64,000 bases of DNA from Aquipseudomonas ullengensis (GTDB lineage Bacteria > Pseudomonadota > Gammaproteobacteria > Pseudomonadales > Pseudomonadaceae), in assembly GCF_014174475.1 (NCBI RefSeq), contig NZ_JACJUD010000005.1, forward strand, positions 1-64,000, read 5' to 3'. The position numbers were made by a program, and so were the translations under genes. This document shows, piece by piece, positions 1 to 64,000 of this stretch; the first letter of the stretch is position 1, and each line of letters starts with the position of its first letter. The notes below the pieces were generated by a model that searched no databases, had not been told where the DNA came from, and saw only the letters and a list, made by a program, of their open reading frames with translations.

Positions 1-195
1 AAACCAGGCCGGCTGCTTCGAGTTTGAAATCTGTACTGAATGATCTTCTGGTCACGCAAACACCTCATGGCTGGGCGAAGCTTAACGCCCTATCGGGGTG
101 TCCAGAATCATTGAGCCACAACAGACCGCGCCCCCTCACCCTGCCCTCTCCCCAGCGGGAGAGGGTTCTGGCCGGAAGCCTAGAGGTAGGGCGGC
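1..195. other. Intergenic stretch at window edge
   Basis: No credible coding sequence is seen here. The stretch lies downstream of the leftward ppnN gene and contains one palindromic repeat (144-165). A forward reading frame passes through it but is only the complement of the end of ppnN. Confidence 0.5.
144..165. repeat. Palindromic intergenic repeat (CCCTCTCCC type)
   Basis: CCCTCTCCC (144-152) and GGGAGAGGG (157-165) form a 9-bp perfect stem with a 4-nt loop, preceded by a CCCTCACCC segment. A diverged relative lies at 17383-17418. Short dispersed palindromes of this sort are common between genes in pseudomonads. There is no T-tract, so it is not called a terminator. Confidence 0.6.
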
Positions 196-1572
196 TCAGC
201 GCTCCACCACTCGGTAGCACGGCACATAGGCCGCGCCACCTGGCAGCTTCATGCGGTGCTGCTCCACGAAGGCCTGCAGCAACCGGTCCAGCGGCTGCAT
301 GATCGCCGCGTCGCCGTGGATCTCGTACGGGCCGTGCTCTTCGATCAGACGGATGCCCTTGTCCTTGACGTTGCCAGCGACGATGCCGGAGAACGCGCGG
401 CGCAGGTTGGCAGCCAGTTCGTGGGGCGGCAGCTCGCGGCTGAGCTGCAGGCTGGCCATGTTGGCGTGGGTGGGATCGAACGGGCGCTGGAAGCCCTCGT
501 CGATCTTCAGCAGCCAGTTGAAGTGGAAAGCATCGTTGCGCTCGCGGCGGAACTGCTTGACCGCCTTCAACCCTTCGGCCATCTGCCGCGCCACTTCGGC
601 GGGGTCGTTGAGGATGATCTGGTAATGACGCTGCGCCGCTTCGCCCAGCGTGGCGCCGACGAAGGCATGCAGTTGTTCCAGATACGGCCCGGCGCTCTTC
701 GGCCCGGTGAGGATCACCGGGAACGGCAGTTCCTGGTTGTCCGGGTGCATCAGGATGCCCAGCAGGTAGAGGAACTCCTCGGCCGTGCCAGCACCGCCGG
801 GGAAGATGATAATGCCGTGGCCGACACGGACGAAGGCCTCCAGGCGTTTCTCGATGTCCGGCAGGATCACCAGCTCGTTGACGATCGGGTTCGGCGCCTC
901 GGCCGCGATGATCCCCGGTTCGGTCAACCCCAGGTAGCGGCCCGTCAGGTTGCGCTGCTTGGCGTGGCTGATGGTGGCGCCTTTCATCGGCCCCTTCATC
1001 ACGCCCGGGCCGCAGCCGGTGCACACGTCCAGGCCGCGCAGGCCCAGCTCATGGCCCACCTTCTTGGTGAACTTGTACTCCTCGGTGCTGATCGAGTGAC
1101 CGCCCCAGCACACCACGATCTTCGGCTCCACGCCGGGGCGCAGGGTGCGCGCGTTGCGCAGCAAGTGGAAAACATAATCGGTGATGCCCTGGGAGCTGTC
1201 GAGGTCGATGCGCAGGCTCTCGAGCTCGTTGGCCGCGTAGACGATGTCACGCAGGGCACTGAACAGCATCTCGCGAGTACTGGCGATCATCTCGCCGTCG
1301 ACGAAGGCATCTGCCGGGGCGTTGAGCAGTTCCAGGCGCACGCCACGGTCTTGCTGGTGAATGCGCACCTCGAAGTCCTGATAGGCATCGAGGATGGTCT
1401 TGGCGTTATCGATACGCGCGCCGGTGTTGAGGATCGCCAGGGCGCACTGGCGGAACAACTTGTAGATGCTGCCCGAGCCGGCGGTGCTGAGTTGCTGCAC
1501 TTCGCGCTGGGACAGGGTTTCCAGGCTGCCCTTGGGGCTGACCTGAGCATTGATGACGTGTCGTGATGGCAT
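196..1572 (-). CDS. ppnN: Pyrimidine/purine nucleotide 5'-monophosphate nucleosidase PpnN (LOG family)
   Basis: Hydrolyses the N-glycosidic bond of nucleoside monophosphates, giving a free base and ribose 5-phosphate (cytosolic nucleotide salvage). The 458-residue product matches E. coli PpnN/YgdH in length and along its whole course. It has the LOG-family phosphate loop FPGGAGTAEE, the CWGGHS and CTGCGPG segments and the conserved C-terminal MKLPGGAAYVPCY region. The frame is open up to 1698, but the start at 1572 (MPSRHVIN) fits the family N-terminus and has a weak GGA upstream, so the extra 42 residues are probably untranslated. It stands alone between polB and the window edge. Confidence 0.9.
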   Translation of the reverse strand: MPSRHVINAQVSPKGSLETLSQREVQQLSTAGSGSIYKLFRQCALAILNTGARIDNAKTILDAYQDFEVRIHQQDRGVRLELLNAPADAFVDGEMIASTREMLFSALRDIVYAANELESLRIDLDSSQGITDYVFHLLRNARTLRPGVEPKIVVCWGGHSISTEEYKFTKKVGHELGLRGLDVCTGCGPGVMKGPMKGATISHAKQRNLTGRYLGLTEPGIIAAEAPNPIVNELVILPDIEKRLEAFVRVGHGIIIFPGGAGTAEEFLYLLGILMHPDNQELPFPVILTGPKSAGPYLEQLHAFVGATLGEAAQRHYQIILNDPAEVARQMAEGLKAVKQFRRERNDAFHFNWLLKIDEGFQRPFDPTHANMASLQLSRELPPHELAANLRRAFSGIVAGNVKDKGIRLIEEHGPYEIHGDAAIMQPLDRLLQAFVEQHRMKLPGGAAYVPCYRVVER

Positions 1573-1792
1573 TCTCGGTTCCATGAGAGCGATGCGCGTG
1601 GGCCAGGCAGTGGCCCGAGCATCTGGATGGGCGAGCACCGCTGCGGTGCTCACGGGGTTCGACGCTGCTGGCGCAGCCGACGTTACGGATTCAGACAAGC
1701 GAACCCGACGATCTGTTGCAGCGGGCCCGCAGTGGTTCGGCGGTTACCCGCACTATAAGCAAAGTTGCTGACATCTGCGTTGCGACTGGCGC

Positions 1793-4177
1793 TCAAAACA
1801 GGCCCATCTGGCCATCTATCAAGGCAGCGAAATCGTCATCGACGAATGGCAGGATGGCGTCGGCCACCGGCTGCAGCTGACGCGTCACGTAGTGGTCGTA
1901 GTCGATCGGCGCATGCCGGGTTTCCAGCGGTTCGGGGCCGGCGACGGTCATCACATAGCTGATGCGCCCACCGCGCTGGTACTGCTGCGGGCGGCCCTGG
2001 CGCGCGTTGTACTCATCGGCAATGCGGGCCGCGCGCACATGCGGCGGTACGTTGCGCTGGTAGTCGTCGAGGCGGCGGCGCAAACGCTTGCGGTAAATCA
2101 GCAACTCGTCCAGCTCGCCCGCCAGGGTGCGGCGCACGAAGTCGCGCACGTACTCGCGGTGCGGCTGGCGATCGAAGACCAGCCGGTACAGCTCCTGCTG
2201 GAACTGCTGGGCCAACGGCGACCAGTCGGTGCGTACGGTTTCCAGGCCCTTGTAGACCATCTCCTCGCTACCATCGGCAAGCCGCTTGAGGCCGGCATAA
2301 CGCTTCTTGCTGCCCTCCTCCGCGCCACGGATGGTCGGCATCAGGAAGCGCCGGAAGTGCGTCTCGAACTGCAGTTCCAGGGCGCTCTCCAAGCCGAACT
2401 CCTGTTGCAGGTGCTCAACCCACCACTGGTTGACGTGCTGCACCAGCGCGCGACCGATGCGCGTAGCGTCTGCCTCGCCGTGTTCATGGCCGAGCCAGAC
2501 GAAGGTCGAGTCGGTGTCGCCGTAGATCACCACATGCCCCTGGGCTTCGATCAGCGCGCGGGTACGGCGCATGATCTCGTGCCCGCGCAGGGTGATGGAC
2601 GAAGCCAGGCGCGGATCGAAGAAGCGGCAGCCACTGGAGCCAAGCACGCCGTAGAAGGCGTTCATGATGATCTTCAGCGCCTGCGACAGCGGCGCATTGC
2701 CGTCGCGCTTGGCCGCTTCGCGCCCCTCGGCCACGCGCGAAACGATGGCTGGCAGGCAATGCCGCGTGCGGGAGAACCGCGCACCGCGAAAACCCGGCAC
2801 CGAGGTGCTTTCGTCCGGCTCACGCAGCCCCTCGATCAGCCCCAGCGGGTCGATCAGGAAGGTGCGGATAATCGACGGATAAAGGCTCTTGTAGTCCAGC
2901 ACCAGCACCGAGTCGTACAGGCCGGGCGAGGAATCCATGACAAAACCGCCGGGGCTGGCCTCCGGCATGCGCTCGCCCTGGTTCGGCGCAACGAAGCCCT
3001 GGCGGTGCATCAGCGGCATGTACAGGTGACAGAACGCCGCTACCGAGCCGCCACTGCGATCGACCGGCAGGCCGGTGACCGTGGCGCGCTCCAGCAGGAA
3101 GGTCAGCAACTCGGTCTTGGCGAAGATCCGCGTGACCAGTTCGCAGTCCTTGAGGTTGTAAGTGGCCAGGGCCGGCTTGTCCTCGGCGAACATGCGGTTG
3201 ATCTCATCCATGCGCTGGTACGGCGTGTCGATCGCCTTGCCCTCGCCGAGCAGGGTCTGCGCGACGTTCTCCAGGCTGAACGAAGGAAAACTCCAGGTCG
3301 CCGAACGCAGCGCCTCGATACCATCGATGATCAGCCGCCCCGCCGCCGAGGCGAAGTAGTGGTTGCTGCTGTCGTGGGCGCGCCAGCCCATGACCTCGCC
3401 GCCACGCCCCAGGCGCAGCGGCACCTGCAGGCGCTGCGAATGCTCGTGCAGCACACGCAGGTCGAACTGCACCAGGTTCCAGCCGATGATCGCGTCGGGG
3501 TCGTGGGTAGCCACCCAGTCGTTGAGGCGTTCGAGCAGTTGCGCATGGCTGTCGCAGTACTCGAGGGCAAAATCCACCTCGGCCTCGCGATTCGGCGGTC
3601 CAAGCATGTACACCTGGCGCTGGCCGCAGCCTTCCAGGGCAATGGAATACAGCTCGCCGTGTTCGGTGGTTTCAATATCGAGGGACACCAACCTCAGCCG
3701 CGGACGGTAGTCCGGTGCCGGCTTGAGCTGGGCGTCAAACAGCGTGCCGCTGGCATCGGCGGTGCCACTGAAGCTTACCGGGGCGGTGATGAAGCGCTCC
3801 ATCAGGTAGCGCTCCGGCGGCCGCACATCGGCCTCGTAGACATCCACCCCGGATTTGCGCAATAGCTTGTCGAGATTGATCAACTGGCGGTGCTGCTGGC
3901 AGTACAACCCGAGCACCGGACGATGACGGAAATCGCTGAGCCCCAGTGGGCGCAACTCAACGTCACGCTCACGACGCAGCAGTGACTCAGCCAACTCGCG
4001 CTGCTTGGCCGGAATAAACGCCACCGACGGTTGGTGAGGCAGGCGGACATGCCGAGGCCCTACGTCGGTCGCCAGCCAGAACTCGACCTCCGTGCCCGCT
4101 GGCGTATCGCGCCAGTGCCGGGTCAGGACAAAGCCCTGCTGTAGATTCACCGCTGCAACCTCAAGCCTTTGATTCAC
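1793..4177 (-). CDS. polB: DNA polymerase II (family B)
   Basis: A 794-residue family B DNA polymerase, close to the 783 residues of E. coli Pol II, used in replication restart and translesion synthesis. The 3'-5' exonuclease motif LDIETT lies near residue 168, polymerase motif A (SLYPSIIR) near 430 and motif C (YGDTDST) near 554, so both activities look intact. The gene is preceded by about 180 nt with no gene on its strand. In E. coli the gene is SOS-induced, but I see no LexA palindrome (CTG-N10-CAG with an AT-rich centre) in the upstream 150 nt, so SOS control cannot be claimed here. Confidence 0.97.
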
Positions 4178-4280
4178 GCAGTAATTCTACGTGCCAGCAG
4201 CCAGGATTGCGCGCAAGCATCCGCAACAACAGGCCGGAGCCCATCGAGGGAATGGTTGAGAAATCTAACGTGCTGACCAT

Positions 4281-4318
4281 GGAGCGCCATGACGGCGTTT
4301 GGCCGTCACAGCTGCTCC
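4281..4318. repeat. Stable hairpin upstream of polB
   Basis: TGACGGC (4290-4296) pairs with GCCGTCA (4302-4308), and an outer GGAGC (4281-4285) pairs with GCTCC (4314-4318). There is no T-run on either strand, so it is a structured spacer or repeat remnant and not a clear terminator. Confidence 0.4.
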
Positions 4319-4354
4319 ACGCTTGGAGGCGCCTTGCGGCAGCAGAACTGGATG

Positions 4355-4516
4355 CTAAGCGGCGGCGGAGTATCCGATCAGCATTCCATGCTGAACCCGG
4401 AGTAAATGGCCGTTAACGCGAAGAGTGAGAGGTTCTCGACTGACGATTTGCGCGCCGTCGAGCAGTAAGTCGCCAATGTGGGCGCGTAAAGCCACAAATT
4501 TCCGTTGTTCCTTCAT
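4355..4516 (-). CDS. Small uncharacterised protein (53 aa)
   Basis: The product begins MKEQRKFVALRAHIG and is 53 residues long, mixed basic and hydrophobic, with no signal peptide or membrane segment. The frame is open further upstream, but an AGGAG 8 nt before the ATG at 4516 decides the start. It is divergent from yefM. A possible promoter (TCGACA, 16 nt, TAGGCT, at 4545-4572 on this strand) and a CRP/Vfr-like palindrome at 4593-4608 lie upstream. I do not recognise the family, and coding is inferred from the ribosome site and the promoter context. Confidence 0.55.
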   Translation of the reverse strand: MKEQRKFVALRAHIGDLLLDGAQIVSREPLTLRVNGHLLRVQHGMLIGYSAAA

Positions 4517-4544
4517 CGGAAAGCTCCTGATTGAGTGCTTCCCA

Positions 4545-4572
4545 AGCCTAGCAAGAGTTGTGACGCTGTCGA
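4545..4572 (-). promoter_or_regulatory. Possible sigma-70 promoter of the 53-aa gene
   Basis: On the minus strand, TCGACA (4572-4567) and TAGGCT (4550-4545) are separated by 16 nt. This would start transcription near 4537, about 20 nt before the ATG. The match is moderate. Confidence 0.35.
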
Positions 4573-4592
4573 CACTACGACCAGCCACGGAA

Positions 4593-4608
4593 TGTGACGC
4601 GCATCACT
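4593..4608. promoter_or_regulatory. CRP/Vfr-like palindrome
   Basis: TGTGA, six bases, TCACT matches nine of the ten defined positions of the CRP consensus TGTGA-N6-TCACA, which Pseudomonas Vfr also recognises. Its centre is about 63 bp upstream of the start point predicted for the 53-aa gene, close to a class I activator position. It is also about 150 bp upstream of yefM. Confidence 0.4.
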
Positions 4609-4719
4609 CAAATGGTGGCAATTTGCCTTTTGGCCCAGGCTAAAGAATAAAACTGTTCAAGAGCGGTTCCGACTCCGTAACCGCCTTGCAACTCAACCCG
4701 CTAACCGATGAGGGGGGAA

Positions 4720-4748
4720 TTAACATAACGTACGAATTAGCGTACGCT
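4720..4748 (+). promoter_or_regulatory. yefM-yoeB promoter and operator
   Basis: Two CGTACG hexamers (4729-4734 and 4741-4746) lie with their centres 12 bp apart. E. coli YefM-YoeB autorepresses through two palindromes with TGTACA cores, and I recall the same 12-bp centre spacing there. The hexamers sit inside a likely promoter, TTAACA (4720-4725), 17 nt, TACGCT (4743-4748), so bound complex would block RNA polymerase directly. Confidence 0.65.
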
Positions 4749-4775
4749 GCGTCGATCGACAAAAGGCCGGCTCTC

Positions 4776-5018
4776 ATGAAAACACTTACCGCCAGCGAAG
4801 CACGCACCAACCTCTATCGGCTCATGGATCAATCCGCCGAGTCGCATCAGCCCATTCTGATTTCGGGCAAGCGCACCAACGCCGTTCTGGTATCGGCTGA
4901 GGATTGGGACGCCATTCAAGAGACGCTGTATCTCCTGTCGATTCCTGGCATGCGCGAATCCATCAAGGAAGGCATGGCCGAGCCTGTAGACGATTGCGCT
5001 AAGGAATTGGACTGGTGA
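4776..5018 (+). CDS. yefM: Antitoxin YefM (Phd/YefM family)
   Basis: An 80-residue antitoxin that binds and neutralises YoeB and represses its own operon. The N-terminus MKTLTASEARTNLYRLMDQ is the family's DNA-binding region, and the acidic C-terminal tail ending EPVDDCAKELDW is the toxin-binding part. The frame is open upstream, but the Phd/YefM alignment begins at the ATG at 4776. The stop codon overlaps the toxin start by 4 nt, so translation is coupled. The paired-palindrome operator lies about 30-45 nt upstream. Confidence 0.93.
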   Translation: MKTLTASEARTNLYRLMDQSAESHQPILISGKRTNAVLVSAEDWDAIQETLYLLSIPGMRESIKEGMAEPVDDCAKELDW

Positions 5019-5278
5019 CTTGGCAGCTCGTCTATACGAAACAAGCTCAGAAAGACGCACAGAAGCTCGCTGCTGCGGGCTTGAAGGAAAAGGCTAAAGC
5101 ACTGCTGGAGGTAGTACAGGGCAACCCGCTTCAGAATCCGCCCCCCTACGAGAAACTGGTTGGCGACCTGTCCGGCGCTTACTCTCGCCGCATCAATATC
5201 CAGCATCGGCTGGTTTATCAGGTGCTACAGGAAGAACAGGTGGTGAAGGTGCTGCGGCTCTGGTCGCACTACGAATAA
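5015..5278 (+). CDS. yoeB: Toxin YoeB (RelE-fold mRNA endoribonuclease)
   Basis: An 87-residue ribosome-dependent mRNA interferase of the Txe/YoeB family. Residues matching the known catalytic set are present: Glu46, Arg59, Arg65, and the terminal His85-Tyr86 that corresponds to His83-Tyr84 of E. coli YoeB. The toxin therefore looks active. It starts with GTG inside the last codons of yefM. The pair sits next to tRNA-Ser, a common neighbourhood for acquired genes, but no integrase or attachment repeat is seen. Confidence 0.93.
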   Translation: MTWQLVYTKQAQKDAQKLAAAGLKEKAKALLEVVQGNPLQNPPPYEKLVGDLSGAYSRRINIQHRLVYQVLQEEQVVKVLRLWSHYE

Positions 5279-5323
5279 ATCCGGTTTTCGACACTTCATC
5301 GACACTAGCGAAACCCGGAAAGC

Positions 5324-5359
5324 AAAAAGCCCCGAAAACTTGTTAGTTATCAGGGCTTT
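5324..5359 (-). terminator. Rho-independent terminator of tRNA-Ser
   Basis: AAAGCCC (5326-5332) and GGGCTTT (5353-5359) form the stem. Read on the minus strand, the hairpin is followed by TTTTT, directly downstream of the tRNA 3' end. It may also act on yoeB from the other side. Confidence 0.8.
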
Positions 5360-5372
5360 ATGTGTAGCTATC

Positions 5373-5462
5373 TGGCGGTGAAGGTGGGATTCGAACCCAC
5401 GATACGATTTCTCGTATACACACTTTCCAGGCGTGCTCCTTCAACCGCTCGGACACTTCACC
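5373..5462 (-). tRNA. tRNA-Ser (anticodon GGA)
   Basis: A 90-nt class II tRNA. The acceptor arm GGTGAAG pairs with CTTCACC, followed by discriminator G and an encoded CCA (complement at 5373-5375). The anticodon loop CTGGAAA gives GGA, which reads UCC/UCU. A long variable arm (TATACGAG...CGTA) and the T-loop GGTTCGAATCC identify it as serine. It has its own promoter and terminator. Confidence 0.97.
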
Positions 5463-5499
5463 GGGTCTCGTCGAACTGGTCAGTCCGTCGAGGCGCGCT

Positions 5500-5528
5500 A
5501 ATGTAGCCGAACAGCCCTGCGAAGGCAA
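5500..5528 (-). promoter_or_regulatory. Promoter of tRNA-Ser
   Basis: On the minus strand TTGCCT (5528-5523), 17 nt, TACATT (5505-5500), followed by a GC-rich discriminator GCGCGCC as expected for stringently controlled stable RNA genes. Confidence 0.6.
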
Positions 5529-5554
5529 AAGATTTTTTCAGGCGATTCATGCGC

Positions 5555-5761
5555 TTATGTAGACGCGCGGGTTTCCTTGGTGGGCGCTGCGAAGCGCTGG
5601 TCGCCAAACAGAAGAAAACCCAGGGAAATGAACAAGCTGACAGCGAATAGCTGCAGCACGCCGGATGGACTGTGACTCTGGCCGCTGTTGGCCAGTAGCG
5701 TCAGGCCAAGCAGCACTGGCGCCAGGCTGGCGCGCAGTAATAGATGAAGAACACGCGGCAT
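5555..5761 (-). CDS. Small membrane protein (68 aa)
   Basis: Two hydrophobic segments, roughly residues 5-24 (LHLLLRASLAPVLLGLTLLA) and 36-53 (LQLFAVSLFISLGFLLFG), predict a two-pass inner-membrane protein. A GGGAG 8 nt before the ATG at 5761 supports that start over an ATG three codons upstream. I do not recognise the family. It stands alone between tRNA-Ser and the crotonase gene. Confidence 0.6.
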   Translation of the reverse strand: MPRVLHLLLRASLAPVLLGLTLLANSGQSHSPSGVLQLFAVSLFISLGFLLFGDQRFAAPTKETRAST

Positions 5762-5956
5762 GTAAGGCACTCCCGTAACAGGCGGCTAACCTAAGTCAGG
5801 CCTCGCCCAGCCAGCCAATCGGGCCTTTCAATGGCTTCCATAGCCACGGCGGCACATGCTGGCATGACCACCCGGTCAGCCAAAGGGCTTTACCCACGGC
5901 GCCTTGCTGGGTAACGTCAGCGCCACTTCAGCCCACCCAGGACTAGGAACTCCGCC

Positions 5957-6646
5957 ATGAGCGACCTGATCAGCTACCAACTCGAAGACGGCATTGCCAC
6001 CCTGACCCTGAACAATGGCAAGGTGAACGCGATTTCCCCCGACGTGATCGCCGCCTTCAATGCCGCGCTGGACCAGGCCGTGCAGGATCGCGCCGTAGTG
6101 ATCATCACCGGCCAGCCGGGCATCCTCTCCGGCGGTTACGACCTCAAGGTGATGACCTCCGGCCCGCAGAACGCCGTGGCCCTGGTGACCGCCGGCTCCA
6201 CCCTGGCGCGCCGCATGCTCAGCCACCCCTTCCCGATCATCGTCGCCTGCCCGGGCCACGCCATCGCCAAAGGCGCCTTCATCCTGCTGTCCGCTGACTA
6301 CCGCATCGGCGTCGAAGGCCCGTTCAACATCGGCCTGAACGAAGTGCAGATCGGCATGACCATGCACCACGCCGGTATCGAGCTGGCCTGTGACCGCCTG
6401 CGCAAGGCCGCCTTCCACCGCTCGGTAATCAATGGCGAGATCTTCAACCCGGCAGGCGCCGTGGACGCTGGCTTCCTCGACAAGGTGGTAGCGACCGATG
6501 AACTGATGGCCACCGCCGTCGCCACTGCCCAGCAGTTGAAGAAGATCAACATGACCGCGCATAAGAACACCAAGCTGAAAGTGCGCAAGGCCTTCCTGGA
6601 AACCCTGGACAAGGCCATCGAACTGGATCAGCAGCACCTCGGCTGA
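5957..6646 (+). CDS. Crotonase/enoyl-CoA hydratase family protein
   Basis: A 229-residue crotonase-fold enzyme acting on acyl-CoA thioesters. The oxyanion-hole segments are SGGYDLKVM (around residue 57) and the HAIAKGAF stretch (around 105). NIGLNEVQIGM carries the glutamate expected at a catalytic position, although the usual PE context is NE here. The protein is shorter than typical FadB-type hydratases (about 257 residues), so it may be a specialised hydratase or isomerase. It is monocistronic and ends at a strong terminator. Confidence 0.85.
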   Translation: MSDLISYQLEDGIATLTLNNGKVNAISPDVIAAFNAALDQAVQDRAVVIITGQPGILSGGYDLKVMTSGPQNAVALVTAGSTLARRMLSHPFPIIVACPGHAIAKGAFILLSADYRIGVEGPFNIGLNEVQIGMTMHHAGIELACDRLRKAAFHRSVINGEIFNPAGAVDAGFLDKVVATDELMATAVATAQQLKKINMTAHKNTKLKVRKAFLETLDKAIELDQQHLG

Positions 6647-6665
6647 CCGCCCGCGCGGCAATGAG

Positions 6666-6699
6666 AAGCCCGGCCCAGTGCCGGGCTTTTTGTTTTTTT
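6666..6699 (+). terminator. Rho-independent terminator of the crotonase gene
   Basis: AAGCCCGGC (6666-6674) and GCCGGGCTT (6680-6688) form a 9-bp GC-rich stem, followed by TTTGTTTTTTT. Confidence 0.92.
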
Positions 6700-6769
6700 G
6701 GACGAAATCTGCCGCTATTCGTCGGCATCAGCGTGGAAATGCCTGGTAATAACCTCTGATCGGGGTCAA

Positions 6770-6798
6770 TTGCCGAAAGCAGTGCACGCCCGTACACT
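6770..6798 (+). promoter_or_regulatory. Promoter of the PlsC-family gene
   Basis: TTGCCG (6770-6775), 17 nt, TACACT (6793-6798), about 30 nt upstream of the ATG at 6831. Confidence 0.55.
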
Positions 6799-6830
6799 GC
6801 GCGACCTTTTGTCTGCCGATAGGCTTTCCG

Positions 6831-7553
6831 ATGCTTTTCCTCGCGCGCATGTTGTTGATGGGGCTGCACTTTATTCTGGCTGGCGTACTCGGCCTGCTGC
6901 TCGGCCTGTGCCGCCCGTTCAACCCGGACAACAGCCGCCTGTGTGCGCGCCTGTATTCGCTGCCGGCCCTGTGCCTGCTGCGCCTGCGGGTGAAGACCGA
7001 CGTGAAGAGCCTGTTCACCCAGGAACAGGCCTGCGTGGTGATCGCCAACCACCAGTCCAACTACGACCTCTATGTGCTTGGCCGCGTGGTACCACCACGC
7101 ACCGTGAGCATCGGCAAGAAGAGCCTGAAGTGGGTACCGTTCTTCGGCCAACTCTACTGGCTGGCCGGCAACGTACTGATCGACCGCGGCAATGCACGCA
7201 AAGCCAAGCAGGCAATGCTGGAGACCACCGAGACGCTGCGTAACCGCGACACCTCGATCTGGGTCTTCCCCGAGGGCACGCGCAACCTGGGCAAGGGCCT
7301 GCTGCCGTTCAAGAAAGGCGCCTTCCAGATGGCCATCGCCGCCGGCGTGCCGATCGTGCCGGTGTGTGTCAGCAGCTACGCCGGGCGCCTGCGCCTGAAT
7401 AGCTGGAACAGCGGTCGCGTACTGATCAGCTCGTTGCCCGCCATCCCCACGGCCGGCATGACCATGGACGACCTGCCGTTGCTGATGCAGCGCTGCCAGG
7501 AACTGATGCAGCAGTGCATCGGTCAACTCGATCAGCAGCTGGCCAAGGCCTGA
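6831..7553 (+). CDS. 1-acyl-sn-glycerol-3-phosphate acyltransferase (PlsC family)
   Basis: Transfers an acyl group to lysophosphatidic acid to make phosphatidic acid at the inner membrane. The 240-residue protein has an N-terminal membrane anchor (residues 1-28), the catalytic HX4D motif NHQSNYD (His74, Asp79) and the glycerophosphate-binding FPEGTRN motif. Length and motif spacing are normal. Pseudomonads carry more than one PlsC paralogue, so I do not assign plsC itself. A single-gene promoter lies just upstream. Confidence 0.93.
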   Translation: MLFLARMLLMGLHFILAGVLGLLLGLCRPFNPDNSRLCARLYSLPALCLLRLRVKTDVKSLFTQEQACVVIANHQSNYDLYVLGRVVPPRTVSIGKKSLKWVPFFGQLYWLAGNVLIDRGNARKAKQAMLETTETLRNRDTSIWVFPEGTRNLGKGLLPFKKGAFQMAIAAGVPIVPVCVSSYAGRLRLNSWNSGRVLISSLPAIPTAGMTMDDLPLLMQRCQELMQQCIGQLDQQLAKA

Positions 7554-7642
7554 TCCCCTGCCCGACCCAGTCGGGCACCCCTCCTGCACGCCTGTCACGC
7601 CTGGGTTAAGCTGCGCTCCATCGTCACGTTCGAGGATCGCCC

Positions 7643-8614
7643 ATGGGTCATGTCGTTGCAGCCGCTGCCTACCACAAGGGCCGCAAGGTCACCGATATCA
7701 GCCTGGAAGAAGGCAGTGAATGGGCGGCCAAACCCGACCATTTCGTCTGGATCGGCCTTCGTGACCCCGGTAGCCCCGAGCTGACCTGCCTGCAGCAGCA
7801 GTTCAACCTGCATGAACTGGCCATGGAAGATGCCATCACCCGGCATACCCGGCCCAAGCTGGAAACCTTCGGCGACGCCCTGTTCATGGTGCTCTACTCC
7901 CCGGTGCGCGCAGACGGTCGCCTGGAGTTCGTCGAAAGCCAACTGTTCGCCGGCAAGGGCTACGTGATCAGTGCGCGCTACGGTAACTCGGCCTCCTACT
8001 CCACCGTGCGCCAGCGCTGCGAGGCCCGCCCGCTGCTGCTGGAGCATGGCGAAGACTTCGTGCTCTACGCCCTGCTCAGCTTCGTGATCGAGAACTACCG
8101 GCCGTTGATGGACTGCATCCACGGCGAGCTGGAGGACATCGAGGAAACCGTGCTCAACCGCCCACTGAGCCAGACCGACGTGGAACGCATCCACGGCCTG
8201 CGTCGCGACTTGCTGCGACTGCGCCGGCAAATCGCGCCGATGGCGGAGATCTGCCAGGAACTGCAGCAGCTCGACTTCCCGTTCATCGACAAGCACATGC
8301 GCCCGTACTTCCGCGACATCGCGATCCACGTCAATCGCCTGCTGGAAGACCTCACCGGTCTGCGCGAGATGGCCGACCACGCGATCGAGATCGGCCTGCT
8401 GCTGGAGTCGTCGCGGCAAAGCATCACCCAGCGCAAGTTCGCGGCCTGGGCAGCAATCCTGGCGTTTCCCACTGCGGTGGCGGGTATCTACGGGATGAAC
8501 TTCCAGAACATGCCGGAGCTGACCTGGCATTACGGCTACTTCGGCGTGCTGGGGGTCATTGCGCTGGGTTGCGTGGGCTTGTTCGCCAACTTCAAGCGCA
8601 TGGACTGGCTGTAA
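7643..8614 (+). CDS. corA: CorA-type magnesium/divalent cation transporter
   Basis: A 323-residue inner-membrane channel of the CorA/ZntB superfamily. It has a long soluble N-terminal domain, a helical stalk, and two C-terminal membrane segments with the signature YGMNFQNMPE after the first (around residue 284). The C-terminus KRMDWL is basic and cytoplasmic, as in CorA. The GMN motif is intact. Whether it moves Mg2+ or mainly Zn2+ or Co2+ cannot be told from sequence alone. Confidence 0.88.
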   Translation: MGHVVAAAAYHKGRKVTDISLEEGSEWAAKPDHFVWIGLRDPGSPELTCLQQQFNLHELAMEDAITRHTRPKLETFGDALFMVLYSPVRADGRLEFVESQLFAGKGYVISARYGNSASYSTVRQRCEARPLLLEHGEDFVLYALLSFVIENYRPLMDCIHGELEDIEETVLNRPLSQTDVERIHGLRRDLLRLRRQIAPMAEICQELQQLDFPFIDKHMRPYFRDIAIHVNRLLEDLTGLREMADHAIEIGLLLESSRQSITQRKFAAWAAILAFPTAVAGIYGMNFQNMPELTWHYGYFGVLGVIALGCVGLFANFKRMDWL

Positions 8615-8648
8615 CAGGCGAACACTGCCCGCCCCGGATTGCCTGGGC

Positions 8649-8674
8649 GGTGGATAAGCGGAGCGTTATCCACC
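8649..8674. repeat. Palindromic repeat (GGTGGATAA type)
   Basis: GGTGGATAA (8649-8657) and TTATCCACC (8666-8674) make a 9-bp perfect stem with an 8-nt loop between two convergent genes. No T-tract follows. Confidence 0.6.
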
Positions 8675-8713
8675 CTACATGGCCCCACGTCGGCCATGGA
8701 CTTACCAGCACCA

Positions 8714-8743
8714 GAAAAACACGGGAGCCGCAGGGCTCCCGTG
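8714..8743 (-). terminator. Rho-independent terminator of the 8753-9484 gene
   Basis: CACGGGAGCC (8720-8729) pairs with GGCTCCCGTG (8734-8743). On the minus strand the stem is followed by TTTTT, 10 nt beyond the stop codon of the leftward amidotransferase gene. Confidence 0.85.
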
Positions 8744-8752
8744 TGGCAGGGC

Positions 8753-9484
8753 TCAGGCGCCCTGCAGGTCGCGCTTGCCGTTGGCGACGAAACGCATCAT
8801 CCACTCGGCAACCGTCGCGCCCTGGTGCTGATGTTCCAGGCTGGCCACAGCCTGGGTGTAGACCGGCTCACCAATGCAGGTCTGGCGAATGTCCAGCAGC
8901 GCCTTGGAGTAGTCGTGGACGAACTCCGGGTGGCCCTGGAAGCACAGCACCTGATCCTCGATGCAGTAGGCCGCCACCGGGCAAAATTCGCTGGAGGCCA
9001 GAAGGGTGGCCTTCTCCGGCAACGCAGTCACCTGGTCCTGATGGCTGATCAGCAAGGTCAGGTCCTCCAGCGCCGGGCTCATCCACTGCGCACGCTGCTT
9101 CACCTCGTAACGATGAATACCCACGCCCCAGCCCTGCTGAGCACGTTCGGCACGGCCGCCGAGCAGTAGCGCCAACAACTGATGGCCGAAGCAGATGCCG
9201 AGCAGCTTGTCGCCGTTCTCGTAGCGCTTGAGCAGGTAGGTCTTGAGCGTCTGAATCCAGGCATCCGCACCGAAGGAATCCGCCTTGCTACCGGTCACCA
9301 GATAGGCGTCGTAGCGCTCCTCGTCAGAGGGGTATTGGCCCTCCACCACGTTGAACACCTCAAAGCGAGCCGCTATCGGCTGCTGAGCGAACAGGCGCTC
9401 GAACATGCGGCCGTAGCCCTGGTATTGGTCGATCAGTTCGGGGCGGAGTACATCGGTTTCCAGAATGCAGATGCGCAAGGACAT
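8753..9484 (-). CDS. Class I glutamine amidotransferase-like protein
   Basis: A 243-residue free-standing GATase1-fold protein (GMP-synthase glutaminase-like). The nucleophile elbow is GICFGHQ (Cys98) and the second catalytic residue lies in the FQGHPEF segment. The enzyme probably releases ammonia from glutamine or hydrolyses a gamma-glutamyl compound. The start at 9484 (MSLRICILETD) matches where this family begins; the frame is open 23 codons further but without family similarity. It is monocistronic, with its own terminator. A second member of the family lies at 21008-21733. Confidence 0.88.
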   Translation of the reverse strand: MSLRICILETDVLRPELIDQYQGYGRMFERLFAQQPIAARFEVFNVVEGQYPSDEERYDAYLVTGSKADSFGADAWIQTLKTYLLKRYENGDKLLGICFGHQLLALLLGGRAERAQQGWGVGIHRYEVKQRAQWMSPALEDLTLLISHQDQVTALPEKATLLASSEFCPVAAYCIEDQVLCFQGHPEFVHDYSKALLDIRQTCIGEPVYTQAVASLEHQHQGATVAEWMMRFVANGKRDLQGA

Positions 9485-9701
9485 AAAGGGCGTGGGTACC
9501 TCAAGCGGAAGATGGATTAGTGCAGCGCGAAGACTGCACCCAAGCAGGCGCACAGCGCAACAGCAGCTCAGCGGACAATCTGTCGCAGGGCATCACTGGG
9601 CTCGATAGTCACCATGCATGCCATTCACTTCTGCTGATGGGGTTGCTCGTCAATCATGCAGCCGTCGGGATCAACCCGCCCCAACCCAGAGGAAACAGAC
9701 C

Positions 9702-9806
9702 ATGAGCAGTTTCGCCGCCATCGCCAGCCTGATCGCCGCATCGGCCTTCACCAGCCCTGCAGCCGCCGCCAACCACCAAGCGACCGCCAAGGCCGCTGGC
9801 AAGTGA
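9702..9806 (+). CDS. Possible small peptide (34 aa)
   Basis: A 34-codon frame (MSSFAAIASLIAASAFTSP...) with an AGGAAA ribosome site about 6 nt upstream. It is alanine-rich and could be a short hydrophobic or secreted peptide. It precedes the 69-aa gene by 47 nt and could be its leader. There is no family recognition, and coding is uncertain. Confidence 0.35.
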   Translation: MSSFAAIASLIAASAFTSPAAAANHQATAKAAGK

Positions 9807-9853
9807 ACCGTTCGGTGCCGCCTTGCGCGGCACCGCCACTGGAGAACGCCACC

Positions 9854-10063
9854 ATGACCATCACCGAAGCCTTCAGCACCGCCACCAGCTACGGCGTGAC
9901 CTATGTCAGCCTCGACGAAAGCGGCATGCATTTCGAGTCGGAATCCACCGTGCACCTGGAAGACGGCAGCCTGCTGACCCTGCGCATGCCGACCCGGCAG
10001 AGCGAGAAGTTGGATATCCACGAAGTGGTCTGCCAACGCAACGGCTGGTGCATGGCGGCCTGA
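9854..10063 (+). CDS. Small uncharacterised protein (69 aa)
   Basis: The product begins MTITEAFSTATSYGVTYVSL and is 69 residues long, acidic, soluble and apparently beta-rich, with two cysteines near the end (VCQRNGWC). A GGAG sits 10 nt before the ATG at 9854; the open frame upstream is out of context with the 34-aa frame. I do not recognise a named family. It is followed closely by the convergent binding-protein gene, leaving only 7 nt between stop codons. Confidence 0.6.
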   Translation: MTITEAFSTATSYGVTYVSLDESGMHFESESTVHLEDGSLLTLRMPTRQSEKLDIHEVVCQRNGWCMAA

Positions 10064-10070
10064 ACCAGGC

Positions 10071-10859
10071 TCAGGGCATGTCGCGCAGGATCTGCGCAGC
10101 CGCCTCGTCACCCAGGTAGCGCGCGAGAATCCGCTGCCAGCTGCCATCCTGGCGCATGGCCGCAAAGCCCTGCTGCATCTGCTGTTGAATCACTGGCGCA
10201 TCTTGCAGCACCGGGCTGCCGGCAATGAAGCTGTGGGTCACGCTGATGGCCTTGCCGATCTGCACTGCGTCCGCGGGAAAACCCAACTCGCGCCACAGGT
10301 AGCGCACGCGCAGGTCAATCTCGTACCAGCTCCTCACCCGTCCGCTGCGCAACATGCCTGCCGCCTGTGCTGGATCGGTCACCTCGACCACCGCCTGACC
10401 AGGCTGCTTGAGCCCTTGCAGCTCCAGCGCACGTGGGGTTCCGCCCATGACTACCACTGGACCCGCATCCAGCGCCTGCTGCAGGCTGTCGAAGGACTTC
10501 TCGCGCCCGGCCAGAACATAAGCCGACGGCAGCACATCGAGCAGCCAGATAAAGCCTGCTTCACGCTCAGCGGTGCGCCCCAGATTAAGCACGATGCCGT
10601 GCGGGTCACGCGCCATTTCGAGTTGTACGCGCTTCCAGGGCACGCTCTGATAATGGCACTCGCGCTGAAGATGCAGGCACAGCGCCTCCATCAGGTCGCC
10701 GAACAGACCGTGATTACCTGGAGTGTCGTCGGCATAGGGCATCTGTCCCTGGCCGACATAGATATTCAAAGGCTCGCTGGCACGAGCCATTCCGCTCGCC
10801 ATCGCCAGCAGCAAACCGGCGATGGCCAGAGTCGTGGTCAAACTTCGATGTGCTGTCAC
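10071..10859 (-). CDS. Periplasmic substrate-binding protein (SBP_bac_3-like)
   Basis: A 262-residue exported protein of the family-3 solute-binding fold, as in amino-acid ABC transporters and many orphan pseudomonad paralogues. The signal peptide covers residues 1 to about 28 (TTTLAIAGLLLAMASGMARAS). The mature part starts EPLNIYVGQGQMPYADD and contains the FGDLMEAL and FIAGSPV segments usual for the fold. The GTG at 10859 with GGAG 5 nt upstream is the best start. No permease or ATPase gene is adjacent, so it is probably an orphan receptor-like protein with unknown ligand. Confidence 0.82.
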   Translation of the reverse strand: MTAHRSLTTTLAIAGLLLAMASGMARASEPLNIYVGQGQMPYADDTPGNHGLFGDLMEALCLHLQRECHYQSVPWKRVQLEMARDPHGIVLNLGRTAEREAGFIWLLDVLPSAYVLAGREKSFDSLQQALDAGPVVVMGGTPRALELQGLKQPGQAVVEVTDPAQAAGMLRSGRVRSWYEIDLRVRYLWRELGFPADAVQIGKAISVTHSFIAGSPVLQDAPVIQQQMQQGFAAMRQDGSWQRILARYLGDEAAAQILRDMP

Positions 10860-10942
10860 CTGTTCTCCAGCCCGGACCCAACACCCTGCGAGTGTAGGCA
10901 ATCACTCCTGGCGAAAGACTGACAGAGCGCAACGGGAAACGC

Positions 10943-10976
10943 CATAAAAGCAAAACCGGCCCTGGGGCCGGTTTTG
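10943..10976 (-). terminator. Rho-independent terminator of the FadB-like gene
   Basis: AAAACCGGCCC (10952-10962) and GGGCCGGTTTT (10965-10975) form a strong stem. Read on the minus strand it ends in TTTTGCTTTT, about 30 nt beyond the stop of the FadB-like gene. Confidence 0.88.
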
Positions 10977-11004
10977 TGCAAGCGTGTGCAGGTCAACCAA
11001 GCGT

Positions 11005-13149
11005 TTAGAAACGCTCACCCTTGGCCGCTTTTTCCAGCAGCAACGCTGGGGGCAGGAAGCGCTCGCCGTACTGCTCGGCCAGGTACTGGGCACGGGCAAC
11101 GAAGTCCTGCACGCCATACTGGTTGATGAACTGCAGCGCGCCACCGGTCCAGGCCGCGAAGCCGATGCCGAAGATCGAACCGATGTTGGCGTCGGCCACA
11201 GACTTCAACACGCCCTCCTCCACACAACGCACGGTCTCGATCGCCTGGATGAACAGGATGCGATCCCGTACGTCCACCTGCGGAATCTGCCCATCGGCCT
11301 TTTCGAAGCGCGCCTTGAGCTCCGCCCACAGGTGTTTCTTGCCACCCGCCGGGTAGTCGTAGAAGCCACCACCAGCCGCCTTGCCCGGACGCTTGTACTC
11401 CTTGAGCATCAGCTCGATCACGTTGAACGCCGGGTGCTGAGGAATCTGCTTACCCTCGGCGGCCAGGTCGGCGATGGTCTGCTGGCGGATGTGCTCCATC
11501 AGGCTCATCGACACTTCATCGCTGATCGCCAGCGGGCCCACCGGCATGCCAGCCTTGCGCGCTTCGTTCTCGATCATCGCCGCGCTCACGCCTTCGCCGA
11601 GCATAGCGATGCCTTCGTTAGTGAAGGTGCCGAACACGCGCGAAGTGAAGAAGCCACGGCTGTCCTCGACCACGATCGGAGTCTTCTTGATCTGCAGCAC
11701 GTAGTCGAAGCCACGCGCCAGGGTCTCGTCGCTGGTCTTGGCACCACGGATGATCTCCACCAGCGGCATTTTGTCGACCGGGCTGAAGAAATGCAGACCG
11801 ATAAACTTGTCCTGTTTCTGCACCGCCGTGGCCAGGCCGGTGATCGGCAGGGTAGAGGTGTTGGAGGCGATCACTGCGTCAGGCAGCGCGGCGCTCTCGG
11901 CAGCCGCAGTGACCTTGGCCTTGAGGCCACGATCTTCGAACACCGCCTCGATGATCAGGTCGCAGCCGTCGAAGTCGGCATCGCTGACCGTTGGCTTGAT
12001 CCGCGCCAGGAAGGCATCGCGTTTCTCGACCGTCATCTGGCCCTTGCTGACTTTCTTGTCGAGGATCTTGGCCGAGTAGTCCTTGCCCTTCTCCGCCGCC
12101 TCGATCGACACGTCTTTCAGCACCACGTCGATACCAGCCGCAGCCGACACATAGGCAATACCGGCGCCCATCATGCCGGCACCGAGCACGCCGACCTTCT
12201 TGGTTACGTACGACGCAATACCTTGCGGGCGTGAGCTGCCGGCGTTGATCTCGTTGAGCTGGAACCAGAAGGTGCCGATCATGTTCTTCGCCACCTGGCC
12301 GGTGGTCAGCTCGGTGAAGTAGCGCGCCTCGATGATCTGCGCGGTGTCGAAGTCGACCTGGGCGCCCTCGACGGCGGCGCACATGATCTTCTCCGGCGCC
12401 GGGAAGCAGCCCTTGGTCTTGTCACGCAACACACTCGGGGCGATGGCTAGCATCTGCGCCACATTCGGGCTGCTCGGCGTGCCACCGGGGATCTTGTAGC
12501 CCTGAACGTCCCACGGCTGCTTGGCCGCCGGGTTGGCGAGAACCCAGGTGCGCGCCTTGCTCAGCATCTCCTCGACCGTGCTGGCGGTATCGTGGATCAG
12601 GCCAGCCTTGAGCGCCGCATCCGGGCGCACCTTCTTGCCTTCGGCCAGGTACGGCAGCGCCTTCTCCAGACCGAGCAGGCGCACCATGCGCACCACCCCG
12701 CCGCCGCCCGGCAGCAGGCCGAGGGTCACTTCCGGCAGGCCGAGTTGCACGCTGGGATTGTCCAGGGCGATGCGGTGGTGACAGGCCAGGCAGATTTCCC
12801 AGCCGCCGCCCAGCGCGGCACCGTTGATGGCCGCGACCACCGGCTTGCCCAGGGTCTCCAGGCGGCGCAGCTGGCCCTTGAGTTCGAGAATGCCCTCGTA
12901 GAACGGCTTGGCGTCGGCCTTGGTGACCTTGATCAGCTCGTTGAGGTCACCGCCGGCGAAGAAGGTCTTCTTCGCCGACGCGACGATCACCCCGGCGATC
13001 GAATCCTTCTCGGCTTCGAGACGCACGATGGCCTTCTCCATTGCCTCGCGGTAGACCCCGTTCATGGTGTTGGCGCTCTGGCCAGGCATGTCCATGGTCA
13101 GGACGACGATATTGTCCTGGCCTTTTTCGTAACGGATGGCGTCAGTCAT
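11005..13149 (-). CDS. FadB/FadJ-like bifunctional enoyl-CoA hydratase / 3-hydroxyacyl-CoA dehydrogenase
   Basis: Carries out the hydration and NAD-dependent oxidation steps of beta-oxidation. The 714-residue protein has an N-terminal crotonase domain, with the oxyanion segment NGAALGGGWE and the LPEVTLGLLPGGGG active-site region. Next come a Rossmann domain starting near residue 323 (VGVLGAGMMGAG) and the dehydrogenase signature GLHFFSPVDKMPLVEI. Two C-terminal 3HCDH helical domains follow. It lies downstream of a thiolase gene, separated by 79 nt holding a palindromic repeat. The pair resembles the second fad operon of pseudomonads rather than fadBA5, so no symbol is assigned. Confidence 0.92.
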   Translation of the reverse strand: MTDAIRYEKGQDNIVVLTMDMPGQSANTMNGVYREAMEKAIVRLEAEKDSIAGVIVASAKKTFFAGGDLNELIKVTKADAKPFYEGILELKGQLRRLETLGKPVVAAINGAALGGGWEICLACHHRIALDNPSVQLGLPEVTLGLLPGGGGVVRMVRLLGLEKALPYLAEGKKVRPDAALKAGLIHDTASTVEEMLSKARTWVLANPAAKQPWDVQGYKIPGGTPSSPNVAQMLAIAPSVLRDKTKGCFPAPEKIMCAAVEGAQVDFDTAQIIEARYFTELTTGQVAKNMIGTFWFQLNEINAGSSRPQGIASYVTKKVGVLGAGMMGAGIAYVSAAAGIDVVLKDVSIEAAEKGKDYSAKILDKKVSKGQMTVEKRDAFLARIKPTVSDADFDGCDLIIEAVFEDRGLKAKVTAAAESAALPDAVIASNTSTLPITGLATAVQKQDKFIGLHFFSPVDKMPLVEIIRGAKTSDETLARGFDYVLQIKKTPIVVEDSRGFFTSRVFGTFTNEGIAMLGEGVSAAMIENEARKAGMPVGPLAISDEVSMSLMEHIRQQTIADLAAEGKQIPQHPAFNVIELMLKEYKRPGKAAGGGFYDYPAGGKKHLWAELKARFEKADGQIPQVDVRDRILFIQAIETVRCVEEGVLKSVADANIGSIFGIGFAAWTGGALQFINQYGVQDFVARAQYLAEQYGERFLPPALLLEKAAKGERF

Positions 13150-13168
13150 TTTTCTGATTCCCTGGATG

Positions 13169-13225
13169 CGTAGGGCGGGTGCAACCCGCGTTGTTCATGT
13201 GCGCGGGTTGCACCCCCGCCCTACG
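13169..13225. repeat. Palindromic repeat (GTAGGGCGGGTG type)
   Basis: Two arms of about 22 nt (from 13169 and ending at 13225), related to GTAGGGCGGGTGCAACCCGCG, face each other around an 11-nt loop, filling the spacer between the thiolase and FadB-like genes. Relatives occur at 17197-17221 and 20860-20913. Within an mRNA it would form a very stable stem able to stabilise the upstream thiolase message. Confidence 0.75.
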
Positions 13226-13228
13226 AGA

Positions 13229-14434
13229 TCAAATACGTTCGATGATGGTGGCGATACCCATGCCGCCGCCCACGCAGAGGGTGGCCAGGCCGTAGCGCAG
13301 TTCGCGCTTCTCCAGCTCGTCGAGCAGGGTGCCGAGGATGGCGCAGCCGGTGGCGCCCAGCGGGTGGCCCATGGCGATGGAGCCGCCGTTGACGTTGACC
13401 TTGTCCTCGGACACGCCCATGTCCTTCATGAACTTCATCACCACCGAGGCGAAAGCTTCGTTGACCTCGAACAGGTCGATGTCCTCGACGGAAAGCCCGG
13501 CCTTGGCCAGGGCCTTGCGCGTGGCCGGCGCCGGGCCGGTGAGCATGATGGTCGGGTCGGTGCTGGTCACCGCCGTAGCGACAATGCGCGCACGCGGCTT
13601 GAGGCCCAGCTCCTTGCCCTTGGCGGCGCTGCCGATCAGCATCAGCGCCGCACCGTCGACGATGCCCGAGCTGTTGCCCGGCGTGTGCACATGGTTGATC
13701 TGCTCCACATGGCTGTACACGCGCAGCGCGGTGGAGTCGAAGCCCATCTGGCCCATCATCTCGAAGCTCGGCTTGAGCTTGCCCAGGCCTTCCAGGGTGG
13801 AATCGCCACGCACGAACTCGTCGTGGTCGAGCAACACGATGCCATTCTGGTCAGCCACCGGAATCAGCGACTTGGCGAACGAGCCGTCAGCACTGGCACG
13901 CGCAGCCTTCTGCTGCGAGCGCAAGGCGTAGGCATCTACATCGGTGCGGCTGAAACCCTCGAGCGTGGCGATCAGGTCGGCGCCGATGCCCTGCGGGGTG
14001 AAGTGGGTGTGCATATTGGTTTCCGGGTCCATCACCCAGGCGCCGCCGTCGGAACCCATTGGCACGCGCGACATGGATTCCACGCCGCCGACCACCACCA
14101 GGTCCTCGAAACCGGAACGCACCTTCATCGCACCCAGGTTCACCGCTTCCAGACCGGAAGCGCAGAAGCGGTTGATCTGCACACCGGAGACGCTGACGTC
14201 CCAGTCGGCGGCCATCACCGCGGTCTTGGCGATATCGGCGCCCTGGTCGCCCACCGGCGTCACGCAGCCGAGCACCACGTCGTCGACCTGGCGGGTATCC
14301 AGGCCATTGCGTTCCTGCAGCGCGCGCAGCAGGCCCGTCAGCAGGTTGACCGGCTTGACGCTGTACAGCGAGCCGTCCTTCTTACCCTTGCCGCGCGGCG
14401 TGCGCACGGCGTCGAAAATCAGTGCTTCGGTCAT
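13229..14434 (-). CDS. Acetyl-CoA C-acyltransferase (thiolase)
   Basis: A 401-residue thiolase that cleaves 3-ketoacyl-CoA with CoA (or condenses acetyl-CoA). The acylated cysteine is Cys91 in [11 protein letters not shown]. The catalytic histidines and second cysteine are in [21 protein letters not shown] and LCVGGGMG. It is the first gene of the operon with the FadB-like protein, so the two enzymes cover the last three steps of beta-oxidation. A pair of direct repeats lies 70-110 nt upstream (14502-14542) and could be a regulator site. Confidence 0.95.
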
Positions 14435-14501
14435 GACGTCCTCGGTAACGGGCAGCGGCGGATGCCGGGTTGCCTAACCTTACTGCCACGCGGCCTGGAC
14501 T

Positions 14502-14542
14502 CAATGACCAATGCGCTCAGGTCCATTGACCGTTGGGCTCAG
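14502..14542. promoter_or_regulatory. Tandem 19-bp direct repeats upstream of the thiolase operon
   Basis: Units 14502-14520 and 14524-14542 share 15 of 19 positions (C-A-x-TGACC-xx-TG-x-GCTCAG) and begin 22 bp apart, about two helical turns. They lie 68-108 nt upstream of the thiolase start, a normal place for an activator or repressor. The cognate regulator is unknown. Confidence 0.5.
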
Positions 14543-14718
14543 ACGGGCGGTCATTTTTTGTGCGCCCCGCGCATCTGCTGAAGCGAAGGCTCTGGCGCAA
14601 GGCCTGGCCGGGGATTTCAGGTGCAAGCCAATAACCACGCGGCTTTGCCTGTTATGTCCTAGAAACGAAGTCGTCTAAGCCAGGCGTGACGCGGGCCCTA
14701 GAGTTAGCAGTGCAAGGT

Positions 14719-14750
14719 ACCGCCGCCGGGTTTTGCCGGGGCGGTTTTTT
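14719..14750 (+). terminator. Orphan Rho-independent terminator-like hairpin
   Basis: ACCGCC (14719-14724) and GGCGGT (14740-14745), with an inner CCGG/CCGG pair, form a stem followed by TTTTTT on the plus strand. No annotated plus-strand gene ends just upstream, so it may end a small RNA or act as an attenuator before the 31-aa ORF. Confidence 0.55.
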
Positions 14751-14834
14751 ATCCGCGCCCCGGCGTGGAGCGTCGTCCGAGGCAATCAGCGCGGACGGCA
14801 GCCGAAACGCCAACAAGAACAAAGGCAGTACACC

Positions 14835-14930
14835 ATGCTCAAACACGCCAAGTTCCGCCAGGCCACGCTGATCGTGCTGGCCACCACCATCATCCTGATC
14901 CTGCCGAACGTCACCCGACTGGTCAGTTGA
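14835..14930 (+). CDS. Single-pass small membrane protein (31 aa)
   Basis: MLKHAKFRQATLIVLATTII... encodes a short basic N-terminus followed by one hydrophobic helix (about residues 10-24). A purine-rich AAAGGCAG lies 6 nt before the ATG. Tiny single-helix proteins of this design are frequent in pseudomonads, but I cannot name this one. The hairpin at 14719-14750 lies 85 nt upstream. Confidence 0.5.
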   Translation: MLKHAKFRQATLIVLATTIILILPNVTRLVS

Positions 14931-15012
14931 TCACAGCCACCCTACCCGGTTGCTGCGCCCCGCCTGGAGGCGGCTGGCGCAGCGCTGGTCGCTCTGCCTG
15001 ATTGCCCTGTGT

Positions 15013-15158
15013 TAGGTTCTGCACGAAAAGTCGCCGAGCGAAGGTCAGGCAAGGCAAAAACAGGCGAAGAAGCGCAGTTTACGAGCTGTAAATGAGCATT
15101 CTGAGCCTGTTTTTAACGCAGCATCACCGATGCGTAGGCACTTTCCGTACAGAACCTA
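15013..15158. mobile_element. MITE-like foldback element (146 bp)
   Basis: The ends TAGGTTCTGCACGAAAAGT (15013-15031) and its inverted counterpart (15140-15158) match at 17 of 19 positions. Inside, AAAAACAGGC pairs with GCCTGTTTTT and TTTAC with GTAAA, so the whole element folds on itself. It has no coding capacity. The outermost bases TTAG and CTAG fit the YTAR target preferred by IS5-group transposases, which suggests a non-autonomous derivative of such an IS. Confidence 0.7.
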
Positions 15159-15192
15159 GCGTGCCCCGGCGCCAGAATCCGGAGGTAATGTC

Positions 15193-15996
15193 ATGCGCCA
15201 ACTGTTCATCATCCTGTTCGCGTGCCTGGCTTTGCCCTGTGTCCATGCCGCGCAATTGCAGCTGGAACTGCCAAGCGGCACACGCAGCTGGAGCAGCGCC
15301 GAGCTGCGGGCCCACCCGCAAGCACGCAACCTGCAGGTGCTGAGCGATGTGGCCTACAAGCGCGACATGGACTTCCTCGCCGTGCCGATAGCCGCCCTGC
15401 TGGACGGCGTGGCACCGGGCGACCATCTGCAAGTGCTGGCCCTCGATGGCTTCGCCGCCGAACTGCCAGCCGCGGCGCTGCTGGCTCACCAGGGCGCGCA
15501 AGCCTGGCTGGCGGTGGAAGACCCGAGCAAGCCCTGGGCACCACTGGCCCCCGGCAAACCCAGCGCCGGGCCGTTCTATCTGGTGTGGGTGAATCCCGAA
15601 GCCGGGCAGATCGGCCCCGAGCAGTGGCCCTTCCAGATCGCCCGCATCCGCGTGCTGGCGCCCGTGGCCGAGCGCTTTCCGGCATTGCTGCCAGCGGCCA
15701 ACGCCCCGGCGAAGGTGCAGGCCGGCTTCGTCCAGTTCCAGAAAAACTGCCTGGCCTGCCACCGCCTCAATGGCGCCGGGGACTCACACTTCGGGCCTGA
15801 CCTGAATATTCCCCATAGCCCCACCGAGTACCTGGCCGGCGATTACCTGCGCCAGTACATCCGCAACCCGCAGAGCCTGCGCAAATGGCCGCAGGCGAAG
15901 ATGCCGGGGTTCTCTGCGGATGTATTGAGTCGTGGCGAGCTGGATCAGCTGCTGGCTTATCTGCGCCATATGGCTGGGCGCAAGGTCGGTGGATAA
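15193..15996 (+). CDS. Exported c-type cytochrome with N-terminal molybdopterin-oxidoreductase-like region
   Basis: A 267-residue periplasmic protein. The signal peptide spans residues 1-19. Residues about 20-165 resemble the small oxidoreductase-molybdopterin-binding-like domain found fused to cytochromes. The C-terminal 90 residues are a class I cytochrome c with CLACH (Cys186, Cys189, His190) and a KMPGF methionine as probable sixth haem ligand. It is monocistronic, preceded by the MITE. The redox partner is unknown. Confidence 0.8.
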   Translation: MRQLFIILFACLALPCVHAAQLQLELPSGTRSWSSAELRAHPQARNLQVLSDVAYKRDMDFLAVPIAALLDGVAPGDHLQVLALDGFAAELPAAALLAHQGAQAWLAVEDPSKPWAPLAPGKPSAGPFYLVWVNPEAGQIGPEQWPFQIARIRVLAPVAERFPALLPAANAPAKVQAGFVQFQKNCLACHRLNGAGDSHFGPDLNIPHSPTEYLAGDYLRQYIRNPQSLRKWPQAKMPGFSADVLSRGELDQLLAYLRHMAGRKVGG

Positions 15997-16059
15997 TGTC
16001 TTCCAACGCTCGCCCCCATACACCTACGTGGGAGCCATGGGCACACCGAGTCGAACACC

Positions 16060-16221
16060 ATGAATCGTCGTAAGAAAATAAACCAGTTACTGAAAGCCCA
16101 CGCCAAAAAGGCCAGTGCCAAGTTGGCGCCCAAGAGCAAGACCAAATACATCAGCAAAGCTGACCGATTGAAGCTAGCGGCTGAGGCCACTCAGGACGTG
16201 GACGTTTCTGCTGAGAGCTAA
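16060..16221 (+). CDS. DUF2986-like small basic protein (53 aa)
   Basis: The product begins MNRRKKINQLLKAHAKKASA and is rich in Lys, Arg and Ala, which fits the short gammaproteobacterial DUF2986 family as I remember it. The function is unknown; a nucleic-acid or ribosome association is only a guess from charge. It was read directly from the sequence. Confidence 0.7.
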   Translation: MNRRKKINQLLKAHAKKASAKLAPKSKTKYISKADRLKLAAEATQDVDVSAES

Positions 16222-16313
16222 ACGATCGCCCCCATGCGCTGCGTAGGCATGCGGCCAGTCTCCGGCGTCCATTCGTTGCTTTGTCTTGGCGGCAGAAGCA
16301 CTGTGAAGCAGAA

Positions 16314-16355
16314 CGTCACGGGATGGGCTACCACGTAGAGCATGGGAGCCATCGG
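16314..16355 (+). repeat. Left copy of 42-bp repeat flanking the Vat-like gene
   Basis: Positions 16314-16355 match 17126-17167 at 32 of 42 sites in direct orientation. The core is related to TTCCCACGCGGAGCGTGGG, a palindromic intergenic repeat. This copy is degraded. Confidence 0.55.
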
Positions 16356-16388
16356 CAACTGATCACACCTGAGCATTAGGAGACCACC

Positions 16389-17030
16389 ATGCAGGGACCC
16401 TCCCCCAAAAAAACACACCCTATGGATGGCTTTCCCCAGGTGTGCTTCATCAAAAACACAATCAAGAACCCCAACATTCTCGTCGGCGATTACAGCTATT
16501 ACGATGATCCGGAGGACTCGGAGAATTTCGAGCGCAATGTCCTTTATCACTTCCCGTTCATCGGTGACAAACTGATCATCGGCAAGTTCTGCGCCATTGC
16601 TCGCGACGTGAAGTTCATCATGAACGGCGCCAACCATAAACTTTCCGGGATATCGACCTACCCCTTTCAGATCTTCGGCAACGGCTGGGAGAAGGTCATG
16701 CCCGAGCCCGGAGACCTACCCTACAAAGGCGACACGATTGTCGGAAATGATGTGTGGATCGGCTATGAGGCGCTGATCATGCCTGGCGTCAAGATTGGCA
16801 ACGGCGCCATTGTGTCCTCGCGCTCAGTCGTGATCTCAGATGTTCCCGCGTACACCATTGTTGGCGGCAACCCAGCCACTCCCATCAAGTGCCGCTTCGA
16901 CCCAGACACTGTCGCCATCCTGGAGTCTTTGGCATGGTGGGATTGGCCAGTTGAAAAGATCACCCGGAACCTGGGGCTGATCGTCGCGGGAGACATTGAC
17001 GCGCTGCGCCGCTGTACAGCCGACACCTAG
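16389..17030 (+). CDS. Vat/CatB-type xenobiotic O-acetyltransferase
   Basis: A 213-residue hexapeptide-repeat (left-handed beta-helix) acetyltransferase of the xenobiotic acetyltransferase group, which acetylates streptogramin A or chloramphenicol with acetyl-CoA. YSYYDDPED, VLYHFPFIGDKLIIGKFC, IMNGANHKLSG (His83 is the catalytic histidine by position), FGNGWEKVMP and IVGGNPATPIK follow Vat proteins more closely than CatB. Base composition looks lower in GC than the neighbours, and related repeats flank the gene, suggesting acquisition. Many chromosomal homologues give no resistance, so the substrate is uncertain. Confidence 0.85.
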   Translation: MQGPSPKKTHPMDGFPQVCFIKNTIKNPNILVGDYSYYDDPEDSENFERNVLYHFPFIGDKLIIGKFCAIARDVKFIMNGANHKLSGISTYPFQIFGNGWEKVMPEPGDLPYKGDTIVGNDVWIGYEALIMPGVKIGNGAIVSSRSVVISDVPAYTIVGGNPATPIKCRFDPDTVAILESLAWWDWPVEKITRNLGLIVAGDIDALRRCTADT

Positions 17031-17114
17031 CAAGTTGATCGTCCCTGTGCACCAGGGAATGCAGCCTTAGACGCTCGTGCGTCCACCCGCTGTTTTGTGC
17101 AGACCGACAGCTCT

Positions 17115-17167
17115 GCGACGCTGAGCGTCGCGGGATTGGTTCCCACGCGGAGCGTGGGGACCATCAG
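17115..17167. repeat. Double-hairpin repeat (GCTGAGCGTC / CCCACGCGGAGCGTGGG)
   Basis: GCGACGCTGAGCGTCGC (17115-17131) is one palindrome. The next, centred on CCCACGCGGAGCGTGGG (17142-17158), is the second. The 17126-17167 portion is the right partner of the direct repeat at 16314-16355 around the Vat-like gene. Confidence 0.65.
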
Positions 17168-17196
17168 GGATGGATCGATAGGTTTGCGGGCACTTG

Positions 17197-17221
17197 TAGG
17201 GCGGGTGAAACCCGCGCCTGC
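17197..17221. repeat. Half copy of the GTAGGGCGGGTG repeat
   Basis: The stretch GTAGGGCGGGTGAAACCCGCG is a single arm of the repeat seen as full palindromes at 13169-13225 and 20860-20913. Confidence 0.55.
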
Positions 17222-17247
17222 TGAGCGCAGGATCATCAGGCCTGCCC

Positions 17248-17315
17248 CGTCGTTCCCGCGCAGGCGGGAACCCAGGAAGGGGGCACACTGGATTCCCGCC
17301 TGCGCGGGAACGACG
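17248..17315. repeat. Inverted repeat (TTCCCGCGCAGGCGGGAA type)
   Basis: Two facing 28-nt arms (17248-17275 and 17288-17315), each containing its own palindrome TTCCCGC...GCGGGAA. The same unit occurs as a perfect inverted pair at 27096-27183. Confidence 0.75.
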
Positions 17316-17382
17316 AGGTAGAAAGGTGATCCTTCTCCGCCACCTACGCAGTTGCAGGCAGGCGCTGAGTCACCGGTGAAGC

Positions 17383-17418
17383 ACCCTCACCCCTGCCCCT
17401 CTCCCAATGGGTGAGGGG
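17383..17418. repeat. Diverged CCCTCACCC/CTCTCCC repeat
   Basis: The stretch CCCTCACCC...CCCCTCTCCC...GTGAGGGG resembles the palindrome at 144-165. Confidence 0.45.
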
Positions 17419-17452
17419 ATAAAGCAAAGCTCACTCGATAGCCAACTAGCGC

Positions 17453-18250
17453 TTACTGCTGTTGCACCTGCATCAGCGCCGCCACATTGACCCGCGCATG
17501 CATCTGCTCGCCACCACCGCCACGGCGCATGCCGCGTACCGGGCAGGCGTCGAGGTAGTCGAGGCCGACTGCCAGCTTGAGGTGCCGCTCAGGCTTGTCC
17601 AGCTGGTTGGTCACGTCGAAGCTGTACCAGGCATCGTTGAGCCAGGCCTCGACCCAGGCGTGGCTGGCCAGGTGGCCACTGTCCTCGGTGTACAGGTAGC
17701 CGGACACATAGCGCGCCGGCACGCCCAGGCTGCGAGCGCAGGCCAGGAAGGCGTGCGAGTGATCCTGGCAAACGCCGGCGCGGCCGGAGAAGGCTTCGGC
17801 AGCCGAGGTATCGACCTGGGTCGCACCCGGCACGTAGGCCATGTGCTCGTGCAGGCCATGCATCAGGTCGCTCAGGCCGTCGCGGTCGGTGCGCCCGCCG
17901 CTGCTGGTCTGGGCGAAGTCACGCAGGGCATCGTCGGCATGGGTCAGCCGGGTGGTGCGCAGGTACGGCAGTGCCGAATGACTGTCGCGCTCCGACTCGC
18001 ACAACTCGTCGATCTCGACCTGGCCACGGGCACCGATTACCAGCGCTTCGTGGGGTTCGTCGAGGGTCAGGACGTGGAGGATATTACCGTACGGATCACG
18101 CTGCGCCCGCACCGGTCGCGGCAGGTCGAGTTGCCAGCTGATCACGCGCTGGCGGGCGCTTTCCTGGGGTGTCAGGCGCAGGTACTGGATGCTGGCACGC
18201 ACCTGGTCATCGTAGTTGTAGGTGGTGTCGTGACGGATCGAGAGTCTCAT
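17453..18250 (-). CDS. Transglutaminase-like protein with bacterial N-terminal beta-barrel
   Basis: A 265-residue papain-like transglutaminase/protease-fold enzyme. Residues 1 to about 85 form the bacterial transglutaminase N-terminal domain, and the catalytic core spans about 150-225. The triad is intact: Cys161 (AGVCQDHSH), His197 (SHAWVEAW) and Asp212 (SFDVTNQ). Such proteins more often cut or transfer amide bonds than crosslink proteins. It is the last gene of the operon with the ATP-grasp and alpha-E proteins, overlapping the latter by 4 nt. The real substrate is unknown. Confidence 0.9.
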   Translation of the reverse strand: MRLSIRHDTTYNYDDQVRASIQYLRLTPQESARQRVISWQLDLPRPVRAQRDPYGNILHVLTLDEPHEALVIGARGQVEIDELCESERDSHSALPYLRTTRLTHADDALRDFAQTSSGGRTDRDGLSDLMHGLHEHMAYVPGATQVDTSAAEAFSGRAGVCQDHSHAFLACARSLGVPARYVSGYLYTEDSGHLASHAWVEAWLNDAWYSFDVTNQLDKPERHLKLAVGLDYLDACPVRGMRRGGGGEQMHARVNVAALMQVQQQ

Positions 18251-19197
18251 ACAACCTCCAGATAGGAAGTGTGGATGGAGCTGCCCAACTGGCGAACGAG
18301 CAGGATGAAATCAGTGAGCCAGACATGCAGTCCTTCATCTAGGACCTCGTCAATGCTGGTATAGCGCAACCGTGCGTCGAGTTCCGCAGCCATGCGCTGG
18401 GACAGCCGGCCGTTCTCGCCCGGCAACCCGGAGAGCATCAGGTTCAGCTCCTCCATGCAGGCACGCAACGAGCGCGGGACATCCGGGCGCAGTAACAGCA
18501 ACTCGGCAATCTTGTGAGTACGCGGCGAGCCACGGTAGATCTCGGTGAAGGCTTCGAAGGAGGACAGCGCACGCAGCAGCGCACTCCACTGGTAGTAGCC
18601 ACGCGCCGAGGTGTCGCTGACCGCGTCGGCTTCCTCGCCGAGCATCTCGTAGCGCGCATCGAGCAGGCGCAAGGTATTGTCCGCGCGTTCGATGAAGGTA
18701 CCGAGACGGATGAAGCGATAGGCCTCGCCACGCATGATGGTGCCGAAGGTGGCGCCACGGAACAGGTGCGAACGCTCCTTGACCCACTCGCAGAAACGGC
18801 TGATGCCGTAGCGCCCGAGGCCCTGGGCGGCGATGCCGCGCATCTCCAGCCAAGTGGCGTTGATGTTTTCCCACATGTCGGCCGTGATCCGCCCGCGCAC
18901 GGCGTGGGCGTTGCTGCGCGCACCTTCCAGGCAGCAGTAGATGCTGGCCGGGTTGTCCGCATCGAGGGCGAAGAAGTGCAGCATGCGCTCGGCATGCATC
19001 TGCCCGAAGCGTTCCAGGTAAGCATCCAGGGTGCCGGTGATCAGCAGCGGCATGGCCAGTTCTTCGAGGCCATCGCCACGGCCATCCTGCGGCATCAGCG
19101 ACAGCGAATAGCTGACGTCGAGCATCCGGGCGAGGTTTTCGGCGCGCTCCAGGTAGCGCGACATCCAGTACAGATCGGAGGCAGTTCTACTCAGCAT
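18247..19197 (-). CDS. Alpha-E domain protein (DUF403)
   Basis: A 316-residue all-helical protein starting MLSRTASDLYWMSRYLERAEN, the signature of the alpha-E family. No catalytic motif is evident. It is nearly always encoded beside circularly permuted ATP-grasp and transglutaminase proteins, as here, and is thought to form a complex with the ATP-grasp enzyme. It starts 11 nt after the ATP-grasp stop and overlaps the transglutaminase gene by 4 nt, which implies stoichiometric expression. Confidence 0.9.
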   Translation of the reverse strand: MLSRTASDLYWMSRYLERAENLARMLDVSYSLSLMPQDGRGDGLEELAMPLLITGTLDAYLERFGQMHAERMLHFFALDADNPASIYCCLEGARSNAHAVRGRITADMWENINATWLEMRGIAAQGLGRYGISRFCEWVKERSHLFRGATFGTIMRGEAYRFIRLGTFIERADNTLRLLDARYEMLGEEADAVSDTSARGYYQWSALLRALSSFEAFTEIYRGSPRTHKIAELLLLRPDVPRSLRACMEELNLMLSGLPGENGRLSQRMAAELDARLRYTSIDEVLDEGLHVWLTDFILLVRQLGSSIHTSYLEVV

Positions 19198-19208
19198 GAT
19201 GCGTTTCC

Positions 19209-20618
19209 TTAATCCTCGACCACCCAGGTGTCCTTGGTCCCGCCGCCCTGCGACGAGTTGACCACCAGTGAGCCCTCGCGCAATGCAACGCGGGTCAGGC
19301 CACCAGGCACCAGACGGGTTTCACGACCGGACAGAACGAACGGGCGCAGGTCGATATGGCGCGGCGCAATGCCGCTTTCAACGAAGGTCGGGCAGGTCGA
19401 CAGGCACAGCGTGGGCTGCGCGATATAGGCTTCCGGCTTGGCCTTGAGGCGGGCACGGAAGGCTTCGATTTCAGCCTTGGTCGAGGCCGGGCCAACCAAC
19501 ATGCCGTAGCCGCCGGAGCCCTGGGTTTCCTTGACCACCAGATCGGGCAGGTTGGCCAATACGTGGGACAGGTCTTCGGGCTTGCGGCACTGCCAGGTAG
19601 GCACGTTCTTCAGGATCGGTTCTTCGTCCAAGTAGAAGCGGATCATGTCGGTGACGTAGGGGTAGATCGACTTGTCGTCCGCCACCCCGGTGCCCACGGC
19701 GTTGGCCAGCACCACGTTGCCGCTGCGGTACGAGGCCAGCAGGCCAGGCACGCCGAGCATGGAGTCGGGGTTGAAGGCCAGCGGGTCGAGGAAGGCGTCG
19801 TCCAGGCGCCGGTAGATCACGTCCACCGGCTGCGGGCCGGCGGTGGTGCGCATGAATACCTTGTCGTCACGCACCAGCAGGTCGGCCCCTTCGACCAGTT
19901 CCACGCCCATCTCGCGAGCGAGGAACGCGTGCTCGAAGTAGGCACTGTTGAAGCGCCCCGGGGTGAGTACCACCACGTTGGGGTTATCCAGCGGGCTGGA
20001 GCTTTTCAGGGTATCGAGCAGCAGGTTCGGGTAGTGGTCGATGGGCGCCACGCGCTGCATGGCGAACAGCTCGGGGAACAGGCGCATCATCATCTTGCGG
20101 TCTTCCAGCATGTAGCTGACGCCGCTCGGTGTGCGCAGGTTGTCTTCCAGCACGTAGTAGCTGCCATCGCCGTCACGCACCAGGTCGACCCCGGCGATGT
20201 GCGCGTAGATGTCGCGGTGCAGATCCAGGCCCTGCATCGCCAGTTGGTAACCTTCGTTGGCCAGCACCTGTTCGGGTGGAATGATGCCGGCCTTGAGAAT
20301 GCGTTGATCGTGATAGAGGTCGGCGAGGAACATGTTCAGCGCCTTGACCCGCTGGATACAGCCGGCCTCGACCATGCGCCATTCGCTGGCGGGGATACTG
20401 CGGGGAATGGTGTCAAAGGGAATCAGGCGCTCGGTGCCCTGATCATCGCCATACAGGGTGAAGGTGATGCCAGCGCGGTGGAACAGCAGATCGGCCTCAC
20501 GCCGGCGCTGGGCCAGCAGTTCTTCCGGCGTGTCTGCCAACCAGCGGGCAAACTCCCGGTAGTGCGGGCGGACAATACCGCTCGCGTCATACATTTCGTC
20601 GTAAAAGATACCGGCCAT
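19209..20618 (-). CDS. Circularly permuted type 2 ATP-grasp protein
   Basis: A 469-residue ATP-grasp ligase-fold protein of the circularly permuted type 2 family (former DUF404/DUF407). Recognisable segments include HYREFARWLADTPEEL near the N-terminus, YYVLEDNLRTPSGVSYMLE, VVLTPGRFNSAYFEHAFLA and VVKETQGSGGYGMLVGP, where the lysine and glycine loop should contact ATP. ATP-grasp enzymes join a carboxylate to an amine through an acyl phosphate. It heads the operon, with AAGGAG 6 nt before the ATG and a sigma-54 promoter just upstream. Confidence 0.9.
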   Translation of the reverse strand: MAGIFYDEMYDASGIVRPHYREFARWLADTPEELLAQRRREADLLFHRAGITFTLYGDDQGTERLIPFDTIPRSIPASEWRMVEAGCIQRVKALNMFLADLYHDQRILKAGIIPPEQVLANEGYQLAMQGLDLHRDIYAHIAGVDLVRDGDGSYYVLEDNLRTPSGVSYMLEDRKMMMRLFPELFAMQRVAPIDHYPNLLLDTLKSSSPLDNPNVVVLTPGRFNSAYFEHAFLAREMGVELVEGADLLVRDDKVFMRTTAGPQPVDVIYRRLDDAFLDPLAFNPDSMLGVPGLLASYRSGNVVLANAVGTGVADDKSIYPYVTDMIRFYLDEEPILKNVPTWQCRKPEDLSHVLANLPDLVVKETQGSGGYGMLVGPASTKAEIEAFRARLKAKPEAYIAQPTLCLSTCPTFVESGIAPRHIDLRPFVLSGRETRLVPGGLTRVALREGSLVVNSSQGGGTKDTWVVED

Positions 20619-20653
20619 GCCGTACTCCTTGTCACCCGGACAGAGGAGTCATC

Positions 20654-20668
20654 GCAAGGGCCGTGCCA
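20654..20668 (-). promoter_or_regulatory. Sigma-54 promoter of the ATP-grasp operon
   Basis: On the minus strand TGGCACGGCCCTTGC fits the sigma-54 consensus TGGCACG-N4-TTGC exactly, with GG and GC 10 nt apart. Transcription would begin near 20642, giving a leader of about 24 nt with AAGGAG at 20630-20625 and ATG at 20618. Confidence 0.85.
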
Positions 20669-20720
20669 TGGATTTTTATTGTTATTTTTCAATAACCTGG
20701 ATATTCAATCGACCAGCGGA

Positions 20721-20735
20721 GCACCGCTTTGGTGC
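20721..20735. promoter_or_regulatory. NtrC-type activator site
   Basis: GCACC, five bases (GCTTT), GGTGC: a perfect match to the NtrC palindrome core GCACC-N5-GGTGC, centred about 86 bp upstream of the start predicted from the sigma-54 promoter. The intervening AT-rich stretch would allow DNA bending. Confidence 0.75.
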
Positions 20736-20859
20736 AGCCTGCCCGGCGTCGCGAACAGCATCGCCCCATGGAATGGCAAGGCTGGCCACATGTATCCCCT
20801 GCTGCGACCAGCGCAAAAGCGGCGAGTGAATCCGTGTGGTTGGGTGCATGGCTGGCCTG

Positions 20860-20913
20860 TAGGACGGGTGAGCCTGCGCATATGCCAACGCGGGTTTCAC
20901 CCGCCCTACCGAT
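20860..20913. repeat. Palindromic repeat (GTAGGGCGGGTG type)
   Basis: The arms GTAGGACGGGTGAGCCTGCG and CGCGGGTTTCACCCGCCCTAC face each other. It is a diverged copy of the 13169-13225 element. Confidence 0.6.
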
Positions 20914-20928
20914 GGACCTGCATCGCCC

Positions 20929-20997
20929 TGTAGGAGCCAGCTTGCTGGCGATCAGTGCGCTATCAGGCCTCGGATCGCCAGCAAGCTGGCTCCTACA
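20929..20997. repeat. REP-type inverted repeat with perfect 25-bp arms
   Basis: Positions 20929-20953 and 20973-20997 are perfect inverted complements, starting TGTAGGAGCCAGC, around a 19-nt loop. Each arm also contains CCAGCTTGCTGG, itself a palindrome. This is the common pseudomonad REP arrangement. It lies just beyond the stop of the amidotransferase gene at 21008. Confidence 0.8.
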
Positions 20998-21007
20998 CAA
21001 AGCAGGC

Positions 21008-21733
21008 TCAGACGGCCTGGGCGATAGGTTGCTCATTGAAGGCCAGCGCCAGCCAGTGTCGGTAGAAGCCATCGGCCACACGATTGAGCGCTTCCACCCG
21101 TGCCGGCAGGTCGGTCAGCATCTGGCGCATGCCCTGCTGGCTGGCCTGGGTTTCGTCGAGCAGGTGCGACCAGTCGCTCAGCCAGCCGCGCACCAGCTCC
21201 TCGGTCATTTCCGGGTGGCCTTGCAGGGCCAGCACCTTGTCACCCCAGGTGAAACCCTGGTTCGGGCACCAGGGACTGGACAGCAGCCACTCGGCGCCCT
21301 TGGGCAAATCGAAGGTATCGCTATGCCATTGGTAAACCGGGAACTCGACCGGCAGGTGCGCCAGCCAGGGACTGGCTCGCTCGCGGCGGATCAGCGGCTG
21401 CCAACCCACTTCGGTGTACGGCATGCGGTGCACGGCCGCGCCCAGGGCACGGGCAATCAGTTGCCCGCCGAGGCAATGGCCGATGATGGGGATGTCGCGC
21501 TGAATGAAGTGCTGCAATGCGGCAACTTCTACCCCTATCCAGGGCAGCGGATCGTTGACGCTCATTGGCCCGCCCATCACCGCCACGGCACGCGGGCGGT
21601 CCAGGTCATAGCCGTCCAGCTCGCCAAGATCGGCGCGCAGTATCGTGAAGTCGAGACCCTGCTCAGCCAGAACGGTGGCAAGGTGGCCCGGAGCACAATA
21701 ATCGACGTGGGTAAGGATCAGGATGTCGGTCAT
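21008..21733 (-). CDS. Class I glutamine amidotransferase-like protein (second paralogue)
   Basis: A 241-residue free-standing GATase1-fold protein with the nucleophile in IIGHCLGGQL (Cys87) and the histidine/glutamate in LQGHPEM. It resembles GMP-synthase-like glutamine amidotransferases that hydrolyse glutamine or gamma-glutamyl amides. The start at 21733 (MTDILILTHVDY) has GGAG 7 nt upstream; the frame is open 19 codons further. It lies between the ATP-grasp operon and gdhB, all leftward, and has its own sigma-54-like promoter. The partner synthase, if any, is unknown. Confidence 0.88.
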   Translation of the reverse strand: MTDILILTHVDYCAPGHLATVLAEQGLDFTILRADLGELDGYDLDRPRAVAVMGGPMSVNDPLPWIGVEVAALQHFIQRDIPIIGHCLGGQLIARALGAAVHRMPYTEVGWQPLIRRERASPWLAHLPVEFPVYQWHSDTFDLPKGAEWLLSSPWCPNQGFTWGDKVLALQGHPEMTEELVRGWLSDWSHLLDETQASQQGMRQMLTDLPARVEALNRVADGFYRHWLALAFNEQPIAQAV

Positions 21734-21761
21734 GACTACTCTCCGTTGTCCGCTTGCCAAG

Positions 21762-21776
21762 GCAAGGCGCGTGCCG
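21762..21776 (-). promoter_or_regulatory. Sigma-54-like promoter of the second amidotransferase
   Basis: On the minus strand CGGCACGCGCCTTGC has the invariant GG and GC 10 nt apart and matches TGGCACG-N4-TTGC at all but the first base. The start would be near 21750, about 17 nt before the ATG at 21733. Only a GCACC half-site (21833-21837) is visible upstream. Confidence 0.65.
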
Positions 21777-21888
21777 AAACACGAACCCACATCGGTCTGA
21801 CGGACTTTTTATTTGCGAGCAGGCTAACCGAGGCACCTGCGGCCGACTAGCCCCTCTGCTGAGAGAAGCCAGTCGACCGCATGGCCAG

Positions 21889-21926
21889 GGCGATGGGTTA
21901 TGCCGCGTCACGGCTAACCCATCCTA
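21889..21926. repeat. Palindromic repeat (GATGGGTTA type)
   Basis: The stretch GATGGGTTA...TAACCCATC with a GCCGCG...CGGC centre lies between gdhB and the upstream region of the amidotransferase gene. It may double as a transcription end for gdhB, but there is no T-tract. Confidence 0.5.
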
Positions 21927-21940
21927 CGCAGGGGGCGCCG

Positions 21941-24900
21941 TCAGGGTATGCGCACGCCCTGCTTGTCGCTCTGCGCGAGGTCCATCAACTCGCGGTTGGC
22001 CACCGCGTACATGGCGTAATCGGTGCCGGTGGCCGCACGCAATTCGCCCAGCATCGCCAGCCAACGCTGCACCAGGGTGCGGTGCTGCTCCAGCCAGAAG
22101 ACCACCCGCTCCTCGATATCTGCCGGCCCTTCGGCCATCTGCAGCACGGCGATGGTGATGGCGCGCTGCTGCCAATCGAGATCGTCGCGGAACGCTTCGC
22201 GGGCCAGGGCCTGCCAGTTGTTTTCCACCGGCAGGCTGGTGATCTGCTGCAGGTACCAGGACAGCTCCAGCGCGCCACCTACGGCGAAGTAGGCGGTGGC
22301 AACTTCCGAGGCCGGTTTGCCGGTGACATCCGCCGCCTCGATGATCGGCAACAGGGTGTACAGGTGACTGGTGCCGGCCACCACACGGGCCAATTCCTCC
22401 GGCGCGCCGGCTTCGACGAAGCCCTGGTAGCGCGACAGCCACAGCTCGCGCGCCGGGCCTTCCAGCAGCTCATCCAGGCGCATGGCCAGCTCGGCCACAC
22501 GCGGACCGAAGTGACCGACATCGCGGGCGGCGTCCAGGTCATCGCGGCGGCTGCGCAGGAACCAGCGCGTGGCGCGGCGCCCCAGGCGCATCAGTTCATC
22601 CATCAGCATCAGCTGCAGTTCGGCCGGCACCTGATAGTCCAGCGCCTCGATCTGCTTCCACCAGTGCGGCAGGCGGAACACGTCGCGCACGATGACGTAG
22701 GCGCCGGCGACATTCGCCGCGCTCATGCCGGTGGACTCCTTGAGCCGCTGCACGAAGGTGATGCCCATGTGGTTGACCAGGTCGTTGGCGATCTGCGTGC
22801 TGACGATCTCGCGCTTCAGGCGATGGCGACGCATCGGCTCGGCGAACTTCTTGCTCAGCTGCGCCGGGAACGCGGTTTCCATCTCGCGGGCCAGGTAGTC
22901 GTCGTCCGGCACTAGGGATTTGAGCAGTGCTTCCTTGAGGTCGATCTTGCTGTAGGAAATCAGCACCGACAGCTCCGGCCGGGTCAGGCCACGACCGCTG
23001 GCCGCACGCTCATTGAGTTCGTCGTCGGACGGCAGGAACTCCAGCGCGCGATCCAGCTTGCCGGCCGCTTCCAGCGCGGCCATCAGGCGCTTGTACTCGG
23101 CCAGGCGTTCGCGGGCGCGACGCTCGGCCAGGGACAGGGCCTGGGTCTGCTTGTAGTTGTTGCCCAGCACCAGCGCGCCGACCGCATCAGTCATCTCGGC
23201 CAGCAGCTTGTTGCGCTGCTTGCCGGTCATGTCGCCGGCGCCGACGATTTCGCCGAGCAGGATCTTGATGTTCACCTCATGGTCGGAGCAGTCCACGCCG
23301 CCGGCGTTGTCGATGAAGTCAGTGTTGCTGGCGCCGCCGCTCAGGCCGTATTCGACGCGGCCGAGCTGGGTCATGCCGAGGTTGCCGCCCTCGCCCACCA
23401 CCTTGGCGCGCAGCTCACAGCCGTTGACCCGCAGGCCGTCGTTGGCCTTGTCGCCGACGTCGGCGTGGCTCTCCTTGCTCGACTTCACATAGGTTCCGAT
23501 GCCGCCGTTCCACAGCAGGTCGACCGGCGCCTTGAGCAGCGCATTGAGCAGCTCGGTCGGCGCCAGCTTGTCGGCGCTGATGTCGAAGCGCGCCTGCATT
23601 TCCGGGCTGATGGCGATGCTCTTGGCGCTGCGCAGGAAGATCCCGCCGCCCGCGGAAATCAGCTTGGCGTCGTAGTCCGCCCAGCTGGAGCGCGGCAGGT
23701 CGAACAGGCGCTGGCGCTCGACGAAGCTCTTGGCCGCATCCGGGTTGGGGTCGATGAAGATGTGCATGTGGTTGAAGGCGGCGACCATCTGCAGCTTGTC
23801 CGACAGCAGCAGGCCGTTGCCGAACACGTCGCCGGCCATGTCGCCAATGCCGATCACCGTGGTCAGGTCTTTCTGCACGTCGATGCCGCACTCGCGGAAG
23901 TGACGCTGCACTGAAACCCAGCCACCCTTGGCGGTAATACCCATGCCCTTGTGGTCGTAACCGGCCGAGCCACCGGAGGCGAACGCATCGCCGAGCCAGA
24001 AGCCGTAGTCCAGGGCGATGCCGTTGGCGATGTCGGAGAAGGTCGCGGTGCCCTTGTCGGCTGCCACCACCAGGTACGGATCATCCGGGTCGTGACGCAC
24101 CACGTTGGCGGGCGGCACCACGGCGCCGTCCTTGAGGTTGTCGGTGATGTCGAGCAGGCCGCTGATGAAGATGCGGTAGCAGGCGATGCCCTCGGCCAGA
24201 ACCTCGTCGCGGTTGGCGCCCACCGGCATCTTGCGCGGGATGAAGCCGCCCTTGGCGCCCATCGGCACGATCACCGCGTTCTTCACTTGCTGCGCTTTCA
24301 CCAGGCCGAGCACTTCGGTACGGAAGTCCTCTTCGCGATCCGACCAACGCAGGCCACCACGGGCCACGTCGCCGAAGCGAAGGTGCACGCCTTCGACGCG
24401 CGGGCAGTAGACGAAGATCTCGTACTTGGGCACCGGCCGTGGAATCTCCGGGATCAGCCGCGGGCTGAGCTTGAAGCTGAAGTACGGCTTGGCCTGGCCG
24501 TCGGCGCCCGGCTGGTAGAAGTTGGTGCGCAGGGTGGCCTTGATCAGGTCCAGGTAGCGCCGCAGGATGCGGTCTTCGTTGAGCACCGCGACATTGTCCA
24601 GCGCGGCGAGGATGGCCTGCTCCAGCTTCTGCTGCTTGTCCTCGAGGTCTTCAACGGTGAGCTTGCGCGCCAGGTAGAAGCGGGTCTTGAACAGGCGCAC
24701 CAGCTCCTTGGTGACCTCGGCATGATTGACCAGGGTGCTGGCGATATAGCTCAGGTCGAAACCCAGGCGGATCTGCTTGAGGTAGCGCGCATAGGCGCGC
24801 AGCAGCGCCACGTCGCGCCAGGGGATGGAGGCGGTCAGCACCAGGCGGTTGAAGGCATCGTTCTCAGCAAAGCCACCGACGATCTGCACGAAGGCATCCT

Positions 24901-26803
24901 GCAGGGTGTCGTTGAGCTGCTGGATATCGATATCCAGACCTTCGGCCGCGGTGAAGGCGAAATCGTGAATCCAGAACTCGCGACCATCGGCGCGGCGCAG
25001 CTTGTAGGGGAACTCACCGAGTACGCGCAAGCCGAGGTTTTCCAGGATCGGCAGCACGTCCGACAGCGGCAGCGGCGTATCGGCGTGGTACAGCTTGCAG
25101 TGCAGCTCGCGATCGCCCTGGGCCAGCGGCTGGTAGAAGCTCATCACCAGCTGGCGCTGCTCGGAGAGACTGAGCAGGTGCTGCATGTCGACCACCGCCG
25201 AGTGCGGGGCGAAACGCTCGTAGTAGCCGGCCGGGAAGCCTTTCGGGAAGTCGGCCAGCACCTGGGTGCCCTGGGCCTCGCCGAAGCTTTCCACCACCAG
25301 GCTGGCGTAGTCGTCCTTCCACGACCGGCAAGCCTGGATGACTTCCTTCTCGATGCGCGCCGGGTCGATCTGCGTGCGGTTCTTCGGGTCGACCTTGAGG
25401 ATGAACTGCACCCGCGCCAGCACCGACTCGGAGAAATAGGTCCAGAACTCGCAGTCACTGGCGCCCAGGCGCTCCATGAGGATCTGCTGGATTTTCACCC
25501 GGGTCTCGGTGGAGTACACGTCGCGCGGCACGTAGGCCAGGCAGTAGGCGAAGCGGCCGTAAGGGTCGCGGCGGATGAACAGGCGCAGTTTGTTGCGTTC
25601 CTGGATCTGCACGATGGCGATGGCGGTGTTGAACAGCTCGTCCACCGGGGTCTGGAACAGGTCGTCACGCGGCAGCACTTCGAGGATCTGCTCCAGCTCC
25701 TTGCCCAGGTGCGCCTGGCGGTCGAAGCCGGAGCGCTGGGCGATTTCCGCCACCTTGCGGCGGATAAAGGGAATGCGATTGACGCTCTCGGCATACACCG
25801 CCGAGGTGTACAGGCCCATGAAGCGGCATTCCTTGACCACCCGGCCCTTGGCGTCCAGCTCACGAATGGAGACGAAATCCGGGTACGCCGGGCGGTGCAC
25901 GCGGCTCGGCAGCGCGGCCTTGGCGAAGGACAGCAGCAGCGGCTCACGCAGGTAGTCGACCGCCTCCTTCTCGACGTGCAGCTCGTCCTTGGTCAGGCCG
26001 CTACGCAGGCGGCGCGACAGGCCGAGCAGGGATTTCTGGTCATACACCAGGTGGCCGCCGTCCTTCTCCTCGACCAGGGTGAATTCCTCGTAACCGAGGA
26101 AAGTGAAGTGGTTGTCCAGCAGCCAGGCGAGGAAGGTCTTCACTTCGGCCAGTTCGGCGCCATCGACCTTGAGCTTGGCCTTGTCCAGCCCGGCCAGTAG
26201 CTCTTCGGCACGGGCCTTCATCGGGCGGAAGTCGGCAACCGCCAGGCGCACTTCCTCGAGCACATCCTGCAGCGCCGTTTCCAGCGCACGCAATTCGCCG
26301 GCATTGGCGCAGCGGTCGATCTCCAGGTACATCAGCGCTTCTTGCTGCACATCCTTGGCGGTGCTGCCCTTGGCCACCAGCTCCTGCAGGTCGCCATTCT
26401 TCTTGCGTCGCACATTGAACACGCTGTTTTGCAGGGTGTGGATGCTGTAGCCGCGACGGTTCAGCTCCATACGCACCGAGTCGACCAGGAACGGCAGGTC
26501 GGCATGCAGCACTTCCACGGCGCTGTGGGTGGACTGCCAGCCGTGCTTCTCGTAGTCGGGGTTGTAGGCGCGCACCACTGGCTTGGCCGGGTCGAAGCGC
26601 TCGAGCAGGCGCCAGGAAGACAGGGTGCAACCCGCCAGGTCACTGATGCGGCGCTGGGTCAGCTCGTCGAGGGCGACGATGCCGAAGAATTGTTCAGCGA
26701 ACAGGGTGAGTTGTGGCAGTGCCTTGTCGCTGACGTGCTGTGCCAGGGCCGCTTGCAGTTGATGCTGGAAGTCGGCTTTGCTGGCCGCGGTGAAGAACGC
26801 CAT
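21941..26803 (-). CDS. gdhB: NAD-specific glutamate dehydrogenase, large (180 kDa) type
   Basis: Oxidatively deaminates glutamate to 2-oxoglutarate and ammonium in the catabolic direction. The 1620 residues equal the P. aeruginosa GdhB length as I know it. The order is a long N-terminal regulatory part with ACT-like regions, then the dehydrogenase core with VPMGAKGGFIPRK (Lys near residue 855) and a Rossmann region around VIGIGDMAGDVFGNG, then a long C-terminal helical part. GGAGC 8 nt before the ATG supports the start. In P. aeruginosa the enzyme is induced by arginine and allosterically activated by arginine. No frameshift is seen along 4.9 kb. Confidence 0.97.
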   Translation of the reverse strand: MAFFTAASKADFQHQLQAALAQHVSDKALPQLTLFAEQFFGIVALDELTQRRISDLAGCTLSSWRLLERFDPAKPVVRAYNPDYEKHGWQSTHSAVEVLHADLPFLVDSVRMELNRRGYSIHTLQNSVFNVRRKKNGDLQELVAKGSTAKDVQQEALMYLEIDRCANAGELRALETALQDVLEEVRLAVADFRPMKARAEELLAGLDKAKLKVDGAELAEVKTFLAWLLDNHFTFLGYEEFTLVEEKDGGHLVYDQKSLLGLSRRLRSGLTKDELHVEKEAVDYLREPLLLSFAKAALPSRVHRPAYPDFVSIRELDAKGRVVKECRFMGLYTSAVYAESVNRIPFIRRKVAEIAQRSGFDRQAHLGKELEQILEVLPRDDLFQTPVDELFNTAIAIVQIQERNKLRLFIRRDPYGRFAYCLAYVPRDVYSTETRVKIQQILMERLGASDCEFWTYFSESVLARVQFILKVDPKNRTQIDPARIEKEVIQACRSWKDDYASLVVESFGEAQGTQVLADFPKGFPAGYYERFAPHSAVVDMQHLLSLSEQRQLVMSFYQPLAQGDRELHCKLYHADTPLPLSDVLPILENLGLRVLGEFPYKLRRADGREFWIHDFAFTAAEGLDIDIQQLNDTLQDAFVQIVGGFAENDAFNRLVLTASIPWRDVALLRAYARYLKQIRLGFDLSYIASTLVNHAEVTKELVRLFKTRFYLARKLTVEDLEDKQQKLEQAILAALDNVAVLNEDRILRRYLDLIKATLRTNFYQPGADGQAKPYFSFKLSPRLIPEIPRPVPKYEIFVYCPRVEGVHLRFGDVARGGLRWSDREEDFRTEVLGLVKAQQVKNAVIVPMGAKGGFIPRKMPVGANRDEVLAEGIACYRIFISGLLDITDNLKDGAVVPPANVVRHDPDDPYLVVAADKGTATFSDIANGIALDYGFWLGDAFASGGSAGYDHKGMGITAKGGWVSVQRHFRECGIDVQKDLTTVIGIGDMAGDVFGNGLLLSDKLQMVAAFNHMHIFIDPNPDAAKSFVERQRLFDLPRSSWADYDAKLISAGGGIFLRSAKSIAISPEMQARFDISADKLAPTELLNALLKAPVDLLWNGGIGTYVKSSKESHADVGDKANDGLRVNGCELRAKVVGEGGNLGMTQLGRVEYGLSGGASNTDFIDNAGGVDCSDHEVNIKILLGEIVGAGDMTGKQRNKLLAEMTDAVGALVLGNNYKQTQALSLAERRARERLAEYKRLMAALEAAGKLDRALEFLPSDDELNERAASGRGLTRPELSVLISYSKIDLKEALLKSLVPDDDYLAREMETAFPAQLSKKFAEPMRRHRLKREIVSTQIANDLVNHMGITFVQRLKESTGMSAANVAGAYVIVRDVFRLPHWWKQIEALDYQVPAELQLMLMDELMRLGRRATRWFLRSRRDDLDAARDVGHFGPRVAELAMRLDELLEGPARELWLSRYQGFVEAGAPEELARVVAGTSHLYTLLPIIEAADVTGKPASEVATAYFAVGGALELSWYLQQITSLPVENNWQALAREAFRDDLDWQQRAITIAVLQMAEGPADIEERVVFWLEQHRTLVQRWLAMLGELRAATGTDYAMYAVANRELMDLAQSDKQGVRIP

Positions 26804-27302
26804 GGTGATGCTCCACTGGACTTGTTATTCGAGGGTGCCGTACGTCGCTGGGGAAACAGCGCAGCGCGAATCCGCTATCGGAACAGTCTAGGCAATTAAC
26901 GAAACCGAGCAGTCCGTACGACGACCAATAGGTCACACCCAGCTTAGCGACAGCCCATGACAGGACGCTTGCGGCCCTGCGACATATTCGTTCATCGCCA
27001 TGTAGGTGCTGCGGCTGCCTACACAGGCAAATTCTGGCCCTGTCACGTGTTGCCAAGAAAGAAAGTCCCACATCCTGACTCTGCTCACTGCCAATCTGGA
27101 TTCCCGCCTTCGCGGGAATGACGGTTAACACGGGCCACGCAGCTTGCTTTTTACTCGTCATTCCCGCGAAGGCGGGAATCCAGGAGGACCCGACTCCAGC
27201 GTCCGGGCGCAGCCCACCCGAGCAACCAACGGGGACATAACCCGCAGCGCAGTGTGGCAAGCTGCTAAGGTGCCCACGCCCACGCAGTCTGGTAGGGAAA
27301 CC
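26804..27302. other. 499-nt divergent intergenic region
   Basis: It separates leftward gdhB from the rightward DUF1353-like gene. It holds the perfect inverted repeat at 27096-27183 and a smaller hairpin, TGTAGG...CCTACA, at 27001-27023. No ORF of substance and no convincing promoter for gdhB could be fixed by eye. Confidence 0.6.
27096..27183. repeat. Perfect 28-bp inverted repeat (TTCCCGCCTTCGCGGGAA type)
   Basis: Positions 27096-27123 and 27156-27183 are exact inverted complements. Each arm contains TTCCCGC...GCGGGAA, itself palindromic. The loop is 32 nt. The same family occurs at 17248-17315, and a decayed piece lies near 35604-35631. Confidence 0.85.
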
Positions 27303-28160
27303 ATGCAGTTGAATCCGCGCCAACGCCCCCTCGTCGTCCATTTCGGCAACCTGCTGGTTACCGCCCTCGGCCTGCTCCTGCTGGGGCTGGCCGCCTGGCT
27401 GCGTCCCAGCCTGATCGCTCCGTTGCTGTGGGCTGGCATCCCGGTCTATCTCGGCGTGCTGTTGCCGCGCTGGATCGGTCGTAAGGAACGCCTGCGCCGC
27501 GCCGCTGCCGCACGCCAGGCCGATCAGTCGAAATGGGGGTTCACCTGCCGCGACCATGCCGGCCCCTGGCTCAACTTCATCGACCGCCCTCTGCTGCGCC
27601 ATTGCCCGCAATTTGCCGGGCGCTACTTCTATGGCGAATGGCTGGTGATCCACGACGGCCTGCTGCTAATCAACCCCGGCCAGGCCGAGGTGGACCTGGC
27701 GCAACGCAGCGTGCGCTACGCCTTCGACCGCCCTACCACCTATGCCTGGGATGGCTGTACACCCAAGGTGCCGTTCTACTGGCTGGCGATCATCGGCATC
27801 CCGGACTGGTGGGAGAAGCAGCACCGATTGCTGCGCCTGGAGGCCGGCTCGGTACACGAGCAGGAAGTGTTCTGGCCGCTGGCCCACCCCGCCAGCCTGG
27901 TGCACGACGCGCTGTACCAATATTTGAACGTCGCCCCAGTGGCCAAGCACGAGGCCGACCTGCTGTTCTTCCAGATGCTGCGCGAGGCCGGAATGATCCG
28001 CCCGCTGGCCTTTGCCTACTACCTGGCGGTGCGCCTGCTCGGCGCGCCTGATGTGCGCGGCCCAACGGCCGAACACCCGCCACTGCGCTGCCTGACCCCA
28101 CTGCCGAGCGCTTTGCCGCAGGCTGCAGTGAACTTCGCGCAACGCCAGCAGTCTGCTTGA
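27303..28160 (+). CDS. DUF1353-like membrane-anchored protein
   Basis: A 285-residue protein with two N-terminal hydrophobic segments (about residues 15-30 and 35-52) followed by a basic stretch and a soluble part. The C-terminal segment HPASLVHDALYQYLNVAP and the following AFAYYLAVRLLG resemble the DUF1353 signature. Function is unknown. GGGAAA upstream of the ATG at 27303 supports the start over upstream in-frame codons that lie in the repeat. It precedes the moxR operon by 142 nt, and the same neighbour exists in P. aeruginosa. Confidence 0.7.
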   Translation: MQLNPRQRPLVVHFGNLLVTALGLLLLGLAAWLRPSLIAPLLWAGIPVYLGVLLPRWIGRKERLRRAAAARQADQSKWGFTCRDHAGPWLNFIDRPLLRHCPQFAGRYFYGEWLVIHDGLLLINPGQAEVDLAQRSVRYAFDRPTTYAWDGCTPKVPFYWLAIIGIPDWWEKQHRLLRLEAGSVHEQEVFWPLAHPASLVHDALYQYLNVAPVAKHEADLLFFQMLREAGMIRPLAFAYYLAVRLLGAPDVRGPTAEHPPLRCLTPLPSALPQAAVNFAQRQQSA

Positions 28161-28302
28161 GCCGCGTCCCTTTTCCAGGAAAAGGGAACTGGCTTGCACG
28201 GCGCAGCTCGGGCTATCCCAGGCAAGGCCGCAATGCAGTAGAGTTAGCACCCCGGTCGGGTGCGTTCGGCTCCCAGTCAGTCCCTATCCAGGAAGTATCT
28301 CG

Positions 28303-29262
<960 letters not shown>

Positions 29263-29281
29263 GCCGCCGTCCGACGAGCCC

Positions 29282-30229
29282 ATGTCCATGCACGCCCAGC
29301 CCACGCAACCCGGCATTCGCGTCAGCCTCGCCGAGCTGATCGAGATGCGCCATCGCGTGCGCGAAGTGCAGCTGTTCTCCACCCCGGCGCGGCGCAGCCC
29401 GCTGATCGGCCTGCACCACTCCAAACTGCGTGGGCGCGGCGTCGACTTCGACCAGGTGCGCGTCTACCAGCCTGGCGACGACGTACGCACCATCGACTGG
29501 CGCGTCACCGCGCGCACCCAGGAGCCGCACACCAAGCTGTTCCATGAGGAGCGCGAGCGGCCGATCTTCATCATGGTCGAGCAAAGCCGCCGGCTGTTCT
29601 TCGGCTCCGGCCTGCTGTTCAAGTCGGTGCTCGCCGCCCACGCCGCCAGCCTGATCGGCTGGGCCGCCCTGGCCCACAACGACCGCATCGGCGGCCTGGT
29701 GTTCGGCGACAACGAGCACCACGAAATCAAGCCACGGCGCAGCAAGCAAAGCCTGCTGCAACTGCTCAACCGCCTGGCGCGGGCCAACCAGAACCTGCAC
29801 AGCGAAGCGCAGAGCGCGCGCGACAGTTTCGGCCTGGCCCTGCGCCGCGCCCGCGAAGTACTGCGCCCGGGCAGCCTGGTGCTGATCCTGTGCGACGAGC
29901 GCGCCCTCAGCGACGCCACCGAGCAGCAACTGACCCTGCTCGCCCGGCATACCGACCTGATCCTCCTGCCGCTGTCCGACCCGCTCGACCACGCCCTGCC
30001 GGCCGCGGGCCTGCTGCGTTTCGTCGAACACGGCGCACAGCTCGAACTGGACACCCAGAACCCCGACCTGCGCGCGGCCTACCACGCCCTTGGCGAGCAA
30101 CGTCGCGCACGCTGGCAGCGCCTGTCGCAGAAGCTCGGCGTGCCCCTGCTGTCGCTGTCCACCGCCAGCGACATGGTCGAACAACTGCGCGACCACCTTA
30201 GCGGGCAGCGTCCGGGGAAACGTCCATGA
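29282..30229 (+). CDS. DUF58 domain protein (VWA-like)
   Basis: A 315-residue protein with the DUF58 signature GRGVDFDQVRVYQPGDDVRTIDW followed by a VWA-like fold. The MIDAS position reads IMVEQSRRL, lacking the canonical DxSxS, as is common in this family. It is thought to link MoxR to Bat proteins. It lies 19 nt after moxR and overlaps the next gene by 4 nt. Confidence 0.9.
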   Translation: MSMHAQPTQPGIRVSLAELIEMRHRVREVQLFSTPARRSPLIGLHHSKLRGRGVDFDQVRVYQPGDDVRTIDWRVTARTQEPHTKLFHEERERPIFIMVEQSRRLFFGSGLLFKSVLAAHAASLIGWAALAHNDRIGGLVFGDNEHHEIKPRRSKQSLLQLLNRLARANQNLHSEAQSARDSFGLALRRAREVLRPGSLVLILCDERALSDATEQQLTLLARHTDLILLPLSDPLDHALPAAGLLRFVEHGAQLELDTQNPDLRAAYHALGEQRRARWQRLSQKLGVPLLSLSTASDMVEQLRDHLSGQRPGKRP

Positions 30230-30720
30230 ACCCGCTCGACCAGCTGCAACCCACCATCGCCCCGCCGCCGGTGTCCTGGTGGCCGCTGGCGCCGGGCTGG
30301 TGGCTGCTGCTGATCCTCATCCCACTGCTGGGCTGGGGCCTGTGGTACCTGCGCCGCTACCTGCCGCAGCGCAAGCAGCACCAGCAGGCCGAACAGGTGC
30401 TCGATCCGCTGCGCCTGGCTGCGCTGGCAGAACTGGCGCGCATGGTGCGCCCCTACGACGGCCAGCACGCCGGCCCCTGGTTGCAACAGCTGAATGCCCT
30501 GCTCAAGCGCCTGGCCCGCGCCCACTACCCACAGGAGCACAGCCATGTACTCAGCGGGCGCGCTTGGCTGGCGTTTCTCGACAGCCGTTGCCCGGCCGCC
30601 GGCCTGACCCGCTGGATGATCCTGGTGGAAGGCACCTACCGTAGCCATTGCAGCCTCGACGACAAGGCCATCAACGGCCTCAACCAGGCCGTCGACACCT
30701 GGATTCGCAAGCATGTTTGA
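30226..30720 (+). CDS. DUF4381 domain protein
   Basis: A 164-residue membrane protein with one strong transmembrane helix (about residues 19-40, PGWWLLLILIPLLGWGLWYL) and a cytoplasmic or periplasmic helical tail. DUF4381 proteins are typical members of Bat operons. Its ATG overlaps the DUF58 stop by 4 nt, and its end overlaps batA by 8 nt. Confidence 0.85.
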   Translation: MNPLDQLQPTIAPPPVSWWPLAPGWWLLLILIPLLGWGLWYLRRYLPQRKQHQQAEQVLDPLRLAALAELARMVRPYDGQHAGPWLQQLNALLKRLARAHYPQEHSHVLSGRAWLAFLDSRCPAAGLTRWMILVEGTYRSHCSLDDKAINGLNQAVDTWIRKHV

Positions 30721-31735
30721 ATTCACCTGGCTGTGGGTCTTCCTGCTCGCCCCGCTGCCCTGGCTGCTGCGTCGGGTGCTGCCAGCGGCGGACAGTGGCG
30801 AAGCCGCGCTCAAGGTCAGTTTCCTCGCCGAGCTGGAAGGCCTCAGCGGCCGCCGCGCCCGAGCCAACCTGCCGGCGTGGCGCCAGCAGGCACCGTTTGC
30901 CCTGCTCTGGCTGCTGCTGCTCTGCGCCGCCGCGCGCCCGGAATGGGTTGGTGAACCGCTGCCCCTGCCCGCCAGCGGCCGCGACCTGCTGGTGGCGGTG
31001 GATGTCTCCGGCTCGATGAGCTACAGCGACATGACCTGGAACGACGAGGAAGTCTCGCGCCTGGAGCTGGTGAAGAAGCTGTTCGGCGACTTCATCGAAG
31101 ACCGTCGCGGTGATCGCGTCGGCCTGATCCTGTTCGGCAGCCGCGCCTACCTGCAGTCGCCGCTGACCTTCGACCGCCACACCGTGCGCACCTGGCTCGA
31201 CGAAGCGCTGATCAACATCGCCGGCCCGCAGACCGCCATCGGCGACGCCATCGGCCTGGCGGTCAAACGCCTGCGCCAGCGCCCGGCCGACAGCCGCGTG
31301 CTGGTGCTGATCACCGACGGCGCCAACAACGGCGGCGAGATCGAGCCACGCACGGCTGCGCGCCTGGCCGCCGAGGAACAGGTGAAGATCTACACCATCG
31401 GCATCGGCGCCGACCCGCAGCAGAGCGGGATCATGGGCGCACTCGGGCTCAACCCGGGCATCGACCTGGACGAGCCGACCCTGATGAACATCGCCGAACA
31501 GACCGGCGGCACCTACTTCCGCGCCCGCGACAGCGAAGAACTGAAGCACATCGAAGCGACCCTCGACCAGCTCGAGCCTGCCCTGCAACAACCGACCCGT
31601 GCCCGCCCGGCGCTGGCCCTGTACGCCTGGCCACTGGGCACCGCGCTGCTACTGAGCCTGCTGCTGATTGCCCGCGAGTTGTGGCCGCACGCCCTGCAAA
31701 CCCTGGCCAATCGCATCGGGAGACGCGCCGCATGA
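30713..31735 (+). CDS. batA: VWA-domain membrane protein BatA
   Basis: A 340-residue protein with two N-terminal hydrophobic segments (residues 5-22, 60-75), a VWA domain with an intact metal-ion site DVSGSMS (Asp97, Ser99, Ser101) and LITDGANNGGEI, and a C-terminal membrane helix near 310. Bat proteins were linked to aerotolerance in Bacteroides and to envelope stress elsewhere. Coupled by overlaps to both neighbours. Confidence 0.92.
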   Translation: MFEFTWLWVFLLAPLPWLLRRVLPAADSGEAALKVSFLAELEGLSGRRARANLPAWRQQAPFALLWLLLLCAAARPEWVGEPLPLPASGRDLLVAVDVSGSMSYSDMTWNDEEVSRLELVKKLFGDFIEDRRGDRVGLILFGSRAYLQSPLTFDRHTVRTWLDEALINIAGPQTAIGDAIGLAVKRLRQRPADSRVLVLITDGANNGGEIEPRTAARLAAEEQVKIYTIGIGADPQQSGIMGALGLNPGIDLDEPTLMNIAEQTGGTYFRARDSEELKHIEATLDQLEPALQQPTRARPALALYAWPLGTALLLSLLLIARELWPHALQTLANRIGRRAA

Positions 31736-33522
31736 GCCTCGCCTTGCTCTGGCCACATTGGCTGCGTCCCTGGTGGCTGCTCCTGCTGCCGCTGCTCGGC
31801 TGGCTGCTCTGGCAACTCTGGCACCGCCAACGCCGTAGCGGGCGCTGGCAACTGCTGCTGCCGCCGGCGTTCCAGGCCGTACTGCTGAGTGGCGGGCGCA
31901 CCCGCAACAATCGCCTGCCGTGGATTGCCCTCGGTATCGCCTGGCTGCTGGCCCTGGTCGCCCTGCTCGGCCCGAGCTGGCAACGCGTCGAGATGGCCAG
32001 CCAGAAACGCGCCGACCCACTGGTGGTGATGCTCGAACTGACTCCTGCCATGCTCGCCACCGACGCCACGCCCAATCGCCTGGAACAGGCCAAGCGCAAG
32101 CTGCTCGACCTGCTGCAGGAGCGCATGGACGCGCAGACCGCGATCATCGTCTACGCCGGCAGCGCCCACACCCTGGTGCCGCTGTCAGATGACCAAAGCA
32201 CCGCGCGCAACCTGCTGGAAGCGCTGAAGCCCTCGCTGATGCCCGAGCCCGGGCGGCGTGCCGACCTGGCCGTGGACAAGGCCCTGCACCTGCTGGAGCA
32301 AGGCGCCCAGGGCCAGGGCCGCCTGCTGCTGATCACCAGCGAACTGAGCGCGGACGAACGCAGCGCCATCCGCACAGCTCTCGGCAGCAAGGGCGAGCGC
32401 CTGGCCATCCTCGGTATCGGCACCCCACAGGGCGCACCGGTGCGCGGCGAAGACGGCAGCTTCCTCAAGGACAGCAGCGGCAGCATCCTCCTGCCGCGCC
32501 TGGATGGCGCCGGGCTCAAGCGCTTCGCTGGCGAAGTCGGTGGCCTCTATCGCCAGGCACGCCTGGATGAGCGCGACCTGCAGGGCCTCGGCCTGCTGCA
32601 GGGCGCGCAGAGCCTGCGCGAGAACAGCGAGCCGACACAACTGGCCGCCTGGGCCGACCAGGGCCACTGGCTGCTCCTACCCCTGCTGCTGCTCGCCGCC
32701 TGCGCCGGGCGCCGGGGCTGGCTGTTCTGCCTGCCGTTGCTGCTGATGGCGGCGCCGCAACCCAGCTACGCCTTCGAATTCCGCGACCTGTGGCTGCGCC
32801 CCGACCAGCAGGGCCAGCGCCTGCTCGACGCGCAGCAACCCAAGGAAGCCGCCGAGCACTTCAGCGATCCGCGCTGGCAGGGTGAAGCGCTGTACCGCGC
32901 GGGTGACTACCCAGCCGCCGCCGAACGCTTCGCCCAGGGCGGCAGCGCCATCGATCACTACAACCGCGGCAATGCCCTGGCCAAGAGCAACGAGCTGGAA
33001 GCCGCGCTGGACGCCTACGAACAGGCCCTGGAGCTGCAACCCGAGCTCGCCGAAGCCCAGCAGAACAAGCAGCTGGTCGAACAGCTCCTGCAGCAACAGA
33101 AACAGCAGCAAGACCAACAACAGCAACAGAACCAGCAAGGCCAGGGGCAACAAAGCGAGCAGACGTCCGCGCAACAGAAGCAGGACGACGCTGGCACCCC
33201 ACAAACGGATACCGGCAGCCAGGGCCAAGCCGCCGACGGCGACCCACAACCCAGCAAACAGGATGGTCAACAGCAGGACGGCCAGGCCGACCCGCAGAAA
33301 GCCAACCCCCAGGGCCAGCAGCCTGCCGGCAACGCTGACGCCCAACCCGCCAAGCCCGGCCAGGATGGCCAGCAGCAGCAAGCGGCCGCCGCCGAGCCGC
33401 TGGGCGACGAACGCCGCGACGCCCTGGAACAATGGTTGCGGCAGATCCCCGATGATCCGGGCGAGCTGCTGCGGCGCAAATTCCTCTACGAACAGCAACA
33501 GCGCCAGGAACAGTCCCAATGA
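31732..33522 (+). CDS. batB: BatB/BatC fusion: VWA domain, TPRs and Gln-rich region
   Basis: A 596-residue protein that joins a BatB-type VWA membrane domain (membrane segments about 14-32 and 62-82, and 320-345) to a BatC-like TPR region (about 370-450). A Gln/Asp/Pro-rich linker (about 450-555) and a short conserved C-terminal region (LEQWLRQIPDDPGELLRRKF) follow. The MIDAS motif is degenerate: the DxSxS position reads ELTPA (102-106), so metal binding is doubtful. The start at 31732 overlaps the batA stop by 4 nt; the frame opens 17 codons earlier. Confidence 0.9.
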   Translation: MSLALLWPHWLRPWWLLLLPLLGWLLWQLWHRQRRSGRWQLLLPPAFQAVLLSGGRTRNNRLPWIALGIAWLLALVALLGPSWQRVEMASQKRADPLVVMLELTPAMLATDATPNRLEQAKRKLLDLLQERMDAQTAIIVYAGSAHTLVPLSDDQSTARNLLEALKPSLMPEPGRRADLAVDKALHLLEQGAQGQGRLLLITSELSADERSAIRTALGSKGERLAILGIGTPQGAPVRGEDGSFLKDSSGSILLPRLDGAGLKRFAGEVGGLYRQARLDERDLQGLGLLQGAQSLRENSEPTQLAAWADQGHWLLLPLLLLAACAGRRGWLFCLPLLLMAAPQPSYAFEFRDLWLRPDQQGQRLLDAQQPKEAAEHFSDPRWQGEALYRAGDYPAAAERFAQGGSAIDHYNRGNALAKSNELEAALDAYEQALELQPELAEAQQNKQLVEQLLQQQKQQQDQQQQQNQQGQGQQSEQTSAQQKQDDAGTPQTDTGSQGQAADGDPQPSKQDGQQQDGQADPQKANPQGQQPAGNADAQPAKPGQDGQQQQAAAAEPLGDERRDALEQWLRQIPDDPGELLRRKFLYEQQQRQEQSQ

Positions 33523-35159
33523 GTCGTCTGCTTTGCGCCCTCCTCCTCAGCCTGCTCGCCTGGCAGGCCAGCGCCGCCAGCCTGACCGCCACGGTCGACC
33601 GTGCCCGCCTGAGCGAAGGCGAAAGCCTCGACCTGATCCTCGAATCTGACGATGTCACCGTCTTCGGCAAGCCCGAGCTGGAACCGCTCGCGCAACTGTT
33701 CGAAGTCATCAGCACGCGCCAAGAGAACCGCCTGGCCACCTACGACGGCAAGACCCAGGCCACCACCCGCTGGATCATTACCCTGATGCCCAGGCAGACC
33801 GGCTTCGTGGTGATTCCGCCGCTCAAGCTGGGAGATGCCAGCAGCCAGGCGATCACCCTGCAGGTGCTCAAGGGGGATGCGCAGAACAGCGGCGGCACGC
33901 TCTCGCCGATTTTCATCGACGCCAGCCTGGACCAGGAAAGCGTCTACGTGCAGGCCCAGGCGGTGCTAACCCTGCGCATCTACCATTCGGTGTCGCTGTA
34001 CGACGACAGCAGCCTGACCCAGCTCAACATCCCCGACGCTCGCGTCGAGCAGCTCGGTGATCCGCGCGTCTACGAGAAGACCCTCAACGGCGTGCGCCAC
34101 GGCGTGATCGAAGTACGCTACGCGATCTTTCCGCAGAAAAGCGGCGAGCTGAACATCCCCTCGCAAACCTTCAGCGCCACCCCGGCCGAACGCGACTCGA
34201 CGCAGGACTACAACCCCTTCGGTCCACGCCCGGGCCGCCTGACGCGGGTCAAGTCGCCGCAGATTCCACTGACCGTCAAACCCAAGCCGGCCGACTACCC
34301 GGCCGATGCGCCCTGGCTGCCGGCTCGCGCCATCAGCCTCAGCGAGGCCTGGACCCCGGAGCCGGACAAGGCCAGCGTCGGCAACTCGCTGACCCGCAAC
34401 GTCATGCTGCGCGTCGAAGGCCTGTCCAGCGCCCAGCTGCCGCCGCTGCCCGCTACCACGGCCAACGGCCTGCGCCGCTACCCGGACCAGCCGCAACTGA
34501 ACAACGAAGTCAGCGAACGCGGGCTGATCGGCAGCCGCGAAGAACATGAAGCCCTGGTGCCGAGCCAGAGCGGGCGCATCGAGCTGCCGGAGCTGCAGGT
34601 GGTGTGGTGGAACACCCACGAGGATCACCTGGAACGCAGCAGCCTGCCGGCGCGCACCCTGCAAGTGGCCAGCAACCCGACGCTGGATGTGGAAACCCCG
34701 GTCGACAGCCCGGCGCACCAAGCGCTGACCGGTGAAGGCCCGCTGCTGTGGCCCTGGCAACTTGCCAGCGGCCTGCTGGCGCTGACCACCCTGCTCGGTT
34801 TCGGCCTGTGGTGGCATGCACGCCGCCAGCCGGCGATTCTGCCCACCGCGCAGAGCGGCCCCAGCCCACGCACCCTGCTCGACGACCTCAAGCGCGCCTG
34901 CCAGGCCAACGACAGCCAGGCCACCCGCCAGGCCCTCGACGCCTGGGCCCGCCAGCAACCGGAAACCCTGGCCGACATGGCCGCTCGTTTCGTCCCGCTG
35001 TCCGAAGCGATGGACGGCCTCAATGGCGCGCTGTACAGCGAGAGCGGTCACCAGTGGCAAGGCGAGAGCCTGTGGAAAGCCATCCGCAGCCTGCCGGCCC
35101 TGGAAGCGGCGAGCAGCCCGCAGGAAACCAGCCCATTGCCACCGCTCTACCCGCGCTAA
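33519..35159 (+). CDS. batD: BatD-family protein
   Basis: A 546-residue exported membrane-anchored protein: signal peptide 1-19, repeated beta-sandwich domains across about 20-390, a single membrane helix near residue 412-430 (GLLALTTLLGFGLWWHA), and a cytoplasmic helical tail. It closes the MoxR-Bat operon and overlaps batBC by 4 nt. It probably contacts the VWA proteins in the periplasm. Confidence 0.9.
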   Translation: MSRLLCALLLSLLAWQASAASLTATVDRARLSEGESLDLILESDDVTVFGKPELEPLAQLFEVISTRQENRLATYDGKTQATTRWIITLMPRQTGFVVIPPLKLGDASSQAITLQVLKGDAQNSGGTLSPIFIDASLDQESVYVQAQAVLTLRIYHSVSLYDDSSLTQLNIPDARVEQLGDPRVYEKTLNGVRHGVIEVRYAIFPQKSGELNIPSQTFSATPAERDSTQDYNPFGPRPGRLTRVKSPQIPLTVKPKPADYPADAPWLPARAISLSEAWTPEPDKASVGNSLTRNVMLRVEGLSSAQLPPLPATTANGLRRYPDQPQLNNEVSERGLIGSREEHEALVPSQSGRIELPELQVVWWNTHEDHLERSSLPARTLQVASNPTLDVETPVDSPAHQALTGEGPLLWPWQLASGLLALTTLLGFGLWWHARRQPAILPTAQSGPSPRTLLDDLKRACQANDSQATRQALDAWARQQPETLADMAARFVPLSEAMDGLNGALYSESGHQWQGESLWKAIRSLPALEAASSPQETSPLPPLYPR

Positions 35160-35185
35160 TTCTGTAGATCCTCAAGGAGAACCAC

Positions 35186-35551
35186 ATGGGCAATCTGACG
35201 ACCGTTGAAATCAAGGCCTTCGTACCGGCCAAGGATTTTGCACGCTCCAAGGCGTTCTACCAGGCGCTGGGCATGCGCATGGCCTCGGACAGCGACGGCG
35301 TGGCCTACTTCCATCACGGCAACACCAGCTTCCTGTTGCAGGACTACTACGTGGCCGAGTTGGCCGACAACCTGATGATGCACCTGTTGGTGGAGGACGT
35401 TGAGGCCTGGTGGCAGCAAGTGCTGGCCTCCAACGTGGCGGAAGACTTTGGCGTGCGCCTGGTGCCGCCGCAGGACCAGCCCTGGGGCATGCGTGACTTC
35501 GTGGTGATCGACCCGTCCGGCGTGCTCTGGCGCATCGGTCAGAACATCTGA
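35186..35551 (+). CDS. VOC-superfamily (glyoxalase-fold) protein
   Basis: A 121-residue protein of the vicinal-oxygen-chelate fold: beta-alpha-beta-beta-beta modules beginning VEIKAFVPAKDFARSKAFYQALG and ending FVVIDPSGVLWRIGQ. Members range from glyoxalase to bleomycin-binding and dioxygenase proteins, and the substrate is unknown. AAGGAG lies 8 nt before the ATG. It follows batD by 26 nt and could be cotranscribed. Confidence 0.85.
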   Translation: MGNLTTVEIKAFVPAKDFARSKAFYQALGMRMASDSDGVAYFHHGNTSFLLQDYYVAELADNLMMHLLVEDVEAWWQQVLASNVAEDFGVRLVPPQDQPWGMRDFVVIDPSGVLWRIGQNI

Positions 35552-35637
35552 GCCCCTGCCGAGGCTGTCGCCAGTCAGGAAATCACGCAAACAAGCATTG
35601 ACCGTCGCTCCCGTGAAGGCGGGAGCCCAGGCTCGGA

Positions 35638-36207
35638 TTACTCCGGCAACGGCCCGATGGTGAAGAACTCGCCACTGCTCCACACACCCAGCCAGGTCTG
35701 GCCGTCGATCTCGCGCGGCACGGCCAGTTCCACCAGCTGGTAGAACACGTTGCGGTGCACCAGCGCTTCCAGGTTGCTGCGCACATGCAGGTAGGGCGAA
35801 GGTTCTTCGGTCTGCGGGTCCAGTTCGACCCGCAACGGATGCTCGGCACCGGCGACGATCTCGTCCTCGACATTGCTGGTGAAACGCAGCACCTGCTGCT
35901 CACCCGCGCCCTCGACCTGCAGGCTGACGGCCACGAACGGCGCGTCGTCGACCTTGATGCCAACCTTCTCCACCGGGGTAATCAGGAAGTAGTCGTCGCC
36001 GTCACGGCGGATGATGGTGGAGAACAGCTTGACCATCGGCTTGCGCCCGATCGGCGTACCCAGGTAGTACCAGGTGCCGTCGCGGGCGATGCGCATATCG
36101 ATGTCGCCGCAGAAATCCGGATTCCACAGGTGCACCGGCGGCAGGCTCTTGCCTTCGCCCTTGGGAATTTGCGCCAGCAGGTCGCCGGCCTTGCCCGGAT
36201 CACTCAT
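35638..36207 (-). CDS. DUF1285 domain protein
   Basis: A 189-residue soluble protein matching DUF1285: the N-terminal HLWNPDFCGDIDMRIARDGTWYYLGTPIGRKPMVKLFST region and the later VGIKVDDAPFVAVSL strand. The function is unknown. The ATG at 36207 has AGGAG 6 nt upstream and is preferred to a GTG one codon earlier. It is leftward and probably cotranscribed with the lipoprotein upstream (46-nt gap). Confidence 0.85.
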   Translation of the reverse strand: MSDPGKAGDLLAQIPKGEGKSLPPVHLWNPDFCGDIDMRIARDGTWYYLGTPIGRKPMVKLFSTIIRRDGDDYFLITPVEKVGIKVDDAPFVAVSLQVEGAGEQQVLRFTSNVEDEIVAGAEHPLRVELDPQTEEPSPYLHVRSNLEALVHRNVFYQLVELAVPREIDGQTWLGVWSSGEFFTIGPLPE

Positions 36208-36252
36208 CACACTCTCCTCTGCGCCCGCCCCGACGATAACGGAGCCTGGCGG

Positions 36253-36858
36253 CTATTGATTGCTCACGCCCAGCAGGCTGCGCGCGTACTGCTCGAAAGG
36301 CGGTCGCAGCAAGTCCTGGGGCTGGGTGTCATACAACGTCAGAAAACCGCCACGATTGCGGATACGCGCGGTATCCACCAGGTAACGGGTGTTGGTCTCG
36401 ATCAACATCAGCTGGATCACGCCACTGTCCACGCCGAGGCGATCGAGCGCTTCCTCGTCCTCCCACTCCTCCACCGTACCGATGCGGTCGTCGGCATCGG
36501 CGAAGCGGGTGTACAGCAGGTAATTGGCGCCGGCCGTGCGCGCTTCGTTCAGCGCTTCATCCAGACCTTGCGGCTTGGCCGCGCGGCGCACCAGCGGGAA
36601 ATACTCGACGAAGCCGTTGAAGGCCTCTTCCGCCACCACGTTGGGCCGCGGATAGGTGCCGCCGGTGGGCACGAAATGGCTCTGAGAAATGAAGATGAAG
36701 GAATCCGGCTGCAGCCGCCAGGAGTTGCTGCGGCGGGTATCGCTGTGGTCAAGCAGGCCTGCGTCGCGCATGTGGTACTCGGTACCGGCGACCATATCGC
36801 TGACCTTCATGCAGCCGCTCAGCCCGATCAGGGCCAGCAGCAGAATCAAGCTACGCAT
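36253..36858 (-). CDS. DUF4823 lipoprotein
   Basis: A 201-residue lipoprotein: MRSLILLLALIGLSGC is a signal peptide with the lipobox LSGC (Cys16). The mature part contains a repeated alpha/beta region as in DUF4823 proteins. The start at 36858 has GGAGG 7 nt upstream. The residues after the cysteine are Met and Lys, which do not match the Asp inner-membrane signal, so outer-membrane sorting is likely. Function unknown. Confidence 0.85.
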   Translation of the reverse strand: MRSLILLLALIGLSGCMKVSDMVAGTEYHMRDAGLLDHSDTRRSNSWRLQPDSFIFISQSHFVPTGGTYPRPNVVAEEAFNGFVEYFPLVRRAAKPQGLDEALNEARTAGANYLLYTRFADADDRIGTVEEWEDEEALDRLGVDSGVIQLMLIETNTRYLVDTARIRNRGGFLTLYDTQPQDLLRPPFEQYARSLLGVSNQ

Positions 36859-36976
36859 TGCATATCCTCCCGAGCCGGTGTCGGAAAACCGGCGGATAGA
36901 CGACCACTGCAGCTTCCGCGCCAAACCTTCTTATGCCCGCGACGTGGCGAGCTAGCGCCCGTGTTAACCCGGCGTC

Positions 36977-37867
36977 TCACAGCCCGCGCTGCCACTCCTG
37001 ACGCAAGCGTGCCGCCTGCGGCTGCTCGATGGCCTGGCGTACCTGGGCCAGCAGGCGCTGTTTGTCCGCGCCCAGGTTGCCCTTGAGCACCAGGTAGTTG
37101 GACGCATGGTCGCTGCGGAACACCGTGTCGCGCAGCTCCAATCCCTGCAACAGGCGCTCCACCTCGAGGAACAGGTCCTGCTGATCCAGCGGTTGGAAAT
37201 CGCTGAAACCCTGGCGAAAGCGTGCCTCGCCTGTGGGGAAGCTGACCACCAGGGTGGAGAGAAACTCCGGCTGGGAGTCGTTCATCAGTCGGGCCGAGTT
37301 GTCGGCATGCTGCTGGCTGAGGGTCGTGCCGCCGAGGCCGTTGAGGATCATCACCGAACGGGTGATCCCGGCTTCGCCGAGTTTCTCCAGCGCGCTGAGG
37401 CTGGACGCGTAGGTTTCGCCCTTGTTGACCCGCGCCAGCACCTCGTCGTCACCCGACTCGCAACCGACATAGGCCATCTTCAGTCCGGCGTCGGCCAGTT
37501 CCTTGAGCTCGGCCACCGACTTCTTGCGCAGGTTGCGCGGCAGGCAGTAGCTGGAGACGCGCTGCACCTCCGGCATGTGCTCGCGGATTGCAGTGAGGAT
37601 GTTCAACAGGCGCCGCGTTGGCAGCACCAGGGCATCGCCGTCGGCAAGGAAAACGCGCTGGACGATCAGCTGCTGGCCGGCCCGGCGGATTTCCTCGAGC
37701 ACTACGGCCTCGTCGCGGGCGCGGAATTTCTTCTGCTCCTGAGTGTACATTTCGCAGAACCCACACTGATTCCACGAGCAGCCATTGGTCACCGGCAGGA
37801 TCAGCGAGTTGGCCTCGCTGGGCGGACGGAACACGGGGTCGATATAGGCAATCGGGAACTCAGCCAT
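36977..37867 (-). CDS. Radical SAM protein
   Basis: A 296-residue radical SAM enzyme. The cluster ligands are in TNGCSWNQCGFCEMY (Cys30, Cys35, Cys38), a CX4CX2C spacing instead of the common CX3CX2C. FLADGDALVLPT and GCESGDDEVLARVNKG match a conserved, mostly uncharacterised group. The ATG at 37867 (MAEFPIAYID) is chosen over an upstream TTG. It is followed downstream by the lipoprotein gene after 118 nt and lies close to moaA, but the substrate is unknown. Confidence 0.85.
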   Translation of the reverse strand: MAEFPIAYIDPVFRPPSEANSLILPVTNGCSWNQCGFCEMYTQEQKKFRARDEAVVLEEIRRAGQQLIVQRVFLADGDALVLPTRRLLNILTAIREHMPEVQRVSSYCLPRNLRKKSVAELKELADAGLKMAYVGCESGDDEVLARVNKGETYASSLSALEKLGEAGITRSVMILNGLGGTTLSQQHADNSARLMNDSQPEFLSTLVVSFPTGEARFRQGFSDFQPLDQQDLFLEVERLLQGLELRDTVFRSDHASNYLVLKGNLGADKQRLLAQVRQAIEQPQAARLRQEWQRGL

Positions 37868-37970
37868 GGGTTCGGTATCTTTCTTCAACGGGCCGGATCG
37901 CGTTGGGCGAAATCCGGCATGGGAATGGGTTGTGTGCCCGCCCGCGCCATGCGCGCAGCGGGCTCGGTTA

Positions 37971-38939
37971 TCAGCCGCCGATGATCTTCATCACGGTGAC
38001 GCCGCCGGAAAAGGCCAGGTCCTGCTTGTCGCCCAACGCCCGCACCAGCAAGCGTTGCAGCGCTGGCAGCGCCTGGTGCCGAGGCTTGTCGAGGAGGTCA
38101 CCGACAAAATGGCGGTTGCTCGACGACAGGCAGCCATGCAGCCAGCCGGTGGACGACAGGCGCAGGCGCGAGCAGGTACGGCAGAACGGCACGCTTTCAT
38201 TGGCGATCACGCCGAAGAAACCGTGGCCGGGAATCTCGTAGCGCAGCGCGGTGGCATCCAGCGGCGCATCGGCCTGCACGAACTCGTAACGCTCGGCGAT
38301 GGTCGCCAGCAACTCGTCCATGCCATAGAACTGCTGCTGGAAGCCGCCGCCATCACGGGCCAGGTGGCCCATGCGCATCAGCTCGATGAAGCGCAATTCG
38401 AAGCCGCGCTCCAGGCAGTAATCGAGCAGCGGCAAGACCTGATCATGGTTCTGCCCGCGCAGCGGCACCATGTTGATCTTGACCTTGAGCCCGGCCCCCT
38501 TCGCCTCTTCCAACCCTTGCAGCACGCTGTCGAGATCGCCACCACGGGCAATGCGCTTGAACGCATCGGGGTCGAGGGTATCCAGGGAGATATTCAGGCG
38601 GCGCATGCCACTTTCCACCAGCAGCGGCAGCTTGCGGCTGAGCAGCTGGCCATTGCTGGTCAGGCTGATGTCCTGCAGACCGAGCTGGCTGACTTCACGC
38701 AGAAAGGGTTCGAGCTTGGGGCTGACCAATGGCTCGCCACCGGTGATACGCAGGCGCTCGATACCGGCAGCCTCGATCAAATAGGCCACGCCACGCACCA
38801 TGGCATCGGCGGACAGCTCGTCCTGCGCCGCCACCAGACGCTTGCCGTCGGGTACACAGTAAGTGCAGGCATAGTTGCAGGCGGCGGTCAGGCTGATACG
38901 CAGATTGCGGAAACGCCTGCCCTGGCGGTCAACGATCAT
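37971..38939 (-). CDS. moaA: GTP 3',8-cyclase MoaA (molybdenum cofactor synthesis)
   Basis: Converts GTP to 3',8-cH2GTP, the first step of molybdopterin synthesis. The 322 residues include the SAM cluster CNYACTYC (Cys21, Cys25, Cys28), the C-terminal cluster ligands CRTCSRLRL plus the HGC cysteine, and the functional terminal Gly-Gly. It stands about 80 nt from the TetR gene. Other moa genes are not in the window. Pseudomonads often carry more than one moaA, so the paralogue number is not assigned. Confidence 0.95.
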   Translation of the reverse strand: MIVDRQGRRFRNLRISLTAACNYACTYCVPDGKRLVAAQDELSADAMVRGVAYLIEAAGIERLRITGGEPLVSPKLEPFLREVSQLGLQDISLTSNGQLLSRKLPLLVESGMRRLNISLDTLDPDAFKRIARGGDLDSVLQGLEEAKGAGLKVKINMVPLRGQNHDQVLPLLDYCLERGFELRFIELMRMGHLARDGGGFQQQFYGMDELLATIAERYEFVQADAPLDATALRYEIPGHGFFGVIANESVPFCRTCSRLRLSSTGWLHGCLSSSNRHFVGDLLDKPRHQALPALQRLLVRALGDKQDLAFSGGVTVMKIIGG

Positions 38940-39021
38940 GGGGCGACTCCGTCAGTGTCTAGACCGGAGTATATGCCCGCCGCCGTCTGCGCAGAATGCA
39001 TCATTGGCGGGCTGAATGGCA

Positions 39022-39660
39022 TTAGGCTGCCGGAGTATCGCCATCGCGCTTGCGCTTGTTGCCCATGCGTACGCCGATGTCCATGAGGAACTGGAAGAAG
39101 CCGTCCTGATCTTCCAGTACGTTGCTCCAGAAGGGCGAGTGGTACAGCGCCACGGCGCCATGTACCAGCGCCCAGGCGGCGCAGTAGTGGAAGTACGGCG
39201 GCACGTCTTCAAGCTTGCCGCCCTCGATGCGACCCTCGATCAGGTGCGTCAGGCGCTCGAAGTTGGAGGTGCGGATCTTGTGCAGCTGCTCGACCATGTC
39301 CGGGACCTGGTTGCCCTTGACCACTTTCTCTTCCAGGCGATCGAACAGGCGGTAGCGCTGCGGGTCACGCATGCGGAACTCGAAGTAGGCACGGGACAGG
39401 GCTTCCTTGTCGCGGGCCACATCTTCGGAGTGGAACAATGCGTTGAGGTCGCTCTCATAGTCGAGCATCAGGCGCAGGTAGATCTCGGCCTTCGACTTGA
39501 AGTGCTTGTAGATGGTGCCTTTGCCGATACCGACCGCGTCGGCGATCATCTCGACAGTGACGCTGTCTTCGCCCTGCTCGAGGAACAGCTTGAGCGCGGT
39601 GTCGAGAATTTCCTGCTCGCGACGACGAAATTCACGGACTTTGCGGGGTTCTTTGTTCAT
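39022..39660 (-). CDS. TetR-family transcriptional regulator
   Basis: A 212-residue one-component regulator. The DNA-binding helix-turn-helix occupies about residues 14-60 (ILDTALKLFLEQGEDSVTVE ... GIGKGTIYKHFKSK), followed by an all-helical ligand domain. It is divergent from the class V aminotransferase gene across 73 nt (39661-39733), which is the likeliest place for its operator, though no clear palindrome is obvious there. Ligand unknown. Confidence 0.92.
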   Translation of the reverse strand: MNKEPRKVREFRRREQEILDTALKLFLEQGEDSVTVEMIADAVGIGKGTIYKHFKSKAEIYLRLMLDYESDLNALFHSEDVARDKEALSRAYFEFRMRDPQRYRLFDRLEEKVVKGNQVPDMVEQLHKIRTSNFERLTHLIEGRIEGGKLEDVPPYFHYCAAWALVHGAVALYHSPFWSNVLEDQDGFFQFLMDIGVRMGNKRKRDGDTPAA

Positions 39661-39733
39661 AACGTGACTACAAGATGAAAATCAGGGCGCATTATTATGC
39701 CTGTTCAGCGCCAAATTGCACGGATCATCGCCC

Positions 39734-40867
39734 ATGTCAGCCTTTATTGATGAGTTTCCCCTAGCCCCCGGCCTGCGCTACCTCAACCACGCCGCCGTCG
39801 CCCCCTGGCCAAAGCGCGCAGTAGAGGCCGTGCGCGCCTTCGCCGAGGACAACGCCCGCTCTGGCGCCCGTGACTATCCCGGCTGGCTGAAAGTCGAGAA
39901 GCGCCTGCGCGAACGCCTGCAGCGTCTGCTCAACGCACCGAGCAGCGCCGATATCGCGCTGGTGAAGAACACCTCGGAAGCGCTGTCGTTCGTCGCCTTC
40001 GGCCTCGACTGGAGCGCGGGCGATCAGGTGGTGATCAGCGACGAGGAGTTCCCCTCCAACCGCATCGTCTGGGAGGCGCTCAAGCCACGCGGGGTCGAGG
40101 TGATTCAGGTCAACCTTATGGGGGCCGATCCCGAGGCCGCACTGCTGGCCGCCTGCGGGCCACGTACCCGCCTGATGTCGATCAGTGCGGTGCAGTTTGC
40201 CAGCGGCTTGCGCCTGGACCTCGAGCGCCTGGGCGCGGGCTGCAAGGCACAAGGCGTGCTGTTCTGCGTGGACGCCATCCAGCAGCTCGGCGCCCAGCCG
40301 TTCGACGTGCAGGCCAGCGATTGCGCCTTCGCCATGGCGGACGGGCACAAGTGGATGCTCGGCCCGGAAGGCCTCGGCGTGTTCTATTGCCGCGCCGACC
40401 TGCGCCAGGAACTGGCCCTGCACGAATACGGCTGGCACATGCTCGAACATGCCGGCGACTACGACCGCAGTGACTGGCAACCGGCACGCAGCGCCCGTCG
40501 CTTCGAGTGCGGTAGCCCGAACATGCTCGGCGCCATGGCACTGGAGGCCAGCCTGTCGCTGCTGGAGGAAGTCGGTATGAATACGGTCGCGGCACGCGTG
40601 GAAGAACGCATGCTGCACCTGCAGCAGGGCCTGCAAGGCATCCACGGCGCCAACCTGCACAGCCCGCTGCTGGCAGACCGCCGCGCCGGGATCCTGACCT
40701 TCAGCCTGGACGGCTGGGACAATCAGGCGCTGTTTGCGCGCCTCAAGGCCGAACAGGTGATCTGCGCCCAACGTGGCGCCGGCATACGCTTTTCACCGCA
40801 CTTCTACACGGATCATGCCGTGATCGATCAGACATTGGCCCTGCTAGGCCAGCTGGCACAAGGCTGA
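39734..40867 (+). CDS. Class V aminotransferase (PLP enzyme)
   Basis: A 377-residue PLP fold type I enzyme of the class V (cysteine desulfurase/isopenicillin-epimerase-like) group. The Schiff-base lysine is in ADGHKWMLGPEGLG, the aspartate contact in VDAIQQLG, and SPNMLGAMALE and GIRFSPHFY are conserved C-terminal segments. The ATG at 39734 is preferred to a TTG six codons earlier. Substrate unknown. Confidence 0.88.
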   Translation: MSAFIDEFPLAPGLRYLNHAAVAPWPKRAVEAVRAFAEDNARSGARDYPGWLKVEKRLRERLQRLLNAPSSADIALVKNTSEALSFVAFGLDWSAGDQVVISDEEFPSNRIVWEALKPRGVEVIQVNLMGADPEAALLAACGPRTRLMSISAVQFASGLRLDLERLGAGCKAQGVLFCVDAIQQLGAQPFDVQASDCAFAMADGHKWMLGPEGLGVFYCRADLRQELALHEYGWHMLEHAGDYDRSDWQPARSARRFECGSPNMLGAMALEASLSLLEEVGMNTVAARVEERMLHLQQGLQGIHGANLHSPLLADRRAGILTFSLDGWDNQALFARLKAEQVICAQRGAGIRFSPHFYTDHAVIDQTLALLGQLAQG

Positions 40868-40958
40868 GTGCTCAGCAGCGGGTCGGGTATTCCAAATACG
40901 TTTAAAAAACCGCTGCAACCAGCCTGGACGATGGGGAAACATAGCCAATACTGGAACT

Positions 40959-41078
40959 ACTGGCGTGCAGCATCTCCCCCCAAGTGCTCCGCCAGTCGAG
41001 GTACCGTGGATCGCGTACCTTTGTTTTACTCCTAATGGTCTTGACCCGGATTCATCCCCCAGAACCCGGGTTTTTTTT
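40959..41078 (+). ncRNA. rgsA: Probable RgsA small RNA
   Basis: A 120-nt unit with a 5' stem ACTGGCG (40959-40965)/CGCCAGT (40990-40996) and a 3' terminator stem ending in eight Ts (41071-41078). A CAATACT -10-like box (40946-40952) lies just upstream, similar to RpoS promoters. RgsA (P16) of Pseudomonas is about 120 nt, RpoS-dependent and, as I recall (PA2958.1), lies next to tatD, exactly as here. The identification rests on position, length and promoter and was not aligned. Confidence 0.65.
41044..41078 (+). terminator. Rho-independent terminator of the small RNA
   Basis: ACCCGG (41044-41049) pairs with CCGGGT (41066-41071), continuing into an eight-T run (41071-41078). Confidence 0.7.
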
Positions 41079-41104
41079 GCCTGCGATTTGACTAAACCGC
41101 GCGC

Positions 41105-41887
41105 TCAGACCACCCGAGCCAAGGGGAACAGACGCTTGAAATTGGCCGTGGTCTGCTCGGCCAGCGCCTCGAAGCGCTCGCCCCGCACCAGCGCCAGGAA
41201 CTCGGCCACTTCGCGTACGTACTGCGGCAAGTTGGCCTTGCCGCGATAGGGAATCGGCGCAAGGTATGGGGAATCGGTTTCCACCAGCAGACGGTCAGCA
41301 GGTACCTTGCGCGCTACTTCGCGCAGGGCATCGGCGTTGCGGAAGGTGACGATACCGGACAGGGAAATATAGAAACCCAGGTCCAGCGCCGCCTTGGCCA
41401 TGTCCCAGTCTTCAGTAAAGCAATGCAGCACACCGGCCTGCGGCAGCGCTGCTTCACGCAGCAAGGCCAGGGTGTCGGCACGCGCTTCGCGGGTATGCAC
41501 GATCACCGGCTTGCCGGTGATTCGCGCGGCGTCCAGATGCAGACGGAAGGACTGCTGCTGCAGCTCTGCCGCTTCCGGTTCGTAGTGATAGTCCAGGCCG
41601 GTCTCACCAATCGCCACCACATGCGGGTGGTTCAGCTCATCGAGCAGCCAGTCCAGCACCGGTGCGGCGCCCGGCTCCAGATCAAGCGGGTGAACACCCA
41701 CCGAGCAATCCACATCGGCGTACTGCTCGGCCAGCCCCTTGACCGCGGCGGCATTGGCCGCGCTGACGCCGATACACAGGAAATGCTGCACACCCCGGCC
41801 GCGCGCGGCCTCCAGGGCAGCGTCGAGGGAACCGTTATGTGCCGCCAGATCCAGGCGATCGAGGTGGCAATGAGAGTCAACCAGCAT
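41105..41887 (-). CDS. tatD: TatD-family metal-dependent hydrolase
   Basis: A 260-residue TIM-barrel DNase/hydrolase. MLVDSHCHLDRLD carries the first metal-binding HxH, and IGETGLDYHY the Glu and His typical of TatD/YcfH, then VIVHTREA and VETDSPYLAP near the end. The long open frame upstream is excluded because the family begins at 41887. It is the last gene of the leftward cluster and is close to pilZ (58 nt). YcfH-like; nuclease activity is known for relatives only. Confidence 0.92.
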   Translation of the reverse strand: MLVDSHCHLDRLDLAAHNGSLDAALEAARGRGVQHFLCIGVSAANAAAVKGLAEQYADVDCSVGVHPLDLEPGAAPVLDWLLDELNHPHVVAIGETGLDYHYEPEAAELQQQSFRLHLDAARITGKPVIVHTREARADTLALLREAALPQAGVLHCFTEDWDMAKAALDLGFYISLSGIVTFRNADALREVARKVPADRLLVETDSPYLAPIPYRGKANLPQYVREVAEFLALVRGERFEALAEQTTANFKRLFPLARVV

Positions 41888-41945
41888 GTGAGTACCACTT
41901 AAACGAAAACGCCACCCGTAGGTGGCGCGAGCCGTGGGGCCCGGA

Positions 41946-42302
41946 TTACATGGTGTGGGTCGGGCGATCCGATTTGAGGGCGCCAGCCAGATAGGTTTCG
42001 ATCTTGTTGCGCGCCGTGTTGTCGCCATCGTTGAACTGCACGCCAACACCCGCAGCACGGTTGCCCTGGGCGCCCTTGGGGGTGATCCACACCACTTTGC
42101 CGGCGACCGGAATCTTCTCCGGCTCGTCCATCAGGTTGAGCAGCATGAACACTTCATCACCCAGCTTGTAGCTTTTTGCCGTGGGGATGAACAGGCCGCC
42201 ATTCCTGATAAAAGGCATATAGGCGGCGTAGAGCACGGACTTGTCCTTGATGGTCAGGGACAGTATTCCGTTACGCGGGCCGAGATTGGGTGGCAGACTC
42301 AT
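41946..42302 (-). CDS. pilZ: Type IV pilus assembly protein PilZ
   Basis: A 118-residue single PilZ domain, the length of the P. aeruginosa founder of the family. It lacks the RxxxR c-di-GMP motif (the N-terminus reads LPPNLGPRNG), as the founder does, so it should not bind c-di-GMP. It acts with PilB/FimX in twitching motility. It follows holB by 34 nt, as in P. aeruginosa. Confidence 0.94.
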   Translation of the reverse strand: MSLPPNLGPRNGILSLTIKDKSVLYAAYMPFIRNGGLFIPTAKSYKLGDEVFMLLNLMDEPEKIPVAGKVVWITPKGAQGNRAAGVGVQFNDGDNTARNKIETYLAGALKSDRPTHTM

Positions 42303-42336
42303 TCGACATTCCTGACAATCTATCCAATGGCCGATT

Positions 42337-44994
<2,658 letters not shown>

Positions 44995-44997
44995 GAA

Positions 44998-45812
44998 TCA
45001 GGAATCCAGAAGGCTGCGGATAAGGGCCTGCAGTTTACGGGTCAACGGCCCCACCGACCAGTCGCGCCCCTGCAACTCACGCACCGGCCAGATACCGTAG
45101 AGGCTGTTGCACAGGAACACTTCATCGGCCGCCAGCAGCTCTGCGTGGGTGATATCACGCACCTGCACGGCGATGCCCGCCTCGCTCGCGCGCTGCAACA
45201 GCTCCGCACGCATCACCCCCGCCACGCCGCAGCGCGACAGATCAGCCGTCAGCAGCACGCCATCACGAACCAGGAACAGGTTGCTGAATACAGCCTCGAT
45301 CACCCGCCCACTGCTGTCGCACATCAGCCCTTCGGCATAGGCAGGATCCTGCCATTCGCCACGGGCCAGCACCTGTTCCAGGCGATTGAGGTGCTTGAGC
45401 CCCGCCAGCAGCGGCTGCTCGGCCAAACGAGTGGCGCAGGGAAACAGCCGCACCCCCTGCACTGCGTTATCAACGGGATAGGCTGGCGCTGGGTTACCCA
45501 GAAGAATACGCCGAGGCTGTGCAGCGTCGGGCATTGCGTAGCCACGCAGCCCCTCGCCACGGGTGACGATCAGTTTGGCCACGCCCTCGCCCAGTTCGCC
45601 GCTGAACGCGAGCAACTCCGCCTCCAGCGCAGACAGGTCGAGCGCAATGCGCAAACGCTGCAGCCCTTCCTGCAAGCGCGTCAGGTGACGCGCCAGCAGG
45701 CGCGGTTTGCCATGGCGCACGGAAAGGGTTTCGAACAGGCCGTCACCATAGGCCAGGCCGCGATCAAGGATCGACAGCTGCCCGGCCGGACGGCCGTCGA
45801 CCCAGCTCAGCA

Positions 45813-45813
<1 letters not shown>
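44998..45813 (-). CDS. pabC: Aminodeoxychorismate lyase (folate synthesis)
   Basis: Cleaves 4-amino-4-deoxychorismate to p-aminobenzoate and pyruvate. A 271-residue class IV aminotransferase-fold PLP enzyme with the Schiff-base lysine at Lys140 (AGLKHLNRLEQV). The start overlaps the fabF stop by 1 nt (TGATG coupling). Confidence 0.93.
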
Positions 45814-47057
<1,244 letters not shown>

Positions 47058-47099
47058 AGCGAAATCCTCTTGTTTTGTTTGAAACGCTACCACCCACTA

Positions 47100-47137
47100 A
47101 AGAAAAACCGCACGCCTCGCTAGAGGCAGTGCGGTTT
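47100..47137 (-). terminator. Terminator/attenuator between acpP and fabF
   Basis: AAACCGCAC (47105-47113) pairs with GTGCGGTTT (47129-47137), with inner GCCTC/GAGGC, giving about 14 bp. On the minus strand it runs into TTTTTCTTT. Partial readthrough would still express fabF. Confidence 0.85.
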
Positions 47138-47170
47138 CTCCTGGTCCGAAAACCGTCGATTACTGATCAA

Positions 47171-47404
47171 TCAGCCGTGGGCGTTGATGTAGTCGATGGC
47201 TTCCTGAACGGTGGTGATCTTCTCAGCTTGCTCGTCCGGAATCTCGGTCTCGAATTCCTCTTCCAGAGCCATCACCAGCTCAACGGTGTCAAGGGAGTCG
47301 GCGCCCAGGTCTTCTACGAAGGAAGCGCTGTTGGTGACTTCATCTTCTTTAACGCCCAGTTGCTCGGCGACGATTTTCTTGACGCGTTCTTCGATGGTGC
47401 TCAT
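47171..47404 (-). CDS. acpP: Acyl carrier protein
   Basis: A 77-residue acidic carrier protein with the phosphopantetheine serine at Ser37 ([18 protein letters not shown]). It is the hub of fatty-acid synthesis. It has its own promoter (47452-47479), as expected from the very high expression of acpP, and a terminator beyond its stop. Confidence 0.98.
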
Positions 47405-47451
47405 GTCTTGTTTTCACTCCTATGGAAAAAATCCGTGCAGCTGAGCCGCAG

Positions 47452-47479
47452 TGTATAGAAAGGGTTTTCTAACTTTCAA
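47452..47479 (-). promoter_or_regulatory. acpP promoter
   Basis: On the minus strand TTGAAA (47479-47474), 16 nt, TATACA (47457-47452): the strongest sigma-70 match in the region, about 45 nt upstream of the acpP start. Confidence 0.75.
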
Positions 47480-47591
47480 GCCAAACGCCTGACCCTTCTG
47501 GAACAGTTCACGTCGCTGTCTACGGCCAGTTGCACTTTTGTAACGACTTTAGACAGGTTTTATGACAGTTTCCTGAAGGCTCGAGTCACAT

Positions 47592-48335
47592 TCAGCTCAT
47601 GTACATGCCGCCATTCACCGGTACGGTAGCACCTGTGACGTAGGCTGCGCCGTCGGAGGCCAGGAAGCCAACTACTTTGGCAATTTCTTCCGCCTGCCCC
47701 AGGCGCCCCAGAGGAATCTGGGTCAGCAGTGCTTCACGCTGGGCTTCCGGCAGCTCGCGGGTCATGTCGGTATCGATGAAGCCTGGCGCCACCGAATTCA
47801 CGGTGATCGAGCGCGAGCCGACTTCACGCGCGAGGGCGCGACTGAAGCCTTCCAGCCCGGCCTTGGCCGCCGCGTAGTTGACCTGCCCGGCATTGCCCAT
47901 GGCACCGACCACCGAACCGATGCTGATAATGCGCCCCCAGCGCGCCTTGGTCATGCCACGCAGCACAGCCTTGGACAGACGGAACAGGCTATTGAGGTTG
48001 GTATTGATCACATCGGACCATTCCTCGTCCTTCATTCGCAGCATCAGGTTGTCGCGGGTGATGCCGGCGTTATTGACTAGGATCGCCACGCTGCCGAAAT
48101 CCTTCTGGATCTGCTCCAGCACACTGCTGACCGATTCATTGTCGCTGACGTCCAGCACCAGCCCGGCACCCTGAATGCCATTGGCCTTCAACGCCTCGCC
48201 GATACGCTCGGCGCCAGCCGCGGAAGTGGCCGTGCCGATGACCAGCGCACCCTGACGACCCAGCTCGAAAGCGATCGCCTGGCCGATGCCACGGCTAGCG
48301 CCCGTTACCAATGCAACCTTACCTTGCAGACTCAT
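47592..48335 (-). CDS. fabG: 3-oxoacyl-ACP reductase
   Basis: NADPH-dependent ketoreductase of fatty-acid synthesis. A 247-residue short-chain dehydrogenase: TGASRGIG cofactor loop, NNAGIT, catalytic Ser in ISIGSVVGAMG and YAAAKAG (Tyr and Lys). The start at 48335 (MSLQGKVALVTG) is the family start; upstream open frame is not coding. It lies 19 nt after fabD. Confidence 0.97.
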   Translation of the reverse strand: MSLQGKVALVTGASRGIGQAIAFELGRQGALVIGTATSAAGAERIGEALKANGIQGAGLVLDVSDNESVSSVLEQIQKDFGSVAILVNNAGITRDNLMLRMKDEEWSDVINTNLNSLFRLSKAVLRGMTKARWGRIISIGSVVGAMGNAGQVNYAAAKAGLEGFSRALAREVGSRSITVNSVAPGFIDTDMTRELPEAQREALLTQIPLGRLGQAEEIAKVVGFLASDGAAYVTGATVPVNGGMYMS

Positions 48336-48354
48336 GTGCTCTCTCCTTGCCAGA

Positions 48355-49290
48355 TCAGACCAGGGCCGCACGAGCCGCTGCAAAAGCGTCCGCACTGTCC
48401 AGATTGTGAGTAGTGATGCCTTTCACGCAGCGCTTGTTCAAACCAGCCAGCACCTTGCCCGGGCCGCATTCGACCAGCTCTGTAACGCCTTGCGCCGCCA
48501 GGAACTGCACGCTTTCCACCCAGCGCACCGGACTGTACAGCTGCGCCAGCAAATCACGCTTGAGGGTATCCAGGTCAGCAGGTACCGCCGCACTGACGTT
48601 CTGCACCAGGGAAATACTCGGCATGCTCCAATTCAGCGCAGCCACGGACTCGGCGAACTTCTCCGCCGCCGGACGCATCAGCGCACAATGCGACGGTACG
48701 CTGACCGGCAGCGGCATGGCACGCTTGGCGCCACGGGCCTTGCAGGCCTCGATCGCACGCTCGACAGCAGCCGCACCGCCGGCAATTACCACTTGGCCCG
48801 GTGCGTTGAAGTTCACCGCACTGACCACTTCGCCATTGGCCGCTTCGGCGCAGGCGTCCAGTACATCGGCGTCCTCCAGACCGAGAATCGCCGCCATGCC
48901 ACCCTGCCCTGCTGGTACGGCTTGTTGCATCAACTGACCACGCAATTCGACCAGTTTGACTGCCTCGGTGAGACTCAGACTGCCGGCAGCCACCAGCGCC
49001 GAATACTCACCCAGGCTGTGCCCGGCGACGAAAGCCGGCTGTGCACCACTATCAGCCAGCCACTGACGCCACAACGCGATGGAAGCCGTGAGAATGGCCG
49101 GCTGCGTCTTGTCCGTCTGATTCAAACGCTCTTCCGGCCCCTGCTGAGTCAGCGCCCACAGGTCATAACCAAGCGCTTCGGAGGCTTCGCCAAAGGTATC
49201 CAGAACCCGTTGCTGCTGAGCGTGCTCGGCCAGCATGCCGAGCGACTGCGAACCTTGGCCGGGAAAGACAAATGCGAGGGAGGTGGGCAT
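48355..49290 (-). CDS. fabD: Malonyl-CoA:ACP transacylase
   Basis: Loads malonate onto ACP. A 311-residue acyltransferase: FVFPGQGSQSLG at the N-terminus, the active serine in VAGHSLGEYSAL, and a catalytic His in VPSHCALM. The ATG at 49290 has GGGAA upstream; a TTG just before it is ignored. Between plsX (164 nt) and fabG. Confidence 0.97.
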   Translation of the reverse strand: MPTSLAFVFPGQGSQSLGMLAEHAQQQRVLDTFGEASEALGYDLWALTQQGPEERLNQTDKTQPAILTASIALWRQWLADSGAQPAFVAGHSLGEYSALVAAGSLSLTEAVKLVELRGQLMQQAVPAGQGGMAAILGLEDADVLDACAEAANGEVVSAVNFNAPGQVVIAGGAAAVERAIEACKARGAKRAMPLPVSVPSHCALMRPAAEKFAESVAALNWSMPSISLVQNVSAAVPADLDTLKRDLLAQLYSPVRWVESVQFLAAQGVTELVECGPGKVLAGLNKRCVKGITTHNLDSADAFAAARAALV

Positions 49291-49454
49291 CAAAACATTC
49301 CCTTATCAATGAGTTGGCTGGCGCGACAGCGCCAGACTGTGGAACTGCACATTGGATGACACGGAAAAACCTGCGGTCACAGTGCGGAGCAATCTCGGCT
49401 TGGAACCAGCGAAATCAATAGGGTTCAGCGGGCAGGACATGCGCCCCATCTTAT

Positions 49455-50465
49455 TTAGAGAAGAAGGTCTTCCAAACGACCGTGCAGGCGCTGCGGCAGA
49501 TTTTCGCGCACCTCGACCAGCGCACGACGAATGGCGCTCTGGAAGCCCTCGACGCCAGCCGCACCATGGCTTTTCACCACAATGCCCTGCAAACCGAGAA
49601 AGCTGGCACCGTTGTGCCGCGCGGGCGCCAGGTCACTGCGCAGACGCCGCAGCAGCGGCAATGCCATGCTGCCAACCAGGCGCGCCGCCAGACCGTCATT
49701 GAACAGTGCTTCGATACGCGCCAGGATCATCGACGCCAGGCCTTCGCTGGACTTGAGCAGGATGTTGCCGACAAAACCGTCGCACACCACCACATCTGCT
49801 TCACCGCGATACAGGCCGTCACCCTCGATAAAACCGGTGTAATTCAGCCCCTGCGCCTGCTGCAGGAGGCTGGCGGCCAGCTTGACCTGCTGATTGCCTT
49901 TGATTTCTTCCATGCCGACATTCAGCAGCGCCACGCGCGGTCGCACTACACCCAGCGCCTCGGCAGCCACGGAACCCATGACAGCAAACTGATAGAGGTG
50001 CTCGGCGCTGCAATCGACATTGGCACCCAGATCGAGCAAATGGCATACGCCTTTCGCGGTCGGCACGGCACTGACCATCGCCGGCCGATCGATTCCCGGC
50101 AAGGTTTTCAGCACATAACGGGAAAGCGCCATCAACGCACCGGTGTTGCCGGCACTGACACACGCCTGCGCCCGACCACTGCGCACCAGCTCGAGCGCTA
50201 CACGCATCGACGCATCAGGTTTGCCACGCAAGGCTTGGGAAGGACGCTCGTCCATGCCGATGACTTCACTGGCGTGCTCAACGCGCAGGCGTGCGCGATC
50301 GACACCCGGGTGGCGGGCAATCAGTTCTTCGAGAATGGGGGCTTGGCCGACAAGGACCAGGTGCAGCGAGGGGAACTCAGCCAGACAGGCGACGCTGGCT
50401 GGAACAATGCAGTGGGGACCGAAGTCCCCACCCATTGCATCAATCGCGATCAGCGGAGCGGACAA
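49455..50465 (-). CDS. plsX: Phosphate acyltransferase PlsX
   Basis: Converts acyl-ACP to acyl phosphate for phospholipid synthesis. A 336-residue peripheral membrane enzyme starting [12 protein letters not shown], with the [12 protein letters not shown] and [14 protein letters not shown] signatures. It follows rpmF by 3 nt, the conserved rpmF-plsX-fab order. Confidence 0.97.
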
Positions 50466-50468
50466 GGA

Positions 50469-50651
50469 TTACTCGTCAGCGCCCTTGTCGATCACTTTAC
50501 GACCACGGTATACGCCTTCTGGCGAAACGTGGTGGCGCAGGTGAACTTCACCGGTGCTCTTCTCGACGGACAGGGTGCTGGCCTCGAGAGCATCGTGGGA
50601 ACGACGCATGTCGCGGGCAGAGCGGGATTTTTTGTTCTGCTGAACAGCCAT
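50469..50651 (-). CDS. rpmF: Large ribosomal subunit protein bL32
   Basis: A 60-residue basic ribosomal protein, [20 protein letters not shown] at the N-terminus and [15 protein letters not shown] near the end. It lacks the four zinc-binding cysteines of the C+ form and so is the zinc-independent type. Coupled to yceD (13-nt gap) and plsX. Confidence 0.98.
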
Positions 50652-50664
50652 AACTGATTAACTC

Positions 50665-51192
50665 CTAAACGTTTGGGTCACGCTTTAACTGCGCCAAAAC
50701 ACTGAACGGGTTGGACCGCGGTACCTCGTCCTCGCTCGACTCGGGCTCTTCGAGACCGGCCGGCTGCTGGCAATCTTCATGGGCATGGGCCGGAATGATG
50801 GGCAGAGCGAGCAACAGCTCATCTTCGACCAACGCCAGCAGATCCAATGGATCCTCACCCACTTCCAGCACGTCATAGCCCTTGGGCAGCGACTGGGTAT
50901 CCGCACCTTCCTTCACCACAGCGTAATCACACTCGCTTTGGATCGGCAGGACGACCAGTTCCAGACAACGCTGGCAAATCATCTTGACCTCAACCCGCAG
51001 CTCGCTATGAATACTCACAGCGCGGCGCTCACCACGTACGAAGTCCAGCTTCGCATGCACCGTACCGACATTATCTGTCAGCGGGTCGCACAGACGCTCC
51101 AAACTTGCCAGCGGTATCACCCCCTCAAGGGTCACACCACGATCGGCCAGTTTGCGCGGATCAACGTGAGGTGGAATCGGTCCGTTCAACAT
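50665..51192 (-). CDS. yceD: YceD family protein (DUF177)
   Basis: A 175-residue conserved protein always found before rpmF, thought to be involved in 23S rRNA accumulation. It has a CQRCLELVVLPIQSECDY segment (the usual CxxC) and an acidic C-terminal half. First gene of the yceD-rpmF-plsX-fab operon. Confidence 0.9.
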   Translation of the reverse strand: MLNGPIPPHVDPRKLADRGVTLEGVIPLASLERLCDPLTDNVGTVHAKLDFVRGERRAVSIHSELRVEVKMICQRCLELVVLPIQSECDYAVVKEGADTQSLPKGYDVLEVGEDPLDLLALVEDELLLALPIIPAHAHEDCQQPAGLEEPESSEDEVPRSNPFSVLAQLKRDPNV

Positions 51193-51300
51193 AGGCGCGA
51201 CATTCTAGGGATGCACCCTACCCCTGTCAAAGGAAATTCCGGACTGTCCGTCGCCTGGCGCAGCCACTAGAATTTCGCACCACTCAATCAGGAGACACCC

Positions 51301-51879
51301 ATGCAGCCTCTGGTGCTTGCATCGAGCTCGCCCTACCGCCGAGAGCTGCTGACGCGCCTGCGCCAGCCCTTCACCTGGAGCGCGCCTGCAGTCGACGAAA
51401 CCCCACACCCCGGCGAAAACGCTGAAAACCTGGTACGCCGCCTGGCCGAAAGCAAGGCACGCGCCCTCTCAGAAGCACATCCGCACCACCTGATCATCGG
51501 CTCCGACCAGGTCGCAGTGCTTGGCGAGCAGATCCTCGGCAAACCCCATGACTTTACCCGCGCCCACCGCCAACTAGTGGCCGCCAGCGGTACCAGCGTG
51601 ACCTTTATTACCGGACTGGCCGTACTCAATAGCGCCACTGGTGACTGCCAGATCGACGCCATTCCGTTCACCGTACATTTTCGCCAACTGAGCGACGAAC
51701 AGATCAACCGCTACCTCGAAGCCGAACAACCCTACGACTGCGCCGGCAGCTTCAAGGCCGAAGGCCTGGGCGTGAGCCTGTTCCGCGCCACCGAGGGCGA
51801 GGACGCCACCAGCCTGGTCGGCCTACCATTGATCCGCCTGGTCAGCATGCTCAACAATCAGGGAGTCAGCATCCCTTGA
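51301..51879 (+). CDS. Maf/YceF-type nucleotide pyrophosphatase
   Basis: A 192-residue Maf-fold house-cleaning nucleotide pyrophosphatase. LASSSPYRRELL and GSDQVAVLGEQILGKP are the signatures. The YceF subgroup, which this resembles in its YDCAGSFKAEGLG segment, hydrolyses m7GTP. AGGAGA lies 6 nt before the ATG. Divergent from yceD. Confidence 0.93.
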   Translation: MQPLVLASSSPYRRELLTRLRQPFTWSAPAVDETPHPGENAENLVRRLAESKARALSEAHPHHLIIGSDQVAVLGEQILGKPHDFTRAHRQLVAASGTSVTFITGLAVLNSATGDCQIDAIPFTVHFRQLSDEQINRYLEAEQPYDCAGSFKAEGLGVSLFRATEGEDATSLVGLPLIRLVSMLNNQGVSIP

Positions 51880-51900
51880 GCCACATACCCATATAAATGA

Positions 51901-51925
51901 AGAAGCCCGGAAAATCCGGGCTTCT
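51901..51925. terminator. Bidirectional terminator between maf and sppA
   Basis: AGAAGCCCGG (51901-51910) and CCGGGCTTCT (51916-51925) form a 10-bp stem. T-rich sequence follows on both strands, so it can serve both convergent genes. Confidence 0.88.
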
Positions 51926-51943
51926 TTTCTCAGCTATCCAACG

Positions 51944-52924
51944 TTAACGCAGCGACGGCCCCTGGAAGCCCATCCAGATCGACATACGCTCAGCCACACT
52001 AGTGCCGAGCTTCTTGGCGAAACGATCCAGCGGATTGTCCTGGCGGGTGTAGTCGACGATTTCTTTGGCGCCGATCACTTCCCTCGCCACATAGCTAGCA
52101 CTGCCCAGCGCATCGACCAACCCCAACCCCAGTGCCTGCTCACCCGACCAGATGAGGCCGGAAAACAATTCAGGATGCTCGGCAGATTTCAACCGATCAC
52201 CACGCCCCTTCTTCACGCTGTCGATGAACTGCTTATGGGTGGTTTCCAGCACGCCTTGCCAGAACTGGGTTTCCTCCGCCTTCTGCGGCTGGAACGGATC
52301 AAGAAAGGCCTTGTGCGCCCCCGAGGTATAGACCCGGCGATCGACACCCACCTTTTCCATCACCCCAACGAAACCAAAAGTCGCCGCCGTCACACCAATG
52401 GAACCCACCAAACTGGCCTTGTCGGCATAGATCTGGTCAGCCGCACTGGCGATGTAATAGGCACCGGAAGCCCCCAGATCCGTGATTACCGCATAGACCT
52501 TCACATCCGGATGCTCGCCGCGCAGGCGTTTGATCTCGTCGTAGATATAGCCGGACTGCACTGGACTGCCGCCAGGACTGTTGATGCGCAGCACCACGCC
52601 CTTGGTTTTCTCGTCTTCGAAGGCGGCACGCAAACTGCCGACGACATTGTCGGCACTGGCATTTTCGTCTGCCATGATCATGCCTTTGACCTCGATCAGC
52701 GCCGTATGCTCAGAGCCCGCCGCGGCACTCTTCTTCAGATCAAGACCTGGCATGAACAGCGCCAGCGCGCCAAACAGGTAAACAAACGTCAGCAGCTTGA
52801 AAAATATCCCCCAGCGCCGCGAACTCCGCTGCTCGTGCACGCTCGCCAGCAGCGTTTTCTCCAGCAACTTCCAGCTCTTGTCATCGCCACTAGCAGCGCC
52901 CGACACCTTGCCTTCATCCGACAT
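51944..52924 (-). CDS. sppA: SppA-type signal peptide peptidase (S49, short form)
   Basis: A 326-residue inner-membrane serine protease that clears cleaved signal peptides. There is one membrane helix near residues 40-60, then the S49 domain with the nucleophile in GASGAYYIAS and the general-base lysine in YTSGAHKAF. It is the single-domain form, about half the length of E. coli SppA. The start at 52924 (MSDEGKVSG) overlaps the HAD gene by 11 nt. Confidence 0.92.
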   Translation of the reverse strand: MSDEGKVSGAASGDDKSWKLLEKTLLASVHEQRSSRRWGIFFKLLTFVYLFGALALFMPGLDLKKSAAAGSEHTALIEVKGMIMADENASADNVVGSLRAAFEDEKTKGVVLRINSPGGSPVQSGYIYDEIKRLRGEHPDVKVYAVITDLGASGAYYIASAADQIYADKASLVGSIGVTAATFGFVGVMEKVGVDRRVYTSGAHKAFLDPFQPQKAEETQFWQGVLETTHKQFIDSVKKGRGDRLKSAEHPELFSGLIWSGEQALGLGLVDALGSASYVAREVIGAKEIVDYTRQDNPLDRFAKKLGTSVAERMSIWMGFQGPSLR

Positions 52925-53609
52925 ACTCGCCCACCTTGATGGCCTTTTCATGTACGCGCGACCCAAGCCAGGCGCGCAATTCGGAAAACTCATTGATAGC
53001 CAGCTTCGGGCCATGCACCTTGAGACTGTCTAGCGACTGCGCCCCAAAACCGACCGCAACCGAATCCATCCCTGCGTTGCGCGCCATCTGCAAATCGAAG
53101 ACCGAGTCACCCACCATCAGCGCCTGCTCGGGCGCCAAATGAAAATGCGCCAGAATCTCCTGCAGCATCAGCGGATGCGGCTTGCTTGCCGTTTCATCGG
53201 CGCAGCGGGTGATATCGAAATAATCCAGCCAACCCCGCCCCTGCAGCACGCGCTGTAGGCCATGCCGACTTTTTCCGGTAGCCACCGCCAGCTGATAGCC
53301 CTGAGCACGAAACGCCTCAAGCGACTCGGCAACACCCAAAAACAACGGCGAAGGCTCACTTTCCAGCTGCAGGTACTGCTCGCTGTAGGCACACAGAAAC
53401 CGCTCGTTCAATAACGGATCATCGATATCGGGATAAAGCTGCGCAATCGCTTCCGGCAATGCCAGCCCGATGATGCCCTTGACCAACTCATCATCAAGTC
53501 GCGACAAGCCACAAACATCGGCCGCCAGGTGCATGGCCTCGACAATACGACCGATGGAGTTCACCAACGTGCCATCCCAATCGAAGATCAGCAGACGATA
53601 GTCACGCAC
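52914..53609 (-). CDS. HAD-family phosphatase (phosphoglycolate-phosphatase-like)
   Basis: A 231-residue HAD subfamily IA enzyme: [10 protein letters not shown] (Asp10, Asp12) nucleophile motif, [10 protein letters not shown] motif II, KPHP lysine, and [14 protein letters not shown] motif III/IV. GTG at 53609 with GGAG upstream is the start, overlapping the rluC stop by 8 nt. Likely substrate is a small phosphometabolite. Confidence 0.88.
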
Positions 53610-54555
53610 CCAAACGCTCCAGGGTCCGCGCCCACATCTCATCGACCGGCGCCTCGACCTGCAACACCTGCCCATCCGGCAGCGTGATCTTCAGGGCATA
53701 GGCGTGCAAAAACAGGCGCTTGCCACCCAGGTCGCGCATTTCGCGGGAAAAATCGTCATCGCCGTACTTGCTGTCGCCGGCAATCGAATGGCCGGCATGC
53801 ATGGCGTGCACACGAATCTGATGGGTACGCCCGGTGATCGGACTGGCCTCGATCAGGGTGGCGAACTCGCCAAAGCGGCGCAGCACGCGAAATTCGGTGA
53901 GCGCCTCCTTGCCCTCCGGATTCACCTCAACCATGCGCTCACCCGAACGCAGATTGCTTTTCAGCAATGGCGCACTGATGCGCTTCTTCGATGTAGGCCA
54001 ATTGCCACGCACCAGCGCCATGTAGCGCTTGTCTACACCATCGCCGCGCAGCGCCTCGTGCAGGTGACGCAACATGCTGCGCTTCTTGGCGATCATCAGC
54101 AGGCCGGAGGTGTCGCGATCGATGCGGTGTACCAGCTCGATATCCTTGCAATCCGGGCGCAACTGGCGAAAGGCCTCGATCACCCCGTAATTGAGACCGC
54201 TACCGCCATGCACGGCAATACCGGCCGGCTTGTTCAGCACGATCAGCGCCTTGTCCTCGAAAACGATGGCCGCCTCGAGACGCTCGAGCAGCCCCTGCGC
54301 CAACGGCTCCGGCTCGTCACGCTCAGCCAAGCGCAGCGGCGGAACCCGCACGATGTCACCCGCCTGCAATTTGTACTCAGGCTTGATCCGCCCCTTGTTA
54401 ACCCGCACCTCACCCTTGCGCAGGATGCGATAGATCAGGGTTTTCGGAACGCCCTTGAGCTGAGTGCGCAAAAAATTGTCGATGCGCTGGCCGGCAAGCT
54501 CCGGCGCAACCTCAAGCAGCTGGACGCCGGAGGTTGGAGAATTGTCAGTAGTCAT
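53602..54555 (-). CDS. rluC: 23S rRNA pseudouridine synthase RluC
   Basis: Isomerises U955, U2504 and U2580 of 23S rRNA (E. coli numbering). A 317-residue protein: S4 RNA-binding domain about residues 15-75, catalytic Asp in [13 protein letters not shown], and [20 protein letters not shown]. The ATG at 54555 (MTTDNSPT) matches relatives; an ATG four codons earlier has no better ribosome site. Divergent from rne. Confidence 0.95.
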
Positions 54556-55121
54556 GCTGGCGATCATAACAATTTTTTATGGAATTGAAGCACTTAATCA
54601 TTACTGATATAGTCGCGAACGCCGCCAAAAGCGGCCCGGTCAGTGGATGATCAACAACACAGCCATCCCTGCCGAGCGCAACCCTTTCAGGACGTGAGGC
54701 CGTCCGACGTGACCTTCGCCGCACTAGAGCGCGAAGAGCCCCGAAATCAAAGCCTTGAGCCATAGACGCGCAAGCCTCCCAAGGTAGCTTGCGGTAAATG
54801 CTAACCCGCTGCGGATTCTGCGAGCGGCACCCGATTTTAGCGATACGTGTAGGGTGGAGATGCACAACCGTCGGACTGCGTAGCAACAAAGCTTTCTCAG
54901 ACGCTTCATTATCGTCCGCAGCGATTGGTTGATTCCTCCCCTGACTGAGTGCTTCTGTCACCACAGCAAGCAGGAGCGTCGTCGCGGCCCAGGCCCCATT
55001 GGCCAAAGGTTGCTAGACACTGGAATGATTTACGCCCATTCCTGACGCGCCCTGACACCGACCGTGAGAGTCGTGTGTGCCAACCGCCGTTTCCGGCAGC
55101 ACCGGAAACCATTGGTACAAC
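54556..55121. other. 566-nt divergent region holding the rne leader
   Basis: It holds a strong promoter (54585-54613) for rne and then about 500 nt of untranslated leader. Several short inverted repeats are visible, but no ORF with a ribosome site. An open frame on the minus strand (about 54545-55006) is not credible. Confidence 0.7.
54585..54613 (+). promoter_or_regulatory. rne promoter
   Basis: TTGAAG (54585-54590), 17 nt, TATAGT (54608-54613), predicting a start near 54620 and a leader of about 500 nt. The promoter is very close to the rluC start on the other strand. Confidence 0.75.
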
Positions 55122-58100
55122 ATGAAAAGAATGCTGATCAACGCAACTCAACCTGAAGAGTTGCGTGTAGCCTTGGTAGACGGCCAGAAACTCTACGACC
55201 TGGACATCGAGTCCGGCGCCCGTGAGCAGAAAAAGGCCAACATCTATAAAGGTCGCATCACCCGCGTCGAGCCGAGCCTCGAAGCGGCTTTTGTCGACTT
55301 CGGCGCCGAGCGCCACGGCTTCCTGCCGCTGAAAGAAATCTCCCGCGAATACTTCAGCAAGTCGCCCGAAGGCGGCCGCGTCAACATCAAGGAAGTGCTC
55401 AAGGAAGGCCAGGAAGTCATCGTCCAGGTCGAGAAGGAAGAACGTGGCAACAAGGGCGCCGCCCTCACCACCTTCATCAGCCTCGCCGGCCGCTACCTGG
55501 TGCTGATGCCGAACAACCCGCGTGCTGGCGGCATCTCCCGCCGCATTGAAGGCGAAGAGCGCAACGAACTGCGTGAAGCCCTGAACGGCCTCAACGCCCC
55601 GGGCGATATGGGCCTGATCGTGCGCACCGCCGGCCTCGGCCGCTCCAGCGACGAACTGCAGCTCGACCTCGATTACCTGGTTCAACTGTGGACTGCGATC
55701 AAGGACGCCTCGCAGGATCGCGCTGCGCCATTCCTGATCTATCAGGAATCCAACGTTATCATCCGCGCCATCCGCGACTACCTGCGCCAGGACATCGGCG
55801 AAGTGCTGGTCGACAGCGTCGAAGCCCAGGAAGAAGCCCTGTCCTTCATCCAGCAGGTGATGCCGCAGTACGCCAGCAAGATCAAGCTGTATGAAGACAG
55901 CGTGCCGCTGTTCAACCGCTTCCAGATCGAAAGCCAGATCGAAACCGCCTTCCAGCGCGAAGTGAAACTGCCGTCCGGCGGTTCCATCGTCATCGACCCG
56001 ACCGAAGCCCTGGTGTCCATCGACATCAACTCGGCGCGTGCGACCAAAGGCGGCGACATCGAAGAAACCGCCCTGCAGACCAACCTGGAAGCGGCCGAAG
56101 AAATCGCCCGTCAGCTGCGCCTGCGCGACATCGGCGGCCTGATCGTGATTGACTTCATCGACATGACCCCAGCCAAGAACCAGCGCGCCGTGGAAGAGAA
56201 AGTCCGCGAAGCCCTGGAAGCCGACCGCGCCCGCGTTCAGGTCGGCCGCATCTCGCGCTTCGGCCTGCTGGAAATGTCCCGCCAGCGCCTGCGTCCGTCC
56301 CTGGGTGAAACCAGCGGCATCGTCTGCCCGCGCTGCAACGGCCAAGGCATCATCCGCGACGTCGAATCGCTGTCGCTGGCGATCCTGCGCCTGATCGAAG
56401 AAGAAGCCCTGAAGGACCGCACTGCCGAAGTCCGCGCCCAGGTGCCGATCCCGGTTGCTGCGTTCCTGCTCAACGAGAAGCGCAACAGCATCACCAAGAT
56501 CGAGCTGCGCACCCGCGCTCGCATCATCATCCTGCCGACCGATCATCTGGAGACCCCGCACTTCGAAGTGCAGCGTCTGCGCGATGACAGCCCGGAAGTG
56601 ATGACCGGCCAACCCAGCTACGAGATGACCCCGGCCGAAGTCGAAGACGCCCAGCCGGCAGCTGCTACCCGCACCTTGGTGCGTCAGGAAGCTGCGCTGA
56701 AAACCACGCCGCAACGCACTGCCGCCCCGACTCCGGCCGCCCCGCTCACCCCGAGCGTGACGACTGCCGAGCCAAGTCTGTTCAAAGGCCTGGTCAAGTC
56801 GCTGGTCAGCCTGTTCGCCAGCAAGGAAGAAGTGGCACCGGTTATCGAAGAGAAGCCGGCCGAGCGCAAACCACGCAGCGACGAGCAGCGTCGTGGCGGC
56901 CGTCCGCAGAACCGTCGTGATGGCAACCGTGGCAACCGCGGCAGCCGTGACGAAGAGCGCAAACCACGTGAAGAGCGCCAGCCGCGCGAAGCCCGTGAAC
57001 CGCGCGAGCCTCGTGAAGAACGCCAACCGCGCGAAGTGCGTGAGCCCCGCGAGCCGCGTGAAGAGCGTCAACCACGCGAAGCCCGCGAGCCTCGTGAAGC
57101 CCGCGAAGGCCAGGAGCCACGCCGCGAGCGTCAGCCACGTGAAGCCCGTGAGCCGCGTGAAGAGCGCCGCCCACGCGAACTGCGCGAGCCGCTGGACGCC
57201 AATGCCAACGCCGCTGTCACTGACGAAGCCCGCAGCGAACAGCCGCGCAGCGAAGAACGTGCCGAGCGCAAGCCACGTGAAGAGCGCCAACCGCGCCCGC
57301 CGCGTGAAGAGCGCCAGCCGCGTGCCGAACAGGCCGCTGCCGTAGTCGAAGAAGAAGTGCTGGAAAACGGCGAGCAGCTCGATGATGGCCAGGAAGGTGA
57401 AGGCGGCGATCGTCCGCGTCGTCGCTCCCGTGGTCAGCGTCGCCGCAGCAACCGTCGCGAGCGTCAGCGTGATGCTGATGGCAACCTGATCGAAGGCAGC
57501 GAAAGCGAAGAAGGTGCCGAAGAAGGTACTGAAGCCGCTGTCGCCGTGACTGCTGCCATTGCAACTGCGCTGGTCAGCGAAGAAACTGCACCGTCCAGCG
57601 AGCAGCCGCGCGAAGTCGAGGCAATTGCCCCGGCCGTCGAAAGCCACAGCGAAGTTGCTGAAGCCGTCGTGGAAACTGCCGTAGCAGTCGAAGCGCCAGC
57701 CGTGGTTGTCGAAGCTCCCGTGCAAACTGAAGCCCCGGCTGAAGTAGCCGTGGTAGAAGTCGCCACAGTGGAAGCCGCCCCCGTGGTTGCTGAAGCCGCA
57801 GCGGTCAGCGTCGCAGTCGAAGAAGCTGCACCCGTCGTCGCCGAAGTGCCTGCCGAAGCAGCCACCCCGGTAGTCAGCGGTGGCCGTGCTCCGAACGATC
57901 CGCGTGAAGTGCGTCGCCGTCAGCGCGAAGCCGAGCGCCTGGCCGCCGAATCTGCTGCCGCCCCGCAAGCACCTGTCGCCGCCGCGGTAGAAGCTGAAGT
58001 GGCCCCGGTCGTAGTCGACGAGCCTGTAGTGGTCGAAGCCGCGGTTGTCGAAGCCGCTGCACCAGCCGCCGAAGCCGAGCAAAGCGAAGCTGCCCCGGTA

Positions 58101-58196
58101 GCCGCCGAAGCCGAACCTGCGGTCGAGCAAGATGCCGCACCGGCTGAAGACGCTGCTCAGCAACAGGATGCGGAAGAGGTCAAACCGCAAGCCTGA
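55122..58196 (+). CDS. rne: Ribonuclease E
   Basis: The essential endoribonuclease that starts mRNA decay and matures 9S and tRNA precursors, and the degradosome scaffold. A 1024-residue protein: S1 domain about 35-125, 5' sensor and DNase-like regions, catalytic Asp in [14 protein letters not shown] and DFIDM, Zn-link CPRCNGQG near 404. An Arg/Glu/Pro-rich repeat region (about 590-740) and an Ala/Val/Glu-rich tail follow. The start at 55122 (MKRMLINA) is the family start; the frame opens 15 codons earlier. Confidence 0.98.
56880..57330 (+). repeat. In-frame [10 protein letters not shown]-type repeats in rne
   Basis: About 150 codons encode tandem degenerate units of [12 protein letters not shown], an arginine-rich RNA-binding segment in the degradosome-scaffold half of RNase E. 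The DNA copies vary mainly at wobble sites, indicating selection on the protein. Confidence 0.8.
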
Positions 58197-58211
58197 AGTT
58201 GAGGCGGTAAT

Positions 58212-58243
58212 AAAAAGGGGATGCCACTGGCATCCCCTTTTTT
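58212..58243. terminator. Terminator between rne and murB
   Basis: AAAAGGGGATGCC and GGCATCCCCTTTT form a 13-bp stem with a 3-nt loop, with T-runs on both sides, serving both convergent genes. Confidence 0.93.
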
Positions 58244-58295
58244 ATTGCGCCTCGAACAGCAAGCGACGGCTATCAGGACTCGCCAATGGCCGGTT

Positions 58296-59315
58296 TCAGA
58301 GCACGTTCGGCTCGATCTCCAACTGCACGCCAAAGCGCGCGACGATATCGGCCTGGATACGCAACGCCAGCGCCAACAACTGGCCACCCGTGGCGGTGCC
58401 ATAGTTGACCAGCACCAGGGCCTGCAAGCGGTGCACGCCGGCATCCCCATCGCGAAAGCCCTTCCAGCCTGCCCGCTCGATCAGCCAGCCTGCCGCCAGC
58501 TTGACCATGCCCTCGCCTACCGGATAGCTGACCAGGTCGGCATGCTCGGCACGAATGCGCTCCGCCAGCTCGACCGACACCAGCGGGTTCTTGAAGAAGC
58601 TACCGGCATTGCCCAGCACGGCCGGATCGGGCAGTTTCTCGCTGCGGATAGCACAGATGGCCCGACTGACATCGCTCGGCGTCGGCGTGTCGATACCTTC
58701 GGCCTGCAGACGCTGGCGTACCGGACCGTAATCCAGGTGCAGGCCGGCCTGGCGACTGAGGGCAAACCGCACCCGCAGGATCAGCCAGCGCCCCGGCTGC
58801 TGCTTGAACAGGCTGTCACGGTAGGCGAAGGCGCACTCTTCCAGGCCGAATTCACGCAGTTCGCCACTCTGGCGATCCAGCGCGGTCAGGCCGGCGAACA
58901 CATCCTTGATCTCCACCCCATAGGCGCCGATGTTCTGCATCGGCGCCGCACCGACGGTGCCCGGGATCAGGCTGAGGTTTTCCAACCCGGCCAACCCCTG
59001 CTGCAGGCTCCACTGGACAAACGGATGCCAGGACTCGCCAGCTTCAGCCTCAACCAGCACCCGCTCGCCTTCTTCACCGAGAATGCGCAGACCGCGACTG
59101 GCCATGCGCACGACCAGCGCCTCGACGTCACCGGTCAGCAACAAGTTGCTGCCGCCGCCGATCACCAGCAGCGGCAGGTTGCGCTGTTCGGCCAGCGCCA
59201 GGGCTTCACGCACCTGATCGTCGTCAGCCGCCTCGGCATACAGCCGAGCACGCACATCCACACCAAAGGTGTTGAATGGTTTGAGCGAAAGGTTCTCGTG
59301 CAGATGCAGGCTCAC
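58296..59315 (-). CDS. murB: UDP-N-acetylenolpyruvoylglucosamine reductase
   Basis: Reduces UDP-GlcNAc-enolpyruvate to UDP-MurNAc with NADPH and FAD. A 339-residue type I MurB: NTFGVDVRA near the start, LLVIGGGSNLLL, NLSLIPGTVGAAPMQNIGAYG FAD-binding segment, and GNAGSFFKNPLV with the proton-donor serine. Overlaps the tyrosine phosphatase gene by 4 nt. Confidence 0.97.
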   Translation of the reverse strand: MSLHLHENLSLKPFNTFGVDVRARLYAEAADDDQVREALALAEQRNLPLLVIGGGSNLLLTGDVEALVVRMASRGLRILGEEGERVLVEAEAGESWHPFVQWSLQQGLAGLENLSLIPGTVGAAPMQNIGAYGVEIKDVFAGLTALDRQSGELREFGLEECAFAYRDSLFKQQPGRWLILRVRFALSRQAGLHLDYGPVRQRLQAEGIDTPTPSDVSRAICAIRSEKLPDPAVLGNAGSFFKNPLVSVELAERIRAEHADLVSYPVGEGMVKLAAGWLIERAGWKGFRDGDAGVHRLQALVLVNYGTATGGQLLALALRIQADIVARFGVQLEIEPNVL

Positions 59316-59773
59316 AGGCGCCCCTTGATCTCGACCAGCAACGCAGCGCTGGCCTGCTCGATCAGGTCGAGAACCTGGGCAAAACCGTCTGCACCGCCGT
59401 AATAAGGGTCCGGTACTTCATCCAGTTCCAGCTGGTAGCGACGCAGGAACAGATCCAGCTCGGCACCACCGGCCGGGCGCAGCGCCTGCAGGCGGGCCAG
59501 GTTGTCATGATCCATGGCCAGAACCAGATCGAAGCGACTGAAATCCTCAGCCGTCACCTGGCGCCCACGCAGAGCAGACAGGTCATAGCCGCGCTGGGCC
59601 GCTGCCTGTTGCGAGCGACCATCCGGCGCCTTGCCCACGTGCCAGTCGCCGGTCCCGGCCGAATCCACCTGCACCAGCTCCTCCAGCCCCGCTTCGCGCA
59701 AGCGCTGGCGGAACACCGCCTCGGCGGTCGGCGAGCGGCAGATATTACCCATGCAGACGAACAGGACGCGCAT
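59312..59773 (-). CDS. Low-molecular-weight protein tyrosine phosphatase
   Basis: A 153-residue LMW-PTP: the P-loop CMGNICRSP with nucleophile Cys7, and the general-acid DPYYGG. It probably acts on tyrosine-phosphorylated proteins; some LMW-PTPs pair with BY-kinases for polysaccharide control, but no kinase is nearby. The start at 59773 overlaps the kdsB stop by 1 nt. Confidence 0.93.
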   Translation of the reverse strand: MRVLFVCMGNICRSPTAEAVFRQRLREAGLEELVQVDSAGTGDWHVGKAPDGRSQQAAAQRGYDLSALRGRQVTAEDFSRFDLVLAMDHDNLARLQALRPAGGAELDLFLRRYQLELDEVPDPYYGGADGFAQVLDLIEQASAALLVEIKGRL

Positions 59774-60537
59774 CAGGCACCCAGCAGGCGACGAACCCGC
59801 TCCAGGTCTTCCGGGGTGTCCACACCTGCGGCCGGGGCCTCCAGGGCATCCGCCACATGGATGCGCACCCCGTGCCAGAGCGCGCGTAGCTGCTCCAGGC
59901 ACTCGGTGTCTTCCAGCCAGCACGGGCCCCAGGCAACGAAGTCATGCAGAAAGCCTGCACGGTAGGCATAGATGCCGATATGGCGACGATACGGCACGCC
60001 GGCCGGCAGCGCGTCGCGGTTCTTGGCGAAGGCATCGCGGGCCCAGGCCAGCGGCGCGCGACTGAAGGTCAGGGCCAGGCCAGTCTTGTCGCTGACCACC
60101 TTGACCACGTTCGGATTGAACAAAGCCTGCACGTCGTCGATCGGCTCGGCCAGGGTGGCGATACCAGCCTGCGGGTTGGCCGCCAGGTTGGCCGCCACCT
60201 GATCGATGATGCTCGGCGGAATCAAAGGCTCGTCACCCTGCACGTTGACCACGATGGCATCGGCAGCCAGGCCGAGCTGCGCGGCCACTTCGGCCAGGCG
60301 GTCGGTGCCGGAGTTGTGATCGACACGGGTCAGCAGCACTTCGGCGCCGAAGCCCTGGCAGGCTTCAAGGATGCGCGCATCGTCAGTGGCCACCACCACG
60401 CGAGTGGCGCTGCTTTTTCTCGCCTGCTCCCAGACGTGCTGGACCATGGGCTTGCCGGCGATGTCCTGCAGCGGCTTGCCGGGCAAGCGGCTGGAGGCAA
60501 AACGGGCCGGAATGACGACGGTGAAGGTGGCAGTCAT
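59773..60537 (-). CDS. kdsB: 3-deoxy-manno-octulosonate cytidylyltransferase
   Basis: Activates Kdo with CTP for lipopolysaccharide core synthesis. A 254-residue nucleotidyltransferase: [16 protein letters not shown]-terminal loop, VVATDD, and NVQGDEPLI. It follows the Trm112-like gene with no gap. Confidence 0.97.
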
Positions 60538-60723
60538 TTACTTGTCCAGGCGCTCGTCGACGTTGAGAGTGCGCGCCTCGCTCTCCAGCATCACCGGGAT
60601 GCCGTCGCGAATCGGGTAGGCCAGGCCAGCGCCTTTGCTGATCAGCTCGGATTTGTCTTCACTGAGTTGCAGCGGGCCCTTGCAGACAGGGCAGGCCAGG
60701 ATATCGAGCAGTTTGGGATCCAT
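60538..60723 (-). CDS. Trm112/YcaR-family small protein
   Basis: A 61-residue protein starting [20 protein letters not shown], with a CPxC motif but no second cysteine pair. It always sits between lpxK and kdsB, but its role is unknown. Adjacent to kdsB with 0 nt between the two coding regions. Confidence 0.92.
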
Positions 60724-60762
60724 GGGAATAGTCCTTGGAGAGAGGAGAAAACAGCAGAAAAC

Positions 60763-61767
60763 TCAGGCCTGCGACGCAACCAGCCGGGTCAGCTGCGCAT
60801 CCAGCCAGGCGACGAAAGCCGGCGAAGGCGCCGCATCCACCGCCAGGTACCACCAGGTATCGGCGGCAAAGGCTCGGCACTTCACCGCATCTTTCTCGGT
60901 CATCAGCAACGGCAACTCGGGGCTGAACCGCAGCAACTCGGCGCTGTAACTGGCGTGGTCGGCGAATGGATGGGCGATTGGGCGCCAGTTTAGCGCCTCG
61001 AGGGTATTGAAGAAACGCTGCGGGTTTCCAATGCCGGCGACCGCATGCACCTGCTGCCCCGGTGCGAAGTGATCCAGCGGCATGCGCGCGCCGCTGCGCA
61101 GGTTGACCAGGGCCGTTGGCTGCAGGCGAAAGGCAAATCCTTCGGCGCTATCGGCCACGGCGCCATTGAACAGCACGGCATCTACGTCGGCGAGACGCTC
61201 GACCGGCTCGCGCAACGGCCCGGCCGGCAGACAACGGCGATTGCCCAGGCCACGAGCGGCATCGATCAATACCAGTTCGAGGTCGCGAGCCAGGCGGTAA
61301 TGCTGCAGGCCGTCGTCACACAGGATCAGGTCCAGCGGCTCCTGCGCCAGCAGGGCCTCTACAGCGCGAGCGCGCTGCGGGTCGATCATCAGTGGCACAC
61401 CCGTGCGCTGCACGATCAGCAGCGGTTCGTCGCCCGCCTCGGCTGCAGTATGCTCGGCACGCACCCGCCAGGGCAGTTGTGGCGGTTGCGCGCCATAACC
61501 GCGACTGACCACGCCGACGCGCAGGCCGCGCGCGCGGCAATGTTCGATCAACCAGAGAATAAGCGGGGTCTTGCCGGTACCACCGACGGTGATGTTGCCC
61601 ACCACCAGGATCGGCACCGGCGCTCGGTAGATATCACCCTGCCCGGCGAGAAAGGCACGGCGCTTGCCCTGCACCACCCGTCGGTACAACCACTCCAGCG
61701 GGCGCAACAGCATCAGGGCTGGATGGCCACGGTACCAGGCGTCGAGCAGGCGATCGGAGAGCGCCAT
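60763..61767 (-). CDS. lpxK: Tetraacyldisaccharide 4'-kinase
   Basis: Phosphorylates the lipid A precursor at 4'. A 334-residue membrane-associated P-loop kinase: N-terminal amphipathic/hydrophobic anchor, [13 protein letters not shown] Walker [16 protein letters not shown]. Overlaps exbD by 1 nt. Confidence 0.96.
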
Positions 61768-62210
61768 CAGGGTTGCGCCGCTGCGGCCTCGACCGTGGTC
61801 ATGCGCAGATGGCTGAAGCCCAGCTTGCCAGCCGCATCCATCGCAGTGATCACCGACTGGTGGGTGGTCTTGGCATCCGCACTGATGGTCAGCGGCAAGC
61901 TGTTGTCGCCGCCCGACTCCTGCCCCAGCGCACTGACCAGAGTGGCCAGGTCACTGGTCGCCAGCGCCTGGCCGTTGAGCGAATACTGGCCGTCGGCGGC
62001 GATACTCAGCTCCAGGGTCTTCAGCTCGGTTTCCTGTGGCGGTGTACCGCTGACCGCCTCAGGCAATTCGATCTTCAACTGCGTAGGGCGGCTGAAGGTG
62101 GTGGTCACCACGAAGAACAGCAGCAACACGAAGATCACGTCGATCAGCGAGGTCAGGTTGAGGAATACCTCTTCCCGGGCGACACCACCGGCTCTGCGTC
62201 GGAACTTCAC
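61767..62210 (-). CDS. exbD: ExbD/TolR-family biopolymer transport protein
   Basis: A 147-residue single-pass protein: membrane helix residues 18-38 ([21 protein letters not shown]) with the critical aspartate at Asp24. A periplasmic domain follows. Partner of the upstream ExbB protein. Overlaps exbB by 4 nt. As it lies in the lpxK operon it is an ExbBD-type pair of unspecified cargo. Confidence 0.93.
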
Positions 62211-62842
62211 GCTTTGGCGTCCGCTGTGAAGTCCACCTCGCGATCGCCCTGCACCACTTCCACCAGCTTGATCGCCTCCTGCTCCATGGCCACCACCAGC
62301 TCATCGACCCGGCGCAGCAGGTAACGGTGGAAGAACACCGCAGGGATCGCCACGATCAGGCCGGCCGCCGTAGTCACCAGCGCCTTGGCGATACCGCTGG
62401 CGAGGATCGGCGCGTTGGCCATGCCGTTGTCCATGAAGCCGCTGAAGATCTCGATCATGCCGAACACCGTGCCCAGCAGCCCCAGCAGCGGCGCCATCGC
62501 GGCGATGGTGCCGAGGGCGTTGAGGTAGCGTTCCAGCTCATGGATAACCCGGCTGGCGGCCTCTTCGATGCACTCTTTCATGATCTCGCGACCATGCTTG
62601 GAGTTGGCCAGGCCGGCAGCCAGCACCTCACCCAGCGGCGAGGACGCGCGCAGTTCCTTGAGCTTCTGACTGTTGAGCTGTTTGTCCTTGATCATGCGCC
62701 AGACCTGGCCCAGCAGGTGCGGTGGCGAAATCCGGCTGATGCGCAGCGTCCATAGGCGTTCGGCGACGATGCCGGCAGCAGTGATGGAACACAGAATGAT
62801 CGGCAGCATCATCCAGCCGCCAGCTTTGACCAGTTCCCACAC
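62207..62842 (-). CDS. exbB: ExbB/TolQ-family proton channel protein
   Basis: A 211-residue three-helix inner-membrane protein (helices near 10-30, 105-130, 155-175) with LGLLGTVFGMIEIF and the last helix ALVTTAAGLIVAIPAVFFHRYL, the signature of MotA/TolQ/ExbB. The GTG at 62842 (MWELVKAGGW), with GGGGG upstream, is preferred to an ATG 11 codons earlier. Confidence 0.93.
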   Translation of the reverse strand: MWELVKAGGWMMLPIILCSITAAGIVAERLWTLRISRISPPHLLGQVWRMIKDKQLNSQKLKELRASSPLGEVLAAGLANSKHGREIMKECIEEAASRVIHELERYLNALGTIAAMAPLLGLLGTVFGMIEIFSGFMDNGMANAPILASGIAKALVTTAAGLIVAIPAVFFHRYLLRRVDELVVAMEQEAIKLVEVVQGDREVDFTADAKA

Positions 62843-62914
62843 GGTTGTGCATCCCCCTCGGAAAAGTGGCGCCACTCTAGCATAGGGTCGGCGCCCAGCA
62901 GACCACCCCGGTTC

Positions 62915-64000
62915 TCATTTTTCCCGCCAGAAGCGTGCCTGCTCACGCCAGCCACGAACCGCCTGCCGCGCGCCCAGGCGGATCTGCAGCGCACCGCTGG
63001 TGACGCTGTCATGGACCGGGATCGAGCGCGCTGCATAGCGCTGCATCACCAGCGGATGGGGATGGCCGAACGGGTTGTTCTGCCCTCGCGACAACAGCGC
63101 GGCGCGTGGCGCCACGGCGTCGAGAAAGGCCGCCGAGGAGGAACTGCGACTGCCGTGATGCGGGATCTGCAACCAGTCGGCACGCAGGTCATGCCCCGCC
63201 GCCAGCAAGCCTCGCTCGGCAGCCTGGTCGATATCGCCGGTCAGTAGCAGACTCTCGCCAGCCGCCTCGACCTTGAGCACGCAGGACGAGGCGTTACCCT
63301 CCTCTGCCCCTGCCCAGCGCCAGGTAGTGAAGCGCACGCCATCCCAGTTCCAGGTGGCGCCATCGATGCAGGCCTGCGCGTGCAAGGCCGCTGGCAGTTC
63401 AGTCGCCTCGCCGCTGAGCACCTGCGCCACCGGCAGTCCGCGCTGCACCGCCAGTGCCCCGCCGGCGTGGTCATTGTCGGCATGACTGAGCAGCATGGTG
63501 TCCACATGCCCGATACCGAGATAGCGCAACGACGGCACCACCACCCGCTCACCCAGGTCGAAATCGCCGTAGCGCGGCCCGCTGTCGTACAGCAGCACAT
63601 GGCTGCGGGTACGCACCAGCACGGCCAGGCCCTGGCCGACATCCAGCTGCCATACCTCGGCCTGCCCGGCGGGCGGTAGCGTCGGTGGCGTGAACCACAG
63701 CGGTAACAGCAGGATCAGCCCCAAGGCGCGCAGCGCCACCCCAGCAGGCAGAAGCAACAAGGCACAGCCCAGCGTGACCAGCAGCCAGGCCCACCACGGC
63801 AGCGCCATCGGCAACCAGGCCGGCAGCAAAGTTGCCAGCCAGCCCAATAGCTGGAACAGCCATTCCAGCAAACCACCCGCCAGCCACAACAACCCTTCAC
63901 CCACGCCCGGCACCGGCAATAGCGCCGTGCCCAGCAGCGCCAGCGGCACCACCAGGAAGCTCACCCAGGGCACCGCCAGCAAGTTGGCCAACGGGCCGCT
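62915..64000 (-). CDS. comEC: ComEC/Rec2 DNA internalisation protein, 3' part (window edge)
   Basis: At least 361 residues of the C-terminal part of ComEC, the inner-membrane channel for DNA uptake. Hydrophobic segments are followed by the metallo-beta-lactamase domain with LLSHADNDHAGG (HxDxDH) and IPHHGSRSS. The 5' part lies beyond position 64000, so no start is called. An apparent start near 63991 is internal. Confidence 0.92.
   Translation of the reverse strand, partial: SGPLANLLAVPWVSFLVVPLALLGTALLPVPGVGEGLLWLAGGLLEWLFQLLGWLATLLPAWLPMALPWWAWLLVTLGCALLLLPAGVALRALGLILLLPLWFTPPTLPPAGQAEVWQLDVGQGLAVLVRTRSHVLLYDSGPRYGDFDLGERVVVPSLRYLGIGHVDTMLLSHADNDHAGGALAVQRGLPVAQVLSGEATELPAALHAQACIDGATWNWDGVRFTTWRWAGAEEGNASSCVLKVEAAGESLLLTGDIDQAAERGLLAAGHDLRADWLQIPHHGSRSSSSAAFLDAVAPRAALLSRGQNNPFGHPHPLVMQRYAARSIPVHDSVTSGALQIRLGARQAVRGWREQARFWREK

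Follow-up and report, generated by a model that had tools for sequence, protein, structure and literature searches.

We found that the minus-strand sequence at positions 21776-21761, just upstream of a class I glutamine amidotransferase-like gene, is very probably a working sigma-54 (RpoN) promoter of this gene, which would have arisen once, in the ancestor of a clade of 22 orthologue rows, inside an older element, and been carried from there to a position behind gdhB. The DNA analysed (the window) is a stretch of 64,000 nucleotides from a Pseudomonas genome of 4.63 Mb (G000). The promoter reading is well supported and the observation behind it was confirmed; its most interesting part is the clade-limited gain inside what is probably an older promoter. 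Such a gain would mean that, in one Pseudomonas lineage, the likely sigma-54 regulon includes one more conserved gene, and the old, nested and new promoter forms found in living species would provide a natural series for the passage to an activator-dependent sigma factor. It would also set the control of the amidotransferase apart from that of the neighbouring ATP-grasp operon, which has already been described as nitrogen-responsive.

Three units share the minus strand here: a gdhB-type gene, the amidotransferase gene 207 bp after it and, a further 389 bp downstream, the ATP-grasp operon (Table 1). The best matches of its product among solved structures are the class I glutamine amidotransferases of PDB entries 3m3p, 9xfs and 1o1y (TM1158), with which it shares the Pfam GATase domain. 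It falls below every NCBIfam equivalog cut-off, the best being PRK07053 (177.6 of the 250 bits needed). The intact Cys-His-Glu motifs make glutamine or a gamma-glutamyl compound its likely substrate.

Table 1. Positions of the genes and control elements discussed in the text, numbered from the first letter of the window.
Feature	Positions	Strand	Basis
Sigma-54-type motif CGGCACGCGCCTTGCC	21761-21776	-	GG-N10-GC, 10 of 12 consensus positions; kept in 21 of 22 clade rows; column conservation
Predicted transcription start	21750	-	Motif geometry, final C of GC (21762) counted as -12
Shine-Dalgarno-like GGAGAG	21739-21744	-	Read from the sequence
Palindrome CTTGCCAAGGCAAG, overlapping the -12 element	21753-21766		Read from the sequence; broken in several relatives
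TCGGTTAGCC, candidate activator site or other control element	21822-21831	-	Contains the conserved TCGGTTAG; an A-rich run follows
Class I glutamine amidotransferase-like protein, 241 aa	21008-21733	-	Pfam PF00117; catalytic motifs GHC (Cys) and GHPE (His/Glu) unchanged in all 64 orthologues examined
NAD-glutamate dehydrogenase (gdhB-type), upstream neighbour	21941-26803	-	Pfam PF05088
First sigma-54 motif TGGCACGGCCCTTGCG, upstream of the ATP-grasp gene	20653-20668	-	Kept upstream of the ATP-grasp gene in 53 of 54 distinct regions
NtrC-like site TGCACCAAAGCGGTGCT of the ATP-grasp promoter	20720-20736	-	NtrC-site scan
Circularly permuted ATP-grasp type 2 protein	19209-20618	-	Pfam PF14403
Alpha-E domain protein	18247-19197	-	Pfam PF04168
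Transglutaminase-like protein	17453-18250	-	Pfam PF08379, PF01841

The original prediction had pointed to CGGCACGCGCCTTGC (21776-21762, minus strand), which has a single mismatch to TGGCACG-N4-TTGC, and its sequence, strand, coordinates, GG-N10-GC spacing, single mismatch and distance of about 17 nt between the predicted start and the ATG all proved correct. The motif lies 43 nt from the ATG, on the same strand as the amidotransferase, and the predicted +1 near 21750 falls 17 nt ahead of the A of the ATG (21733). The sigma-54 consensus is quoted as TGGCAC-N5-7-TTGCT in PMC12316311; a paper on the promoter of this amidotransferase itself did not appear among the literature records listed. With the -24/-12 promoters of this class the window motif shares the GG-N10-GC arrangement, the GGCACG-N4-TTGC core and the distance to the gene; unlike them, it has a C in place of the T before GG and is not accompanied by a recognised activator site. 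Sigma-54 RNA polymerase would bind GG at -24 and GC at -12, and an enhancer-binding ATPase would open the complex, giving a transcript that starts near 21750 with a leader of about 17 nt. The genome contains one rpoN match (521.8 bits, above the cut-off), one NtrC above the cut-off and, by our own reading, 12 proteins in all with an activator domain.

We estimated how often such a match arises by chance. We made dinucleotide shuffles of the 207-bp intergenic region and scanned the sense strand, always requiring GG and GC: 0.98% of the shuffles (0.0098) contained a match at 10 or more of the 12 positions, and 6.7% one at 9 or more. A loose pattern (up to 3 mismatches) was uninformative in the 64-kb window (138 matches against 146 expected). 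The exact core GGCACGNNNNTTGC matched the genome 16 times, compared with 6 times for a reversed-pattern control; these matches are split 10 to 6 between the strands and include the amidotransferase site as well as a second one 1,108 bp away on the same strand, at 20668-20653. By our own arithmetic from the 16 matches, about 0.03 same-strand pairs within 1.1 kb would be expected; the original prediction had called such a pair unlikely by chance. Six of the 16 matches stand directly before a gene, namely the two sites considered here and those before glnA, flgF, flgA and a histidine-kinase gene located between two activator genes; glnA, flagellar genes and the like are sigma-54 targets. Among the other ten, only L113 was placed ahead of a gene, at 120 nt from a LysR-type one, and the core alone is therefore a weak predictor. 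The decisive evidence for a promoter is conservation, not the number of matches.

To follow conservation we collected orthologues from 199 and then 398 genomes of the genus, together with named genomes. The amidotransferase was present in 30 of the 199 genomes (our own tally) and in 56 of the 398 at E values up to 1e-60. In a tree of 64 orthologue rows, of which the bootstrap is not fully settled and the deep forks are weak, the window's sequence belongs to a clade of 22 rows with a support of 98/93. All but one of these rows (21/22) keep GG-N10-GC, with 9-11 of the 12 consensus positions, 43-49 nt before the ATG, while flanks, spacer, distance and upstream neighbour vary; the member without the motif is P. 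kuykendallii (L047), which sits on a long branch. Even the off-consensus bases are mostly constant, the T of TGG being replaced by C in 21 of 21 motif rows and TTGC being followed by C in 19 of 21. None of the 42 tree rows outside the clade reached 9 of 12 at the corresponding place. Two of them did so elsewhere, at -16 and -79, and because of these positions the motif cannot play the same part there; L036, L054, L182 and L183 do have GG-N10-GC between -36 and -55, matching 7-8 of 12 positions. Nearly all sampled close relatives have the motif and distant ones do not, a pattern that suggests a genuine switch acquired in a single branch of the genus. The original prediction had named a lack of GG-N10-GC conservation before orthologues as the observation that would speak against it, and within the clade the opposite was found. 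Its claim that a sigma-54 promoter drives the amidotransferase is supported, although the orthologues outside the clade lack the motif.

Conservation of the block might also reflect a site for another DNA-binding protein or recent common ancestry alone, a reading that we regard as very improbable. In its favour, some rows have a palindrome (CTTGCCAAGGCAAG) that overlaps the -12 element; this palindrome is, however, broken in several rows that keep the motif. As to ancestry, among 14 clade representatives the specified positions had a mean of 1.93 bits and the others 0.65, the rows being those that passed the motif threshold, so that the invariance of GG and GC is built into these values and that of the remaining positions partly so. 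The four N positions vary and are less conserved than the boxes, and in the same representatives the 17 positions that precede the motif at -25 to -9 had only 0.08-0.44 bits each. This weak conservation of the flank means that ancestry alone does not explain the conserved block. We also considered that the motif could belong to an N-terminal coding extension, as the upstream frame is open in the window (GTG at 21790). The distances to the ATG among the clade rows (-43, -44, -45, -46, -48 and -49) differ by non-multiples of three and hence are not all in one reading frame, which rules out such an extension.

We also scanned 150 nt at each of 48 further loci from beta- and gammaproteobacteria. 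L082 and L091 scored 10 of 12, both at -83 (0.1 expected from shuffles), and L085 scored 9 of 12 at -82 (about 1 expected), while the remainder followed the shuffles. These three loci are betaproteobacterial, two of them from MAGs, and their sigma-54-like motifs stand at a near-equal distance from the gene, further upstream than in Pseudomonas. They are possibly an independent case.

Outside the clade a different element precedes the gene. CTCGAC-N18/19-CAGACT was found with up to 2 mismatches in 44 of 52 outside rows, compared with 3 of 22 rows inside the clade and 3 of 370 shuffles. It is exact in 32 of the 52 and, inside the clade, only in L008, L033 and L047. Read as TCGACC or TCGACT, 17-18 nt and CAGACT, it resembles, in our own reading, a weak sigma-70 promoter, and it is probably a promoter of this type. 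In L008 and L033 both elements are present and nested, the sigma-54 boxes lying within the spacer of CTCGAC-N18/19-CAGACT. In 13 of the 52 outside rows (our own tally) the spacer carries TTTGC in register, with AG as the aligned dinucleotide, one change away from GG. Over eight genomes the element had 0-4 exact matches each (14 in total, against 13 for the reversed control) and we therefore rejected it as the mark of a large regulon; seven of the eight have one of their matches at the amidotransferase, and there is none in the genome of the window.

These data bear on the idea that the gene is still under a sigma-70-type promoter, as it probably is in other Pseudomonas, and that the sigma-54-like match is a by-product of a conserved spacer. 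The frequency of the exact older element outside the clade is consistent with this, as is the TTTGC that many outside rows have in its spacer, which means that part of the sigma-54 match predates the clade. Against it, CTCGAC-N18/19-CAGACT is gone from the window's subclade, which has retained GG, CACG and TTGC; the -24 half is confined to the clade, where it has been kept despite changed flanks and a changed neighbour; and by the criteria of our search tool the minus strand between 20550 and 22100 gave no match of sigma-70 type. We consider this explanation improbable and continue to favour the sigma-54 promoter.

The upstream neighbour changed within the clade. Outside the clade, rraB takes this place in 50 of 52 rows; inside, it does so in 9 of 22, of which 8 have the motif (the identity of rraB was set by Pfam for L034). 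In the window's subclade gdhB precedes the gene in 12 of 13 rows, all 12 with the motif, as against none of the 52 outside rows; the thirteenth, L178, has neither rraB nor gdhB within the locus DNA compared. The simplest reading takes the arrangement with rraB upstream as ancestral and has the gene relocated behind gdhB, together with about 45 nt of promoter DNA, in the common ancestor of the subclade. The promoter would thus have arisen once, in the ancestor of the 22-row clade, in the spacer of CTCGAC-N18/19-CAGACT while the gene was behind rraB; in the window's subclade the gene would then have come to lie behind gdhB, the promoter staying with it and the older element decaying. Given the weak support for the tree's deep forks, we infer this direction of change. 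It is also possible, though we propose this with some hesitation, that the sigma factor was changed by point changes in place. A conserved promoter, probably of sigma-70 type, with TTTGC already in its spacer would have gained GG at -24, passed through the nested state still seen in L008 and L033 and lost the older element in the window's subclade, leaving there, behind gdhB, only the sigma-54 boxes and the new block TCGGTTAGCC, perhaps a new activator site.

Within this block, TCGGTTAG is shared by 11 of the 13 rows in the window's subclade, at -95 to -98 from the ATG, and was absent from the 200 nt upstream of the gene in all other rows. It was the only upstream block found in common and may be an activator site, in which case the activator or its site must differ in the other clade rows, since these do not have it. 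Dyads upstream of the amidotransferase showed nothing common among the rows, and patterns for NtrC, AauR, GcsR, CbrB, FleQ and IHF (consensus sequences) scored there close to the shuffles. The NtrC half-site GCACC described at 21833-21837 is present on the plus strand, without a partner. NtrC-like sites before the amidotransferase were no better than in shuffles, whereas the ATP-grasp gene has one (up to 3 mismatches in 12) at a fixed distance in 46 of 54 distinct upstream regions, compared with 0.4% of shuffles. NtrC as the activator of the amidotransferase promoter is not supported.

The neighbouring operon is of the same type as the nitrogen-responsive ATP-grasp operons of P. putida (PP_2688) and B. 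cenocepacia (I35_5080-83) and likewise has a sigma-54 motif and an NtrC-like site; the amidotransferase promoter differs in being separate and in having no NtrC-like site. Because the next gene down has a sigma-54 promoter of its own, the promoter studied here would probably serve the amidotransferase alone. PP_2688, named a circularly permuted ATP-grasp type 2 protein, rises on nitrate (PMC8050072), and I35_5080-83 is targeted by both sigma-54 and NtrC (PMC5491218). PP_2686-PP_2688 were induced 14-20 fold also in an rpoN strain, according to PMC7801951, which does not fit with simple sigma-54 dependence. PP_2685, which belongs to the matching P. putida operon, carries the annotation of a proteasome beta-type subunit; inspection by eye showed no counterpart of it directly behind the transglutaminase gene in the window.

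The original prediction had also proposed that the amidotransferase works with the ATP-grasp system. In the form considered here it would act in the pathway of the ATP-grasp, alpha-E and transglutaminase operon, for example by releasing ammonia or cleaving the gamma-glutamyl products of the operon, and the NtrC site might serve both promoters from about 1 kb. The ATP-grasp gene is adjacent and in the same orientation in 19 of the 30 loci from the 199 genus genomes (our own tally). In the locus DNA compared the two genes are neighbours in 15 of 22 rows of the clade and in 21 of 52 outside it; these are lower bounds as many loci cover about 1.5 kb downstream or less. The ATP-grasp gene lies downstream in 7 of the 12 rows in which gdhB replaces rraB upstream. 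The 1.1-kb separation of the two sigma-54 motifs and the nitrogen or NtrC/sigma-54 response of ATP-grasp orthologues elsewhere also agree with a common pathway. On the other hand, 7 of the 22 clade rows have no ATP-grasp gene within about 1.5-3 kb beyond the amidotransferase and all seven keep the motif, including G028, in which a genome-wide search found no ATP-grasp match, while outside the clade the motif is missing from the corresponding place in all 21 rows where the genes are adjacent. Adjacency and sigma-54 control are thus not tied, and the argument for a common function comes down to gene order. Moreover, an ATP-grasp match was found in 165 of the 199 genomes against 30 for this amidotransferase, and the two genes have separate promoters in the window. 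We therefore think a shared pathway unlikely, although the two genes stand side by side in many Pseudomonas. The single NtrC-like site about 1 kb downstream was rejected as serving both promoters, since rows with no ATP-grasp gene nearby keep the motif.

Several minor observations were made around the gene. Between the amidotransferase and ATP-grasp genes, at 20859-20997, there are two long inverted repeats (GTAGGACGGGTGA...CACCCGCCCTAC and GTAGGAGCCAGCTTGCTGGCGATC...GATCGCCAGCAAGCTGGCTCCTACA) of the dispersed palindrome type. In L030 (G138) the amidotransferase is split or shortened, residues 1-113 and 196-232 matching separately, and the ATP-grasp gene still follows. L033 (3860-5284) and L045 (3848-5422), which stem from different parts of the orthologue tree, have no ATP-grasp neighbour; in both, the amidotransferase is followed by a convergent aldehyde dehydrogenase-like gene (called from a Pfam hit for L045 and by eye for L033), beyond which L033 has an ABC permease-like frame. 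The aldehyde dehydrogenase-like neighbour is a possible hint at amine catabolism.
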